The translations under genes were made by a program, and so were the position numbers. Of a stretch of DNA of 45,465 nt, positions 1 to 45,465 are shown one piece after another (position 1 is the stretch's first letter; each line of letters starts with the position of its first letter). This DNA is from Candidatus Effluviviaceae Genus V sp. (GTDB taxonomy: Bacteria > Joyebacterota > Joyebacteria > Joyebacterales > Joyebacteraceae). A model generated the notes under the pieces. It was not told the origin of the DNA. It made no database searches and saw nothing but the letters and a program-made list of their open reading frames with translations. The stretch lies in assembly GCA_014728125.1 (NCBI GenBank), contig WJMD01000004.1, positions 1 to 45,465 of the forward strand, written 5' to 3'.

Positions 1-3000
1 CCGCGAGGTCGTCGATGACCAGGATGTTGGCCAGCGTCTCCTCGAGCACGAAGTCCTGTGTCTGCGTCGCGCCGTCCACCGTGATGCCCCGCGTCTCGGG
101 GATGTGGTGGTACGAGCGCACGAACATCGAGTAGTTGAAGTACGGAAGCTCAACGCTGTACGCGCCGCCCGCGAGCGTGTCGGACGTCACCTGCGTGTAG
201 AGCTCCCCCGTGTCGGCGCGGTACACCTTGATCGTCGCCTCGAGCGGCAGTCCCGTCCCGAGCTGCGTCACCGTGCCCGACACGATGCCGGAAGGCGCGC
301 TGTCCAGATAGAAGTCCACCACGTTCGCGCCGTACTGGACGAACACCTCCTCGACCAGCGTCAGGTAGCCGAACTTCGATACGTACACGTCGTAGTAGTC
401 GACCTCGAGGTCGCCGTCCACGGTGTACGTCCCGTCGCCCGCGCTCACCGTCTCGAACACAGGCTCAGCCGTCGCCGTGTCGGCGCCCGCTGCGTAGCCC
501 TTGATCGCAGCACCCGCGATCGGATCGCGGACCGCGCCGTTCACCGTGCCGGACAGCTGACCGTACACCACCTGCACCGTCACGTCCTCAAGGTAGATGT
601 CGAAGCCGCTCTTCGCCACGGCCGTCGAGATCGTCCCCGTCGACGTCGGTGTCACCAGCAGATCGACCGTCGTCGAACCGCCCGAGCTCGTCGACGCGTC
701 CACACCGCAGCCCGCGGCGTAGAGGTCGAAGCCCGTCTCGCTCGACGTGCCGGTGATCGTACCCTCGTAGTGCGGTGCCAGCATGCCGGTCAGGCCGATG
801 GACGGAACCGAAGCATCGACGTCGGCGGAACCGAACGTCGTGCCGCCCGTCACCGGGATCACGTCGTCGAACGCGTGGTAGCTCTCGCCCGACTCCTGTC
901 CGTAGATCGTCAGGTCCTCGCCGTACGGTGCGTTCACACTGAGCACCACATCGCCCGACGGTCCGGTCGTGCCGGAGATCGGGGAGACGCCCCAGCCGTC
1001 GATCTCGATGTAGCAGTTCTCCACCGGGTTCGACAGCGAGTCGAGCACCGTCACCGTGACATCGGTCGCCGTGTTGATCGGCACTGTCGGCGGGTCGATC
1101 GTGTAGGTCACCGGGACGATGACGTTCGCCGAACCCGAGTAGGGCTTGTAGTTGTGCTTCCCGACCCACACGTCCATCGCGCCGACATCCGTGGGCGGCG
1201 TCGAGATGGTGATGTCGGCATGGCCGGTGGCGTCCGTGTACTGCGTCTCGTAGAGCTGACCGTCCATGTAGAGACAGACCAGCGCGTTCTCGACGGCGGC
1301 GCGGCTTGCGTCGGTCACGTCGATCGAGAACGTGTCGCCGCCGATCGGGAAGGCGTCGTCGTACGAGGCGTAGAGATCCTGCGGCGGGTCGGTCCACGGA
1401 TCGAGAGCCGGGTCGCCGAAGACCGTGTAGGCCTCGTAGTAGTAGCGGGTCCTGCCGCCGCCCGAGTAGGCCTCGTAGACGGCCCAGAGGCCCTCGTTGA
1501 ACATGCCGCGGGCCCAGGTGTAGTCGTTGCCGAACCACGCGTCGTAGACGGCCCGTTCCATGATGTCGTCCTCGTCCCAGTAGGAGTAGGTCGAGGCGCC
1601 GAGGAAGAGCACGCCCCCGTAGGGCGCGAGTGTCCAGGTCTCGCCGAAGCAGCTGCTGTCGAACGAGCCCGTGAGACACGAGTACGACTGGACCATCGGA
1701 AGCATCTCGGCGTTCGTCAGGCCGTTGACGTCGGTGGCGTCCATCGGCGGACCGTCGGCCCACGAGTTCACCGAGCCGTGCCCGGAGTAGGTCAGCATAG
1801 AGATGCCGCCGTTGACGTCGTCGATGACCTGCTGCGTCGTGGCTCCGGAGTAGTAGTAGCGCTTGTTGGACGTGTAGCCGTCCGGCGTGAGCCACGTGTC
1901 GATCACGTAGTTGTGCGTGCCCTCGGAGACCGTGTGGTTATCGGTCGAGGCCATGAACGTGGCCTCCTTGATCCAGTCGGCCCCGCTCGAGAGCGCGAAG
2001 CGCGTGTAGTCGGTCGTCTTCTCGGTCAGGAGCGTGACCTCGGCCTCCGTGTCGCAGGAGAAGCGGCCGACGTAGATGTCGGGAAGCCAGTCGTCGCCGG
2101 CGTCCATGCAGCCGTAGTAGAGGTTGCTGGCCGAGCTCGAGGACGAGCCCGTCCACGCCGGGATCTGGCCCGTGTCGCCGACGAGCAGGACGAACGTGGG
2201 AGGCGTGTCCCAGTTCGTGTAGGCGTCCAGGATGTATGCCTGGATGTTCTCCTTCGTCGCGCCGCCCGGGATCTCGGAGGTCTTCACGACCGTCGTCTCG
2301 TAACCGAGACGGTGTCTGAGACCGGCGAGACTCTGGATCTCCTCGTAGTAGTCGTCGTAGACGACGATGATGTAGCCGATCGGAAGCGTCAGCGCGCGCG
2401 TCCGGAACTGGTCGGCGTTCACGAAGTGCTTCTGCGCGAAGACGTCGAAGTCGGGAGAAGCGTAGCGCTCGAGCCTGCGGCCGGTCTCGGCCCAGTCGCC
2501 GCCCTCGAAGTCGACCGCGACCTCGATGTCCGTGAGGTACCGCACAGCACCGGTCGCGGTATTGTACTGGACGGGGAAGATCTCGAGCTCGACGAAGCTG
2601 TGAGCGCGGATCGTGCCCGTCTCGCCGAGCGACGCGGGGACGTCCGGTGTGAAGGCATCGGCGGCGTAGACGGCTTCGTCGTACTGGAAGGCCGCCGCCT
2701 CACGCGCTCCCGGGACCTTCCTGACGGAGGGCTGGACCGGGATGATCGGAGCGTCGATCCCCAGGGCCTCGAGCGTCGTCTCCGCATACTCCACGCGGAC
2801 GATGCTCAGGCGGGGCGTCGCGCCCCAGGGGATCTCGATGTACTCACGGATCACCGGAAGCTCCGGCGAACCAGCGCGGATCGTTGAATAGTGGCCCGGA
2901 AGCGTCAGCTCCGCGAAGACGCCGCGGTCGGTCGCGACGGTCTCACTGACGAAGCCGGGAAGGTCGACGGACAGCCTGATACCCGAGGCATCCGAGGCGA

Positions 3001-3127
3001 GAAGCTCGACCTCGGGCTCCGCCATGGGGCCGGCCGTGCCCAGGTCGACCCACCGCGCCGACGCCGTGAGCGGCGCCGCGATGAGAACGACAAGGGCGAG
3101 GAAAACGAGTGTTCGCACGGATCTCAT
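1..3127 (-). CDS. gingipain-type C25 cysteine peptidase, secreted (3' end outside window)
   Basis: The reading frame starts at the ATG at 3127, behind GAGGAGG, and stays open to the window edge, so at least 1042 residues are encoded and the C-terminus is missing. Residues 1-24 form a signal peptide (MRSVRTLVFLALVVL...ASA). A propeptide-like region follows, then a C25 peptidase domain at about 250-590 with the catalytic pair: His450 in TYSGHGSVNSWAD and Cys484 in QSYSCLTGSF, both in the gingipain arrangement. After the domain end near FGDPALDPW come Ig-like and carboxypeptidase-regulatory-like repeats. By family knowledge this is an extracellular protease, in related phyla usually exported by type IX secretion; the sorting domain would lie in the missing part. 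It has its own promoter at 3244-3272. Family is firm; substrate unknown. Confidence 0.93.
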   Translation of the reverse strand, partial: MRSVRTLVFLALVVLIAAPLTASARWVDLGTAGPMAEPEVELLASDASGIRLSVDLPGFVSETVATDRGVFAELTLPGHYSTIRAGSPELPVIREYIEIPWGATPRLSIVRVEYAETTLEALGIDAPIIPVQPSVRKVPGAREAAAFQYDEAVYAADAFTPDVPASLGETGTIRAHSFVELEIFPVQYNTATGAVRYLTDIEVAVDFEGGDWAETGRRLERYASPDFDVFAQKHFVNADQFRTRALTLPIGYIIVVYDDYYEEIQSLAGLRHRLGYETTVVKTSEIPGGATKENIQAYILDAYTNWDTPPTFVLLVGDTGQIPAWTGSSSSSASNLYYGCMDAGDDWLPDIYVGRFSCDTEAEVTLLTEKTTDYTRFALSSGADWIKEATFMASTDNHTVSEGTHNYVIDTWLTPDGYTSNKRYYYSGATTQQVIDDVNGGISMLTYSGHGSVNSWADGPPMDATDVNGLTNAEMLPMVQSYSCLTGSFDSSCFGETWTLAPYGGVLFLGASTYSYWDEDDIMERAVYDAWFGNDYTWARGMFNEGLWAVYEAYSGGGRTRYYYEAYTVFGDPALDPWTDPPQDLYASYDDAFPIGGDTFSIDVTDASRAAVENALVCLYMDGQLYETQYTDATGHADITISTPPTDVGAMDVWVGKHNYKPYSGSANVIVPVTYTIDPPTVPINTATDVTVTVLDSLSNPVENCYIEIDGWGVSPISGTTGPSGDVVLSVNAPYGEDLTIYGQESGESYHAFDDVIPVTGGTTFGSADVDASVPSIGLTGMLAPHYEGTITGTSSETGFDLYAAGCGVDASTSSGGSTTVDLLVTPTSTGTISTAVAKSGFDIYLEDVTVQVVYGQLSGTVNGAVRDPIAGAAIKGYAAGADTATAEPVFETVSAGDGTYTVDGDLEVDYYDVYVSKFGYLTLVEEVFVQYGANVVDFYLDSAPSGIVSGTVTQLGTGLPLEATIKVYRADTGELYTQVTSDTLAGGAYSVELPYFNYSMFVRSYHHIPETRGITVDGATQTQDFVLEETLANILVIDDLA

Positions 3128-3243
3128 CCGTTCCTCCTCTCGTGGGAAAGGCAAATCCCCCCGTCGAACGGGGGAACTCACGTCACCCGTCTCTATAACA
3201 TCCCGCCATGTACGGGAACCGGCAACTCATTGTCTTTACACAG

Positions 3244-3272
3244 ATTATACCACATGGCCACCTGGCTCACAA
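3244..3272 (-). promoter_or_regulatory. sigma70-type promoter of the C25 peptidase
   Basis: On the minus strand the -35 is TTGTGA (3267-3272), the spacer is 17 bases and the -10 is a perfect TATAAT (3244-3249). Transcription would start near 3237, giving a leader of about 110 bases. It stands out as an AT-rich patch in GC-rich DNA. Confidence 0.75.
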
Positions 3273-3458
3273 GAACACCCTGACGCGGGACTCATCAGGC
3301 CGTCCGGGGGCGCCCGAATCTTCGCCCTGTTCGGTCCTCGGGGAACCCTCTTCGCTCAGACATCGGCCGCGCTTCGCGCGGCCTGAACTCGCTCGGGAGG
3401 GTACCCCGTCGGCCCGTCATGGAACCCGAACGTGGCGCCCCCGAACGGCCTGGACAAA

Positions 3459-3496
3459 GGGCCGCATCAGGGGCTCATTGCCCCGTGATGCGGCCC
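3459..3496 (-). terminator. hairpin behind the fumarase operon
   Basis: GGGCCGCATCA (3459-3469) pairs with TGATGCGGCCC (3486-3496). GGGG/CCCC extends the stem after one bulged G. On the minus strand it is followed by TTTGTCC, a short U-tract, about 70 bases after the fumarase beta stop. It may act on both strands. Confidence 0.6.
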
Positions 3497-3563
3497 TGTT
3501 GTACGTTCTGCGAGCCTCTTATCGTCCACCGCCACCCCGTGCCCGCGCCCGCTGAGTGTTCAT

Positions 3564-4157
3564 TCAATCCTGCTTCTTCCCGACCAGCCTCTCGTAGTTG
3601 CCGCGCGACTCCCTCTCGATCTCGTCGTGCAGCGACCGGCCGTGCGCGTCCATCGTCACGATGGCCGGGAAATCCTCGACCCTGATGACCCACATGGCCT
3701 CGGGCGCCCCGAACTCATCGAGCTTGTGAACATCCGTCACCTCGACGACCGACTGCGCCAGGATCGTCGCCAATCCACCGATGGCCGTAAGATAGACGCA
3801 TCCGAACTTCTCGCACGCTTCCTGCGTCCTCTCGCCCATGCCGCCCTTCCCGATGACGCCGCGCACATTGTACTTCTCGATGACGTCGGCCTCGTAGGGT
3901 TCGTCGCGGATGCTGGTCGTCGGTCCGGCGGCCACGAACTCCCACCTCCCCTCGTCGTTCTGCTTCACGACGGGGCCGCAGTGGTAGATCATGCTGTTCT
4001 CGAGGATCTCCTTCACCTCGGGACCGTCCGTATCGACCAGGTACTTGTGCGCCGCATCCCGGGCAGTGATCATCACGCCCGTGATCGACACCTCGTCCCC
4101 GGCCTTGAGCGTGCGGATGTCCTCCTCGGAGACCGGGAGCGTGATCTTAGTCGCCAT
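3564..4157 (-). CDS. fumB: fumarate hydratase class I, beta subunit
   Basis: A 197-residue protein matching the C-terminal (beta) half of Fe-S class I fumarase / L(+)-tartrate dehydratase. Family landmarks are the start MATKITLPVSEEDIRTLKAGD, then ISGVMITARD-like ITGVMITARDAAHK, the glycine-rich VIGKGGMG and the late ALWVIRVEDFP-like MWVIRVEDFPAIV. It completes the active site for the reversible hydration of fumarate to malate together with the alpha subunit. Its ATG lies inside the last codons of the alpha gene (11-base overlap) behind GAGGAGG, so the two are translationally coupled. Length is normal for the split form. A tartrate dehydratase role cannot be excluded from sequence, but fumarase is more likely without a tartrate context. 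Confidence 0.9.
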   Translation of the reverse strand: MATKITLPVSEEDIRTLKAGDEVSITGVMITARDAAHKYLVDTDGPEVKEILENSMIYHCGPVVKQNDEGRWEFVAAGPTTSIRDEPYEADVIEKYNVRGVIGKGGMGERTQEACEKFGCVYLTAIGGLATILAQSVVEVTDVHKLDEFGAPEAMWVIRVEDFPAIVTMDAHGRSLHDEIERESRGNYERLVGKKQD

Positions 4158-5025
4158 AGGTGACCTCCTCCCCCGAGATGGTCATCGCGGCCTTGCGATA
4201 GGCCCAGCACACATAGCTGACGGAGACGAAGTAGCATGCCGGCGCCCTGTGCAGCTTGCAGGTCTTGACCCCGAGCACCGTCGTCTTGCCGCCCAGTCCC
4301 ATCGGACCGACGCCGAGTTCGTTGAGTTCCTTCGTGAGCTGCTCCTCGAGTTCGGCCAGCTGCGGATCCGGGTTCGTGTCGTCGAGATCCCTCAGGAACT
4401 GCTTCTTGGACCAGCAGAACGAGGTGCAGCGGTCGCCGCCGATGCAGACGCCGATGGCGCCCGGTGCGCACCCCTTGCCCTGTGCGTTGTACACGGCGTC
4501 GATGACGCAGCGCCTGACGCCCTCCATGTCGCGTCCGGCTCCCAGCGAGCCGTCCGGCAGCTTGTACTGGGCGCCGACGTTCTCGGAACCGCCGCCCTTC
4601 AGGAGGAGCCTCACACGCATCCCTGCCTCGTCCCTATGTGTGAACTCGATGTGAGGAGCCTCGATGCCGACGTTGGTGCCGGAGTTCTTGCCGGTGACGG
4701 GATCGACGGCGTTCGGTCTGAGATAGTAGAGTTCCGTCGCCTGCTTTGCCGCCTCGCGGGCGGCCTCCTCGATCTCGCACGCCGTGAAATCGGGGCCGTA
4801 CTCGATGAAGAAGAGGAGCGAGCCGGTATCCTGACAGATCGGCGTCGAGTTTTCGCTCGCCTTCTTCGCGTTCTCGAGCATCAGCCTGAGCGTCGCGGCG
4901 CCCGATGTCCCCTCGCCCTCGGCCTCGGCGGCCTTCTCCATGGCGCGCTGCACGTCGGGCGGAAGCGTCGTCGACGCCCGCCTGATCAGCTCGAGGAAAT
5001 GCTCGGTCAGCTTCGCCTTGTCCAT
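4147..5025 (-). CDS. fumA: fumarate hydratase class I, alpha subunit
   Basis: A 292-residue Fe-S hydro-lyase alpha subunit. The three cysteines expected to ligate the catalytic [4Fe-4S] cluster are visible: Cys64 in PICQDTG, Cys186 in KGCAPGAIGV and Cys273 in VSYVCWAYRK. SGTNVG and the glycine-rich GGGSENVG are also present. It catalyses fumarate/malate interconversion in the TCA cycle (oxidative or reductive) and, by family knowledge, is oxygen-sensitive, which suits an anaerobic or microaerobic cell with a hydrogenase. It is the first gene of a two-gene operon with its own promoter and leader hairpin. SD GGAGGGAGG precedes the ATG at 5025. Confidence 0.92.
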   Translation of the reverse strand: MDKAKLTEHFLELIRRASTTLPPDVQRAMEKAAEAEGEGTSGAATLRLMLENAKKASENSTPICQDTGSLLFFIEYGPDFTACEIEEAAREAAKQATELYYLRPNAVDPVTGKNSGTNVGIEAPHIEFTHRDEAGMRVRLLLKGGGSENVGAQYKLPDGSLGAGRDMEGVRRCVIDAVYNAQGKGCAPGAIGVCIGGDRCTSFCWSKKQFLRDLDDTNPDPQLAELEEQLTKELNELGVGPMGLGGKTTVLGVKTCKLHRAPACYFVSVSYVCWAYRKAAMTISGEEVTYGD

Positions 5026-5051
5026 GGACCTCCCTCCTGAACGAAGAACAA

Positions 5052-5070
5052 GCCCGACGGAACGTCGGGC
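5052..5070 (-). promoter_or_regulatory. leader hairpin of the fumarase operon, possible attenuator
   Basis: GCCCGACG-TTC-CGTCGGGC forms a perfect 8-bp stem in the 5' leader. On the minus strand it is followed by TTGTTCTTCGT and then the SD of the alpha gene, so it resembles a weak intrinsic terminator between promoter and start codon. Confidence 0.5.
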
Positions 5071-5087
5071 GTTCGCGAACGGTTACG

Positions 5088-5116
5088 ATTCTACCGGGCC
5101 GGAAGGGCGGTGTCAA
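5088..5116 (-). promoter_or_regulatory. promoter of the fumarase operon
   Basis: On the minus strand the -35 is TTGACA (5111-5116), the spacer 17 bases and the -10 TAGAAT (5088-5093). This is one of the best promoters in the window. Transcription would start near 5081, giving a leader of about 56 bases that contains the hairpin at 5052-5070. Confidence 0.78.
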
Positions 5117-5134
5117 AGTCCGTTGAGCGGGCGC

Positions 5135-6562
5135 TCAGGCGCCGCGGCGCTCGAGAGCGCGGCGCACTCCCCGCATCCTGCGCTCGAGTTCGAACCTGGC
5201 GTCCCTGACCGCGGCCTCTCCCGCCCGGGCCTCCACGCGGTCGCGCAGGACCCGCGCAGCTCCAGCGTACCGATCGTCGTCCGAGAGATCGCGCTGTTCG
5301 CCGGGATCGGCGGCGAGGTCGTACAGCTCCTCGCGGTCGGTTCCCCGCCAGGAGATGAGCTTGAGTTCCTTCTCACGTGCGCTCAGCACGATGTCGAACT
5401 CCGCCAGGTGTTCCCGCGGGAAGGGCGTCGTCAACCCCCAGAGCGACTCGGTCACAGCGGGTCCTCCCGGCGTCGAGGCAAGCAGCCCGCTCCCCCCGTC
5501 AACGCCCGCCAGACCGAGCATCGTCGCGGCGAGCGAGCCGTGCGAGACCCAATCGTCGACCGTGCCCGTTCGGACGTCCGGTCCAGCCATCACGAGCGGC
5601 ACGCGCACCACCTCTTCGTACAGGGAGAAGGGGGCGTGCCCGATGCGGCCGTGTTCGAAGAACTCCTCGCCGTGATCCGAGGTGACCACGGCGACCGTGT
5701 CGCCGCGCCCGAGCGTTGCATCGAAGAGCGACCCGAGCCAGCGGTCGGTGTAGGCGACCGAGGCGTCGTAGAACCCCTCGAGGATGCGCCGGTCCTCGTT
5801 CGAGTGTTCCACGTTCAGCGGCCCGGCGCTCGCCTCCGACGCGAGGATGAGCCTGGTCCATCGCGCGAGGTAGCGGTAGCGCTCCCACCTGAGCGCAAGT
5901 CGCGCGGCGCCGCTTTGCGCGCCGAGGACGCGCTCTCGGTCCTCTGGCTCGGAGTAGTAGTACCCGTGGAGATCCATGTAGTGAAGCCAGAGGAAGTACG
6001 GTCGCTCCAGCTGTTCGATGAGGGCGAGGGCGCGTCGGGTCACCGTCTCGCCACGCGAGGCGCCGTGAAGCGACGGGTTGCCGTCGCGGAAGGCCGACCG
6101 CACGTTGTTCCACGCCGCCTTGCAGCGCCGGAGCCCGGCAGTGAGGTCGCTGCCGAGCACGCGCTCGAGGTTCGATATCCGCGTTCTCCTGCCGCTCCCC
6201 GCGGCCGAGAAATCGTCGAAGATGTCGAAGCCTCGATGGTACGAGTAGTAGCGGGACAGGTAGGGGTTGGAGGAGACGACGGCGGCGGTGCTGTATCCTG
6301 ACGCCCGCAGCCGCTCGACGACCGTCGGCCCGCCGCTCCTCAGCCCGATCCGCTTCCCGTTGTCGAGCGGACCGCCTCCGCGGAAGATCACCGGAAAGGA
6401 GAAATAGGTCGGCACCCCGGAGGCGACGGCGCCGGTGAAGGTCAGACCCTTCTCCGCGAGCCCGTCGAGGTTCGGTGTCAGCTCGCCGCCCGAGACCATC
6501 CGACCGAGCCTGTCGGCCCGCATCGTGTCGAGTGTGACGAGGATGATGTTGGGTCGTGACAC
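5135..6562 (-). CDS. sulfatase-like hydrolase (alkaline phosphatase superfamily)
   Basis: A 475-residue protein of the sulfatase fold. Metal-binding signatures are present: Asp12 in NIILVTLDTMRADRLG, the LHYMDLHGYY segment near 194-202, and Asp296-His297 in TSDHGEEFFEHG. The sulfatase nucleophile motif (C/S)xPxR is absent: the aligned stretch reads G49-V-P-T-Y. A formylglycine sulfatase mechanism is therefore unlikely; phosphoglycerol transfer or another phosphoester/sulfoester role on envelope glycans is possible. No signal peptide or membrane anchor is seen. It starts with GTG at 6562 behind GGGGG, 56 bases after the ribbon-helix-helix gene, as the last gene of the run starting at 12402. 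Its stop codon lies in a small TGAGC/GCTCA hairpin (5124-5137). Confidence 0.8.
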   Translation of the reverse strand: MSRPNIILVTLDTMRADRLGRMVSGGELTPNLDGLAEKGLTFTGAVASGVPTYFSFPVIFRGGGPLDNGKRIGLRSGGPTVVERLRASGYSTAAVVSSNPYLSRYYSYHRGFDIFDDFSAAGSGRRTRISNLERVLGSDLTAGLRRCKAAWNNVRSAFRDGNPSLHGASRGETVTRRALALIEQLERPYFLWLHYMDLHGYYYSEPEDRERVLGAQSGAARLALRWERYRYLARWTRLILASEASAGPLNVEHSNEDRRILEGFYDASVAYTDRWLGSLFDATLGRGDTVAVVTSDHGEEFFEHGRIGHAPFSLYEEVVRVPLVMAGPDVRTGTVDDWVSHGSLAATMLGLAGVDGGSGLLASTPGGPAVTESLWGLTTPFPREHLAEFDIVLSAREKELKLISWRGTDREELYDLAADPGEQRDLSDDDRYAGAARVLRDRVEARAGEAAVRDARFELERRMRGVRRALERRGA

Positions 6563-6618
6563 GCGTCCCCCCGAAAGGGCGGTTTCTCCCCGCGGCGTCG
6601 CGGAGCACAGGTCGGCCG

Positions 6619-6837
6619 CTACATGTACCCCAGGTCGGCGAGCCGCTCCTTCATCTCGGCCTTCTCAGCCTCGGAAAGCTCGCGCTCTGTGTCGTCACTT
6701 TCGTCGGCCCGGCCGGAGACCAGCAGCCCGAGCGCGTGCGAGACCAGCTCGTCGACCGAGGCGAACCCCAGCCGTTCGAGCTCCTGCTCGAGAGCGCTGT
6801 AGGTCTCCTCAGGTATCTCAACGGTCCTTGTTGCCAC
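6619..6837 (-). CDS. small ribbon-helix-helix-like protein
   Basis: A 72-residue protein starting at GTG 6837, one base after the flippase stop and 7 bases after GGGGGAGG; a longer frame from 6882 would overlap the flippase and lacks an SD. The N-terminus (VATRTVEIPEETYSALEQEL) resembles the beta strand plus helix of CopG/Arc-type ribbon-helix-helix proteins, followed by a second helix. The acidic C-terminus ends in ERLADLGYM, a tail like those I know at the C-termini of many sulfatase-family proteins; the sulfatase encoded next lacks it. It could be an operon regulator or a partner of the sulfatase. No toxin gene is beside it. Confidence 0.6.
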   Translation of the reverse strand: MATRTVEIPEETYSALEQELERLGFASVDELVSHALGLLVSGRADESDDTERELSEAEKAEMKERLADLGYM

Positions 6838-6838
6838 G

Positions 6839-8389
6839 TTATCGCCTCCCCCGGATACGCGCGAAACGTGCCGCCAGTGCATCGAGGATCATCCTGTCCT
6901 CCTCGCTGATCCCGAGGAGCCATGTCAACGCGCCGACCAGGCCGGCGGAACCGATGAGCGTCAGCACGGACCCGACGAGGTTCCTCGGGACATCGACGTA
7001 GCGGCGGACGAGGAAGGCGACGACCAGGACGACCGCCGCCGTCGCAAGCACCTTCCAGGTCGCTCTGCCGTAGGGCGAGACGCCCAGCAGAACGCGAACC
7101 TCGATGATCCGGGCGATGTTGACCAGGACGAAGGCCGTGCCGGTCGCCAGTCCCGAGCCCGCGATGCCCATTCTCGGCACGAGCACCATATTGAGCCCGA
7201 TGCTCAGTGCGGCCATCGCCAGCGTGTTCCAGACATTGTAGCGCTGGTGGCCGGTCATCGCCAGGCAGAGCCCGACGGACCCCGCGCTCGCTCCGAAGGT
7301 CATGCCGGTCGCGAGGAACGCGAGCGCCGGATAGCCGCTGACGAACTCGTCACCGAAGACCGAGAGCGTCGCGTCCCCGCCCGCTAGGATCCAGGCGTAG
7401 ATCGCGAGCGTCGGGATCATGATCCAGCGCGTCACAGAGCGGAAGAGCGACCGGAGCAGGTCCTGCCGCCCGCGGTGATAGACGTCCGCGATCACGGACG
7501 AGAAAATCGCGTTGAACGAGAGCAGCACGAAGGTCGTGAGCCCCGCGATGAGCGCCGCGACGTTGTAGATGCCGACGGCCGCTGACGGAAGATAGAAGCC
7601 GAGTATGAGACGGTCACCGCGCTGCATGCCGAACGCCATGGCCGCGTCGGCCAGCATCGCGCTCGAGTAGACTACGAACTCGCGGGCCGGGACCTCCCCG
7701 CGTCCGACGTCGGCTCTGAAGAGTCCCGCCGGGTTCCTCCTGACGTACCCGATGAGCACCGACGCGGCGAACGAGCTCGCTACGATGGCAGCCCCGATGA
7801 TGCCCTTGAGCTCCCACCCTACGAGATAGAAACCGAGAAACGCGACGAGCCGCATGACGCGATACGAGATGTCGCTTCCCAGCACGTCGCGTTTGACGTC
7901 CTTGAGGCCCCGCATGGCACCCGAGAGGATCTTCATGACCGTGAACGGCACGAGCATGAAGGAGATCCAGACGAGCGCGTCGACGAGCCGCGGCTCCTTG
8001 AAGAAGTCGAGCGCCAGCGGCCTCCTCAGCAGGATGATCGCGACGACGCCGGCCGCCGCCGCACCCACGCCGATCCGGAGCGCGAGGAGCAGTGTTCGAC
8101 GCGCCGCGCCCGGACGGCCTCCGGCGACGTACATCGAGATGTAGCGAATGAGGCTGCCTTCGAACCCGAAGGTCGTGACGATGGCGAAGGCCTGGATCGT
8201 CGTCCACGCGAGGACGAAGACGCCGAGGAGATCGGCGCCCAGGAGATTGGCGATGACGGCCTGCGATGCGAAGCCGAAGACGAGCCCGAAGACCTTGCCC
8301 GAGAAGGCGAAGCCCGCCTCCTTCGAGACCTTCGAGAGGTATCCCCGGTACTCGGCCCTCCCGGCATCGTCGGCGCCGCGCAGTTCCAT
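6839..8389 (-). CDS. polysaccharide flippase (Wzx/MVF family)
   Basis: A 516-residue integral membrane protein with about 14 hydrophobic segments and the polysaccharide-transporter start KVSKEAGFAFSGKVFGLVFG, as in Wzx-like lipid-linked oligosaccharide flippases of the MOP superfamily. It would flip undecaprenyl-linked glycans across the inner membrane. ATG 8389 overlaps the stop of the upstream acyltransferase by one base (TGATG), and the ribbon-helix-helix gene follows after one base, so it sits in a tightly coupled envelope-assembly operon. A second, diverged flippase lies at 23451-24821. Confidence 0.88.
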   Translation of the reverse strand: MELRGADDAGRAEYRGYLSKVSKEAGFAFSGKVFGLVFGFASQAVIANLLGADLLGVFVLAWTTIQAFAIVTTFGFEGSLIRYISMYVAGGRPGAARRTLLLALRIGVGAAAAGVVAIILLRRPLALDFFKEPRLVDALVWISFMLVPFTVMKILSGAMRGLKDVKRDVLGSDISYRVMRLVAFLGFYLVGWELKGIIGAAIVASSFAASVLIGYVRRNPAGLFRADVGRGEVPAREFVVYSSAMLADAAMAFGMQRGDRLILGFYLPSAAVGIYNVAALIAGLTTFVLLSFNAIFSSVIADVYHRGRQDLLRSLFRSVTRWIMIPTLAIYAWILAGGDATLSVFGDEFVSGYPALAFLATGMTFGASAGSVGLCLAMTGHQRYNVWNTLAMAALSIGLNMVLVPRMGIAGSGLATGTAFVLVNIARIIEVRVLLGVSPYGRATWKVLATAAVVLVVAFLVRRYVDVPRNLVGSVLTLIGSAGLVGALTWLLGISEEDRMILDALAARFARIRGRR

Positions 8390-9471
8390 CAGCTTCTCCC
8401 GTCCCCGCCGCGGCCGGACACGCTGTCCCGTACGGCCCGGGCGGCGGGCTTGATGCGTCCCTCGACCAGGGCGCGCGCCCGCCCCGATGCGTCATCGGGA
8501 TAGAGCGTGAGGTCGCTGTGCTCGAGGCGGTCGTTCGCCCACTCGTCCTTCCACCGGGCCGGCTGCCCGACGAAATCGAACCGGTCGAGTCCCCTCTCGA
8601 AGACGTCGCGGACTGCGTCCCGGAAGAGGCGGACCCCGGGCGAGAGCTTCGCCACTCTCTTGAGGTACGACGTCTTGAGCGCGTAGTAGGTTCCGCCGAG
8701 CTCGACGCCGTACAGGAAGGCGATCATCCGCCCGTCGAGCTCGACCCACCACGGGCGGAACCACCCGGCCTCATCGAGTCTCCTCGACACGTCCCGGTAG
8801 AAGCTCTCCATCCCACGGCCGCGGATCGAGGTCCCGGTGTCGTCCTTCCAGCTCCCGTCCTCCAGGTCGGCGAAGGCCGTGACCAGTTCGTCGGTGTCGC
8901 CCCCGTCGTAGACGTGGACCGTCACCTCACCGGCACGGTCGAGCTTCCGGATCTTTCGCTCCCACTCGTGCGTGACCTTACGGGGACGTCCTTCGTAGTA
9001 GCTCTCCCAGTCGCCCGCGACGTCCACCACCGGTGAGGAACGCCCCTCGCGCTCGACGGCGATGTAGCCGGACGGGGATGCGACGCCCCGGACGGCCCTG
9101 TCGGTGCCGGAGCCCGCGGGAAGCCCTCGCATGAGAAGCGTCTCGCCACGGGAACGGGCGCTTCGGAGGATCGACGCGGCGACCTCCTGTTCGCGTCCGG
9201 GAAGGCACACCAGCTCTCCCCGGTGCGACACGAAGTTGACTGGGGTCGTCAACAGGCCGTCGTCCCGTCTGAAGAGCGGGAGGATCCCCTGGATGGAGCC
9301 GGAGTCCCCCGCCAGTCCGATCTCCGGAACGAGCCTGTCTGCGAACGCGGCGGCCCAGGCGGCCACCCACGGAAGGCACGAGAAGACGCCGGGACAACCG
9401 CCCCGGTCGGTGATGGCGCGCCACCCCTCGACGACGTCGCGCCGCTCGATGTCGGCCGAGAACTCCGCCAT
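8389..9471 (-). CDS. FemAB/CelD-like GNAT acyltransferase
   Basis: A 360-residue protein of the FemAB/BioF2 (double GNAT-like) type. The N-terminal half carries CLPWVAAWAAAF and IQGILPLFRRDDG. The C-terminal half carries WERKIRKLDRAG, a YALKTSYLKRVAKLSPGVRLF segment and RFDFVGQPARWKDEW. These match proteins found in cellulose and exopolysaccharide loci, which acylate sugars or attach amino acids to glycans. No signal peptide, so probably cytoplasmic. It starts three bases after the stop of the dehydrogenase gene and ends inside the flippase start, consistent with a shared transcript and a role modifying the flippase substrate (inference). Confidence 0.78.
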   Translation of the reverse strand: MAEFSADIERRDVVEGWRAITDRGGCPGVFSCLPWVAAWAAAFADRLVPEIGLAGDSGSIQGILPLFRRDDGLLTTPVNFVSHRGELVCLPGREQEVAASILRSARSRGETLLMRGLPAGSGTDRAVRGVASPSGYIAVEREGRSSPVVDVAGDWESYYEGRPRKVTHEWERKIRKLDRAGEVTVHVYDGGDTDELVTAFADLEDGSWKDDTGTSIRGRGMESFYRDVSRRLDEAGWFRPWWVELDGRMIAFLYGVELGGTYYALKTSYLKRVAKLSPGVRLFRDAVRDVFERGLDRFDFVGQPARWKDEWANDRLEHSDLTLYPDDASGRARALVEGRIKPAARAVRDSVSGRGGDGRS

Positions 9472-9474
9472 GCG

Positions 9475-11160
9475 TCAGGTGCCGCTCCCTGTCAGCAGAC
9501 GCTCGGGAAACATGACATCCCTGTTGAGAAGCCCATCGGGGTCCAGCGCGAGCTTGGTCCCCGCCATCTCGGAGAGCCCCTGCTCGCCGTAGAGAAGCTC
9601 GAGAAACGCGTGCTTCAGCTTCCCGATGCCGTGCTCGGCAGAGACCGTTCCGCCGAGTTCGACGGCCTTCGCCGCGAAGCGCACGGCGAGCCTCTCGGCG
9701 GCGGCGAGCTCGCCGGGGTCCTTCGGGAGGATGTTGAGATGCAGGTGGTTGTCGCCGATGTGCCCGAACACGACGTGCTCGAGACCCGTCCCATCCAGGG
9801 CGTCCCTGTAGTCCTCGAGCACCTCCTCCAGGGCGCCGGGAGGCACGGCCGCGTCGGTGCCGATCTTGTGGATCTCCGGATGCTCCGCCTTGGCGCGGGC
9901 GATCGTGTTGTTGACCTCCTCGGGAAGGGCGTGCCTGAGCGCCTTGAGCCGTTCGAGGTCGGCCTCCTCCATGCCGCCCCACGTCTGCTCCATCGAGGAG
10001 CCGTGGGCCGAGAGGACCTCCTCCCACGCCTCGTACGCGGCCATCAGGTCGTCCTCGTCCTCGAACTCCTGCTCGAAGAGCACCCCGGCCGCGGCCCCCT
10101 CGGGCAGTTCGGGGATCGATGAGGACTGTCCCTGCTCCTCCTTGCGTGAGCGGAGGAACGCGAGGCTCCTCGAGTCGAAGAACTCGTAGGCGAGAGCGCT
10201 GATGGCGTCGGGGACGCCGGCATCGAGGTCACCCCGCGCGTGCCGCACGAACGCGACGGCGTCGCCATCGCTTGGGAAGAAGGCGAGCGCCGAGAGCGTT
10301 CCGCCCGGTCGTCTCGTCAGCAGCAGCCCGACCTCCGTCACAATGCCGAGCGTCCCCTCCGACCCGACGAAGAGATCGACGAGGTCCATGCCTTCGGCCG
10401 CGTAGTACCCGGCCGCGTTCTTGGTCGCGGGCATCACGTACGACGGAACCGTGACCTCGGTCACGTCCCCGGAACGGACGATGCGGAAGGTCCTGCCATC
10501 GGCGACACATGCTCCGCGCTCGAGGGCGAGCACATCGCCGCCCGGGAGACAGACCCGCATCGACTGCACGTGCTCCCGCGTGGCCCCGTACCGGAAGCTC
10601 CTGGCGCCCGACGCGTTCGTGGCGACCGTCGCGCCGATGTGGGCCGTGTCCTCGGTCGGGTCCGGCGGGTAGAAGAAGCCTCGCTCGTCCGTCGTGAAGG
10701 CATCGAGCGCCCCCCGCTCCTCGGGAGAGAGCTCTTCAGGCTGAAGCCCCAGCTCGCGCCGGTCCAGCATGTCCGCAAGCTCCGCGATCGACAGCCCCGG
10801 CTCGACACGCAGCACGAGACGGCCGTCATCTCGGCGCGAGATGCCGCGCACGCGATTCATCTCGACGAGCGAGACAAGCGTCCCCCGGTTCGGGACGGCT
10901 CCCCCGACGATGCCGGTGCGCCCGGCGGAGACCGTCACTTCGGTGCCCGCGTCCTGCGCCTCCGCGAGCACGGTCGCTACCTGTTCCTCGCACCGGGGAA
11001 ACACGAGACGATCGACCGAGGCCGCGCCGAAGCGCGACTCGTCCTCAAGATAGTCGGCGTACGACTCTCTGATGCGCTCCTCGGACTCGATGACCTGCGC
11101 GCAGTCGCCCTCGCCGGCCCGCGGCGCAATCGTCCGCACCTCGTTCGTCGATGGCACCAT
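9475..11160 (-). CDS. FAD-linked oxidase, D-lactate dehydrogenase / glycolate oxidase GlcD-like
   Basis: A 561-residue flavoprotein of the PCMH/VAO family. The FAD-binding domain shows VSAGRTGIVGGAVPNRG, the IGATVATNASGARSFRYG pyrophosphate loop and LFVGSEGTLGIVTEVGLLL. The C-terminal FAD-oxidase domain shows VFGHIGDNHLHLNILP and TVSAEHGIGKLKHAFL with family histidines. Such enzymes oxidise D-2-hydroxyacids (D-lactate, glycolate, 2-hydroxyglutarate), passing electrons to quinone, cytochrome or ETF. The Cys-rich GlcF-type subunit is absent, so the acceptor is unclear. ATG 11160 directly abuts the M24 peptidase stop behind GGAGACCCGGGGG, showing co-transcription. Confidence 0.87.
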   Translation of the reverse strand: MVPSTNEVRTIAPRAGEGDCAQVIESEERIRESYADYLEDESRFGAASVDRLVFPRCEEQVATVLAEAQDAGTEVTVSAGRTGIVGGAVPNRGTLVSLVEMNRVRGISRRDDGRLVLRVEPGLSIAELADMLDRRELGLQPEELSPEERGALDAFTTDERGFFYPPDPTEDTAHIGATVATNASGARSFRYGATREHVQSMRVCLPGGDVLALERGACVADGRTFRIVRSGDVTEVTVPSYVMPATKNAAGYYAAEGMDLVDLFVGSEGTLGIVTEVGLLLTRRPGGTLSALAFFPSDGDAVAFVRHARGDLDAGVPDAISALAYEFFDSRSLAFLRSRKEEQGQSSSIPELPEGAAAGVLFEQEFEDEDDLMAAYEAWEEVLSAHGSSMEQTWGGMEEADLERLKALRHALPEEVNNTIARAKAEHPEIHKIGTDAAVPPGALEEVLEDYRDALDGTGLEHVVFGHIGDNHLHLNILPKDPGELAAAERLAVRFAAKAVELGGTVSAEHGIGKLKHAFLELLYGEQGLSEMAGTKLALDPDGLLNRDVMFPERLLTGSGT

Positions 11161-12402
11161 CTACCCCCGGGTCTCCTGCATCTCGATGACGAGTTCCCTC
11201 GGGAAGTTCGTCAGGTTCTCCATCACGCCGTCCGGTCGCGCGTAGTAGACGTCCTCTATGCGCATGCCGAACCCCTTGTCCGGGTAGTAGAGGCCCGGCT
11301 CGACCGTGAAGATCGAACCCGGCACCAGCTTGTCATCCATCCCGGGCATGTCGGAGAGGGTCGGCTTCTCGTGGACGTTCAGCCCGATGCCGTGGCCCAG
11401 GCTGTGCACGTACCCGCTCGTGACCTGTGGGTTCGTTCGCGGCGTCTCGTGACCCAGCTTCTCGAAGAACTCGCACGTCATCGTCTGGTACGTCCCGGCC
11501 GGAGCCCCGACCTCGAGAGCGGTCGTCACGGTATCGTGGCACTCCTCCAGCTGGCGGTAGTGCTCGACGATCTCGTCGGACGCCTCCCCGACGACGAAGG
11601 TGCGCGTCATATCGAAGAAGTAGCCGCCGCCCTCCTCCTGGGGGAAGATGTCGAAGACGATCGTCTTCCCGGCCTCGATGACGTCGTCGTCGTGACCCCT
11701 GCTGTGCGGGATCCCGGCGTCGCGACCGATCGCGAATATCGTGTCGACCTCCTCGATCATCCTCCGCTCGACGAGCATCACCTTGATGCGCGACTTGACA
11801 TCGCCGATCGTGAGTGGACTCCCGTCGTCCTTGATGACCGTCCCGCCCTCGAGTTTCTGCGACGCGATGTGGTCCCGGATCCCGGCAACGACCTCGCAGG
11901 TCTTCCGTCCCGCGACGCGTATCCGCTCGACCTCCGACTCGTCCTTCGTCATCCTGGCCGTCAGGAAGATGTCGTCGTCGAACTCTCCGACGATCTCGAT
12001 GTCCGGCATCGCCTCGTCGAGCGCCTTGAGGAGAGCCCAGTTGCTGCCGGTGTCTCCCAGACCGTAGAACGCGACCCGGCCGGAGACGCCGAACTCCTTC
12101 AGGATCATCTTCCGGTAGCTGACGGCCGCCTTGAGCCGGTCGCCGCCCGCCTCCTTGAGGATCTTGCGGTAGTCATACCTGGACGAGTCGACGATCTCGA
12201 GCCCGCTCGCCCCGGCCTCCTCACGCTCCATGGACGAGCAGACGAGAACCGGTGCCTCCCCCCGCTTCTTGATGACCGTTCCGTGCGAGATGGCCGCTCC
12301 GTTGACCATGTAGAACATGGTCGCGTTTCCCTTGACGACGCCTGTCACCACGGCGGCGTCGATGCTGCGTTCCTGCATCAGTCGATCCAGATCGGTCTTC
12401 AC
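11161..12402 (-). CDS. M24 family Xaa-Pro aminopeptidase-like metallopeptidase
   Basis: A 413-residue cytosolic protein with an N-terminal creatinase-like domain and a C-terminal pita-bread M24 domain. All five metal ligands are identifiable: Asp251 (VFDIFPQ), Asp264 (FFDMTRTF), His337 (SLGHGIGLNVHE), Glu368 (TVEPGLYY) and Glu383 (RIEDVYY). By family it removes N-terminal residues ahead of proline or cleaves a related imide bond. It starts with GTG behind GGAGG and heads the six-gene minus-strand run down to 5135. A TATGAT at 12483-12488 could be its -10, but I see no matching -35. Confidence 0.88.
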   Translation of the reverse strand: MKTDLDRLMQERSIDAAVVTGVVKGNATMFYMVNGAAISHGTVIKKRGEAPVLVCSSMEREEAGASGLEIVDSSRYDYRKILKEAGGDRLKAAVSYRKMILKEFGVSGRVAFYGLGDTGSNWALLKALDEAMPDIEIVGEFDDDIFLTARMTKDESEVERIRVAGRKTCEVVAGIRDHIASQKLEGGTVIKDDGSPLTIGDVKSRIKVMLVERRMIEEVDTIFAIGRDAGIPHSRGHDDDVIEAGKTIVFDIFPQEEGGGYFFDMTRTFVVGEASDEIVEHYRQLEECHDTVTTALEVGAPAGTYQTMTCEFFEKLGHETPRTNPQVTSGYVHSLGHGIGLNVHEKPTLSDMPGMDDKLVPGSIFTVEPGLYYPDKGFGMRIEDVYYARPDGVMENLTNFPRELVIEMQETRG

Positions 12403-12533
12403 GCTTCAGCCTCCTTCGGTCCCGCGCGCTCGGCCCTGAGCCGCCGGCTCCGGGGGCCCGTCCTCCGGGCTCGCCCCGCGTCATCATAGCGACGACCCGG
12501 GCCGCCCGCCACCGGCAATCCGCCGCCCGGGCG

Positions 12534-13310
12534 TCATCGTCTCTTCAGAATGAAGTAGTGGTTTCCCATGTCCCCGGTGATCCGCGTCTCCAGCGGGACG
12601 CGGTCGTACGTGTAGCCGTCGCCGCGGATCCCGACGAGTGTGAAGCCGGACGACTCAAGCATGCGGCGGAACCCCTCGTCGGTCCACACCTTCAGGCGGT
12701 GCCGGTCCTCGAACACGCTCCGGTCGCCGTTGTCGTCGACCTCCATACGGCAGAGGTGCGTCCCGACCCCCGCCTCGCGGTCCTCCTCCTCGATGCTCCA
12801 GTGCGTGACGACGCGCACGTCGTCCCGCTCCATCTCCCAGGTGCTCACCTCCCCCGGCTGATCGGTCTCGAGCGCCATCGAGAAGTGCACCACGTAGACG
12901 GCCCCGGACCTGAGGGAGTCGGCCGTCGCGGCCAGATGGGCCTCGACGTCCGCGTCCGTCAGCAGATAGCAGAAGCTGTTGATCGAGTTGAGCGCAGCGT
13001 CGAACGGCGGGTCGAACCGGGCGCTCCGCATGTCCCCGGGAAGGACCTGCGCCTTGGAGGCGAGGCCCGCCCGCTCGATCGACCCGCGGGCGAACGAGAC
13101 CATCTCGGGAGAGATATCGTAGCCGACCGCCTCGATGTCGTGCGACGGCAGCTCTCGCAGGAAGCGGCCGCTGCCGCAGGCCGGCTCGAGGAGCCGCTCC
13201 ACCGGGAACGGTACGTGCTCGTCGAAGACCTCCTTCAGGAAGGCGATCTCGCTCTCGAGTTCCCACGAGAAGGCGATGTCGTAGTAGAGGGGATTCCTGT
13301 AGAGGTCCAT
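12534..13310 (-). CDS. class I SAM-dependent methyltransferase
   Basis: A 258-residue Rossmann methyltransferase. Motif I reads LLEPACGSGRFLRELP (about 40-55), the acidic ribose-binding residue is in AVGYDISPEMV, and LPGDMRSARFDPPFDAALNSIN contains motifs II/III. The C-terminal half is a sheet-rich substrate-binding part. The substrate cannot be named; the family includes small-molecule and lipid methyltransferases. It begins 19 bases after the hydrogenase maturation protease stop, behind GGAGGGAGCC, as the last gene of the hydrogenase operon. This position is unusual, since methyltransferases are not standard [NiFe] maturation factors. A GC-rich hairpin without U-tract follows in 12485-12533. 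Confidence 0.8.
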   Translation of the reverse strand: MDLYRNPLYYDIAFSWELESEIAFLKEVFDEHVPFPVERLLEPACGSGRFLRELPSHDIEAVGYDISPEMVSFARGSIERAGLASKAQVLPGDMRSARFDPPFDAALNSINSFCYLLTDADVEAHLAATADSLRSGAVYVVHFSMALETDQPGEVSTWEMERDDVRVVTHWSIEEEDREAGVGTHLCRMEVDDNGDRSVFEDRHRLKVWTDEGFRRMLESSGFTLVGIRGDGYTYDRVPLETRITGDMGNHYFILKRR

Positions 13311-13329
13311 GGCGGCTCCCTCCGATGCC

Positions 13330-13782
13330 TCAGAACATCTCGGCCGCGATCTCCTCGGCGATCGGCTCGACGCGCGAGGCGACGCGCGGGGTCAGTTCCT
13401 CTCCGAGCGTCAGCGTGTCCTCGGCCTCGACCGCGTAGATCACGATCTCTCTGGGCACGGCGAGCCCCTGACGCCGCCCGAACTCGATGACCGTCGCGAG
13501 GTTCAGACCGTGCGGCGCGCCCGCGTGGATCGTCTCTTCGAGATCCTCGAGCGCGAACCGGAAGAGTGTCCCTGGCTCCGCACCGGTCATGATGGAGTCG
13601 ATCACGACCATCCGGTCGTAGCCGACGGCATCCTCGAGGAGCGTGAATCCCGCTTCCTCGTTCTCCAAGACCTCGACGTCGTCTCGCGAGGCGAATCGCT
13701 CGGCGAGCGAGCGCGCCACGAAGAGCCCGACGGCGTCGTCGGTCAGAACCGAACTGCCCACGCCAACAACAACGGTCTTCAT
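13330..13782 (-). CDS. [NiFe]-hydrogenase maturation endopeptidase
   Basis: A 150-residue member of the HyaD/HycI/FrcD family, which clips the C-terminal extension of the large subunit after nickel insertion. VVVGVGSSVLTDDAVG gives Asp16 as first Ni-sensing ligand, VVIDSIMTG gives Asp62, and GAPHGLNL gives His91. An Asp at position 16, as in HycI, is accepted in the family. It lies just downstream of the large subunit, which carries a cleavable 29-residue tail. The ATG is only 7 bases from the base of a large hairpin (13790-13830), with no Shine-Dalgarno visible between, so its translation may be controlled. Confidence 0.9.
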   Translation of the reverse strand: MKTVVVGVGSSVLTDDAVGLFVARSLAERFASRDDVEVLENEEAGFTLLEDAVGYDRMVVIDSIMTGAEPGTLFRFALEDLEETIHAGAPHGLNLATVIEFGRRQGLAVPREIVIYAVEAEDTLTLGEELTPRVASRVEPIAEEIAAEMF

Positions 13783-13789
13783 AGAGAAC

Positions 13790-13830
13790 GCGGCACTCCG
13801 GCGCGCCTCGTGAGGCTCCCGGAGTGCCGC
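13790..13830 (-). promoter_or_regulatory. large cruciform hairpin between hydrogenase large subunit and its protease
   Basis: GCGGCACTCCGG (13790-13801) pairs perfectly over 12 bp with CCGGAGTGCCGC (13819-13830), and the loop holds a second hairpin GCCTC-GT-GAGGC (13805-13816). No proper U-run follows on either strand (GTTCTCT on the minus strand), so it is not a clean terminator. It could stabilise the upstream mRNA, partly terminate, or occlude the protease start at 13782. Confidence 0.65.
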
Positions 13831-13857
13831 CCTTTCCCGCGATCGAGCTCTCTGATG

Positions 13858-15330
13858 CTAGTCCTCGACGAACTGCGACAGTCTCTCGAGAACCTCTCCG
13901 TCCGGTCCCTTGACCTCGACCACGAGCGGCATCTGGCCCGGGAGCGAGTGCGTCGCACACGCGAAGCACGGGTCGTAGGCACGGAAGGCCATCTCGACCA
14001 TGTTGAGAAGGCCGTCGTTGACCTTCCCGCCCTTGATGAGACCCCTCGCGGCGCCCTCGATCGACATGCAGATCCCGGGCGCGTTGTTGACGGTCGCGAC
14101 GACGAGGTTGGCCTGCGTGATAACGCCGCGCTCGTCCGTCTTGTAGTGGTGGAAGAGCGTGCCGCGCGGCGCCTCGACGACGCCGACGCCCTCGTCGGGC
14201 TTCTCGGTCGGGAGCGTCCGGATGTCGTCCCCCATGATCTCGGGGTCGTCCATGAGCTCGACCAGCCGCTCGGCCGCCTGCGTGAGCTCGACGAGGCGCG
14301 CCCAGTGATACGCGAGGGTGTTGTGCGCCGGCTTCCCGCCGAGCGTCTCGTAGAGCTGGTCGTGCGCCGCCTGCGCCGTCTCGGTCGCCATCCCGTCGGA
14401 GGCGTTGAGGCGTGCGAGCGGGGCGACGCGGTAGACGCCGCTCTCCGGCCCGTCCGTGAAGCCCTTCCAGCCGACGGCCTTGAGATACGGGAACTTGATG
14501 TAGCTCCACGGCTCGACATGCTCGGCGATGTGGTCCAGATAGTCGGCCGGGGCGAACTTCGCGAACTCGTTCCCGTCGGGGTCGACGACGCGGATCATGC
14601 CGTCGTAGAAGTTCACCCTGTTCTCGTCGTCCACGAGACCCATGTAATAGGTCTTATGCTTGTAGATGTCGCCGGCGATCAGGTCGACGTAGTCCTTGTT
14701 CTCGAGGACGACCTTCGCGAACAGGTCGAGCGAGAACTTCCCGAAGTCGACCGCCTCGGCTGCCGTCGCCGTGAACTCCTCCTTCATCTCCTCCGTGAGT
14801 CCCCGCGAGACGCCGCCCGGAAGCCCGCAGACCGGGTGGATGACGCGTCCGCCCAGCGACGTGATGATGTTCCTGACGCGCCGGCGCATCTCGATGACCC
14901 TGCCGCCGACCTCGAGCCCGACCTTCGCGATGACGCCCAGGACGTTGCGCTCGGCCTTCGGCGCGTCGGGTCCGACGACGAAGTCGGGGCCTCCGAGGAA
15001 GTAGAAGTGGAGCGCGTGGTCCTCGAACATGAACGCATTGTAGATGAGCTCGCGGATGAGAATGGCCGTCCGCGGCGGCGTGACGTGATAGAGCGCATCG
15101 AGCGCCTTCGTGGCCGCCATGTGGTGCGCCGTCGGGCACACGCCGCAGATCTTCGGGGTGATCCGCGGCATCTCCTCGCACATCCGCCCCTCGGAGAACT
15201 TCTCGAAGCCGCGGAGTTCGGGTACCTGGAAGTACGCGTTGGCCACGTCACCGTTCTTGTCGAGGAAGATCTCTATCTTGCCGTGGCCCTCGAGTCTTGT
15301 GATCGGATCGATCGTGATTCGCTTGCTCAT
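13858..15330 (-). CDS. [NiFe]-hydrogenase large subunit (group 3, Mvh-like)
   Basis: A 490-residue catalytic subunit. The four cysteines of the Ni-Fe site are present: Cys62 and Cys65 in TPKICGVCPTAHH (L1) and Cys455 and Cys458 in DPCFACATH (L2). A 29-residue tail follows His461, the part removed by the maturation protease encoded next. IDPITRLEGHGKIEI is the typical N-terminus. Sequence style resembles cytosolic group 3 enzymes (F420-non-reducing Mvh / 3c type). No MvhD, HdrABC, diaphorase or F420 subunit gene lies in the window, so the electron acceptor is open. The gene starts 61 bases after the small subunit. Hyp maturation genes must lie elsewhere. Confidence 0.93.
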   Translation of the reverse strand: MSKRITIDPITRLEGHGKIEIFLDKNGDVANAYFQVPELRGFEKFSEGRMCEEMPRITPKICGVCPTAHHMAATKALDALYHVTPPRTAILIRELIYNAFMFEDHALHFYFLGGPDFVVGPDAPKAERNVLGVIAKVGLEVGGRVIEMRRRVRNIITSLGGRVIHPVCGLPGGVSRGLTEEMKEEFTATAAEAVDFGKFSLDLFAKVVLENKDYVDLIAGDIYKHKTYYMGLVDDENRVNFYDGMIRVVDPDGNEFAKFAPADYLDHIAEHVEPWSYIKFPYLKAVGWKGFTDGPESGVYRVAPLARLNASDGMATETAQAAHDQLYETLGGKPAHNTLAYHWARLVELTQAAERLVELMDDPEIMGDDIRTLPTEKPDEGVGVVEAPRGTLFHHYKTDERGVITQANLVVATVNNAPGICMSIEGAARGLIKGGKVNDGLLNMVEMAFRAYDPCFACATHSLPGQMPLVVEVKGPDGEVLERLSQFVED

Positions 15331-15391
15331 GGTTCCTCCGCCCTCAAGTTCTTCTCGCTCGATTCCTCATCCACCCTTGTCCCACGAAGCC

Positions 15392-16360
15392 CTATTTCTC
15401 GAGCTTCCTCCTCTTGAGGAGCGTCACAGGGAGGCTGTACATCGCAAAGAGCCCGGTCACGTCCGGGATCGACTCTGAGAGCCGCTCCATCTCCTCGGGT
15501 TCGTCCACGTCGAGCACGGACGCAAGCGCCGAGAGGAACTTGGCGCTCTGGTCCCTGACCTCGTCGGTCGGTCCGAAGCACCCGCGGCACGGCATGTTCG
15601 CGTTGATGCAGCGCTCCCCGCAGCCCGCGCGCGTGGCCGGGCCCATGCAGATGATGCCCTCCGCCAGGAAGCACTTCTCCGGGTCGATCATCGTCTGATG
15701 CGGCCGCTTGAGCTCGGATATCTCGATCTTGTCCGGCTTACTCTCGTTCCGGTCGCACTCGTCGCACAGCGACTTGGTCGGGGCCAGCACGGTGCCCTTC
15801 GGCGGGAGCTCTCCCGAGAGGATGGCGTTGACGGCGTCCAGAATGAGGTCGGCGGGCGGGGCACAGCCCGGGAGATAGTAGTCGACGTCGACCACCTGAT
15901 CGAGCGCGTAGACCGTGTCGTAGATCTCCGGGAGTTCGAGCGTCCCCTCCTTGACCTTCGTCTCGGTCTGAGGGACGACGCCCTCCGGGTTGTCGACCGA
16001 GGGGAGGTATCCGTACGACGCCTCGAAGACGCCCTCGCGGTTCGAGAAGTTCGCAAGTCCGGGGATACCGCCCAGGTGCGCACACGATCCGAAAGCGACG
16101 ACCAGGCCCGCCTTCCTTCTCAGAAGCCTGGCCCAGTCCTCCTGCTCCGACGTGCGGACCGAGCCGTTCAGGAAGGCGACGGCGATCTCGCCGTCGTCGA
16201 GCGCCTCGACGTCCTCGCGTTTGAAGTCCATGGCCACCGGCCACAGAACGAACTCGACCGCGTCGACGACCGTGAGGATATCCTCGGCGAGGTCGACGAC
16301 GGCCTCCTCACAACCGCCGCACGACGCGTTCCAGTAGAATGCGACCTTCGGTTTCGCCAC
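15392..16360 (-). CDS. [NiFe]-hydrogenase small subunit (group 3, Mvh-like)
   Basis: A 322-residue Fe-S subunit that carries electrons from the Ni-Fe site. The proximal-cluster cysteines begin with WNASCGGCEE (Cys14, Cys17), continue with AFGSCAHLGG and YLPGCAPPAD. The C-terminal part adds CDECDRNE and a ferredoxin-like cluster CMGPATRAGCGERC...PCRGCFGP. No twin-arginine signal is present, so the enzyme is cytoplasmic, as expected for group 3. It starts with GTG at 16360 behind GGAGGGGG and is the first gene of the hydrogenase operon. It lies divergently, 289 bases from the signalling operon that starts at 16650. Confidence 0.92.
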   Translation of the reverse strand: MAKPKVAFYWNASCGGCEEAVVDLAEDILTVVDAVEFVLWPVAMDFKREDVEALDDGEIAVAFLNGSVRTSEQEDWARLLRRKAGLVVAFGSCAHLGGIPGLANFSNREGVFEASYGYLPSVDNPEGVVPQTETKVKEGTLELPEIYDTVYALDQVVDVDYYLPGCAPPADLILDAVNAILSGELPPKGTVLAPTKSLCDECDRNESKPDKIEISELKRPHQTMIDPEKCFLAEGIICMGPATRAGCGERCINANMPCRGCFGPTDEVRDQSAKFLSALASVLDVDEPEEMERLSESIPDVTGLFAMYSLPVTLLKRRKLEK

Positions 16361-16482
16361 GCTGCCCCCTCCGCCGTGTTGAGCCGACGACTTTCCCCGG
16401 GCCGCCGCCCGAGACGGTCCGGCCCTTCGCTCGTCGGTCTCCTCCGCCGCCCCGGAAGCGGGGAGGAGACCGTCTCAATCTG

Positions 16483-16512
16483 AACATACCATCACGAACG
16501 GTCCCGAAGCAA
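16483..16512 (-). promoter_or_regulatory. candidate promoter of the hydrogenase operon
   Basis: On the minus strand: TTGCTT (16507-16512), 18-base spacer, TATGTT (16483-16488). The match is moderate. A GGGTCATCACCC dyad (16530-16541) lies between this and the divergent promoter and could be an operator. Confidence 0.42.
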
Positions 16513-16567
16513 GTGAAACCGCCCCGGGCGGGTCATCACCCGGGCTTTGCTGTTGAAGCGCATCGTG

Positions 16568-16597
16568 TTGTCATAGTAGCATTTAGACACTGATACT
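16568..16597 (+). promoter_or_regulatory. candidate promoter of the signalling/transhydrogenase operon
   Basis: TTGTCA (16568-16573), 18-base spacer, GATACT (16592-16597), about 50 bases ahead of the ATG at 16650. It faces away from the hydrogenase promoter, so both share one regulatory region. Confidence 0.5.
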
Positions 16598-16649
16598 CAG
16601 TCAGGCTCGAGGCATCCCCTCTCCACGATCGCGGTCCCGAGGAGGCGAC

Positions 16650-17780
16650 ATGAGCGAGCGGCCTACTGTCCTCGTTGTGGACGATGAGGAGGCGATCCGG
16701 GATTCCTGCGTACAGGTTCTGACGAAGGCCGGCTACGACTGCCACGCCGGCGTCGACGGCTACCAGGGGCTGTCGCTCGCCCACGAGCTCGAGCCGGACG
16801 TCCTGCTGCTCGACCTCATGATGCCCGGCCTCGACGGGTACGAGGTCCTCGAGCAGGTGATGAACACCCACAAGAACACCGTCGTCATCGTCATCACCGG
16901 CTACGCGACCATCGAGTCGGCCGTCGAGGCGATGAAGCGCGGGGCGTTCGACTTTCTGCCGAAGCCGTTCACCCCCGACGAGCTCCGCCTGATCGTCAAC
17001 AGGGGCCTCGAGCAGCGCAGGCTGCTCCAGGAGACGACCGCCCTTCGCGAAGAGAAGGAGCGGATGAAGCAGTACTTCATCACGATCGTCGCGCACGAGC
17101 TGCGCTCCCCCCTGCTCCTGTCGAAGCAGTACCTCGATCTGGTCGTCGGCGGCAAGATGGGCAAGATCGACGATACGGCCCGGGAGATGCTTGACGGCGC
17201 GCACGGTACGCTCGTCGGCCTGCTCGACATCATCGCCGACTGGCTCAAGCTCGCCCGCATCAACGCCGGGGACATCGCGGGCGGGATGGAGGAGACGAAG
17301 ATCGGCCCTATCCTCGAGAAGGTCATCGAGGACACGATGCCGTTCGCGAAGGACAGGAACATCGACCTCACGCTCGAGAAGCCCGACGAGAGCTGCCCAC
17401 TGAGCGCCCACCCCGAGTCGCTCGAGGTCGTCTTCAAGAACCTCGTTACCAACGCCATCAAGTACAATCGGGAGAACGGGAGCGTGACGGTCTCCGCGCG
17501 CTGCGAGGACGGCCGCCTGCTCGTGTCGGTGGCCGACACCGGAATCGGCATCCCGAAGGAGGAGCAGGGATTCATCTTCGAGGACTTCTTCCGCGTGAAG
17601 AGCTCGAAGACGGCCGACATAGCGGGGACGGGCCTGGGGCTCTCGATCGTCAAGAAGATCGTCGAGGGCCATCACGGGACCGTCGAGCTCGAGTCCCGTG
17701 AGGGAGAGGGCTCGACGTTCACCGTGTCGCTGCCGCCTCTCAAGCACAAGGACGAGGCGGAAGAGGAGGAAGAGGATTAG
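16650..17780 (+). CDS. receiver-histidine kinase hybrid (REC-HisKA-HATPase), cytosolic
   Basis: A 376-residue soluble kinase. The N-terminal receiver (about 5-120) has the acidic pair Asp11/Asp12, phospho-acceptor Asp55 (LLLDLMMPG), Thr83 and Lys105. A coiled linker leads to the dimerisation domain with phospho-acceptor His149 in VAHELRSPL. The ATPase domain shows NAIKYNRENG (N box), DTGIGIP (G1) and GTGLGLSIVKK (G2). A very acidic tail (EEEEED) ends it. A receiver in front of a kinase without transmembrane segments means it takes its input from another phospho-donor or a cytosolic partner. It is the first gene of the operon divergent from the hydrogenase, preceded by GAGGAGG. Confidence 0.92.
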   Translation: MSERPTVLVVDDEEAIRDSCVQVLTKAGYDCHAGVDGYQGLSLAHELEPDVLLLDLMMPGLDGYEVLEQVMNTHKNTVVIVITGYATIESAVEAMKRGAFDFLPKPFTPDELRLIVNRGLEQRRLLQETTALREEKERMKQYFITIVAHELRSPLLLSKQYLDLVVGGKMGKIDDTAREMLDGAHGTLVGLLDIIADWLKLARINAGDIAGGMEETKIGPILEKVIEDTMPFAKDRNIDLTLEKPDESCPLSAHPESLEVVFKNLVTNAIKYNRENGSVTVSARCEDGRLLVSVADTGIGIPKEEQGFIFEDFFRVKSSKTADIAGTGLGLSIVKKIVEGHHGTVELESREGEGSTFTVSLPPLKHKDEAEEEEED

Positions 17781-17834
17781 GCGGGCGCGTGCTGCGCCCG
17801 AACACGGATCCCCTGAGGTGAGAGGAGCGGACGC

Positions 17835-18119
17835 ATGCCGAGCGAGGGCAAGTTCAAGCACGTCCAGGTGTACTGCCCGGAGTGCCGGAAGATGATCTCT
17901 CCGGGCGAGTATGCGATGTGCCCCTACTTCGAGGCGGCCTCGCTTGACGTGAACGACGCGGAGCAGGTGTTCGAGCAGCTCTTCACCTGCCACGTCAAGT
18001 GCGGCACGAAGATCCAGTATCACTACTACAAGGACGGCGAGCGCGTCACGACCACGATGGACCCGGTCGAGAACGAAGAGATGCTCAAGGAGATCCTGAA
18101 GAAGGTGCTGAACCACTAG
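17835..18119 (+). CDS. small Cys-rich (zinc/Fe-S-binding?) protein of unknown function
   Basis: A 94-residue protein I do not recognise. Cysteines come as CPEC (14, 17), Cys29 and CHVKC (52, 56), enough for one zinc or Fe-S site. The middle is acidic and the C-terminal helix (ENEEMLKEILKKVLNH) is charged. SD GAGGTGAGAGGAG precedes the ATG. It lies 54 bases after the kinase gene and 13 bases before the first stand-alone receiver, so it is part of the operon. A redox- or metal-sensing adaptor for the kinase is plausible but unproven. Confidence 0.75.
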   Translation: MPSEGKFKHVQVYCPECRKMISPGEYAMCPYFEAASLDVNDAEQVFEQLFTCHVKCGTKIQYHYYKDGERVTTTMDPVENEEMLKEILKKVLNH

Positions 18120-18132
18120 GCAGGAGGCAGCG

Positions 18133-18519
18133 GTGGCTGGGAAACACGTCCTCATCGTCGACGACGACATGGACTTCGTGAAGCTCTACTCCCTGTTCCT
18201 CAGGAACAACGGATTCGAGGTCGATGCGGCCTACAGCGCCGCGGAGGCCATGGACGCGCTCGAGAAGGCCGATCCCGACATCGTCGTCCTCGACGTCATG
18301 ATGGAGCACTTCGACTCGGGCTTCAACGTCAGCAGGTCCATCAAGGAGAAGTACCCCGACCTCCCGGTGATCCTGTTGACCGCCATCGGCGAGGAGACGG
18401 GGCTCGACTTCGAACCGAAGGACGACGACGAGCGCGAGCTCATGCACGCCGACGGTTTCCTCAACAAGGGCTCCGACCCCGAGGAGCTGCTCGCCAGGAT
18501 CAACTCGCTCCTGAGCTAG
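18133..18519 (+). CDS. stand-alone response regulator receiver, atypical
   Basis: A 128-residue single receiver without output domain, starting at GTG behind AGGAGG. Conserved phosphorylation residues are present: Asp10-12, Asp54 (VVLDVMM), Thr83 (LLTAIG) and Lys112 (FLNKG). Two features are odd. The usual Pro after DxxM is missing (DVMMEHFDSGF), and the Thr-to-Lys distance is 29 residues, about 7 more than in CheY-like proteins; the extra acidic segment is PKDDDEREL. It probably relays phosphate or binds a partner near the hydrogenase and transhydrogenase. Its closest relative in the window is the receiver at 18635-19054. Confidence 0.9.
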   Translation: MAGKHVLIVDDDMDFVKLYSLFLRNNGFEVDAAYSAAEAMDALEKADPDIVVLDVMMEHFDSGFNVSRSIKEKYPDLPVILLTAIGEETGLDFEPKDDDERELMHADGFLNKGSDPEELLARINSLLS

Positions 18520-18634
18520 TTCCTCCCGGCGCCGGGTCCCGACCCCCGGGCCTGCGCCGGAGCGATGACTGGCACCCGTTCATGAACCGTCCGCCGCCCA
18601 ACGCAGCGGTCCCGCTGGAAAGGGAGGAGGTTCC

Positions 18635-19054
18635 GTGCCGGAGAAGAAGAGGATCCTCATCATCGACGACAACGCGCATTTCGTGAAGATGAACCGGACG
18701 GCGCTGGAGGCGGCGGGCTACGAGGTCGAGGCCGCCTACAACGCCGAGGAGGGCTTCACGAAGGTCGAGTACGGACAACCCGATGCCATCGTCCTCGACC
18801 TCATGATGGAGCGACACGACTCCGGCTTCAAGCTCGCGAAGAAGCTCAAGACGCACCCTGTCTACCGCGACATTCCCGTTCTCATGCTGACGGCCGTCGG
18901 CGAGGCGACCGGCTACCGCTTCACCATGGAGGAGGACGGGTACTGGATGAACACCGACGATTTCGCCGACAAGCCGCTCCCCCCGGACGAGCTCATCTCT
19001 CGACTTGAGAAGCTGATGTCGGGGAACCGGGAGGACGAGAAGGACGCAGCCTGA
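18635..19054 (+). CDS. stand-alone response regulator receiver, atypical (second copy)
   Basis: A 139-residue single receiver, GTG start behind GGGAGGAGG. Key residues: Asp11/Asp12, Asp55 (VLDLMM), Thr86 (MLTAVG), Lys113 (FADKPLPP). Like its neighbour it lacks the DxxMP proline, has MMERHDSGF, and carries an insert between Thr86 and Lys113 (about 5 residues beyond CheY spacing, FTMEEDGYWMN). A charged tail follows (NREDEKDAA). The pair probably arose by duplication followed by divergence, so the two may differ in partner. No DNA-binding domain is encoded. A 115-base gap without obvious signals separates them. Confidence 0.9.
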   Translation: MPEKKRILIIDDNAHFVKMNRTALEAAGYEVEAAYNAEEGFTKVEYGQPDAIVLDLMMERHDSGFKLAKKLKTHPVYRDIPVLMLTAVGEATGYRFTMEEDGYWMNTDDFADKPLPPDELISRLEKLMSGNREDEKDAA

Positions 19055-19135
19055 CCCGCTCAGGCTGCGACGGCCGCTCCGCGGGTGCGGGGCGCGACGA
19101 CCGCGGGCGGAACGCGACCACGAGGGAGCTTCACC

Positions 19136-21412
19136 GTGTCTGAAACGGCCACCGGAAAGAGGACGTGGACGAGAAATGAGATCGTCGAGATCAGGGACCT
19201 CTCCCCCGAGATCAAGCTCTGGAAGGTCTACTGCCCCGAGATCGCGCGGGCGGTGAGACCGGGGCAGTTCGTCGTCTTCCGAGCGAACGACTACGCGGAG
19301 AGGATCCCGCTGACGGTCGCGGACTTCGATCGGGACAGCGGGCTCATCACTGTCATCTTCCAGACGGTGGGCGCCTCGACGAAGAAGATGGCACTCCTCG
19401 GGAAGGGCGCCGTCGTCATGGACGTCGTCGGGCCCCTCGGCCACGCGAGCGACATCGAGAACTACGGGACCGTCGTGGTCGTCGGCGGCGGGATCGGCGT
19501 CGCGCCCGTCTACCCGATAGCCGGCGCCCTTCACGAGGCGGGCAACAGGCTCATCTCGATCGTCGGCGCCCGCACGAAGGACCTTCTCATTCTCGAGGAC
19601 GAGATGCGCGCCATCTCGGACGAGATCATCGTGACGACCGACGACGGGAGCCACGGAGAACACGGCTTCGTAACCGACGCTCTGAAGGAGGTCCTCGACC
19701 GCGACGAGTCGGTCAACCGGGTGGTCGCCATCGGCCCGGTCGTCATGATGCGGGCCGTGGCGAACGCCACCCGCGGACGGGAGATCCCGACGATCGCCTC
19801 CCTGAACTCCGTCATGATCGACGCGACAGGCATGTGCGGCTGCTGCCGCGTGACCGTCGGCGACGACACGAAGTTCGCCTGCGTTGACGGACCGGAGTTC
19901 GACGCTCACCTCGTCGACTTCGACGAGCTCATGCGCCGACAGGCCATGTACGAACGCGAGGAGTACCGGGCGCTCTGGCATCACGAGTGCATGCTGGAGG
20001 CGGCGGCCGCAGAGATCGAGAAGGCGGAGTCCCGCATACCGATGCCCAAGCAGGACCACAGAGCCCGGGTCAACAACTTCAACGAGGTCGCCCTCGGCTA
20101 CTCGCGCGAGATGGCCCAGCAGGAGGCACTGCGCTGCCTTCAGTGCAAGAAGGCACCGTGCATCTCCGGCTGCCCGGTCGAGATCGACATTCCGGCCTTC
20201 GTCAGACTGGTGCAGTCGGGTGACTTCCTCGGCGCCATCCGGAAGGTCAAGGAGAAGAACAGTCTTCCGGGCATCTGCGGCCGCGTCTGCCCCCAGGAGG
20301 AGCAGTGTGAGACCGCCTGCGTGCTATCGAACAAGCAGCAGCCCGTCGCCATCGGCAGGCTCGAGCGGTTCGTTGCCGACTACGAGCTCGAACAGGGCGA
20401 GGTGCGGGCCCCCACGATCAAGGACCGCACCGGGCACAGGGTCGCCGTCGTCGGTGCGGGCCCGGCGGGCCTCACCGTCGCCGGAGAGCTCGCCAAGCTC
20501 GGACACAACGTGACCGTCTTCGAGGCGCTCCACAAGCCGGGCGGCGTACTGGTCTACGGCATTCCTGAGTTCAGGCTGCCGAAGTCGATCGTTCAGGTCG
20601 AGTGCGACTACGTCATGAAGCTCGGTGTCGATTTCAGGACGAGCCACGTGGTCGGTCAGCTCGGAACGCTCCAGTCGCTCTTCGAGGACGGCTACGAGGC
20701 GGTCTTCGTCGCGACCGGCGCGGGCCTCCCCTACTTCATGAACATCCCCGGTGAGAACCTGAACGGCGTCTACTCCGCCAACGAGTTCCTCACGCGCACC
20801 AATCTCATGAAGGCCTACCTCTTCCCCGAGTACGACACGCCGATCCGCGTCGGCCACCGCGTCGCCGTCGTCGGAGGCGGCAACGTCGCGATGGACTCGG
20901 CCCGCTGCGCCATGCGACTCGGCGCCGACGAGGTGTCGATCGTCTATCGCCGCTCCCGCAAGGAGATGCCGGCCCGCGACGAGGAGATCGAGAACGCCGT
21001 CGAGGAGGGCGTCATCCTCCGGAACCTCAGGAACCCGGTCCGTCTGATCGACGACGGCAACGGCTGGGTGAAGGAGATGGAACTCATCGAGATGGAGCTC
21101 GGCGAGCCGGACGCCTCGGGCCGAAGGCGCCCGATCCCCATCGAGGGCAGCGAGCACACGATCCCGGTCGACGTCGTCGTTATGGCCATCGGACAGGGGC
21201 CGAACCCGCTGCTCACGACCTCGACGAAGGACCTCGAACTCAACAAGTGGGGCAACATCGTCGCCGACGAGGAGACCGGGAAGACCAGCATGAAGGGCGT
21301 TTTCGCCGGCGGCGACATCGTGACCGGCGCGGCGACCGTCATCCTTGCGATGGGAGCCGGGAAGAAGGCCGCGCGCGCGATAGACGAGTATCTCGCGACC
21401 GGCGAGTGGTAG
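19136..21412 (+). CDS. nfnAB: fused NfnA-NfnB, ferredoxin:NADP+ transhydrogenase (NADH-dependent)
   Basis: A natural fusion of about 758 residues. The first ~270 residues are an FNR-like NfnA part: VRPGQFVVFRAND, RIPLTVADFD (FAD), VVVVGGGIGVAPVYP (NAD(P)) and the [2Fe-2S] ligands in GMCGCCRVTVGDDTKFAC. The rest is GltD-like NfnB: [4Fe-4S] motifs CLQCKKAPCISGCP and CGRVCPQEEQC, the FAD fold VAVVGAGPAGLTVAGELA, the NADPH fold VAVVGGGNVAMDSARCAM, and FAGGDIVTGAATVILAMGAG. NfnAB couples NADH and ferredoxin to NADPH by flavin-based bifurcation; related sulfide dehydrogenase (SudAB) activity is possible. I chose GTG 19136 (SD GAGGGAG) over GTG 19085, which has no SD. It lies between receivers and a sensor kinase, an unusual setting. 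Confidence 0.88.
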   Translation: MSETATGKRTWTRNEIVEIRDLSPEIKLWKVYCPEIARAVRPGQFVVFRANDYAERIPLTVADFDRDSGLITVIFQTVGASTKKMALLGKGAVVMDVVGPLGHASDIENYGTVVVVGGGIGVAPVYPIAGALHEAGNRLISIVGARTKDLLILEDEMRAISDEIIVTTDDGSHGEHGFVTDALKEVLDRDESVNRVVAIGPVVMMRAVANATRGREIPTIASLNSVMIDATGMCGCCRVTVGDDTKFACVDGPEFDAHLVDFDELMRRQAMYEREEYRALWHHECMLEAAAAEIEKAESRIPMPKQDHRARVNNFNEVALGYSREMAQQEALRCLQCKKAPCISGCPVEIDIPAFVRLVQSGDFLGAIRKVKEKNSLPGICGRVCPQEEQCETACVLSNKQQPVAIGRLERFVADYELEQGEVRAPTIKDRTGHRVAVVGAGPAGLTVAGELAKLGHNVTVFEALHKPGGVLVYGIPEFRLPKSIVQVECDYVMKLGVDFRTSHVVGQLGTLQSLFEDGYEAVFVATGAGLPYFMNIPGENLNGVYSANEFLTRTNLMKAYLFPEYDTPIRVGHRVAVVGGGNVAMDSARCAMRLGADEVSIVYRRSRKEMPARDEEIENAVEEGVILRNLRNPVRLIDDGNGWVKEMELIEMELGEPDASGRRRPIPIEGSEHTIPVDVVVMAIGQGPNPLLTTSTKDLELNKWGNIVADEETGKTSMKGVFAGGDIVTGAATVILAMGAGKKAARAIDEYLATGEW

Positions 21413-21493
21413 CCTCGACTCGTGCGGCCGGTTCGATACGACGACCGGCGGGCGACCGGTGCGTCGGCGAACTCCGTCCCCGGAGTGCCTCAG

Positions 21494-23419
21494 ATGATAT
21501 TCCCCCTCAGAACGAGACTGGCGGCGAGCATCGTCATCGTCGTCCTCGCGATGGGCGTCGTCTCGACGATCGTCGGGACGCGCCTTTTCGCCGACAGCCT
21601 CGTGCGCCAGGTTCAGCAGGGCGTCGAGCAGGACCTCAACACCGCGTACCTCGTCTACGAGAGCCGCCTGCGCGAGGTCGAGACGAGCATCCTACTGGCG
21701 GCCAACGACGCCGAGGTCGTTCGTCCGATCACTGTCGACCGTCCCGGAACGCTCGCGAGCGTTCTCTCCAGGATCAGAGAGCGGCGGGGGCTCGACTTCC
21801 TGACGGTGACGGACGCAGAAGGCATCGTGATCGCGCGTGTCACGGGCGGCGCGGGGGTCGGCGACGACCGCGGCGGCGAGCCGCTTGTGGGAAGGGTTCT
21901 CGAGACGGACGAGCCGGTGCGCGGGACCGTCCTCATGGAGGCGGAACGCCTGGCGCTGGAACGCGCAGGTCTCGCCGACTCCGCCCGGATCGGGGTCCTC
22001 GAGACGCCCAGAGCTCGTCCGACGGAGCGCTCGGAGATCAGCGAGGGCATGGTGCTGGCCTCCGGCGCACCGGTCCGCGTGGGCGGCCGAACGGTCGGGA
22101 TGGTATACGGAGGCGTTCTGCTCAACCGGCGCGAGGAGATCGTCGACAACGTCAAGCAGACGGCCTACGGCGGCGAGACGTGGAAGGGCAAGGAGATCGG
22201 GACGGCGACCATCTTCCGCGACGACACGCGCATCGCCACGAACGTCCTCGACGCCGGCGGCGACCGCGCCATCGGGACCCGCGTGTCGGAGGAGGTCTAC
22301 GAGAAGGTCGTCGGCGAGGGCGAGCGCTGGATTGCGAGGGCCTTCGTCGTGGACGACTGGTACATCACTGCCTACGGTCCGATCCGCGACCTCGGCGGCA
22401 GGGTCGTCGGGATGCTCTACGTGGGCGTTCTCGCGGACAAGTTCGACGCCATCCGTGCGCAGACCGTCTGGACTTTCGCCGGCGTCAGTGTCGCCGGTAT
22501 GGTCCTGGCGCTCGTCATCGCCAGCATACTCTCGACAGGCATCCTTCGCCCCATTCGGCACCTCCTTCAGGCCTCGCGCGAGATCGCGAAGGGCAACTTC
22601 AAGACGCGTGTCGACATCGACCCGAACGCGGCGAACGAGCTCGTCGAACTGGGCGAGTCGTTCAACTTCATGGCGCAGTCGATCGCGGAGCGCGACGAGC
22701 GCCTCCAGGAGAACGCCAGGAAGATGACCGAGTCGAAGAAGCTGGCCACACTCGGACAGCTCGCGGCCGGCATCGCTCACGAGATCAACAACCCGCTGGG
22801 CGGGATCCTCATGTACAGCCACATGCTCCGGGAGGACCTGAAGAAGGAGGAGAACCGCGAGAACGTTGTGAAGATCGGCCGCGAGGCCGACCGCTGCAAG
22901 AGGATCGTCAAGGGGCTCCTCGATTTCGCCAGGCAGACCCGCCCCGAGCGCTCGGAGTCCAATCTGAACCACATTCTGAACGAGGTCGTTGCGCTTCTTG
23001 AGCAGCAGGCGATCTTCAGGAACATCGAACTCGAGCGCGACCTCTCCCCGAGCCTGCCGCTCATCGAGGTCGACGTGACGCAGATTCAGGAGGTCTTCAT
23101 GAACATCATCCTGAACGCGTCACAGGCCATGGAGGGTAAGGGGACGATCCGCATCGCGACGCGCCTCGTAGAGGACGGCGGGGCCGTGGAGATCGAGCTC
23201 GGCGACACGGGGCCGGGGATCCCGCCGGACGACATCGACAAGATCTTCGAGCCGTTCTACACAACGAAGGAGGTCGGGCGGGGTACGGGCCTCGGGCTCT
23301 CGATCGCGTACGGTATCGTCGAGAGACACCAGGGGTCGATCCGCGTCGAGAGCGAGGAGGGTAAGGGAACGACGTTCTTCATCCGGCTGCCTGTCCCGGA
23401 GCAGCCGCCGCCGATGTGA
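21494..23419 (+). CDS. membrane sensor histidine kinase with extracytoplasmic Cache-type domain
   Basis: A 641-residue kinase from ATG 21494 (CGGAG 9 bases upstream); a GTG at 21422 lacks an SD and adds a non-membrane leader. Order: TM1 about 10-32, large extracytoplasmic sensor of Cache type (about 35-320, including VVDDWYITAYGPIRD and VVGMLYVGVL), TM2 about 324-348, HAMP (LRPIRHLLQASREIAKGNF), coiled coil, phospho-acceptor His429 in IAHEINNPLGG, then ATPase boxes NASQAMEGKG, DTGPGIPPDD and GTGLGLSIAYG. The NtrB-like HEINNPLGG box and the lack of a linked output protein suggest it feeds the receivers of the same operon (inference). A terminator follows at 23441. Confidence 0.9.
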   Translation: MIFPLRTRLAASIVIVVLAMGVVSTIVGTRLFADSLVRQVQQGVEQDLNTAYLVYESRLREVETSILLAANDAEVVRPITVDRPGTLASVLSRIRERRGLDFLTVTDAEGIVIARVTGGAGVGDDRGGEPLVGRVLETDEPVRGTVLMEAERLALERAGLADSARIGVLETPRARPTERSEISEGMVLASGAPVRVGGRTVGMVYGGVLLNRREEIVDNVKQTAYGGETWKGKEIGTATIFRDDTRIATNVLDAGGDRAIGTRVSEEVYEKVVGEGERWIARAFVVDDWYITAYGPIRDLGGRVVGMLYVGVLADKFDAIRAQTVWTFAGVSVAGMVLALVIASILSTGILRPIRHLLQASREIAKGNFKTRVDIDPNAANELVELGESFNFMAQSIAERDERLQENARKMTESKKLATLGQLAAGIAHEINNPLGGILMYSHMLREDLKKEENRENVVKIGREADRCKRIVKGLLDFARQTRPERSESNLNHILNEVVALLEQQAIFRNIELERDLSPSLPLIEVDVTQIQEVFMNIILNASQAMEGKGTIRIATRLVEDGGAVEIELGDTGPGIPPDDIDKIFEPFYTTKEVGRGTGLGLSIAYGIVERHQGSIRVESEEGKGTTFFIRLPVPEQPPPM

Positions 23420-23440
23420 TCCGCGAGAGAGCCCTCACCA

Positions 23441-23470
23441 CGCCCGGGCGCTAGCGTCCGGGCGTTCTTC
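23441..23470 (+). terminator. intrinsic terminator of the kinase/transhydrogenase operon
   Basis: ACGCCCGG (23441-23448) pairs with CCGGGCGT (23459-23466), and the inner CGC/GCG with a G-T pair lengthens the stem. TTCTTCCTCTCC follows on the plus strand. It overlaps the stop codon of the convergent flippase gene, so both genes share the end. Confidence 0.68.
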
Positions 23471-24821
23471 CTCTCCTTCTCTGAACCAGGCTCCTGAGGA
23501 ACCCCGAGATCAGCCGCACGTCCTCGCGCTTCGGCACGAGGGCCTCGCGGATCGGCACGCCGGAGAGCCTGCGGAAGAAGACCAGCATCACCACGCTCTG
23601 CACCGTGTACGAGACGGTCGAGGCCCAGGCGGCGCCGACGATACCGTGCCGCGGGATCCAGACGAGACAGAGGACGACGTTCAGGCCGAACGCGGCGGCC
23701 GTCGCGATCGTGTGGTAGATGCGCCTGTCGCGTCCCGACAGGTCGCTCGAGAGGATCCGTGCGGCCGTCAGGGCGACGATGCCGGGAACGAGCACGCGAA
23801 ACGGCGCCAGCGAGCCCGCGTACTCGGCGCCGTAGAAGAGCGTGAGCAGGGGGCGGCTGAGCAGGTAGAGCACGATGGCCGCGAGCGCGGTCAGGGCCAG
23901 CGAGGACCTGAGCACGCGCGGCGTCAGACGGTTTGCGTCGTCGACCTCCAGCGATGAGAGTTTCGGGAAGAGCACGACCTGGACCGACTGCGGAATATGG
24001 GAGAGCTTCTCCGCCAGGATGACGGCGATCGAGTAGAGCCCCTGTGCCGGGAGCCCGGCGAACGAGAGCACGAGGAACATGTCGAAGCGGTAGGTGAACT
24101 GGATGAGGACGTTCCCGATGTGTCCCTGGAGGCCGTACACGAAGGAGCGCTTGAGGAGCTCCTTCGTCGGACGCTCGAAGAGCGGCCTCCCTCCGGCCTC
24201 GCGGCGCGCCACGCGGAAGGCGAGCAGCGTCACGGTCGCCTCGCTCGCCATGTAGGCGAAGATCGCCCCCTGTACGCCGCCCTTGAGCACCAGCAGGTTG
24301 ACCAGCATGAACACGAGGAGCGCGGCCGCCTGCAGGAGATTGGCCGCGTTGAACCACCGGATGCGCTGGAGGCCCAGGAGAAGGGCGATCGAGAGGTACT
24401 TCGCGATGAGGATCGGCACGAGCGCCGCGGCCGACACGAGGATCGTCCGGAAGGCCTCCGTTCCGACGCCGTCGTAGAGCCGGACGAAGACGAGATAGGC
24501 CGGGACGAGGATCGCGGAGAGAACGAGCGTCAGGACGGCGCTCTGACTGTTGATCTGACCCAGGCTGTAGCGCTTCCGCGAGAGGAAGTACGTGTGCGCC
24601 GCGTCGACGCCGAGGAGGCCGATGAAGGCGAAGGTCGTCGGGAAGATGACGGCCGACGCGTACGATCCCTGACCCTCCGTGCCGAGCAGGCGGGCCACGA
24701 GGATCGATGTCGGAATGTTGACGAGGACGGTCCCGACGCGGGTGCCGAAGGTCATCAGACTGTGGCGGAGGACGGTCCTCGCGGGCGTCTCGGCCGCCCC
24801 GACGTTCAGATCCTCGTTCAC
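23451..24821 (-). CDS. oligosaccharide flippase (Wzx/MVF family), second copy
   Basis: A 456-residue multi-spanning protein. The start is GTG 24821 behind GGAGGCGAC and overlaps the stop of the glycosyltransferase by four bases (GTGA); longer frames have no SD and run antisense-like through the neighbour. VLRHSLMTFGTRVGTVLVNIP and the segment GTEGQGSYASAVIFPTTFAFIG are typical of polysaccharide export proteins, with about 12-14 hydrophobic helices, and a basic tail (RRRGRTPGR). It should flip lipid-linked sugar units made with the help of the coupled GT4 enzyme. It is only distantly similar to the flippase at 6839-8389. Confidence 0.87.
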   Translation of the reverse strand: MNEDLNVGAAETPARTVLRHSLMTFGTRVGTVLVNIPTSILVARLLGTEGQGSYASAVIFPTTFAFIGLLGVDAAHTYFLSRKRYSLGQINSQSAVLTLVLSAILVPAYLVFVRLYDGVGTEAFRTILVSAAALVPILIAKYLSIALLLGLQRIRWFNAANLLQAAALLVFMLVNLLVLKGGVQGAIFAYMASEATVTLLAFRVARREAGGRPLFERPTKELLKRSFVYGLQGHIGNVLIQFTYRFDMFLVLSFAGLPAQGLYSIAVILAEKLSHIPQSVQVVLFPKLSSLEVDDANRLTPRVLRSSLALTALAAIVLYLLSRPLLTLFYGAEYAGSLAPFRVLVPGIVALTAARILSSDLSGRDRRIYHTIATAAAFGLNVVLCLVWIPRHGIVGAAWASTVSYTVQSVVMLVFFRRLSGVPIREALVPKREDVRLISGFLRSLVQRRRGRTPGR

Positions 24822-26125
24822 GTCGCCTCCGTTCGCGCCGCGGCCGGACGGGGCCACTCGGGAACCTCGGGCGTTTCGCCGCGCGCCTCGGCCGCGGCGG
24901 CCTCGACGACGGCCGCCTCCATCGCCTGGCGCTCCTCGACGGACGGCAGCGCCGCGTCGGCCGTCTCCCTGGCGCGTCGCCCGAGACGGCCCCGAAGCAC
25001 CTCGTCTCCGAGAAGCCCGGCGACGACGTCCCCGAGCGACGCGAGTTCGTCGGGTTCGATGAGAAGACCGTTGTCCCCACCGGATACGACCTCGGCCGTG
25101 CGACCCGTGTTCAGGGCGACGACCGGGAGGCCCGCCATCATCGCCTCGTACAGCGGGTTCCCCGCGTTCGTCCTGTCCGACATCGTGACGAAGACGTCCG
25201 CGGAGCGATAGACCTCCGGCAGCTCCTCCTGTCCGACAGTCCCGGCGAAGACGACGTGGTCCTCGATGCCGAGCGACCGCGCCAGGTCCTCGAGGCGACC
25301 CCGCTCCGGGCCGCGCCCCACGACGACGAACGTGGTCTCGGGAAACCCGCACAGGACACGCGGAGCCGCCCGCAGCATGCGCTCAACGTGTTTCTCCGGG
25401 TGAAGTCGCGCCACAGCGAGCACCACCGGCCCGTCGGTCGGAACGCCGAGCCGCCTTCTGACGGCCGCGCGGTCGACCGGCTCGAGGAAAGCCCCCTTCC
25501 GAATCCCGTTCGGCCAGAAGAGGAACCGCTTCATATCGACACCCATCCGGCGCGCGACCTCGTCGCCGCCGGCTCCGTCGTCGTGGAGCACGACGTAGCT
25601 GGCCGGCGTGCGGAACGCCCGGCGTTCACGGTAGCGAAGCGCCATGCGGAACGGCGAGTCGAAGAACTGGCCGAGCGATGTCCCGAAGAGCCGGGTGACG
25701 TTGGGAACGTCCAGCTTCACGGCGACCGACCGGGCCGCCGTGGCGCCGAGGGCCCCCATACCGAAGACGACGTCCGGCTCGACGCGCCGGGCGACGTCGA
25801 GCGCCGCCGGCACCGCCCTCATGAACCAGTAGATGTAGGAGAAGAAGATCCGTGCGTGCTGCGCGAGTTTGCTTCGCGACACGTCCGGCATGAAGTCGAC
25901 CCGGGTCGGGAACCGGTGGAGGTGGACGCCGTGATAGAGCTCGTGCCGCGGGCCTTCCGGTGGCCCCGGCATGACGACGTGGAGGTCGTGCCCTGCTCTT
26001 GGGAAGCTCGTGATCGAGAGGAAGAACGACGGCGCGCCCCGACCCTCCCCCATGGACCAGAACTCCGGCCACGCATAGAGGGCGAGGACCGTCAGTCGTC
26101 TTCGCTCTCGGGATGTTCCGCTCAT
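24818..26125 (-). CDS. GT4-family glycosyltransferase
   Basis: A 435-residue GT-B glycosyltransferase. I place the start at ATG 26125 (GGGGGTG four bases upstream, promoter just beyond) rather than in the promoter at 26221. The N-terminal domain carries TVLALYAWPEFWSMGEGRG and a GHDLHVVMPGPPEGPRHE loop. The C-terminal GT4 domain shows VVLAVARLHPEKHVERML, VVVGRGPERGRLEDLA and the donor-binding NPLYEAMMAGLPVVALNTG (EX7-type motif). It transfers a nucleotide-activated sugar onto a lipid-linked glycan or other acceptor at the inner face of the membrane. The tail is Ala/Glu-rich. The four-base overlap with the flippase indicates a two-gene operon. Confidence 0.88.
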   Translation of the reverse strand: MSGTSRERRRLTVLALYAWPEFWSMGEGRGAPSFFLSITSFPRAGHDLHVVMPGPPEGPRHELYHGVHLHRFPTRVDFMPDVSRSKLAQHARIFFSYIYWFMRAVPAALDVARRVEPDVVFGMGALGATAARSVAVKLDVPNVTRLFGTSLGQFFDSPFRMALRYRERRAFRTPASYVVLHDDGAGGDEVARRMGVDMKRFLFWPNGIRKGAFLEPVDRAAVRRRLGVPTDGPVVLAVARLHPEKHVERMLRAAPRVLCGFPETTFVVVGRGPERGRLEDLARSLGIEDHVVFAGTVGQEELPEVYRSADVFVTMSDRTNAGNPLYEAMMAGLPVVALNTGRTAEVVSGGDNGLLIEPDELASLGDVVAGLLGDEVLRGRLGRRARETADAALPSVEERQAMEAAVVEAAAAEARGETPEVPEWPRPAAARTEAT

Positions 26126-26151
26126 GTCACCCCCGCCGTTCACGTCCGGGG

Positions 26152-26180
26152 AGCGTACCACGAGGGCCCGGGACGGGCAA
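26152..26180 (-). promoter_or_regulatory. promoter of the glycosyltransferase-flippase operon
   Basis: On the minus strand: TTGCCC (26175-26180), 17-base spacer, TACGCT (26152-26157). Transcription would start near 26145, about 20 bases before the ATG at 26125. Confidence 0.55.
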
Positions 26181-26208
26181 CAGCGCCGCGCGGAGCCGGT
26201 GAGCGGCT

Positions 26209-26237
26209 TTGACTCGGGCACCGCCCGAGGGTACGAT
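26209..26237 (+). promoter_or_regulatory. promoter of the DMT transporter gene
   Basis: TTGACT (26209-26214), 17-base spacer, TACGAT (26232-26237). Transcription would start near 26244. This rules out the in-frame ATG at 26236, which lies in the -10, and supports the start at 26275. Confidence 0.62.
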
Positions 26238-26274
26238 GTTCGCTCACCCGCTTCCGCTACACCTGGAGCATCCG

Positions 26275-27132
26275 ATGTGGGTCCTGCTCTCTATCGTCAC
26301 GGCCGTGTTCTTCGCCCTCTCGTCGGGCCAGGCCAAGGCTCTCTCGCGGAGATCGCACGACTACGTCGTGACGTGGGCGATGATGGTGCTCGGCGTGCCG
26401 CTGACTGGGCTCGTGCTGGCCGTCCAGGGCATGCCCGAGATCGAGGACGGCTTCTATCTCGCGGCGATGGTCAGTGTTCTGCTGAACACGGTGGCCGTGA
26501 CCCTGCAGGTGAAGGCGCTCAGGCTCTCGCCCCTTTCTCTGACGATGCCGTTCCTGGCGTTCACGCCGCTCTTCATGCTCGTGACGAGCTCGTTCATCCT
26601 CGGGGAGTTTCCCACGGCGAAGGGGTTCGCAGGGATCCTCCTGATCGTGGCCGGCGCCTACTCGATCAACCTCGACCGCCTGAAGGACGGCGGCATCACG
26701 GCGCCGATCCGAGCCATCGGCTCCGAGCCGGGCAGTCGGCTGATGCTGGCGGTGGCCGCCATCTGGAGCGTCGCCGCCGCCTACGACAAGGTCGCGACCG
26801 TCGCCAGCTCGCCGGCGTTCTACACGACCTTCTTCGGAGTCGTCTACGGCGTCATCTATCTGCCGCTCTTCCTCATCGGACTCAGACGGTCCGAGTCGCC
26901 GAAGCGCGCTGTCCCCGGACTCTTCCTCCTGGGAGCTCTCTCGGCCGGGATGATCCTCGCGCAGATGACGGCCATCGAGATGACGATCGCCAGCTACGTC
27001 ATCGCCATCAAGCGCTCGGGGATGGTCCTGAGCGTCTTCCTCGGCTACTTCTTCTTCAAAGAACGGCACCTGCGAAACAGGTTCGCAGGCGCCGCTCTCA
27101 TGACCCTCGGGGTCGTCCTTCTGTCCATCTGA
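26275..27132 (+). CDS. DMT/EamA-family membrane transporter
   Basis: About 285 residues and roughly ten hydrophobic helices in two EamA-like repeats: MWVLLSIVTAVFFALSSGQAKAL opens the first, and MLAVAAIWSVAAAYDKVA opens the second. Typical repeat-end signatures are FILGEFPTAKGFAGILLIVAGAY and FFFKERHLRNRFAGAALMTLGV. Members of the drug/metabolite superfamily export metabolites or carry sugars and amines; the substrate cannot be named. The start is at ATG 26275 with GGAG six bases upstream. Divergent from the glycosyltransferase and convergent with the papain-like peptidase gene. Confidence 0.85.
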   Translation: MWVLLSIVTAVFFALSSGQAKALSRRSHDYVVTWAMMVLGVPLTGLVLAVQGMPEIEDGFYLAAMVSVLLNTVAVTLQVKALRLSPLSLTMPFLAFTPLFMLVTSSFILGEFPTAKGFAGILLIVAGAYSINLDRLKDGGITAPIRAIGSEPGSRLMLAVAAIWSVAAAYDKVATVASSPAFYTTFFGVVYGVIYLPLFLIGLRRSESPKRAVPGLFLLGALSAGMILAQMTAIEMTIASYVIAIKRSGMVLSVFLGYFFFKERHLRNRFAGAALMTLGVVLLSI

Positions 27133-27156
27133 CGGTCCGCGACGCGGGGTCCGTCA
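27130..27156. terminator. cruciform hairpin between convergent genes
   Basis: TGACGG (27130-27135) pairs with CCGTCA (27151-27156), with an inner CCGC-GAC-GCGG hairpin. There is no U-run; it lies between two convergent stop codons and includes the transporter stop, so a shared termination region is likely but not proven. Confidence 0.4.
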
Positions 27157-27162
27157 CATAGA

Positions 27163-30100
27163 CTACTTCAACATGACCATCTTGCGCTCCACGCTGTAGT
27201 CGCCGATCTCGATGCGGTAGAAGTAGACACCCGAGCTCATGCGCTTCCCGCGATCGTCGCGCCCGTGCCACACCGCCATGTGCGTGCCGGCAGGCATCGC
27301 GTCATCGACCAGGGTCCTCACGAGTCGACCGGACAGGTCGTAGACCGTGATCCGTACGGGCTCTCCGGGCGCGGGTACCTGGTACCGGATCCGCGTCGTC
27401 GGGTTGAAGGGGTTCGGGTAGTTGTAGCTCGCGAACGGCTTCCCCGTCTCTCCGTCGATCCCCGTCGGACACTCCGTGTACGTCTCCGTGTGCGCTTCAT
27501 CGGTCCACGGCACGTAGTCCACGAGTCCGTAGAACAGACTGTCGCCCACGCAGACATCGCCCCAGTAGTTGTAGTCGGCGTCGACCGGCACCGGTCCCGT
27601 GTTGAAGACCTGGAAAACGGAGTTGTCGTAGATATCGTTCGCGTCGGCCAGCGTCCGTCCGATCTCAGGACCCGGATCACCCGAGACGTTGACGCCCGAG
27701 AAGCCGTTCGAGACGATCTGGTTGCTCTCGAGGAACGGAGTCGACGAGTCTGCGACCGCCACACCGTTCGAGTTGCCGGTGACCGTGCACTCCGAGAGCG
27801 TTGGCGTTCCGCCGTACTTGAAGCTCGCTCCGGTCCCCGCGTTCTGGAACACGCAGTCCTCGATGAGGAGATACGATCCCCAGCACTCGAGTCCGGCCGT
27901 CGCCGTGCCCAGTCCGTCGATCGTGAATCCGGACAGACGAGTGAGATCGCTCTGGCCGGTCGCGGCCACGATATTGCCGGACCCGCTCTGGATCGTCGTC
28001 GCACCAGGACCACTTGAGCTCGCCACGACGACACCGTCCTTCAGCGTGATGTTCTCGGAGTACGTCCCGGCCGAGACGAGGACCGTGTCGATGGCGCTGG
28101 CCGCGTCGATCGCCGCCTGGATCGTAGCGTAGGTCGTTGGGACGTCCAGGACCTGGCCGCTGCCCATGACGACCGTCTCGGAGTACTGGCTCTTCTGAGA
28201 GGCCGCGTCGGAGGCCGCCAGTCTGTAGAAGTACGTCGTACCGGGGTCAGGTGACTCGTCCGTGAACGTCGTGTCGGGCGTGAACCCGACCAGGAGGTTC
28301 GAGTCGAGCGGCGGCGAGATCGGTACGGTATCGCGGTAGATCCAGTAGCGTCTGAAGTCGCTCTCGCAGTTCTCCTGCCAGTTCAGCACGATGTCGGGAC
28401 CGACCCACTCGGCGGTGATGCCCTGGGGCGGCGAGGGCGACGGGTCGATGCCGACGCTCTCCGATACGAGACCCCGCCATCCGGTGTCGTAGACCGGCAG
28501 GATCGAGTAGAAGTAGTTGTCTCTCGGGCAGTCGGTCGTCTGGAGATCAACGAACGTCGTCTCCGATGCGGCCGCCCAGCCGACCGAGTCGGGCGGGTCG
28601 ACGACGGTCGAACGCTCGATGACGTAGTAGTCGACCGGGCCCGCCGCAGGACTCCAGGCGAGTTCGTTCGCTCCCTCGCTGAAGCCGATCTGGAGGCCGT
28701 CGGGCCCATCGTAGCAGACCTCTCCGGTCGCCTTGTTCGAAGGCGCGCCCTCGAGCCCGCCGAGATCGACGGCGGAGACCCAGTAGTTGTGCGGCGAGCA
28801 CGCGGGAACGGTGATGTCGACGAAGGTCGTCCCGGGCGCGTCGACGGTCGTGAGGAGGGTCGTCGGGACCTGTGTGGTGTCGCGGTAGACCACGTAGTAG
28901 TCGACGTCGGCCCTGGTCGGAGGCGGGCTCCACTCCAGCTCGATCGAAGCGCCGATCTCCGCCAGCTCCAGGTTCTGCGGTCCGACCGGGCATCCGATCC
29001 CGAGAGCGCCCATATCGAGTCCGCCGAAGCCCGTCCCGAGCGTGGGCGACGAGGCGTGGACCGAGTAGTCGCCCGACGCGGCGTCACAGAAGTCGGGATC
29101 ATCCGATATCGACCCTGTTCCTGCGGAGCACCCGTCGTAGTTCCCGGAGCTGTTGCCCCACACGTCGTTGTAGCTGTTGTCGGGAGTCGAGCTCGAACAG
29201 GTGATGCCGTAGCCGCCGTTCGAGGCGACTATGTTGTCGCGCACGACGTTCCCGGACTCGTTCGCCATCGAGAGACCGTCCGAGGTGTTCCCGGCGATCG
29301 TGCAGTTCGTGACGTCGGTGTCCGAAGAGGCGAGACTGATGCCGGAACCCCCGTTGTCGTACGCGGCCACGTAGCGAATGAAGCACTCGGGGTTGTCGGG
29401 GTCACTGATGTAGATACCGTGGCCCGTGTTGTCGTGTACGCGGCAGTATTCGATGACGGCGCTCTCCTCGGTCACGGAACCCGTGCCGGAGACGACACCG
29501 ATACCTCTCCAGCAGCTCTCCACTTCGCAGTTCCGGACGGTCACGCCGCTGTTCCTGAGGTAGAGCCCGTACGACATGCCGCCCGAATTACGAACAGTGA
29601 ACCCGTCGATTACGATGTGGTCGAGTCCGGAGCAGTCGACGACGTGACCGGAGCCGCCGCCGTCGATGATCGTCGGATAGGCGTCGGGATCGCGCTCCGA
29701 GAAATCGGCGCTGTAGCCGCCGTAGATCGAGACATAGTCGGGGACGTTGAGCGTCTCGTAGTACGTTCCGCCCGCGATCCGGATGATGTCGCCGCGCTGA
29801 GCCGCGGTCAGGGCCGCACCGATCGTCCCGTACTCGTCCGGGACCAGGCGCTCCTTCGGAATGTGAGCGTTGACGGGGCGGTAGTTGCCGCCGCCGATGC
29901 CCGAGACGCCGTACTTGATGTAGAAGAAGCCGTTCTGACCCCAATCCTTGCCCCAGCTGTTCTTGACGATCCAGGCGCCGGCGCCTCCGCACATCGAGTC
30001 GTCCCAGCCGACGATGAGGACTGCATGTCCGCCCTCGGGCGAACCTGTCGGCTCGTAACAGCCGCTCGTGTAGCCGTAGAGATCGTCGTAGACCGTCATG

Positions 30101-30801
30101 CCGGTCGAGACGGGTCCGTAGGTCTCGACTGCGTACTTGATGGCGGCGGTCGAACTGGAGACGAACGAGTAGTCGTCGATGATGGCTACCTTGTCGCACT
30201 GGTTCTGCCGGCAGCTCGTGCCGTTCTCAGCACGATAGGGGTAGCATTCCTCCGTGACGCCGCCGGGGTCGACGTGGAGCTTGTAGGCCTCACCCGACCA
30301 GCCTCCGTCGCAATCGGAGCCTGCGAAGTTGCAGTCGATCGACTGCTGCTCGGAGAGGTCGAGCACGACACCCTCGTTGATGCGGATGTGCGCCTCGGTG
30401 GCCCCGCAGGCCGCGAAAGCCCAGCACGAGCCGCAGTCGAGCTGGTCGTCCGCGGGCGTGACACCGTCGTAGTCGCGCCAGTCGAAGGAGCTCCGGTAGG
30501 TGCGCTCTTCCACGCCGGGAGCGGGACGGAGCGTGTCGAAGATCGCCTGGATGTGAGGCGGCGTTTCGTTTCCAAGAAGCGCGCGACGCCTCTCGGGTGA
30601 GAGCTGCGAGATCGAGGTCGGCCCCGCCTCCCAGTCGAGCCCCCTCTCCTCTATCCGCTGGCGTATCGCTGCTATGTACTCGGCCTCCTCGGGCGTCATC
30701 TCGCGCTCCTCGGCCGGCGCGACCGAGACGCCGAGCGCGAGCACGGCGGTCACCAGAAGAACGCCGGTGAGCACTGTACGGGCAAACGGGTGTCTCAACA
30801 T
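27163..30801 (-). CDS. secreted papain-family (C1) peptidase with beta-helix, fibronectin and type IX sorting domains
   Basis: A 1212-residue mosaic from ATG 30801 (SD GGGAG; the frame stays open far upstream but has no SD there). Order: signal peptide 1-30; short propeptide; C1A peptidase about 100-310 with intact Gln120, Cys126 (CGSCWAF), His259 (GGHAVLIVGWDD) and Asn281 (NSWGKDWG); right-handed beta-helix about 315-545 rich in NN/VRNC turns; three fibronectin-III-like modules about 550-830; a second beta-helix region (TYATIQAAIDAA onwards); and a C-terminal FlgD-like/Por-type sorting domain, NYPNPFNPTTRIRY ... SSGVYFYRIEIGDYS ... MVMLK. It should be an extracellular or surface peptidase exported by type IX secretion. 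Promoter at 30911-30939. Confidence 0.93.
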   Translation of the reverse strand: MLRHPFARTVLTGVLLVTAVLALGVSVAPAEEREMTPEEAEYIAAIRQRIEERGLDWEAGPTSISQLSPERRRALLGNETPPHIQAIFDTLRPAPGVEERTYRSSFDWRDYDGVTPADDQLDCGSCWAFAACGATEAHIRINEGVVLDLSEQQSIDCNFAGSDCDGGWSGEAYKLHVDPGGVTEECYPYRAENGTSCRQNQCDKVAIIDDYSFVSSSTAAIKYAVETYGPVSTGMTVYDDLYGYTSGCYEPTGSPEGGHAVLIVGWDDSMCGGAGAWIVKNSWGKDWGQNGFFYIKYGVSGIGGGNYRPVNAHIPKERLVPDEYGTIGAALTAAQRGDIIRIAGGTYYETLNVPDYVSIYGGYSADFSERDPDAYPTIIDGGGSGHVVDCSGLDHIVIDGFTVRNSGGMSYGLYLRNSGVTVRNCEVESCWRGIGVVSGTGSVTEESAVIEYCRVHDNTGHGIYISDPDNPECFIRYVAAYDNGGSGISLASSDTDVTNCTIAGNTSDGLSMANESGNVVRDNIVASNGGYGITCSSSTPDNSYNDVWGNSSGNYDGCSAGTGSISDDPDFCDAASGDYSVHASSPTLGTGFGGLDMGALGIGCPVGPQNLELAEIGASIELEWSPPPTRADVDYYVVYRDTTQVPTTLLTTVDAPGTTFVDITVPACSPHNYWVSAVDLGGLEGAPSNKATGEVCYDGPDGLQIGFSEGANELAWSPAAGPVDYYVIERSTVVDPPDSVGWAAASETTFVDLQTTDCPRDNYFYSILPVYDTGWRGLVSESVGIDPSPSPPQGITAEWVGPDIVLNWQENCESDFRRYWIYRDTVPISPPLDSNLLVGFTPDTTFTDESPDPGTTYFYRLAASDAASQKSQYSETVVMGSGQVLDVPTTYATIQAAIDAASAIDTVLVSAGTYSENITLKDGVVVASSSGPGATTIQSGSGNIVAATGQSDLTRLSGFTIDGLGTATAGLECWGSYLLIEDCVFQNAGTGASFKYGGTPTLSECTVTGNSNGVAVADSSTPFLESNQIVSNGFSGVNVSGDPGPEIGRTLADANDIYDNSVFQVFNTGPVPVDADYNYWGDVCVGDSLFYGLVDYVPWTDEAHTETYTECPTGIDGETGKPFASYNYPNPFNPTTRIRYQVPAPGEPVRITVYDLSGRLVRTLVDDAMPAGTHMAVWHGRDDRGKRMSSGVYFYRIEIGDYSVERKMVMLK

Positions 30802-30910
30802 GACGGGTCTCCCTCGAGCGGGCGGTGGACAACGAACTGCGGAAGCGGCATACGCCGACCCTCCTCCGCTCGCGAGGGTCGCGACCGGTCCGCGCATACT
30901 TGCATTATGC

Positions 30911-30939
30911 ATTTTAGCATGAAAACGGTCCGGATTCAA
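30911..30939 (-). promoter_or_regulatory. promoter of the papain-like peptidase
   Basis: On the minus strand: TTGAAT (30934-30939), 17-base spacer, TAAAAT (30911-30916). Transcription would start near 30904, leaving a leader of about 100 bases. Confidence 0.68.
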
Positions 30940-30980
30940 GAAAGCTCGGTCTCCCGAACTCCCTCCCGGGGCCCCTTTCC

Positions 30981-30986
30981 TTGACA
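30981..30986 (+). promoter_or_regulatory. isolated consensus -35-like TTGACA
   Basis: A perfect TTGACA on the plus strand in the divergent region; the nearest -10-like element, CATACT, is only 14 bases away, too close for a standard promoter. The better-spaced promoter for the downstream gene is at 31058-31086. Confidence 0.25.
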
Positions 30987-31057
30987 AATGTAATGAGTAG
31001 CATACTCCGTTCCCGGTTGTGTTCGGGGGGTCGCGCGGCCTCCTACCCTCTCGAGCT

Positions 31058-31086
31058 TTGACGGGTGCGGTCGCTGCTGGTACGCT
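31058..31086 (+). promoter_or_regulatory. promoter of the geranylgeranyl-reductase-like gene, possibly leaderless
   Basis: TTGACG (31058-31063), 17-base spacer, TACGCT (31081-31086). The same -10 sequence is used by the glycosyltransferase promoter. The start would fall 6-8 bases downstream at about 31093-31095, immediately at the ATG (31096), which has no Shine-Dalgarno. Confidence 0.5.
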
Positions 31087-31095
31087 CGTCGCTCT

Positions 31096-32463
31096 ATGCC
31101 AACAAGCAGACTCCCAGAAAACCCGGATGCCCTTGTCGTCGGCGCCGGCACAGCGGGAACGACCGTCGCACGGCGCATTGCGCAGGCCGGACTTGAGGTC
31201 GTACTCTGCGAGCGTGCGGCCGAGAGAGACGTCGGACGAAAGGTCTGCGGCAACGCCCTCTCGGACGACGGTCTGGCCGCGCTCGACGAGCTCCCGGAAC
31301 GCCCGCGCGGTCCGGAGATCGCGGGGATCCTCGACGGCGGGACGCTGTGGCTCCCGGGACGCCGCGAACACGTGCGTATCCCGGTCGGCGGCATCGTCCT
31401 CAACCGGGTCGTCTTCGGACAGCGTCTTCTGCACGATGCGGCTCGGGCGGGGGCGGTCATCGTCACCCGCTGCACGTGCGCCGGGTGGGCCGACCGGACC
31501 CGGGGATCGATCGCGGTCCGGTCGCACGACGGGCAGCTGACCGAGCTTAAGCCGCGCATCGTCGTCGACGCCTCGGGCTATGCCTCCGTCCTGACCCGAG
31601 GCGGCGGACCGACCCACCCGTACGCCGTGTCCCGGGCCGACGTCGGTATCGGATACCGCCGGGTCGTTCCTCTTCTCGAGCCGCTGGAGGAACCGACCGA
31701 GGGGCGGGTCGTCCTGGGACCGGAGGGAGCGGGCGAGGGATACGGCTGGGTCTTCCCGGTGAGCGACCGTCTGGCGAACGTCGGTCTCGGCGGTCCTCTC
31801 GCCTCGGTGGGGAGCGGCATCAGACGGGCCTTCGACCGGTTCGTGGCATCGGAGCGTGATCTGGTGCCGGGCGGTGCGATCGACCAAGGCGCCGGCATGC
31901 TGCCGCTCCGCCGGCCCATACCGAGCCTCGTCGGGGACGGCTTCCTGTCGGTGGGGGACGCCGCGGGACAGACGAGTCCGCTCCACGGGGGCGGCATCGC
32001 GCCGTCGATCCTGGCAGGCGCGGCCGCGGCGGAGACGGCCGTCCGCGCCCTCAGGTCGGGAGACACATCGGCCGCCTCACTGTGGGACTACAACGTCTGG
32101 TACATGCGCGACGCCGGAGCCCGGCACGCGGCTCACGACATGCTTCGGCGCATCCTCTACTCCCTCTCCGACGACGATCTCGCGTATCTCACCGTCGCGT
32201 TCGCACGGGCCGGCCTCATGATGGGAGCGGTCCGGCACGGGGGCCTGAGACCCCCGATCCGGGAGGCGCTCGGCGTGGCCGGTCGTGCCCTCAGACGACC
32301 CGGTCTGACGGCGTCGCTCATCAGAGCGGGACGCTTGGTCGACCGAGTGAGCCGCCTCCATCGCGACTACCCGACCACACCCGAGCGGCTCGACTCATGG
32401 ATCGGCCACGCGGAGTACCTGAACCGCGCCCTCACGAAGATGCTCCCTGGAGGTGCACGATGA
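31096..32463 (+). CDS. geranylgeranyl reductase family FAD-dependent oxidoreductase
   Basis: A 455-residue flavoprotein. The FAD fold is at the N-terminus (LVVGAGTAGTTVARRIAQAG), followed by the family RKVCGNALS with its cysteine, the strand GYGWVFPVSDRLANVGLG, and the second FAD motif GDAAGQTSPLHGGGIAPSILAG. The family saturates isoprenoid chains in archaeal lipids, chlorophyll or menaquinone side chains; in bacteria a quinone or polyprenyl substrate is likely, but this cannot be settled by sequence. ATG 31096 has no SD and may be translated from a leaderless mRNA. The stop overlaps the next start (ATGA), so it shares a transcript with the beta-helix lipoprotein. Confidence 0.85.
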   Translation: MPTSRLPENPDALVVGAGTAGTTVARRIAQAGLEVVLCERAAERDVGRKVCGNALSDDGLAALDELPERPRGPEIAGILDGGTLWLPGRREHVRIPVGGIVLNRVVFGQRLLHDAARAGAVIVTRCTCAGWADRTRGSIAVRSHDGQLTELKPRIVVDASGYASVLTRGGGPTHPYAVSRADVGIGYRRVVPLLEPLEEPTEGRVVLGPEGAGEGYGWVFPVSDRLANVGLGGPLASVGSGIRRAFDRFVASERDLVPGGAIDQGAGMLPLRRPIPSLVGDGFLSVGDAAGQTSPLHGGGIAPSILAGAAAAETAVRALRSGDTSAASLWDYNVWYMRDAGARHAAHDMLRRILYSLSDDDLAYLTVAFARAGLMMGAVRHGGLRPPIREALGVAGRALRRPGLTASLIRAGRLVDRVSRLHRDYPTTPERLDSWIGHAEYLNRALTKMLPGGAR

Positions 32464-33719
32464 GCCGTCACGGCACGGCATGCGCGGCACTCGCACTTCT
32501 CCTGGCGGCCGTCTCTGTCGCCTCGTGCCGCACCATCCTCGTCCGAAAGAACAACAGCCTGAACGGAACAGCGCTTCACGACCTGGGAACCGCGATCGCC
32601 ATCGCGAACGACGGTGACACGATCATCATCGGCGAGGGCACCTGGGAGGCGTCGCCGGACGAGCTCGTGGAGGAACTCTGCGGCAACTGCGAGGAGCACG
32701 CGACCCGCGTCGAGGCGTCGGCGGGCTTCGTCGTGCGGGGGAAGGCCGTCCACCTGGTCGGTTCTGGAACCGGGAGGACAGTGCTCAGGACGAACGCGGG
32801 CTACGGTCTCTACTTCGAGGACAGCGACGGCTCGTCGGTCTCCGCGCTCACGATCACGGGCGGCGTGCGCGACAGCGACGGAGCGGCCACGGACGGCGGG
32901 GTCGTCGCGAGAAGGAGCCGGGTGACCATCACCGGCGTCGAGATCGCCGATAACACCGACCGAGCGGACGAGGTGGTCGTCGGCATCGGCGGCGTCATCG
33001 GAAGAGAGGGCTCCGTGCTCGCCGTCCACGACTGCGTCATCAGAAACAACGGCTGGGACGGCGTCGCCCTCTACCGGGGAGCGACCGCCCTTGTCATGGA
33101 CACCAGAATCTCGGACGGCCGCGGCGCGGGCGTGGGCGTCACGTGGGACGCCGCCGCCATCGTCTGCCGCAACGAGATCTCCCGATACTGGAAGGGCATC
33201 GGCACGTTCGGAAGCTCCCGCGCTGTGATACGGAACAACATCGTGCGCGACAACCTCGGCTGGGGCGTCGTCGCCACGGGCACGTCCACGATGGAGGCGG
33301 CCAACAATGTCATCGTGAGAAACGGGAACTGCGGATTCGCACTCTGGAGCGATGCCGCGTCCGGTCTCTTCACGAACAACGTTGTCGCGTGGAACGGATG
33401 GAGGGACGAGTGGGTCTGTCCGAGGGTCGGGATCTGGATGAACGGCGACCCCGCCCACATGCCGCTCGAGTACAACGACGTCTGGGCCAACGTCGAGGGC
33501 GACTACCGGGACATGGACGACCTGACCGGTACCCTGGGGAACATCTCCGTCGAGCCGGCGTTCGTCGGGTCGCTCGACTTCCGCCCGCGTGCGGTGTCGC
33601 CGCTCGTCGACGCGGGAAACCCCATCTTCACGGACCCCGACGGCACGCGCTCCGACATCGGGATCTCCGGCGGTCCGGCGGCCGCTCCTCCGGGCGCGCG
33701 GCACGAACGGAATGACTGA
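32460..33719 (+). CDS. right-handed beta-helix lipoprotein
   Basis: A 419-residue protein from ATG 32460 (SD GGAGGTG), overlapping the preceding stop. A lipoprotein signal ends in VASC (Cys near residue 22), so it should be anchored to a membrane. The remainder is a pectate-lyase-like parallel beta-helix: DGDTIIIGEGTWEASPDE, then repeated turns such as VIRNNGWDGVALYRGA and VIRNNIVRDNLGWGVVATG, ending in the family tail PLVDAGNPIFTDPDG. YNDVWAN matches YNDVWGN in the papain-like peptidase of this window, pointing to a shared module. Such proteins bind or cleave polysaccharide, but no catalytic set can be assigned. Confidence 0.82.
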   Translation: MSRHGTACAALALLLAAVSVASCRTILVRKNNSLNGTALHDLGTAIAIANDGDTIIIGEGTWEASPDELVEELCGNCEEHATRVEASAGFVVRGKAVHLVGSGTGRTVLRTNAGYGLYFEDSDGSSVSALTITGGVRDSDGAATDGGVVARRSRVTITGVEIADNTDRADEVVVGIGGVIGREGSVLAVHDCVIRNNGWDGVALYRGATALVMDTRISDGRGAGVGVTWDAAAIVCRNEISRYWKGIGTFGSSRAVIRNNIVRDNLGWGVVATGTSTMEAANNVIVRNGNCGFALWSDAASGLFTNNVVAWNGWRDEWVCPRVGIWMNGDPAHMPLEYNDVWANVEGDYRDMDDLTGTLGNISVEPAFVGSLDFRPRAVSPLVDAGNPIFTDPDGTRSDIGISGGPAAAPPGARHERND

Positions 33720-33754
33720 AGGCACGCCTCCCGGGGCGCTTCTCCCGGCTGCTC

Positions 33755-35863
33755 CTACCCCTTGTACTGAAGCTCGTAGAGCCTGTAGTAGTAACCGCGC
33801 TCGGCCAGCAGCTCCTGGTGGGTCCCCTCCTCGCAGATCCTCCCGTTGTGCATCACGAGAATCCGGTCGGCGTGCTGGATGGTCGACAGCCGGTGTGCGA
33901 TGACGATCGACGTCCGGTCCTCGAGGAGACGGACCAGCGCGTCCTGGATCAGACGCTCCGTCTCGGTGTCGATGTTCGACGTCGCCTCGTCGAGGATGAG
34001 CACGAGCGGGTCGAATGCCAGGGCGCGGGCGAACGCCAGAAGCTGTCGCTGTCCCGTCGAGAGCGTCGACCCTCTCTCTCTGACCTCCTCATCGTACCCG
34101 CCGGGCAGTCGCTCGATGAAATGGTCGGCGTGGACGTGACAGGCGATCCTCTCGAGGTCATCGTCGCCGACGTCGTCGTTCCCCAGACGGATGTTCCCCT
34201 TGATGTCGCCCGCGAAAATGAAGACGTCCTGCATGACGAGACCGAGTCTAGACCTCAGAAGGTCCTTCGGCATGTCGCGGATGTCGACCCCGTCGACGAG
34301 GATCCTGCCCGACCTCACATCGTAGAACCGTTCGAGCAGGCTGATGATCGAGGTCTTCCCGGCCCCGGTCGCTCCTACGATCGCCACGGTCTCGCCGGGC
34401 TCGACCTTGAACGAGACGTGCTTCAGGACGTACTCGTCGTCGACGTACGCGAAGCAGACGTCGTCGAACTCGATCCGTCCCTCCGCGTGCTCGGGAATGA
34501 CCGGGTCCTCCGGCTCGGGGATCATGTCGTCGTTGTCGAGCAGCATGAAGATGCGCTCCGAGGAGGCCATCGCCTGCTGCATCGTGCTGTACCGCTCGGT
34601 CAGGTTCCTGATGGGCCTGAAGAACATCTGAACGTACGACAGGAACGCCACGAGCGTACCCAACGAGAGCGTCGTGCGGAGCACCTGCCCGCCGCCGTAC
34701 CAGATGACGAGACCGATGGCGATCGCGCTCGCGAGCTCCATCAGGGGCATGAACATCGCGAAGACGCGGATCTGCCGCATCGCGGCGAGGAAGTTGTCGT
34801 GGTTGATCTTCCGGAAACGCCGCATGCTCTCGTCCTCGCGGCGGAATATCTGGGTGATCCGCATCCCGCTGATGCTCTCCTGCAGCGTCGCGTTGATGAT
34901 CGCGACGCGCATCCTGACCTCCCTGAACGCGTCCCTGATCTTCACGCTGAAGACGACCGTCGCCCACGCCATGAACGGCAGGACGGCGAAGCTGACGAGC
35001 GCCAGCCTCCAGTTCAGTCTGAGCATGAGGACGATCACGCCGATCAGGATGAAGACGTCTCGCAACAGCATGATGACGATCGAGGTGAACATCTCGTGCA
35101 GCACCTCGATGTCGTTCGTTGCGCGCGTCACGAGTCGACCGACCGGGTTCTTGTCGAAGAAAGAGAGCGAGAGGCGCTGCAGGTGGGACAGGATCTGCAT
35201 GCGGATGTCGTACATCACCCGCTGCGACGTGAGTTCCATCATGTTGATCTGGAAGAGCCGCACGACGAACGAGCCCAGGAGGATCCCGATGATGATGAGG
35301 GCGATGCGCCCGACGCCGTCGAAGTCCTCGGCTCGGACGGCCCGCAGGTCCTCCTCCGAAAGCTGCGAGAGCATGTCGGTCGGGATCCCGACGACCCCCT
35401 CGCCCGGCACGTATCCCTCCCGCATGAGCTCGCGACGCTCGATGACATCGCGTTCAGCGAGGTAGTAGTCGCGCTCGCCGATGAGTCCGGCCTCGCGGAC
35501 GCGCGCGACCTCTCTCGGATCGTAGCCGGAGAGCGTCTTCGAGCGGACGAACCAGGCCTCACCGACGCCCGCGTCCGCATCGACCGGAACGAGATCGCTC
35601 CGGTGCTTCTCGATGAAGGGACTCGCGACGTCCGGGGGAGCGTCCGCCGGCGTGAGGAGGCGGGACGTAGCGACGATGTAGTCATCGATCGCGAGGCGGG
35701 TGAGATACGGCAGAGCGAGCTCGGCTCCAGCGACGACGACCAGGATGACGACCGATACGACGATCAGCCGAAGGTACGGCCTTGCGTACGTCACGAGCCG
35801 CCGGACCAGCCTCTGGTCGTACGCCTTGCCGAGGATCTCCTCGTCGTGGTAGTCGTACGCCAT
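33755..35863 (-). CDS. ABC exporter half-transporter, canonical-Walker-B partner
   Basis: A 702-residue membrane-ATPase fusion of the MDR/MsbA type. TM1 is about 30-60; an extra segment of about 120 hydrophilic residues (64-183) sits between TM1 and TM2 on the extracytoplasmic side; TM2-TM6 follow. The nucleotide-binding domain has Walker A GATGAGKTS (497-505), signature LSTGQ (601-605, one change from LSGGQ) and Walker B LVLILDE with catalytic Glu626. With the 601-residue partner encoded two bases upstream it forms a heterodimer: this subunit donates the catalytic Glu, the partner the canonical signature. Export of a lipid, peptide or drug is likely; the substrate is unknown. Confidence 0.9.
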   Translation of the reverse strand: MAYDYHDEEILGKAYDQRLVRRLVTYARPYLRLIVVSVVILVVVAGAELALPYLTRLAIDDYIVATSRLLTPADAPPDVASPFIEKHRSDLVPVDADAGVGEAWFVRSKTLSGYDPREVARVREAGLIGERDYYLAERDVIERRELMREGYVPGEGVVGIPTDMLSQLSEEDLRAVRAEDFDGVGRIALIIIGILLGSFVVRLFQINMMELTSQRVMYDIRMQILSHLQRLSLSFFDKNPVGRLVTRATNDIEVLHEMFTSIVIMLLRDVFILIGVIVLMLRLNWRLALVSFAVLPFMAWATVVFSVKIRDAFREVRMRVAIINATLQESISGMRITQIFRREDESMRRFRKINHDNFLAAMRQIRVFAMFMPLMELASAIAIGLVIWYGGGQVLRTTLSLGTLVAFLSYVQMFFRPIRNLTERYSTMQQAMASSERIFMLLDNDDMIPEPEDPVIPEHAEGRIEFDDVCFAYVDDEYVLKHVSFKVEPGETVAIVGATGAGKTSIISLLERFYDVRSGRILVDGVDIRDMPKDLLRSRLGLVMQDVFIFAGDIKGNIRLGNDDVGDDDLERIACHVHADHFIERLPGGYDEEVRERGSTLSTGQRQLLAFARALAFDPLVLILDEATSNIDTETERLIQDALVRLLEDRTSIVIAHRLSTIQHADRILVMHNGRICEEGTHQELLAERGYYYRLYELQYKG

Positions 35864-35865
35864 GC

Positions 35866-37671
35866 CTAGACCCCTGGATCCTCTCGGTCCATCTCCGCCT
35901 CGAGCAGCTGCCGTTCGTAGATGTCCGCGTAGAGACCGCCCATCTCCGTAAGCTCCTCGTGTGTCCCGCGCTCCACGATGCGCCCGTCATCAAGGACGAT
36001 GATCTCGCCGGCGTGCTTGATGGACGAGATGCGGTGCGAGACGATGATGCTCGTCCGGGTGCGGAGCGCGGAGGTGAGAGCCTGCTGGATCCTCTCCTCC
36101 GTCGCCGTGTCGACCGACGAGAGCGCGTCGTCGAGAGCGACGATCGCCGGGTCCACGATGAGCGCCCGGGCGATCGCCACCCGCTGCTTCTGTCCGCCGG
36201 AGAGTGTCACGCCGCGCTCGCCGAGCTTCGTCTCGAACCCCTCCGGGAACTCCTCGATCTCGTCGAGGACCCCGGCGATCCGGGCGGCCTCACGCACCTC
36301 CTCCTCGCTCGCCGAGGGTCTCCCGAACCGGATGTTCTCGCGGATCGTGTCCGAGAAGAGGAACGTGTCCTGCGGGACGTAGCCGACCGCGCCGCGGAGT
36401 GAGGAGAGTCTGAGCTTCCTGACGTCGTGCCCGTCGACGAGTACGACACCCTCCTGCGCCTCGTAGATACGAAGCAGCAGGTTCATGATGGTACTCTTTC
36501 CTGAACCGGTGCGTCCGAGGATGCCGAGGGTCTCCCCCGCCTGCACCCTGAAGGATACATCGGCGAGCGCCGGCTCGAGCTCCTCCTCGTAGCGGAATGT
36601 GACCTCGCGGAACTCGACGTCGCCGCGGATCTCGCCGGGGTCGTACGCGTCCGGTGCGTCCTCGATCTCCGGATCGCTCTTGAGGATCCGGTTGATCCTC
36701 CCCATCGAGGCCGCGCCGCGCTGCATGATGTTGACGACCCATCCCATCGCCATCATCGGCCACGTGAGGATCGCGAGGTAGCTCGTGAAGGCGACGAGGT
36801 CGCCCGCCGAGATCGTTCCCATCATCACCTGGCGGCCGCCGAAGTAGATGATGATGACGACGCTCATCGAGGAGAGGGTCATGATGAACGGGAAGAAGGC
36901 GCCCCAGACGCGGACCAGGCGGATATTCTTTCTGATGACCTCCCGGCCCGCCTCGGCCAGCCGGCCGAGTTCGTAATCCTCCCGGACGTAGGCCTTGACG
37001 ACCCGGACGCCGGAGATGCTCTCGCGGACACGCTCGGTCAGCTCCGAGAAGGTCTCCTGCACCCGCTCGAAACGTCTGTGGAGCATCTTGCCCGCCCGGA
37101 GCGTGAAGAGCGCGATGAGTGGCATCGGGATGAGCGCGAGCCCGGTCAGCCGGACGTTCAGCGCCAGCATGAAGCCGATGGCGGCGACGCCGAGGATCAT
37201 GGCGTCCACGAGGGCGACGACGCCGAAGCCGCACGCCATTCGCACCGCGTTCAGGTCGTTCGTGGCATGGGCCATGAGGTCGCCCGTCTTGTGCTCCGAG
37301 TAGTATCGTGCGGAGAGGCTCTGGAGATGTGAGTAGATCTCGTTCCTCAGGTCCTCCTCGATGTGGCGGGAGGTCCCGATGATCAGATAGCGCCACGCGA
37401 AGCGGAAGACGGCGATGCCGGCCGCCAGCCCCGCGACCAGCAACGCGTAGTGGAAGAGACGCTGCTGGTCACCCGTGCCCGCCGTGAGATCGTCGACGGC
37501 AAGCTTGATGATCCGCGGGATGACGAGCTGCATGGCGTCGACGAGGAGCAGGGCGAGCACGCCCCACACGACGGCCCGCCGGTACCGGGAGAACCGGGCG
37601 AAGATGCTCCGCAGACTCCCGCCTGAGGAGTTCCTGAGTCCGTCGTCATTCGTACTGGCCACGCTGGTCAT
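35866..37671 (-). CDS. ABC exporter half-transporter, degenerate-site partner
   Basis: A 601-residue half-exporter with six TM helices (about 38-320) and an ATPase domain. Walker A is GRTGSGKST, the signature a canonical LSGGQ (490-494), but Walker B reads IVALDD, with Asp515 where a catalytic Glu is expected. This pattern is the one known from heterodimeric exporters such as TM287/288 and LmrCD, where one ATP site is degenerate. I use ATG 37671; a GTG at 37692 lies inside a hairpin, and a GTG at 37662 with GGGGA eight bases upstream is an alternative. The gene is first in a two-gene operon behind an unusual structured leader. Confidence 0.9.
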   Translation of the reverse strand: MTSVASTNDDGLRNSSGGSLRSIFARFSRYRRAVVWGVLALLLVDAMQLVIPRIIKLAVDDLTAGTGDQQRLFHYALLVAGLAAGIAVFRFAWRYLIIGTSRHIEEDLRNEIYSHLQSLSARYYSEHKTGDLMAHATNDLNAVRMACGFGVVALVDAMILGVAAIGFMLALNVRLTGLALIPMPLIALFTLRAGKMLHRRFERVQETFSELTERVRESISGVRVVKAYVREDYELGRLAEAGREVIRKNIRLVRVWGAFFPFIMTLSSMSVVIIIYFGGRQVMMGTISAGDLVAFTSYLAILTWPMMAMGWVVNIMQRGAASMGRINRILKSDPEIEDAPDAYDPGEIRGDVEFREVTFRYEEELEPALADVSFRVQAGETLGILGRTGSGKSTIMNLLLRIYEAQEGVVLVDGHDVRKLRLSSLRGAVGYVPQDTFLFSDTIRENIRFGRPSASEEEVREAARIAGVLDEIEEFPEGFETKLGERGVTLSGGQKQRVAIARALIVDPAIVALDDALSSVDTATEERIQQALTSALRTRTSIIVSHRISSIKHAGEIIVLDDGRIVERGTHEELTEMGGLYADIYERQLLEAEMDREDPGV

Positions 37672-37745
37672 CCCCAAAAAGAGGCCCCGCACGGGGTGCG
37701 GAGCTCGTGAGGCGTCGCGACCGCCGGTCGCGTCTCAGGTGAGAC
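37672..37745 (-). promoter_or_regulatory. structured leader of the ABC exporter operon: three hairpins plus U-run
   Basis: Reading the minus strand from the predicted transcription start: GTCTC-ACCT-GAGAC (37745-37732), CGCGACC-GGC-GGTCGCG (37732-37716), then CCGCAC-CCC-GTGCGG (37701-37687), followed by CCTC and TTTTT (37680-37676), then GGGG and the ATG. The last hairpin with its U-run looks like an intrinsic terminator ending five bases before the start codon. This suggests transcription attenuation or a processed leader. Confidence 0.65.
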
Positions 37746-37751
37746 CTCGCC

Positions 37752-37781
37752 AGTCTATGCCATACGGACGGACCCTGTCAA
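37752..37781 (-). promoter_or_regulatory. promoter of the ABC exporter operon
   Basis: On the minus strand: perfect TTGACA (37776-37781), 18-base spacer, TAGACT (37752-37757). Transcription would start near 37745, at the first hairpin of the leader. Confidence 0.72.
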
Positions 37782-37808
37782 CGCGCTGCGTAGCGCCGCA
37801 TTCACCGA

Positions 37809-37838
37809 TTGCGCCGCCACCCCTCAAAGGAGTAGAAT
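37809..37838 (+). promoter_or_regulatory. candidate promoter of the first SWGxxKxxYR protein gene
   Basis: TTGCGC (37809-37814), 18-base spacer, TAGAAT (37833-37838). The -10 is good, the -35 weak. Transcription would start near 37845, about 70 bases before the ATG at 37916. Confidence 0.45.
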
Positions 37839-37915
37839 GGTTAATGGAGCATCGGCGCGCGCGACGGATGGGCCGCCGGAACGCGCCGGGGCCCGCACGG
37901 AAAGGGGGCTGTGAC

Positions 37916-38491
37916 ATGGCGCGTACTGCTATCGCTGTTCTTCTGACGGTCGGTCTCGTCTCGACCGCTCTCGCGAACCCCATCCTCGGCGAGTGGTTCT
38001 ACGTCGACTTCGACCCGCCCAACTACCAGCACACGATCGAGCCCGCACCGTACACACCGGCGGAGGGCTACCTGGTGCTCAACCTCGAGTATGCCTGGCC
38101 GCAGGACGCGACGGCCGTGTCGTTCCGCGTCGACATCGTGCCCTGGCCCGATGCTGAGCCTGCGTTCGAGGCCCTCCAGCCGTTCTCCATCACGGAGGGC
38201 ACCTGGAGAGAGGGCGTGACACTCAGTCTGGGTGAGTGCCTCGATCTGAGCCAGCCCACGCCGGTCGCCAGATTCTCCTTCATGTATGCGGGCGGAGCAC
38301 ACGACGTGTTCATTCTCGACCACCCGGACTATCCGCGGTGGCTCCTCGACTGCTCCGACCCTCCCGAGTTGAGGATGTACTGCGTGTACGCCAACGGCGC
38401 GGTCGGCAAGCCGGACTACATCGGGGGTGACTGCGCAGGCAACCCGGTCGAGCGTAGCTCCTGGGGCACGATCAAGACGATGTACCGCTGA
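37916..38491 (+). CDS. small secreted protein, SWGxxKxxYR family (copy 1)
   Basis: A 191-residue protein from ATG 37916 (AGGGGG seven bases upstream). The signal peptide MARTAIAVLLTVGLVSTALA is cut before NPILGEWF. The mature part is mostly predicted strand and contains paired cysteines (GECLDLS, LLDCSDP, YCVYANG, GGDCAGN) likely to form disulfides. It ends in RSSWGTIKTMYR. I know no function. It is a paralogue of the next gene: AVSFRVD/AFAFRID, GVTLSLGEC/GVSVGAATC, LLDCSDP/FVDCDQN and the C-terminus align. The conserved positive end could be a processing or sorting tail, or part of the fold. Confidence 0.82.
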   Translation: MARTAIAVLLTVGLVSTALANPILGEWFYVDFDPPNYQHTIEPAPYTPAEGYLVLNLEYAWPQDATAVSFRVDIVPWPDAEPAFEALQPFSITEGTWREGVTLSLGECLDLSQPTPVARFSFMYAGGAHDVFILDHPDYPRWLLDCSDPPELRMYCVYANGAVGKPDYIGGDCAGNPVERSSWGTIKTMYR

Positions 38492-38600
38492 CCGTCGGGG
38501 CAGGATCGAAGTACAGAAGGTCGGATCCGCTGACGGCGGGGAATCACCCGTCGGGGCGGCGGTCCGATCAGGCTCGCTCGACTAAGGAGGGAGCCGGACG

Positions 38601-39167
38601 ATACGTACATTCGCGTGTCTTATCGTGTTCGCCGTGACCGTGTCCTCCGCCTTCGCCAATCCCGTCTGGAACGACGAGGTGGTCGTGGAGTTCTCCGACG
38701 GCCAGAACTGCGTTTGGCCCCACCCGGGTCAGGTCATCACGGCGAGAGTGGTCCTCACGGAGCCGGGATACGCACAGGACGGCATCACGGCCTTCGCGTT
38801 CCGGATCGACCGCACGTTCGGCGGCTTCGTCGTGGAGACGAGGAACCTGCTGGGCGGCTTGATGATCGGCTCGCTCGAGAGTGAGGGCGTGTCCGTCGGC
38901 GCCGCAACCTGCGTGACTCCGGACGGACAGGGACGAATCCCGATCGTGGAGATCGACTACTTCTACGACGGGATGCCGGGACTCCTGTCGGTGCTCTGGC
39001 ACGTCGACGAGGGAGCGACCTTCGTGGACTGCGACCAGAACTACCACACCTGGTACAACGACTCTGAACGGAACGTCGGCGGGGTCGGGATGGAACCCCC
39101 CGGCGGCTGCTACGAGTCGCCCGTCGCGGAGATGTCCTGGGGTGCCGTCAAGGCCCTCTACCGGTAG
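38601..39167 (+). CDS. small secreted protein, SWGxxKxxYR family (copy 2), probable AUA start
   Basis: About 188 residues. The frame that gives a full signal peptide, (M)RTFACLIVFAVTVSSAFA before NPVWNDEV, begins with ATA at 38601, ten bases after AGGAGG; the only canonical in-frame start is GTG 38625, which removes the positively charged part of the signal peptide and has no SD. Upstream the frame meets a stop at 38583. Either AUA (or ACG at 38598) is used, or an ATG was mutated. The mature protein aligns with copy 1 and ends in EMSWGAVKALYR. Cysteines differ partly from copy 1 (GQNCVW, GAATCV, VDCDQN, GGCYES). Function unknown. Confidence 0.72.
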   Translation: MRTFACLIVFAVTVSSAFANPVWNDEVVVEFSDGQNCVWPHPGQVITARVVLTEPGYAQDGITAFAFRIDRTFGGFVVETRNLLGGLMIGSLESEGVSVGAATCVTPDGQGRIPIVEIDYFYDGMPGLLSVLWHVDEGATFVDCDQNYHTWYNDSERNVGGVGMEPPGGCYESPVAEMSWGAVKALYR

Positions 39168-39218
39168 ACGAAAACGGACCCGCCGCGGCGCAGCGCCAGA
39201 AGACTGTCACAGGCAAAG

Positions 39219-39248
39219 CGAAGGGGAGACCGTGAGGTCTCCCCTTCG
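39219..39248. terminator. strong hairpin between convergent genes
   Basis: CGAAGGGGAGACC (39219-39231) pairs perfectly over 13 bp with GGTCTCCCCTTCG (39236-39248), loop GTGA. It lies between the two convergent genes ending at 39167 and 39395. Flanking bases give GCTTTGCC on the minus strand and TTCGCC on the plus strand, so it may serve both, with weak U-tracts. Confidence 0.6.
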
Positions 39249-39394
39249 TTCGCCGGCGGGCCGCCTGGCACACGACCCTCGCAGACGATGTGCGTCAGCC
39301 GCGAACGCCGACACCTCCATCGTCCGGACGCCGGCGCTCGGCAGAGCAATACACCAACGCTCACTCCGATGTCAATGGCATATTCGAAGCGCGT

Positions 39395-40057
39395 TCAGTC
39401 CCGCTTCACGGCGCTGACCGCATACTCCTCGTAGAAGATGTGGCGGACACCCCGCCGGCTTCCCAGGAGAAGGCCGACCTCGACCTCCCCCGTGTGTCTC
39501 CGAACGAGGCGATACCGTCCGTTCACAAGCGCGAACGTCTTGTCCAGCAGGATCTCGCGTGCCGGGAAGGGCGGATCGGCGACCCCCCCCTGGATGCGGA
39601 CGGGCCCGCCGTCGATGGCCGAGACCCACACCGTGCCGTCGAAGTGGTCGACGTCGCGTTCGAGCGCCTCGACGTCGAGACGTATGCACTCCTCGCCCTC
39701 CATCCTCTCCCGCCCTGCGACGGTCACCCGGTAGTCATCCTCGCTGATGAACGGGCCGACGAGGCTCTTCAACCGGTACTCCCCCGCCGGGTAGCGAAGG
39801 TCCGACGCGAGAACCGTCCTCTCGAGCTCACTCCCCCGGACGTACGAGAGGACGGCGGTCGCGGTGCGGTCCTCGCCGTCGTCGCACGGCTCGATGACCA
39901 CCTGGCGCACCGTCAGGCTCTCGACCTCAGATGCGGTCAGGTCGATCCCAGCATTGTAGGCGGCGAGCACGTCCGCGACGGCCGGCAGTTCGCTGCCGTC
40001 GGTCGCGCCGGCGGCCGCCGCGAGACAGAGAAACACGCCGATCATCAGAGTCCGCAC
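39395..40057 (-). CDS. secreted LolA-like / outer membrane lipoprotein-sorting-type protein
   Basis: A 220-residue protein from GTG 40057 (SD GGAGGGAGG), with signal peptide MRTLMIGVFLCLAAAAGA. The body resembles the LolA/LolB-like lipid-carrier fold seen in outer membrane lipoprotein-sorting family proteins: an N-terminal helix DVLAAYNAGIDL, strands with YRLKSLVGPFISEDDYRV, ECIRLDVEAL, and the typical VWVSAIDGGPVRIQGG followed by KTFALVNGRYRLVRRHTGEVEVG. Assignment rests on this strand pattern, not on a diagnostic motif, so it is moderate. It is a single-gene unit with its own promoter and a terminator-like hairpin downstream. Confidence 0.62.
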   Translation of the reverse strand: MRTLMIGVFLCLAAAAGATDGSELPAVADVLAAYNAGIDLTASEVESLTVRQVVIEPCDDGEDRTATAVLSYVRGSELERTVLASDLRYPAGEYRLKSLVGPFISEDDYRVTVAGRERMEGEECIRLDVEALERDVDHFDGTVWVSAIDGGPVRIQGGVADPPFPAREILLDKTFALVNGRYRLVRRHTGEVEVGLLLGSRRGVRHIFYEEYAVSAVKRD

Positions 40058-40081
40058 CGTGCCTCCCTCCTGGTCGCTCGG

Positions 40082-40110
40082 ACTCTAGGCCGGGCCGCGC
40101 GCGCTGTCAA
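40082..40110 (-). promoter_or_regulatory. promoter of the LolA-like gene
   Basis: On the minus strand: perfect TTGACA (40105-40110), 17-base spacer, TAGAGT (40082-40087). Transcription would start near 40075, giving a leader of about 18 bases that just holds the SD. Confidence 0.68.
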
Positions 40111-40179
40111 GACGCGCGAACGGAGGCAGTCGGACCCGAGTCGAGCGGTCAGACCCGACGAGCTCCACCGTCGACGCGC

Positions 40180-40208
40180 TTGACCCGCACCGCGCCCACG
40201 GCGATACT
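40180..40208 (+). promoter_or_regulatory. promoter of the FG-GAP protein gene
   Basis: TTGACC (40180-40185), 17-base spacer, GATACT (40203-40208); start near 40215, about 35 bases before the ATG at 40250. Confidence 0.6.
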
Positions 40209-40249
40209 GGTTCGGGTCTCACGTCCGAGACTGAGAGGGAGAGGGCACC

Positions 40250-41713
40250 ATGATCACAGTCCGCACAGGAACGGCTCTGTTCGTCGTCATGCTCATGGCG
40301 GCGGCTGCGGGAGCCCGGACCATCACCCCGTCGGACACGCTCGTCGCGACCGTCCGCGCGACGGTCGAGGAGAGCAGGTTCGGCTCGTCGCTCGCGGCAG
40401 GCGACCTGGACGGCGACGGCCGAATCGAGCTGGTCGTCGGCGCTCCCGGTCTCTCCTCTGTCGGCGGGGCGCCCCTCGCGGGCGCCGTCTATGTTCTCTC
40501 TCGACCGTTTCCGGCCGTCCCGGACGCTCCGTTCGTCCGGTCGGGCTCCGAGCGGGACCAGTTCGGGGCCGCGGTCATCGTCGACGACCTGACGGGCGAC
40601 GGGCTCGACGACCTCATCGTATCGGCTCCGGGGGCGTCCCCGCGTGGACGCGCGGCGGCGGGCGCCGTCAACATCTGGTTCGGGCCCGTCGACTCCCCGC
40701 GCGACCCCGACGTCACGGTCGAGGGCGCGCTGCCGGGCGACCGGTTCGGCGTCGCGCTCCTCGTGGCCGACGTGACGAACGACACCCACGCGGACCTGAT
40801 CGTCGCGGCGCCCCGCGGGGGGTCCCCGGACAGAGTCGGTTTCGGAACGGTCTCCATCATCCCGGGCAGGACGCTCGCCGCGCTCTCCGGGCCGGTCGGA
40901 ATCGCCGACATCGCGGCCGCGACCGTCAGAGGGGACGCCCGGGGAGACGCGCTGTCCGCCGTGACGTCCGGCGATCTTGATGGAGACGGCCTCCTCGAGC
41001 TGATCGTCGGCGCCCCTCACGCCGACGGCGACGACTACGACTTCGTGGACGCCGGTCGGGTCGGCGTCTTCACGCTCGAGCCCGACGTGAGCGACACGCT
41101 CCTTCTCAGCGAGGGCGCAGCGCTCGTAGACGGACCTGATGCGCGCGGCTTTCTGGGGGCCGCGCTCGCCGCGGCCGACCTGACCGGGGACGGGAACGAC
41201 GAGCTCATCATTGGAGCGCCGACCGGCGGGAGCAAGCGCTACGGCGGGCTCGTGTCGGGACAGGCGTACCTTCTGTTCGGCTCAGAGGAGGGTCTGCCCG
41301 TGCGGACGAAGCTGGCGGAGAGCGACCCGACTCGGTTCTACTCTCACCGCTGGCAGCTTCTCGGCGCCGCCGTCGCTGCCGAGGACCTGGATGGCGACCG
41401 GACCGGGGACCTCGTCCTGGGAGCACCGTTTCTCCCGTGCGATGGTGAGGAGACGCGATGCGGGGGCGTGTTCTACTACCGCGGCAGCCTGCGGTCCGTC
41501 GTCGCCGCCAAGGCGGGTTCGGCCGACCGCGCTGAAATGGTGTTCCTCGGGGAGCTTCCTGACGGTGGCGCCGGTGGAGCGCTCGCGACGGCAGACCTGA
41601 ACGGTGACGGAGGGTCCGAGCTCATCGTCGGTGCGCCCGAGGCGGCCTCGCTCGACGAGGGTCCGAGGGCCGGCGCCGTCCACGTCATCGACTCGGCCGC
41701 CTTCGTGCGATAG
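40250..41713 (+). CDS. secreted FG-GAP (integrin-alpha-like) beta-propeller protein
   Basis: A 487-residue protein with signal peptide MITVRTGTALFVVMLMAAAAGA. Seven FG-GAP repeats are visible, each with a calcium-type DxDGDG or related loop followed by ELIVGAP: GDLDGDGRIELVVGAPG, DDLTGDGLDDLIVSAPG, ADVTNDTHADLIVAAPR, GDLDGDGLLELIVGAPH, ADLTGDGNDELIIGAPT, EDLDGDRTGDLVLGAPF and ADLNGDGGSELIVGAPE. Seven blades make a complete propeller, and the third and sixth have weaker calcium loops. No anchor or sorting domain follows, so it may be periplasmic or released. Such propellers usually mediate adhesion or protein contacts. It is monocistronic and converges with the GTPase gene. Confidence 0.9.
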   Translation: MITVRTGTALFVVMLMAAAAGARTITPSDTLVATVRATVEESRFGSSLAAGDLDGDGRIELVVGAPGLSSVGGAPLAGAVYVLSRPFPAVPDAPFVRSGSERDQFGAAVIVDDLTGDGLDDLIVSAPGASPRGRAAAGAVNIWFGPVDSPRDPDVTVEGALPGDRFGVALLVADVTNDTHADLIVAAPRGGSPDRVGFGTVSIIPGRTLAALSGPVGIADIAAATVRGDARGDALSAVTSGDLDGDGLLELIVGAPHADGDDYDFVDAGRVGVFTLEPDVSDTLLLSEGAALVDGPDARGFLGAALAAADLTGDGNDELIIGAPTGGSKRYGGLVSGQAYLLFGSEEGLPVRTKLAESDPTRFYSHRWQLLGAAVAAEDLDGDRTGDLVLGAPFLPCDGEETRCGGVFYYRGSLRSVVAAKAGSADRAEMVFLGELPDGGAGGALATADLNGDGGSELIVGAPEAASLDEGPRAGAVHVIDSAAFVR

Positions 41714-41755
41714 CAGGTAGGAGTTTCCGCGGGCCGTATGAAGCGCGCAGCGGGT

Positions 41756-42757
41756 TCATCGCTCGATGACCTCGACGGTGTCCCCCGGTGAGAGAACGTG
41801 GTCGAGACCTACCTCCTGCCCTTCGTGTCGGGCGGACGGTCCCCAGATCCTCGCCCGCTCCGCGGAGGCGGCCAAGTCCTTGTGGATCGTCTCTGCAAGA
41901 TCGAGGACCGTCGCGCCGTCAGGTACCGCATAGTCTACGGGATCGTCCGGCTCAGCCGGGTTTCTCGCCTTGATGACGATGCGTCCCACGAACGAGCACA
42001 GCGCCTCGCCGATCCTCGAGCGGACGCCTTCACCGAACGGATGCGCGAAGATGAGCGCCCCGCGCGCCCGTGTCCGGAGCTCATCGAGCGAGCCCGCGTC
42101 CGCCTCGTCGGCCCGCGTCGCCACCAGGACGGCCGGGCGCGCGTGCTCGCCGGAACCGATGCCCGCCGCCCCTGCCGGATCCCAGACCGCTCTCGTGTCG
42201 AGCTCCGTGAGACGCTCACCGATCACCCAGAGCACGAGTTCGAGGTCGGTTCGAAGGTCGACGACGACCGCGAGAAGACCGGCGTTCGAGACGGCCTCCT
42301 TCAGCCCGGCCGCATACGAGAGACTTGAGACGGGTTGGTCGTCGGAGAGCGGCGGGAGGTCGACGAGTTCGAACTCGTAAGCACCCACCGACATCATCCC
42401 GACGTTCGGCACGAGTGTCGTGTACGGATACGTCGCCGTCTCCGCCGGCGCGCCGGAGAGGGCGCAGAAGACGGTCGACTTCCCGGCGTTCGGAAGGCCG
42501 ACAAGACCGACCTGAGCCAGTCCCCTCTTCCTCACGGAGAAAGGGTCCTCGTGGACTTCGCGGGATCCTCTGACGGCGATGACGCGTTCGAGCTCACGGA
42601 CGCGTCTCGACAGCTTCTTGCCCAGCTCCTGGTATGGACCCTTGTACTCCGGCCAGTCGGCGAGATAGCCCCTCAGGATCGCGATCTCCTGATCGGGGGT
42701 CCTGCCCTTGGTCTCCTTCTTGATCTTGACCCGGAGGTCCTTGTGCGACATCGGCAC
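41756..42757 (-). CDS. DRG/Obg-like GTPase with TGS domain, degenerate G3/G4
   Basis: A 333-residue cytosolic protein. GTG 42757 has GGAGG eight bases upstream; ATG 42751 (331 residues) is the alternative. A helical N-terminus (KDLRVKIKKETKGRTPDQE) leads to a G domain with P-loop GLPNAGKST (87-95) and switch TATYPYTT, then a C-terminal TGS domain (VDYAVPDGATVLDLAETIH...LSPGDTVEVIER). This order is that of DRG-type ribosome-associated GTPases. Unusual: G3 reads DLPP where DxxG is expected, and the base-recognition NKxD is replaced by TRAD (about 214), so GTP specificity or hydrolysis may be altered. It lies 88 bases after the small HExxH gene and may be co-transcribed. Confidence 0.82.
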   Translation of the reverse strand: MPMSHKDLRVKIKKETKGRTPDQEIAILRGYLADWPEYKGPYQELGKKLSRRVRELERVIAVRGSREVHEDPFSVRKRGLAQVGLVGLPNAGKSTVFCALSGAPAETATYPYTTLVPNVGMMSVGAYEFELVDLPPLSDDQPVSSLSYAAGLKEAVSNAGLLAVVVDLRTDLELVLWVIGERLTELDTRAVWDPAGAAGIGSGEHARPAVLVATRADEADAGSLDELRTRARGALIFAHPFGEGVRSRIGEALCSFVGRIVIKARNPAEPDDPVDYAVPDGATVLDLAETIHKDLAASAERARIWGPSARHEGQEVGLDHVLSPGDTVEVIER

Positions 42758-42845
42758 GGCATCGTCCTCCACGATCCTCTCCCGCGGCGGCAGAACGGTC
42801 CGCTCGATCGGGCGACCGGAACTCCCGGTCGGGGTCACGTCCCGC

Positions 42846-43334
42846 TCAGCGGGAGACGCTCCCGACCCTCTTGTCGGCGTTGAAGATCGTCCAGTAATCG
42901 TCCTCGCTTGCCTCCGCCTCGTCCTCGCTGAAGCCGACGCGCTGCATGACGCGTACAACGAAGGCGTCGGCGTCCCGCTCCTGGTTGCGGCGGTCCGCTT
43001 TCGCCAGGTAGTAGTGCCCCCACTCGTGTGTGACCAGATACCAGGTACCGGTCACCGCCACCTTCGGGGCCCTGGACGCCATGTGATGGAGGTTGTGCAC
43101 GAACCCGAAGTCGTAGACTGGGATGATGGCACGGTGCTCGTCGTCGGTCAGCGTCACCTGACCGCCCGTCGTGTCCCAGTGTCTGAGGCGCAGCGACCTC
43201 GAGGAGTAGGAATCCCGGATACGGAGCGCCCGGTAGACGAGCGTCCCCACCTGGCTGTGGACGGTCGCCATGTAGCGGAACCCGGAGCGGACCCGCTTCA
43301 GCCACGCGACCTCGCTGTCGAGCTTGGTGCTCAC
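42846..43334 (-). CDS. small HExxH metalloprotease-like protein
   Basis: A 162-residue protein from GTG 43334, six bases after GGAGG; longer frames lack an SD. HEWGH (103-107) followed by ERDAD (119-123) matches the zinc-binding HExxH...ExxAD layout of M48-like gluzincins, though with only 11 residues between the two, much less than in typical M48 members. There is no signal peptide or membrane helix, so it would be cytosolic. The N-terminal half contains a basic, strand-rich region of unknown role, and the C-terminus ends in YWTIFNADKRVGSVSR. A minimal protease domain or a domain partner; the GTPase downstream is the only linked gene. Function uncertain. Confidence 0.62.
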   Translation of the reverse strand: MSTKLDSEVAWLKRVRSGFRYMATVHSQVGTLVYRALRIRDSYSSRSLRLRHWDTTGGQVTLTDDEHRAIIPVYDFGFVHNLHHMASRAPKVAVTGTWYLVTHEWGHYYLAKADRRNQERDADAFVVRVMQRVGFSEDEAEASEDDYWTIFNADKRVGSVSR

Positions 43335-43380
43335 GTTCTGCCTCCGCACAGGGCCCATCCGGAACCTCGGACCGTCCTGA

Positions 43381-43386
43381 ATCATA
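43381..43386 (-). promoter_or_regulatory. possible -10 element of the HExxH gene
   Basis: TATGAT on the minus strand directly after the peptidase terminator, with no convincing -35 at 16-18 bases. If used, transcription would begin near 43375, 40 bases before GTG 43334. Confidence 0.25.
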
Positions 43387-43391
43387 GCACG

Positions 43392-43426
43392 AAAAGGCGG
43401 GGACGGCACGAAGGCCGCCCCCGCCT
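43392..43426 (-). terminator. intrinsic terminator of the secreted metallopeptidase gene
   Basis: AGGCGGGG (43395-43402) pairs with CCCCGCCT (43419-43426), extended by CGGC/GCCG across one A-C mismatch. On the minus strand it is followed by TTTTCG. It lies about 50 bases after the stop of the metallopeptidase. Confidence 0.72.
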
Positions 43427-43477
43427 GTGATGTTCGTTCGACATGCGCAGGAGAACCCGGTCGCCCGCCGGGCCCTG

Positions 43478-45259
43478 CTACTTGAGGACCATCAGCTTAC
43501 CGCTTGCCGTCGTTCCGTCGATGTTGAGACGGGCGAAGTAGACGCCCGTCGCGACGGGCCGGCCCGTGCTGTCGAGACCGTCCCACCTGACCTCTCCGGG
43601 ACCGGCCGGACGGTGGCCGTTGACCAGGGTGCGCACCGCGCGTCCCGAGACGTCGTGGATCGTCACCTCGACACGCCCGCCGCCGGTCGGCACCGTGTAG
43701 GCGATCGACGTCGATGCAGCGAACGGGTTCGGTGATGCGGGCCTGAGCGCGAATGCGTACTCGCCGCCCTCCTCGACGCTCGTCTCGACCTGTTCGGCGT
43801 CGAACGTGTAGGTCATATCGTTGGCATTGTCCGTCTGGTTCGAGACGACCATCACGACCTCGCTCAGGCCGTCCCAGCCCTCGACGGTGATGTCGCCGTT
43901 GCCCCACGGGTTCAGGCTGATGTCACCGTATTCGCTGGTCGTCCCGCCTGACGTCTTCTGCAGTACGGACGCGCCGTTCGGGGTCGAGAGCGTCGCCGGA
44001 CCGTCGTACGCCAGATGCAGACCGGTCCATCCGGTTCCCGGGTTCGTGAAGCGGATGAAGTTCATGCCCATGTGATCAGGTCGGTAGGTGCTGTACGGCT
44101 CGCCGTCGACGATCGGGAACATGCCGAATGTCCGGGTGATCGAGACGAGCGGCCACGAGGCGCCCTCCGAGTAGTGCGCTCCGTCGCAGCGCGAGCCGGT
44201 GAACCAGTTCCACATGGCGAACTCGTGGAACTGCTCCTCGATCGTGGTGCCGTAGTTCGCGAGCACCATGTCGAGGTACTGGTAGACCGAGCTGTTGCCG
44301 CCGCACGCGTTCCAGTAGTCGCTGACGACGCCGGGGTCGACGTTCTCGGAGAGGAAGATGTTCCAGACACACGTTCCGTAGATCCGGAGCCCCGTGCCGT
44401 CCTCCCAGTCGAGCGAACGGTACGTCGAGTTGAAGTAGTAGGGAATGTACTGCGTGTAGTCGTCGATGCTGTCGTAGACCTGCTCCTCGGCCCACACCGC
44501 GGTGCACTCCATGTACCAGAGCTCCTCGGTGATGTCGACGGCCATCTGGCACGAGTGGTTGAACTCGTGAGCGACCGTGACCTTCATCGGGTCGGTCGGG
44601 TCGGGATAGCCGAAGCCGGCGTAGTCGTTGTCGATGACCACGTAGCTGGTGGCGGCGTTGCCGCTTCCGGTGTAGTAGGTCGGCTGGCAGTAGCCGTAGA
44701 CACCCGACAGGTTCTGGACGTAGATGTCGTACCGTTCGCACCCCCCGCCGCCGTCGGGGTCACCGGAGTCATCGGCAGGAGGGACGAAGCCCATGGCGGT
44801 CACTTCCTGATCGTATACGTACTCTGCCGCCGTGGCGACGGCGTCGCGGTAGGACGTGTTCGGCCAGTTGAGGATCTTGTGGGTGCCGCTCGTGTCGTAG
44901 TGGATCCTGAAGTGCTCAGTTGTGATCGACGCATCGCACGATGGGCGCGCACGCATCCGCGTCACGCGATCGGACACGTCGGCCGGGAGCTCCGGAAGTG
45001 CCCTGTAGATCTCGAGCGCCATCGGAGTGCCGCTCTTGTCGATGAGGCCGCCCCGAAGATCGGCATCGAGCTCGCCGGACTCGTAGAGAGCCTGCGCCTT
45101 CGCCAGGATCAGCTCGCTGATGTTCCCGCCGCGCTCCTGGAACGCCTGTTCGATCGCCCTGCGCGTGGTCATCTCCTCGACGTTCATCCTGGCACCCGCG
45201 CTCAAGGCGACGGCCAGCACCAGCACGACAACGAGAAGAACCGGAAGCTGCTTCCGCAT
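43478..45259 (-). CDS. secreted zinc metallopeptidase with type IX sorting domain
   Basis: A 593-residue protein from ATG 45259 (SD GGAGG eight bases upstream). Signal peptide MRKQLPVLLVVVLVLAVALSAGA; prodomain about 30-110; catalytic domain with the zinc motif VAHEFNHSCQ (231-235) and a downstream acidic segment EELWYMECTAVWAEE that can supply the third ligand, the pattern of MXAN_6640-type putative metallopeptidases. Cysteines (CERYD, YCQPTYY, SCQMA, ECTAV) suggest disulfides. A beta-rich module follows, then the C-terminal FlgD-like/Por-type sorting domain: RPASPNPFAASTSIAY, VSGRAVRTLV, RPVATGVYFARLNID and LMVLK. It should reach the cell surface or medium. It has its own promoter and terminator. 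Confidence 0.88.
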   Translation of the reverse strand: MRKQLPVLLVVVLVLAVALSAGARMNVEEMTTRRAIEQAFQERGGNISELILAKAQALYESGELDADLRGGLIDKSGTPMALEIYRALPELPADVSDRVTRMRARPSCDASITTEHFRIHYDTSGTHKILNWPNTSYRDAVATAAEYVYDQEVTAMGFVPPADDSGDPDGGGGCERYDIYVQNLSGVYGYCQPTYYTGSGNAATSYVVIDNDYAGFGYPDPTDPMKVTVAHEFNHSCQMAVDITEELWYMECTAVWAEEQVYDSIDDYTQYIPYYFNSTYRSLDWEDGTGLRIYGTCVWNIFLSENVDPGVVSDYWNACGGNSSVYQYLDMVLANYGTTIEEQFHEFAMWNWFTGSRCDGAHYSEGASWPLVSITRTFGMFPIVDGEPYSTYRPDHMGMNFIRFTNPGTGWTGLHLAYDGPATLSTPNGASVLQKTSGGTTSEYGDISLNPWGNGDITVEGWDGLSEVVMVVSNQTDNANDMTYTFDAEQVETSVEEGGEYAFALRPASPNPFAASTSIAYTVPTGGGRVEVTIHDVSGRAVRTLVNGHRPAGPGEVRWDGLDSTGRPVATGVYFARLNIDGTTASGKLMVLK

Positions 45260-45315
45260 CGCTCGGACCTCCATTCCGATCCAGTTGTGTCGGCCTACTA
45301 TGCTTCCAAGTATAC

Positions 45316-45344
45316 AGTGTAACACAACTTACATGCCGCGTCAA
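45316..45344 (-). promoter_or_regulatory. promoter of the secreted metallopeptidase
   Basis: On the minus strand: TTGACG (45339-45344), 17-base spacer, TACACT (45316-45321), in an AT-rich patch. Transcription would start near 45309, about 50 bases before the ATG. Confidence 0.66.
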
Positions 45345-45442
45345 GTCTCTGGCCTCTCTCTCTGTGTATGAGATGCGCCGGGCGGCGGCGCGTCGCTCCC
45401 GCGGAGGGTGTAGCTCCCGACGTGGCGGAGGCCGAAAAAGGC

Positions 45443-45465
45443 GTGGGGGCCGGAAAGGCCCCCAC
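45443..45465 (-). terminator. terminator hairpin of a gene beyond the right edge
   Basis: GTGGGGGCC (45443-45451) pairs perfectly with GGCCCCCAC (45457-45465), loop GGAAA. On the minus strand it is followed after CGCC by TTTTT (45435-45439), as expected for a terminator of a minus-strand gene lying outside the window. Confidence 0.6.

Follow-up and report, generated by a model that had tools for sequence, protein, structure and literature searches.

The DNA window analyzed here (45,465 nt, the whole of contig C4, WJMD01000004.1, from a genome that is 97.6% complete and spans 2.52 Mb over 190 contigs) carries, between a promoter and an ABC exporter gene, a leader predicted to fold into three hairpins. 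This locus raises the question of whether the leader controls the exporter and, if so, by which kind of element. The first exporter half (35866-37671, minus strand; longest frame 35866-37692) displays the Pfam domains ABC_membrane and ABC_tran, and the top-scoring bacterial chain among the best 60 PDB sequences listed is YheI from Bacillus subtilis, which we take to be BmrC. The Pfam search also identified a second ABC exporter half downstream (33755-35863, minus strand), its likely partner; in relatives, too, the exporter ortholog has a second ABC match, a weaker one, next to it. Judged from sequence similarity, the gene encodes the first half of an ABC exporter pair of the BmrC/BmrD type. 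The closest named records of its protein come from Candidatus Eisenbacteria or bacterial MAGs. A family search and a phylum search led to the same 20 genomes, of which 18 (that of the window included) carry an exporter ortholog, 68-75% identical to the window protein. The 17 of these that have upstream DNA, window included, constitute our ortholog set and represent eight genera; G017, which begins inside the gene, and G014 and G015, which have no ortholog at that level, were left out.

All the elements listed by the initial annotation (promoter, three hairpins, UUUUU and GGGG-ATG) were found, and all lie on the minus strand. A simple scan identified a sigma-70-type promoter (37752-37781), with TTGACA at 37781-37776, a spacer of 18 nt and TAGACT at 37757-37752. 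A near-consensus promoter, TTGAC(A/G)/TAG(A/C)(A/C)T, occupies the corresponding place in 14 of the 17 orthologs, and the three g3 species show weak candidates only. The predicted transcript would start near hairpin 1 (GUCUC-ACCU-GAGAC, 37732-37745), which is followed by hairpin 2 (GCGACC-GGC-GGUCGC, 37717-37731); both are also palindromes at the DNA level. Hairpin 3 and its U-tract (37676-37706) resemble an intrinsic terminator, with a core stem GCUCCGCAC-CCC-GUGCGGGGC at 37704-37684 and UUUUU at 37680-37676. The fold of the 74-nt leader (-36.9 kcal/mol, z = -2.92) was equaled by one of 200 shuffles, and in a longer fold that includes coding sequence, the three hairpins do not persist as separate structures. 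Over 6 kb, the promoter of the window is one of three promoter-like sites (0.5 expected) and its terminator one of three terminator-like sites (1.3 expected). As in intrinsic leader terminators of 5′ UTRs in general, a GC-rich hairpin and a U-tract stand between promoter and start. The element is of an ordinary, already known kind, in a lineage that is unstudied.

Terminators were scored with a formula after d'Aubenton-Carafa, combined with our own hairpin limits. Under a first, stricter rule, which places the tail directly after the stem, three of the 17 leaders pass and the window fails (-16.1). A gap of 0-2 nt was allowed after this result was seen; the window then scores 5.0, and the relaxed rule was used in all the controls. 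With this rule, 10 of the 17 leaders score above zero between promoter and start (G000, i.e. the window, G007, G011, G009, G013, G003, G006, G018, G016 and G019), and these belong to five of the eight genera (g1, g4, g5, g7 and g8). Only 0.05 of 17 would be expected from shuffled leaders, and when the window leader was shuffled 100 times, its score was never reached. The seven leaders that do not exceed zero are those of G010, G004, G001, G005, G002, G008 and G012; in G001, the hairpin is strong but the tail behind it, CUCUGUUG, is weaker. Conservation, on which the initial annotation had made its proposal depend, is thus observed for hairpin 3, whose sequence is nevertheless rewritten among the orthologs. 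Its broader idea that all three hairpins matter is supported for this hairpin only, since hairpins 1 and 2 have no sequence counterpart in the leaders of relatives and no regulon. A search for the same leader elsewhere, which it had also proposed, retrieved a single place in the own genome, the window itself, and DNA similarity searches in 61 genomes gave, besides the window, only short matches at chance level.

Background rates were estimated in five genomes of the family (about 1.6 Mb). Terminators were found in nine of 324 leaders of divergent genes, one of the nine being the G003 exporter, and at 21 of 178 convergent gene ends; the tails of these gene-end terminators are no longer than the tails in the exporter leaders. 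It should be emphasized that the gene caller was crude: the window exporter leader is not among the hits and the window leader of a fumarase-like gene was counted as a gene end. Strong promoter-like sites followed by a terminator within 130 nt amount to six of 98, two of the six being the window and G003 exporter leaders; the statistical test used four of 96, and removal of all four exporter sites gives four of 94. Outside the phylum, three of 61 homologues have a terminator within 220 nt of the start, but at 109-163 nt from it, so that it may belong to an upstream gene; these 61 come from 66 loci, L076, L098, L101 and L119 having been dropped for short upstream DNA and L124 for an odd match range. 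When the strongest hairpin is picked blind to its tail, the next 8 nt include on average 3.75 T in 16 exporter leaders, against 1.66 in 94 controls. At the genus level, five of eight genera at a rate of 9/324 give P = 9e-7, genera being treated as independent; none of the P-values takes relatedness into account.

Within g4 and within g7 the stem is nearly fixed, and it is rewritten between genera. In the four alike stems of g1, g2 and g5, seven of nine pairs are invariant, an eighth varies in one of its two bases and the ninth exchanges C-G for G-C; pairing is kept in all 36 cells. The covariation that the initial annotation had suggested to look for is weak taken alone and no proof by itself, because 88 of 500 shuffles reach the same score. 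In G019, a loop contains the 5′ half of the stem seen in g5, and another stem forms around it, again with GUUUUG behind it. The C-G/G-C exchange and this rearranged but retained hairpin both speak for an attenuator. On the protein tree, several inner branches of which are open, three changes suffice to explain the terminator label, whereas each of 500 shuffles required more, a result favored by near relatives. The distribution would fit an old feature, with losses or weakening in g3/g6, in part of g5 and in G001. Sequence and comparison thus show a promoter, a hairpin of terminator grade between it and the start, and the recurrence of this hairpin across most of the phylum with stems that change in sequence.

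We consider it fairly probable that this leader is an intrinsic transcription attenuator whose read-through is set mainly by the strength of the hairpin and U-tract rather than by a built-in sensor. RNA polymerase would initiate at the strong promoter and make a leader of about 70 nt; part of the polymerases would stop at the GC-rich hairpin and U-tract, and those reading through would transcribe the exporter pair. The hairpin probably limits the amount of pump made, because relatives keep it while its sequence changes. We infer that termination occurs in the cell, with a strength and a read-through set mainly by hairpin and U-tract, which would act as a throttle. Against an attenuator, seven of the 17 orthologs fail the score, and in G004 a leader hairpin is missing altogether. 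Furthermore, the leader of a fumarase-like gene of the same window has a hairpin that is conserved in relatives but scores above zero in only two of 20 cases; since it mostly scores below zero, a hairpin in a leader of this lineage is not necessarily a terminator. In G004 (L037), the promoter runs almost straight into the Shine-Dalgarno (SD) sequence and ATG. The hairpin present in its g5 relatives is thus missing while promoter, SD and start are kept, and G004 offers a natural comparison, although an assembly error is a possible cause of this absence.

Among the nearest known systems is bmrBCD of B. subtilis, which is controlled by ribosome-mediated transcription attenuation via the leader peptide BmrB (PMC4191407): the leader terminator cuts expression about 5-fold, lincomycin relieves it in part and induction requires bmrB translation. 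Both loci have a related BmrC/BmrD-like pair downstream and an intrinsic terminator between promoter and exporter genes. However, the bmrBCD terminator is located within a small ORF that is translated and has alternative stem-loops, whereas in the window leader neither a start codon ahead of hairpin 3 nor a competing fold was found. The terminator is common to both, and the visible sensor parts of the Bacillus system are absent from the window. Likewise, compared with intrinsic leader terminators in general, the window leader shows no recognizable sensor or input of a known kind. Searches on Eisenbacteria riboswitches, BmrCD/bmrB attenuation and leader attenuation of multidrug efflux found no published description of it. 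The interest of the locus would lie in a conserved leader attenuator in a little-studied lineage, placed before an exporter whose Bacillus relative is controlled by attenuation through a translated leader; if the sensorless throttle is true, the same regulatory step would have been kept without the leader peptide.

A less likely extension of this reading is that, in this uncultured phylum, the BmrCD-like exporter is governed by an attenuator conserved in its shape only: selection would act on terminator strength and let the stem sequence change. As no sensor would be encoded in the RNA, either a hard-wired throttle or a global factor that acts on RNA polymerase would provide the control, replacing the leader peptide of Bacillus. 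A regulated attenuator, in which a ligand, a protein or a stalled ribosome blocks hairpin 3 when the exporter is needed, as with BmrB, seems to us rather unlikely. The resemblance of the exporter to BmrC, whose Bacillus operon is so controlled (PMC4191407), speaks for it, as do the stretches before the hairpin, which are alike within g5 and within g4; however, these stretches are not common to different genera. In the 11 leaders compared, the terminator fold is better than a refold without terminator by 17-25 kcal/mol (17 in the window), and no competing antiterminator fold, shared start codon or leader ORF was found; the window has no ATG, GTG or TTG before hairpin 3. The whole window gave no Rfam match at gathering score. 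The 97.6% complete genome contains one match to the NusG-family profile PF02357, and no second, specialized protein of this family (LoaP/RfaH-like) was found in it. The ANTAR profile PF03861 has no match in the genome, although the control genomes gave none either. ANTAR-controlled attenuators have two hairpins with 6-nt loops, and the loops here are of 4 and 3 nt. The proposal of the initial annotation that read-through depends on a ligand, an antiterminator or a protein thus gained nothing from the search for alternative folds, shared leader peptides, Rfam matches or an extra NusG, and a dedicated switch in the leader is not supported. Since no sensor part was found, the leaky terminator is the best-supported mechanism, and any conditional control would come from outside the leader RNA. 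Such a signal may act in trans or via translation, but no trace of one was found.

Alternatively, the hairpin could protect the mRNA and the U-rich stretch could aid ribosome landing, with little termination. We regard such a 5′-UTR stabilizer or translation element as unlikely. The nearest Rfam family is RF02401 (ClpQY promoter), an element that stabilizes hslVU mRNA, and the hairpin and U-rich tail of the window match the first 28 of its 57 positions. However, the score is 21.4 bits for a cut-off of 42, the rest of the model is unmatched and the gene is different; our search of the literature on this element found no paper on the element itself. The fumarase-like gene, whose conserved hairpin and U-rich leader lie beside its SD, also speaks for a stabilizer, but the tails of the exporter leaders look more like those of terminators (UUUUU, UUUUG), those of g4 and g5 are at least 40 nt from the start codon, and such leaders are rare in the background.

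It is very doubtful that a repressor uses the first two palindromes as its DNA operators just past the promoter, the hairpins being incidental. GTCTCA-N2-TGAGAC and CGCGACC-N3-GGTCGCG are indeed perfect inverted repeats directly after the -10 box, but neither was found in the leaders of relatives, and hairpin 3 would be left unexplained. Patterns allowing one mismatch occur at five places in the genome for each palindrome (about 5.5 being expected by estimate for the first one), and the places outside the window are mostly inside long open frames. As genome pattern searches found no regulon for either palindrome, the operator reading was rejected. Finally, an accidental hairpin and T-run in a GC-rich leader is barely credible: stable hairpins arise easily in GC-rich genomes and seven of 17 orthologs fail the score, but no shuffle of the window leader reaches it, the terminator recurs in five of eight genera, and shuffles and statistical tests already make chance unlikely.

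The start codon of the exporter is uncertain. The start region (37660-37675, minus strand) includes GGGG (37675-37672), ATG (37671-37669) and an in-frame GTG (37662-37660). Since GGGG lies 9 nt before this GTG, it could serve as its SD sequence and translation may start there; the claim that a normal SD is lacking is therefore unsafe. Ortholog starts fall near residue 24 of the longest frame of the window, and the two g8 orthologs have a short N-terminal extension similar to that of the window. In the predicted fold, CCUCA before the terminator pairs with UGGGG after the U-tract, so that GGGG would be hidden; likewise, GUGGCA pairs with UGCCAC across the U-tract in some g4 leaders, an arrangement that is not seen in all genera.

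Other leaders and hairpins were observed in passing. The fumarase-like gene of the window (4147-5025), which from reading by eye we take to be a class I fumarase, is preceded (5116-5023, minus strand) by a promoter TTGACA/TAGAAT and a leader hairpin GCCCGAC-GUUCC-GUCGGGC before its SD. The hairpin, then UCUUUACGUA or UUUCUACGUA and the SD are found in 13 of 20 ortholog leaders, a conserved 5′-UTR element of its own. The motif (hairpin and UUUCUACGUA-like tail) occurs at 19 places in 1.6 Mb, none of them with a promoter, and therefore is no general leader element in this sample. G002 (g3) has two fumarase-like copies, L237 (G002:C47) and L252 (G002:C11), one of which resembles g5 copies, leader included; this suggests a gene transfer or a binning error. 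A secreted-protein-like gene of the window is likewise preceded (3272-3126, minus strand) by a promoter TTGTGA/TATAAT and a hairpin CCCCCGUUCGACGGGGG, then GAUUUGCCUUU and an SD. Lastly, after the fumarase-like genes (about 3497-3452, minus strand), a long hairpin GGGCCGCAUCA...UGAUGCGGCCC is followed by UUUGU only, an example of the short U-tails of this lineage.
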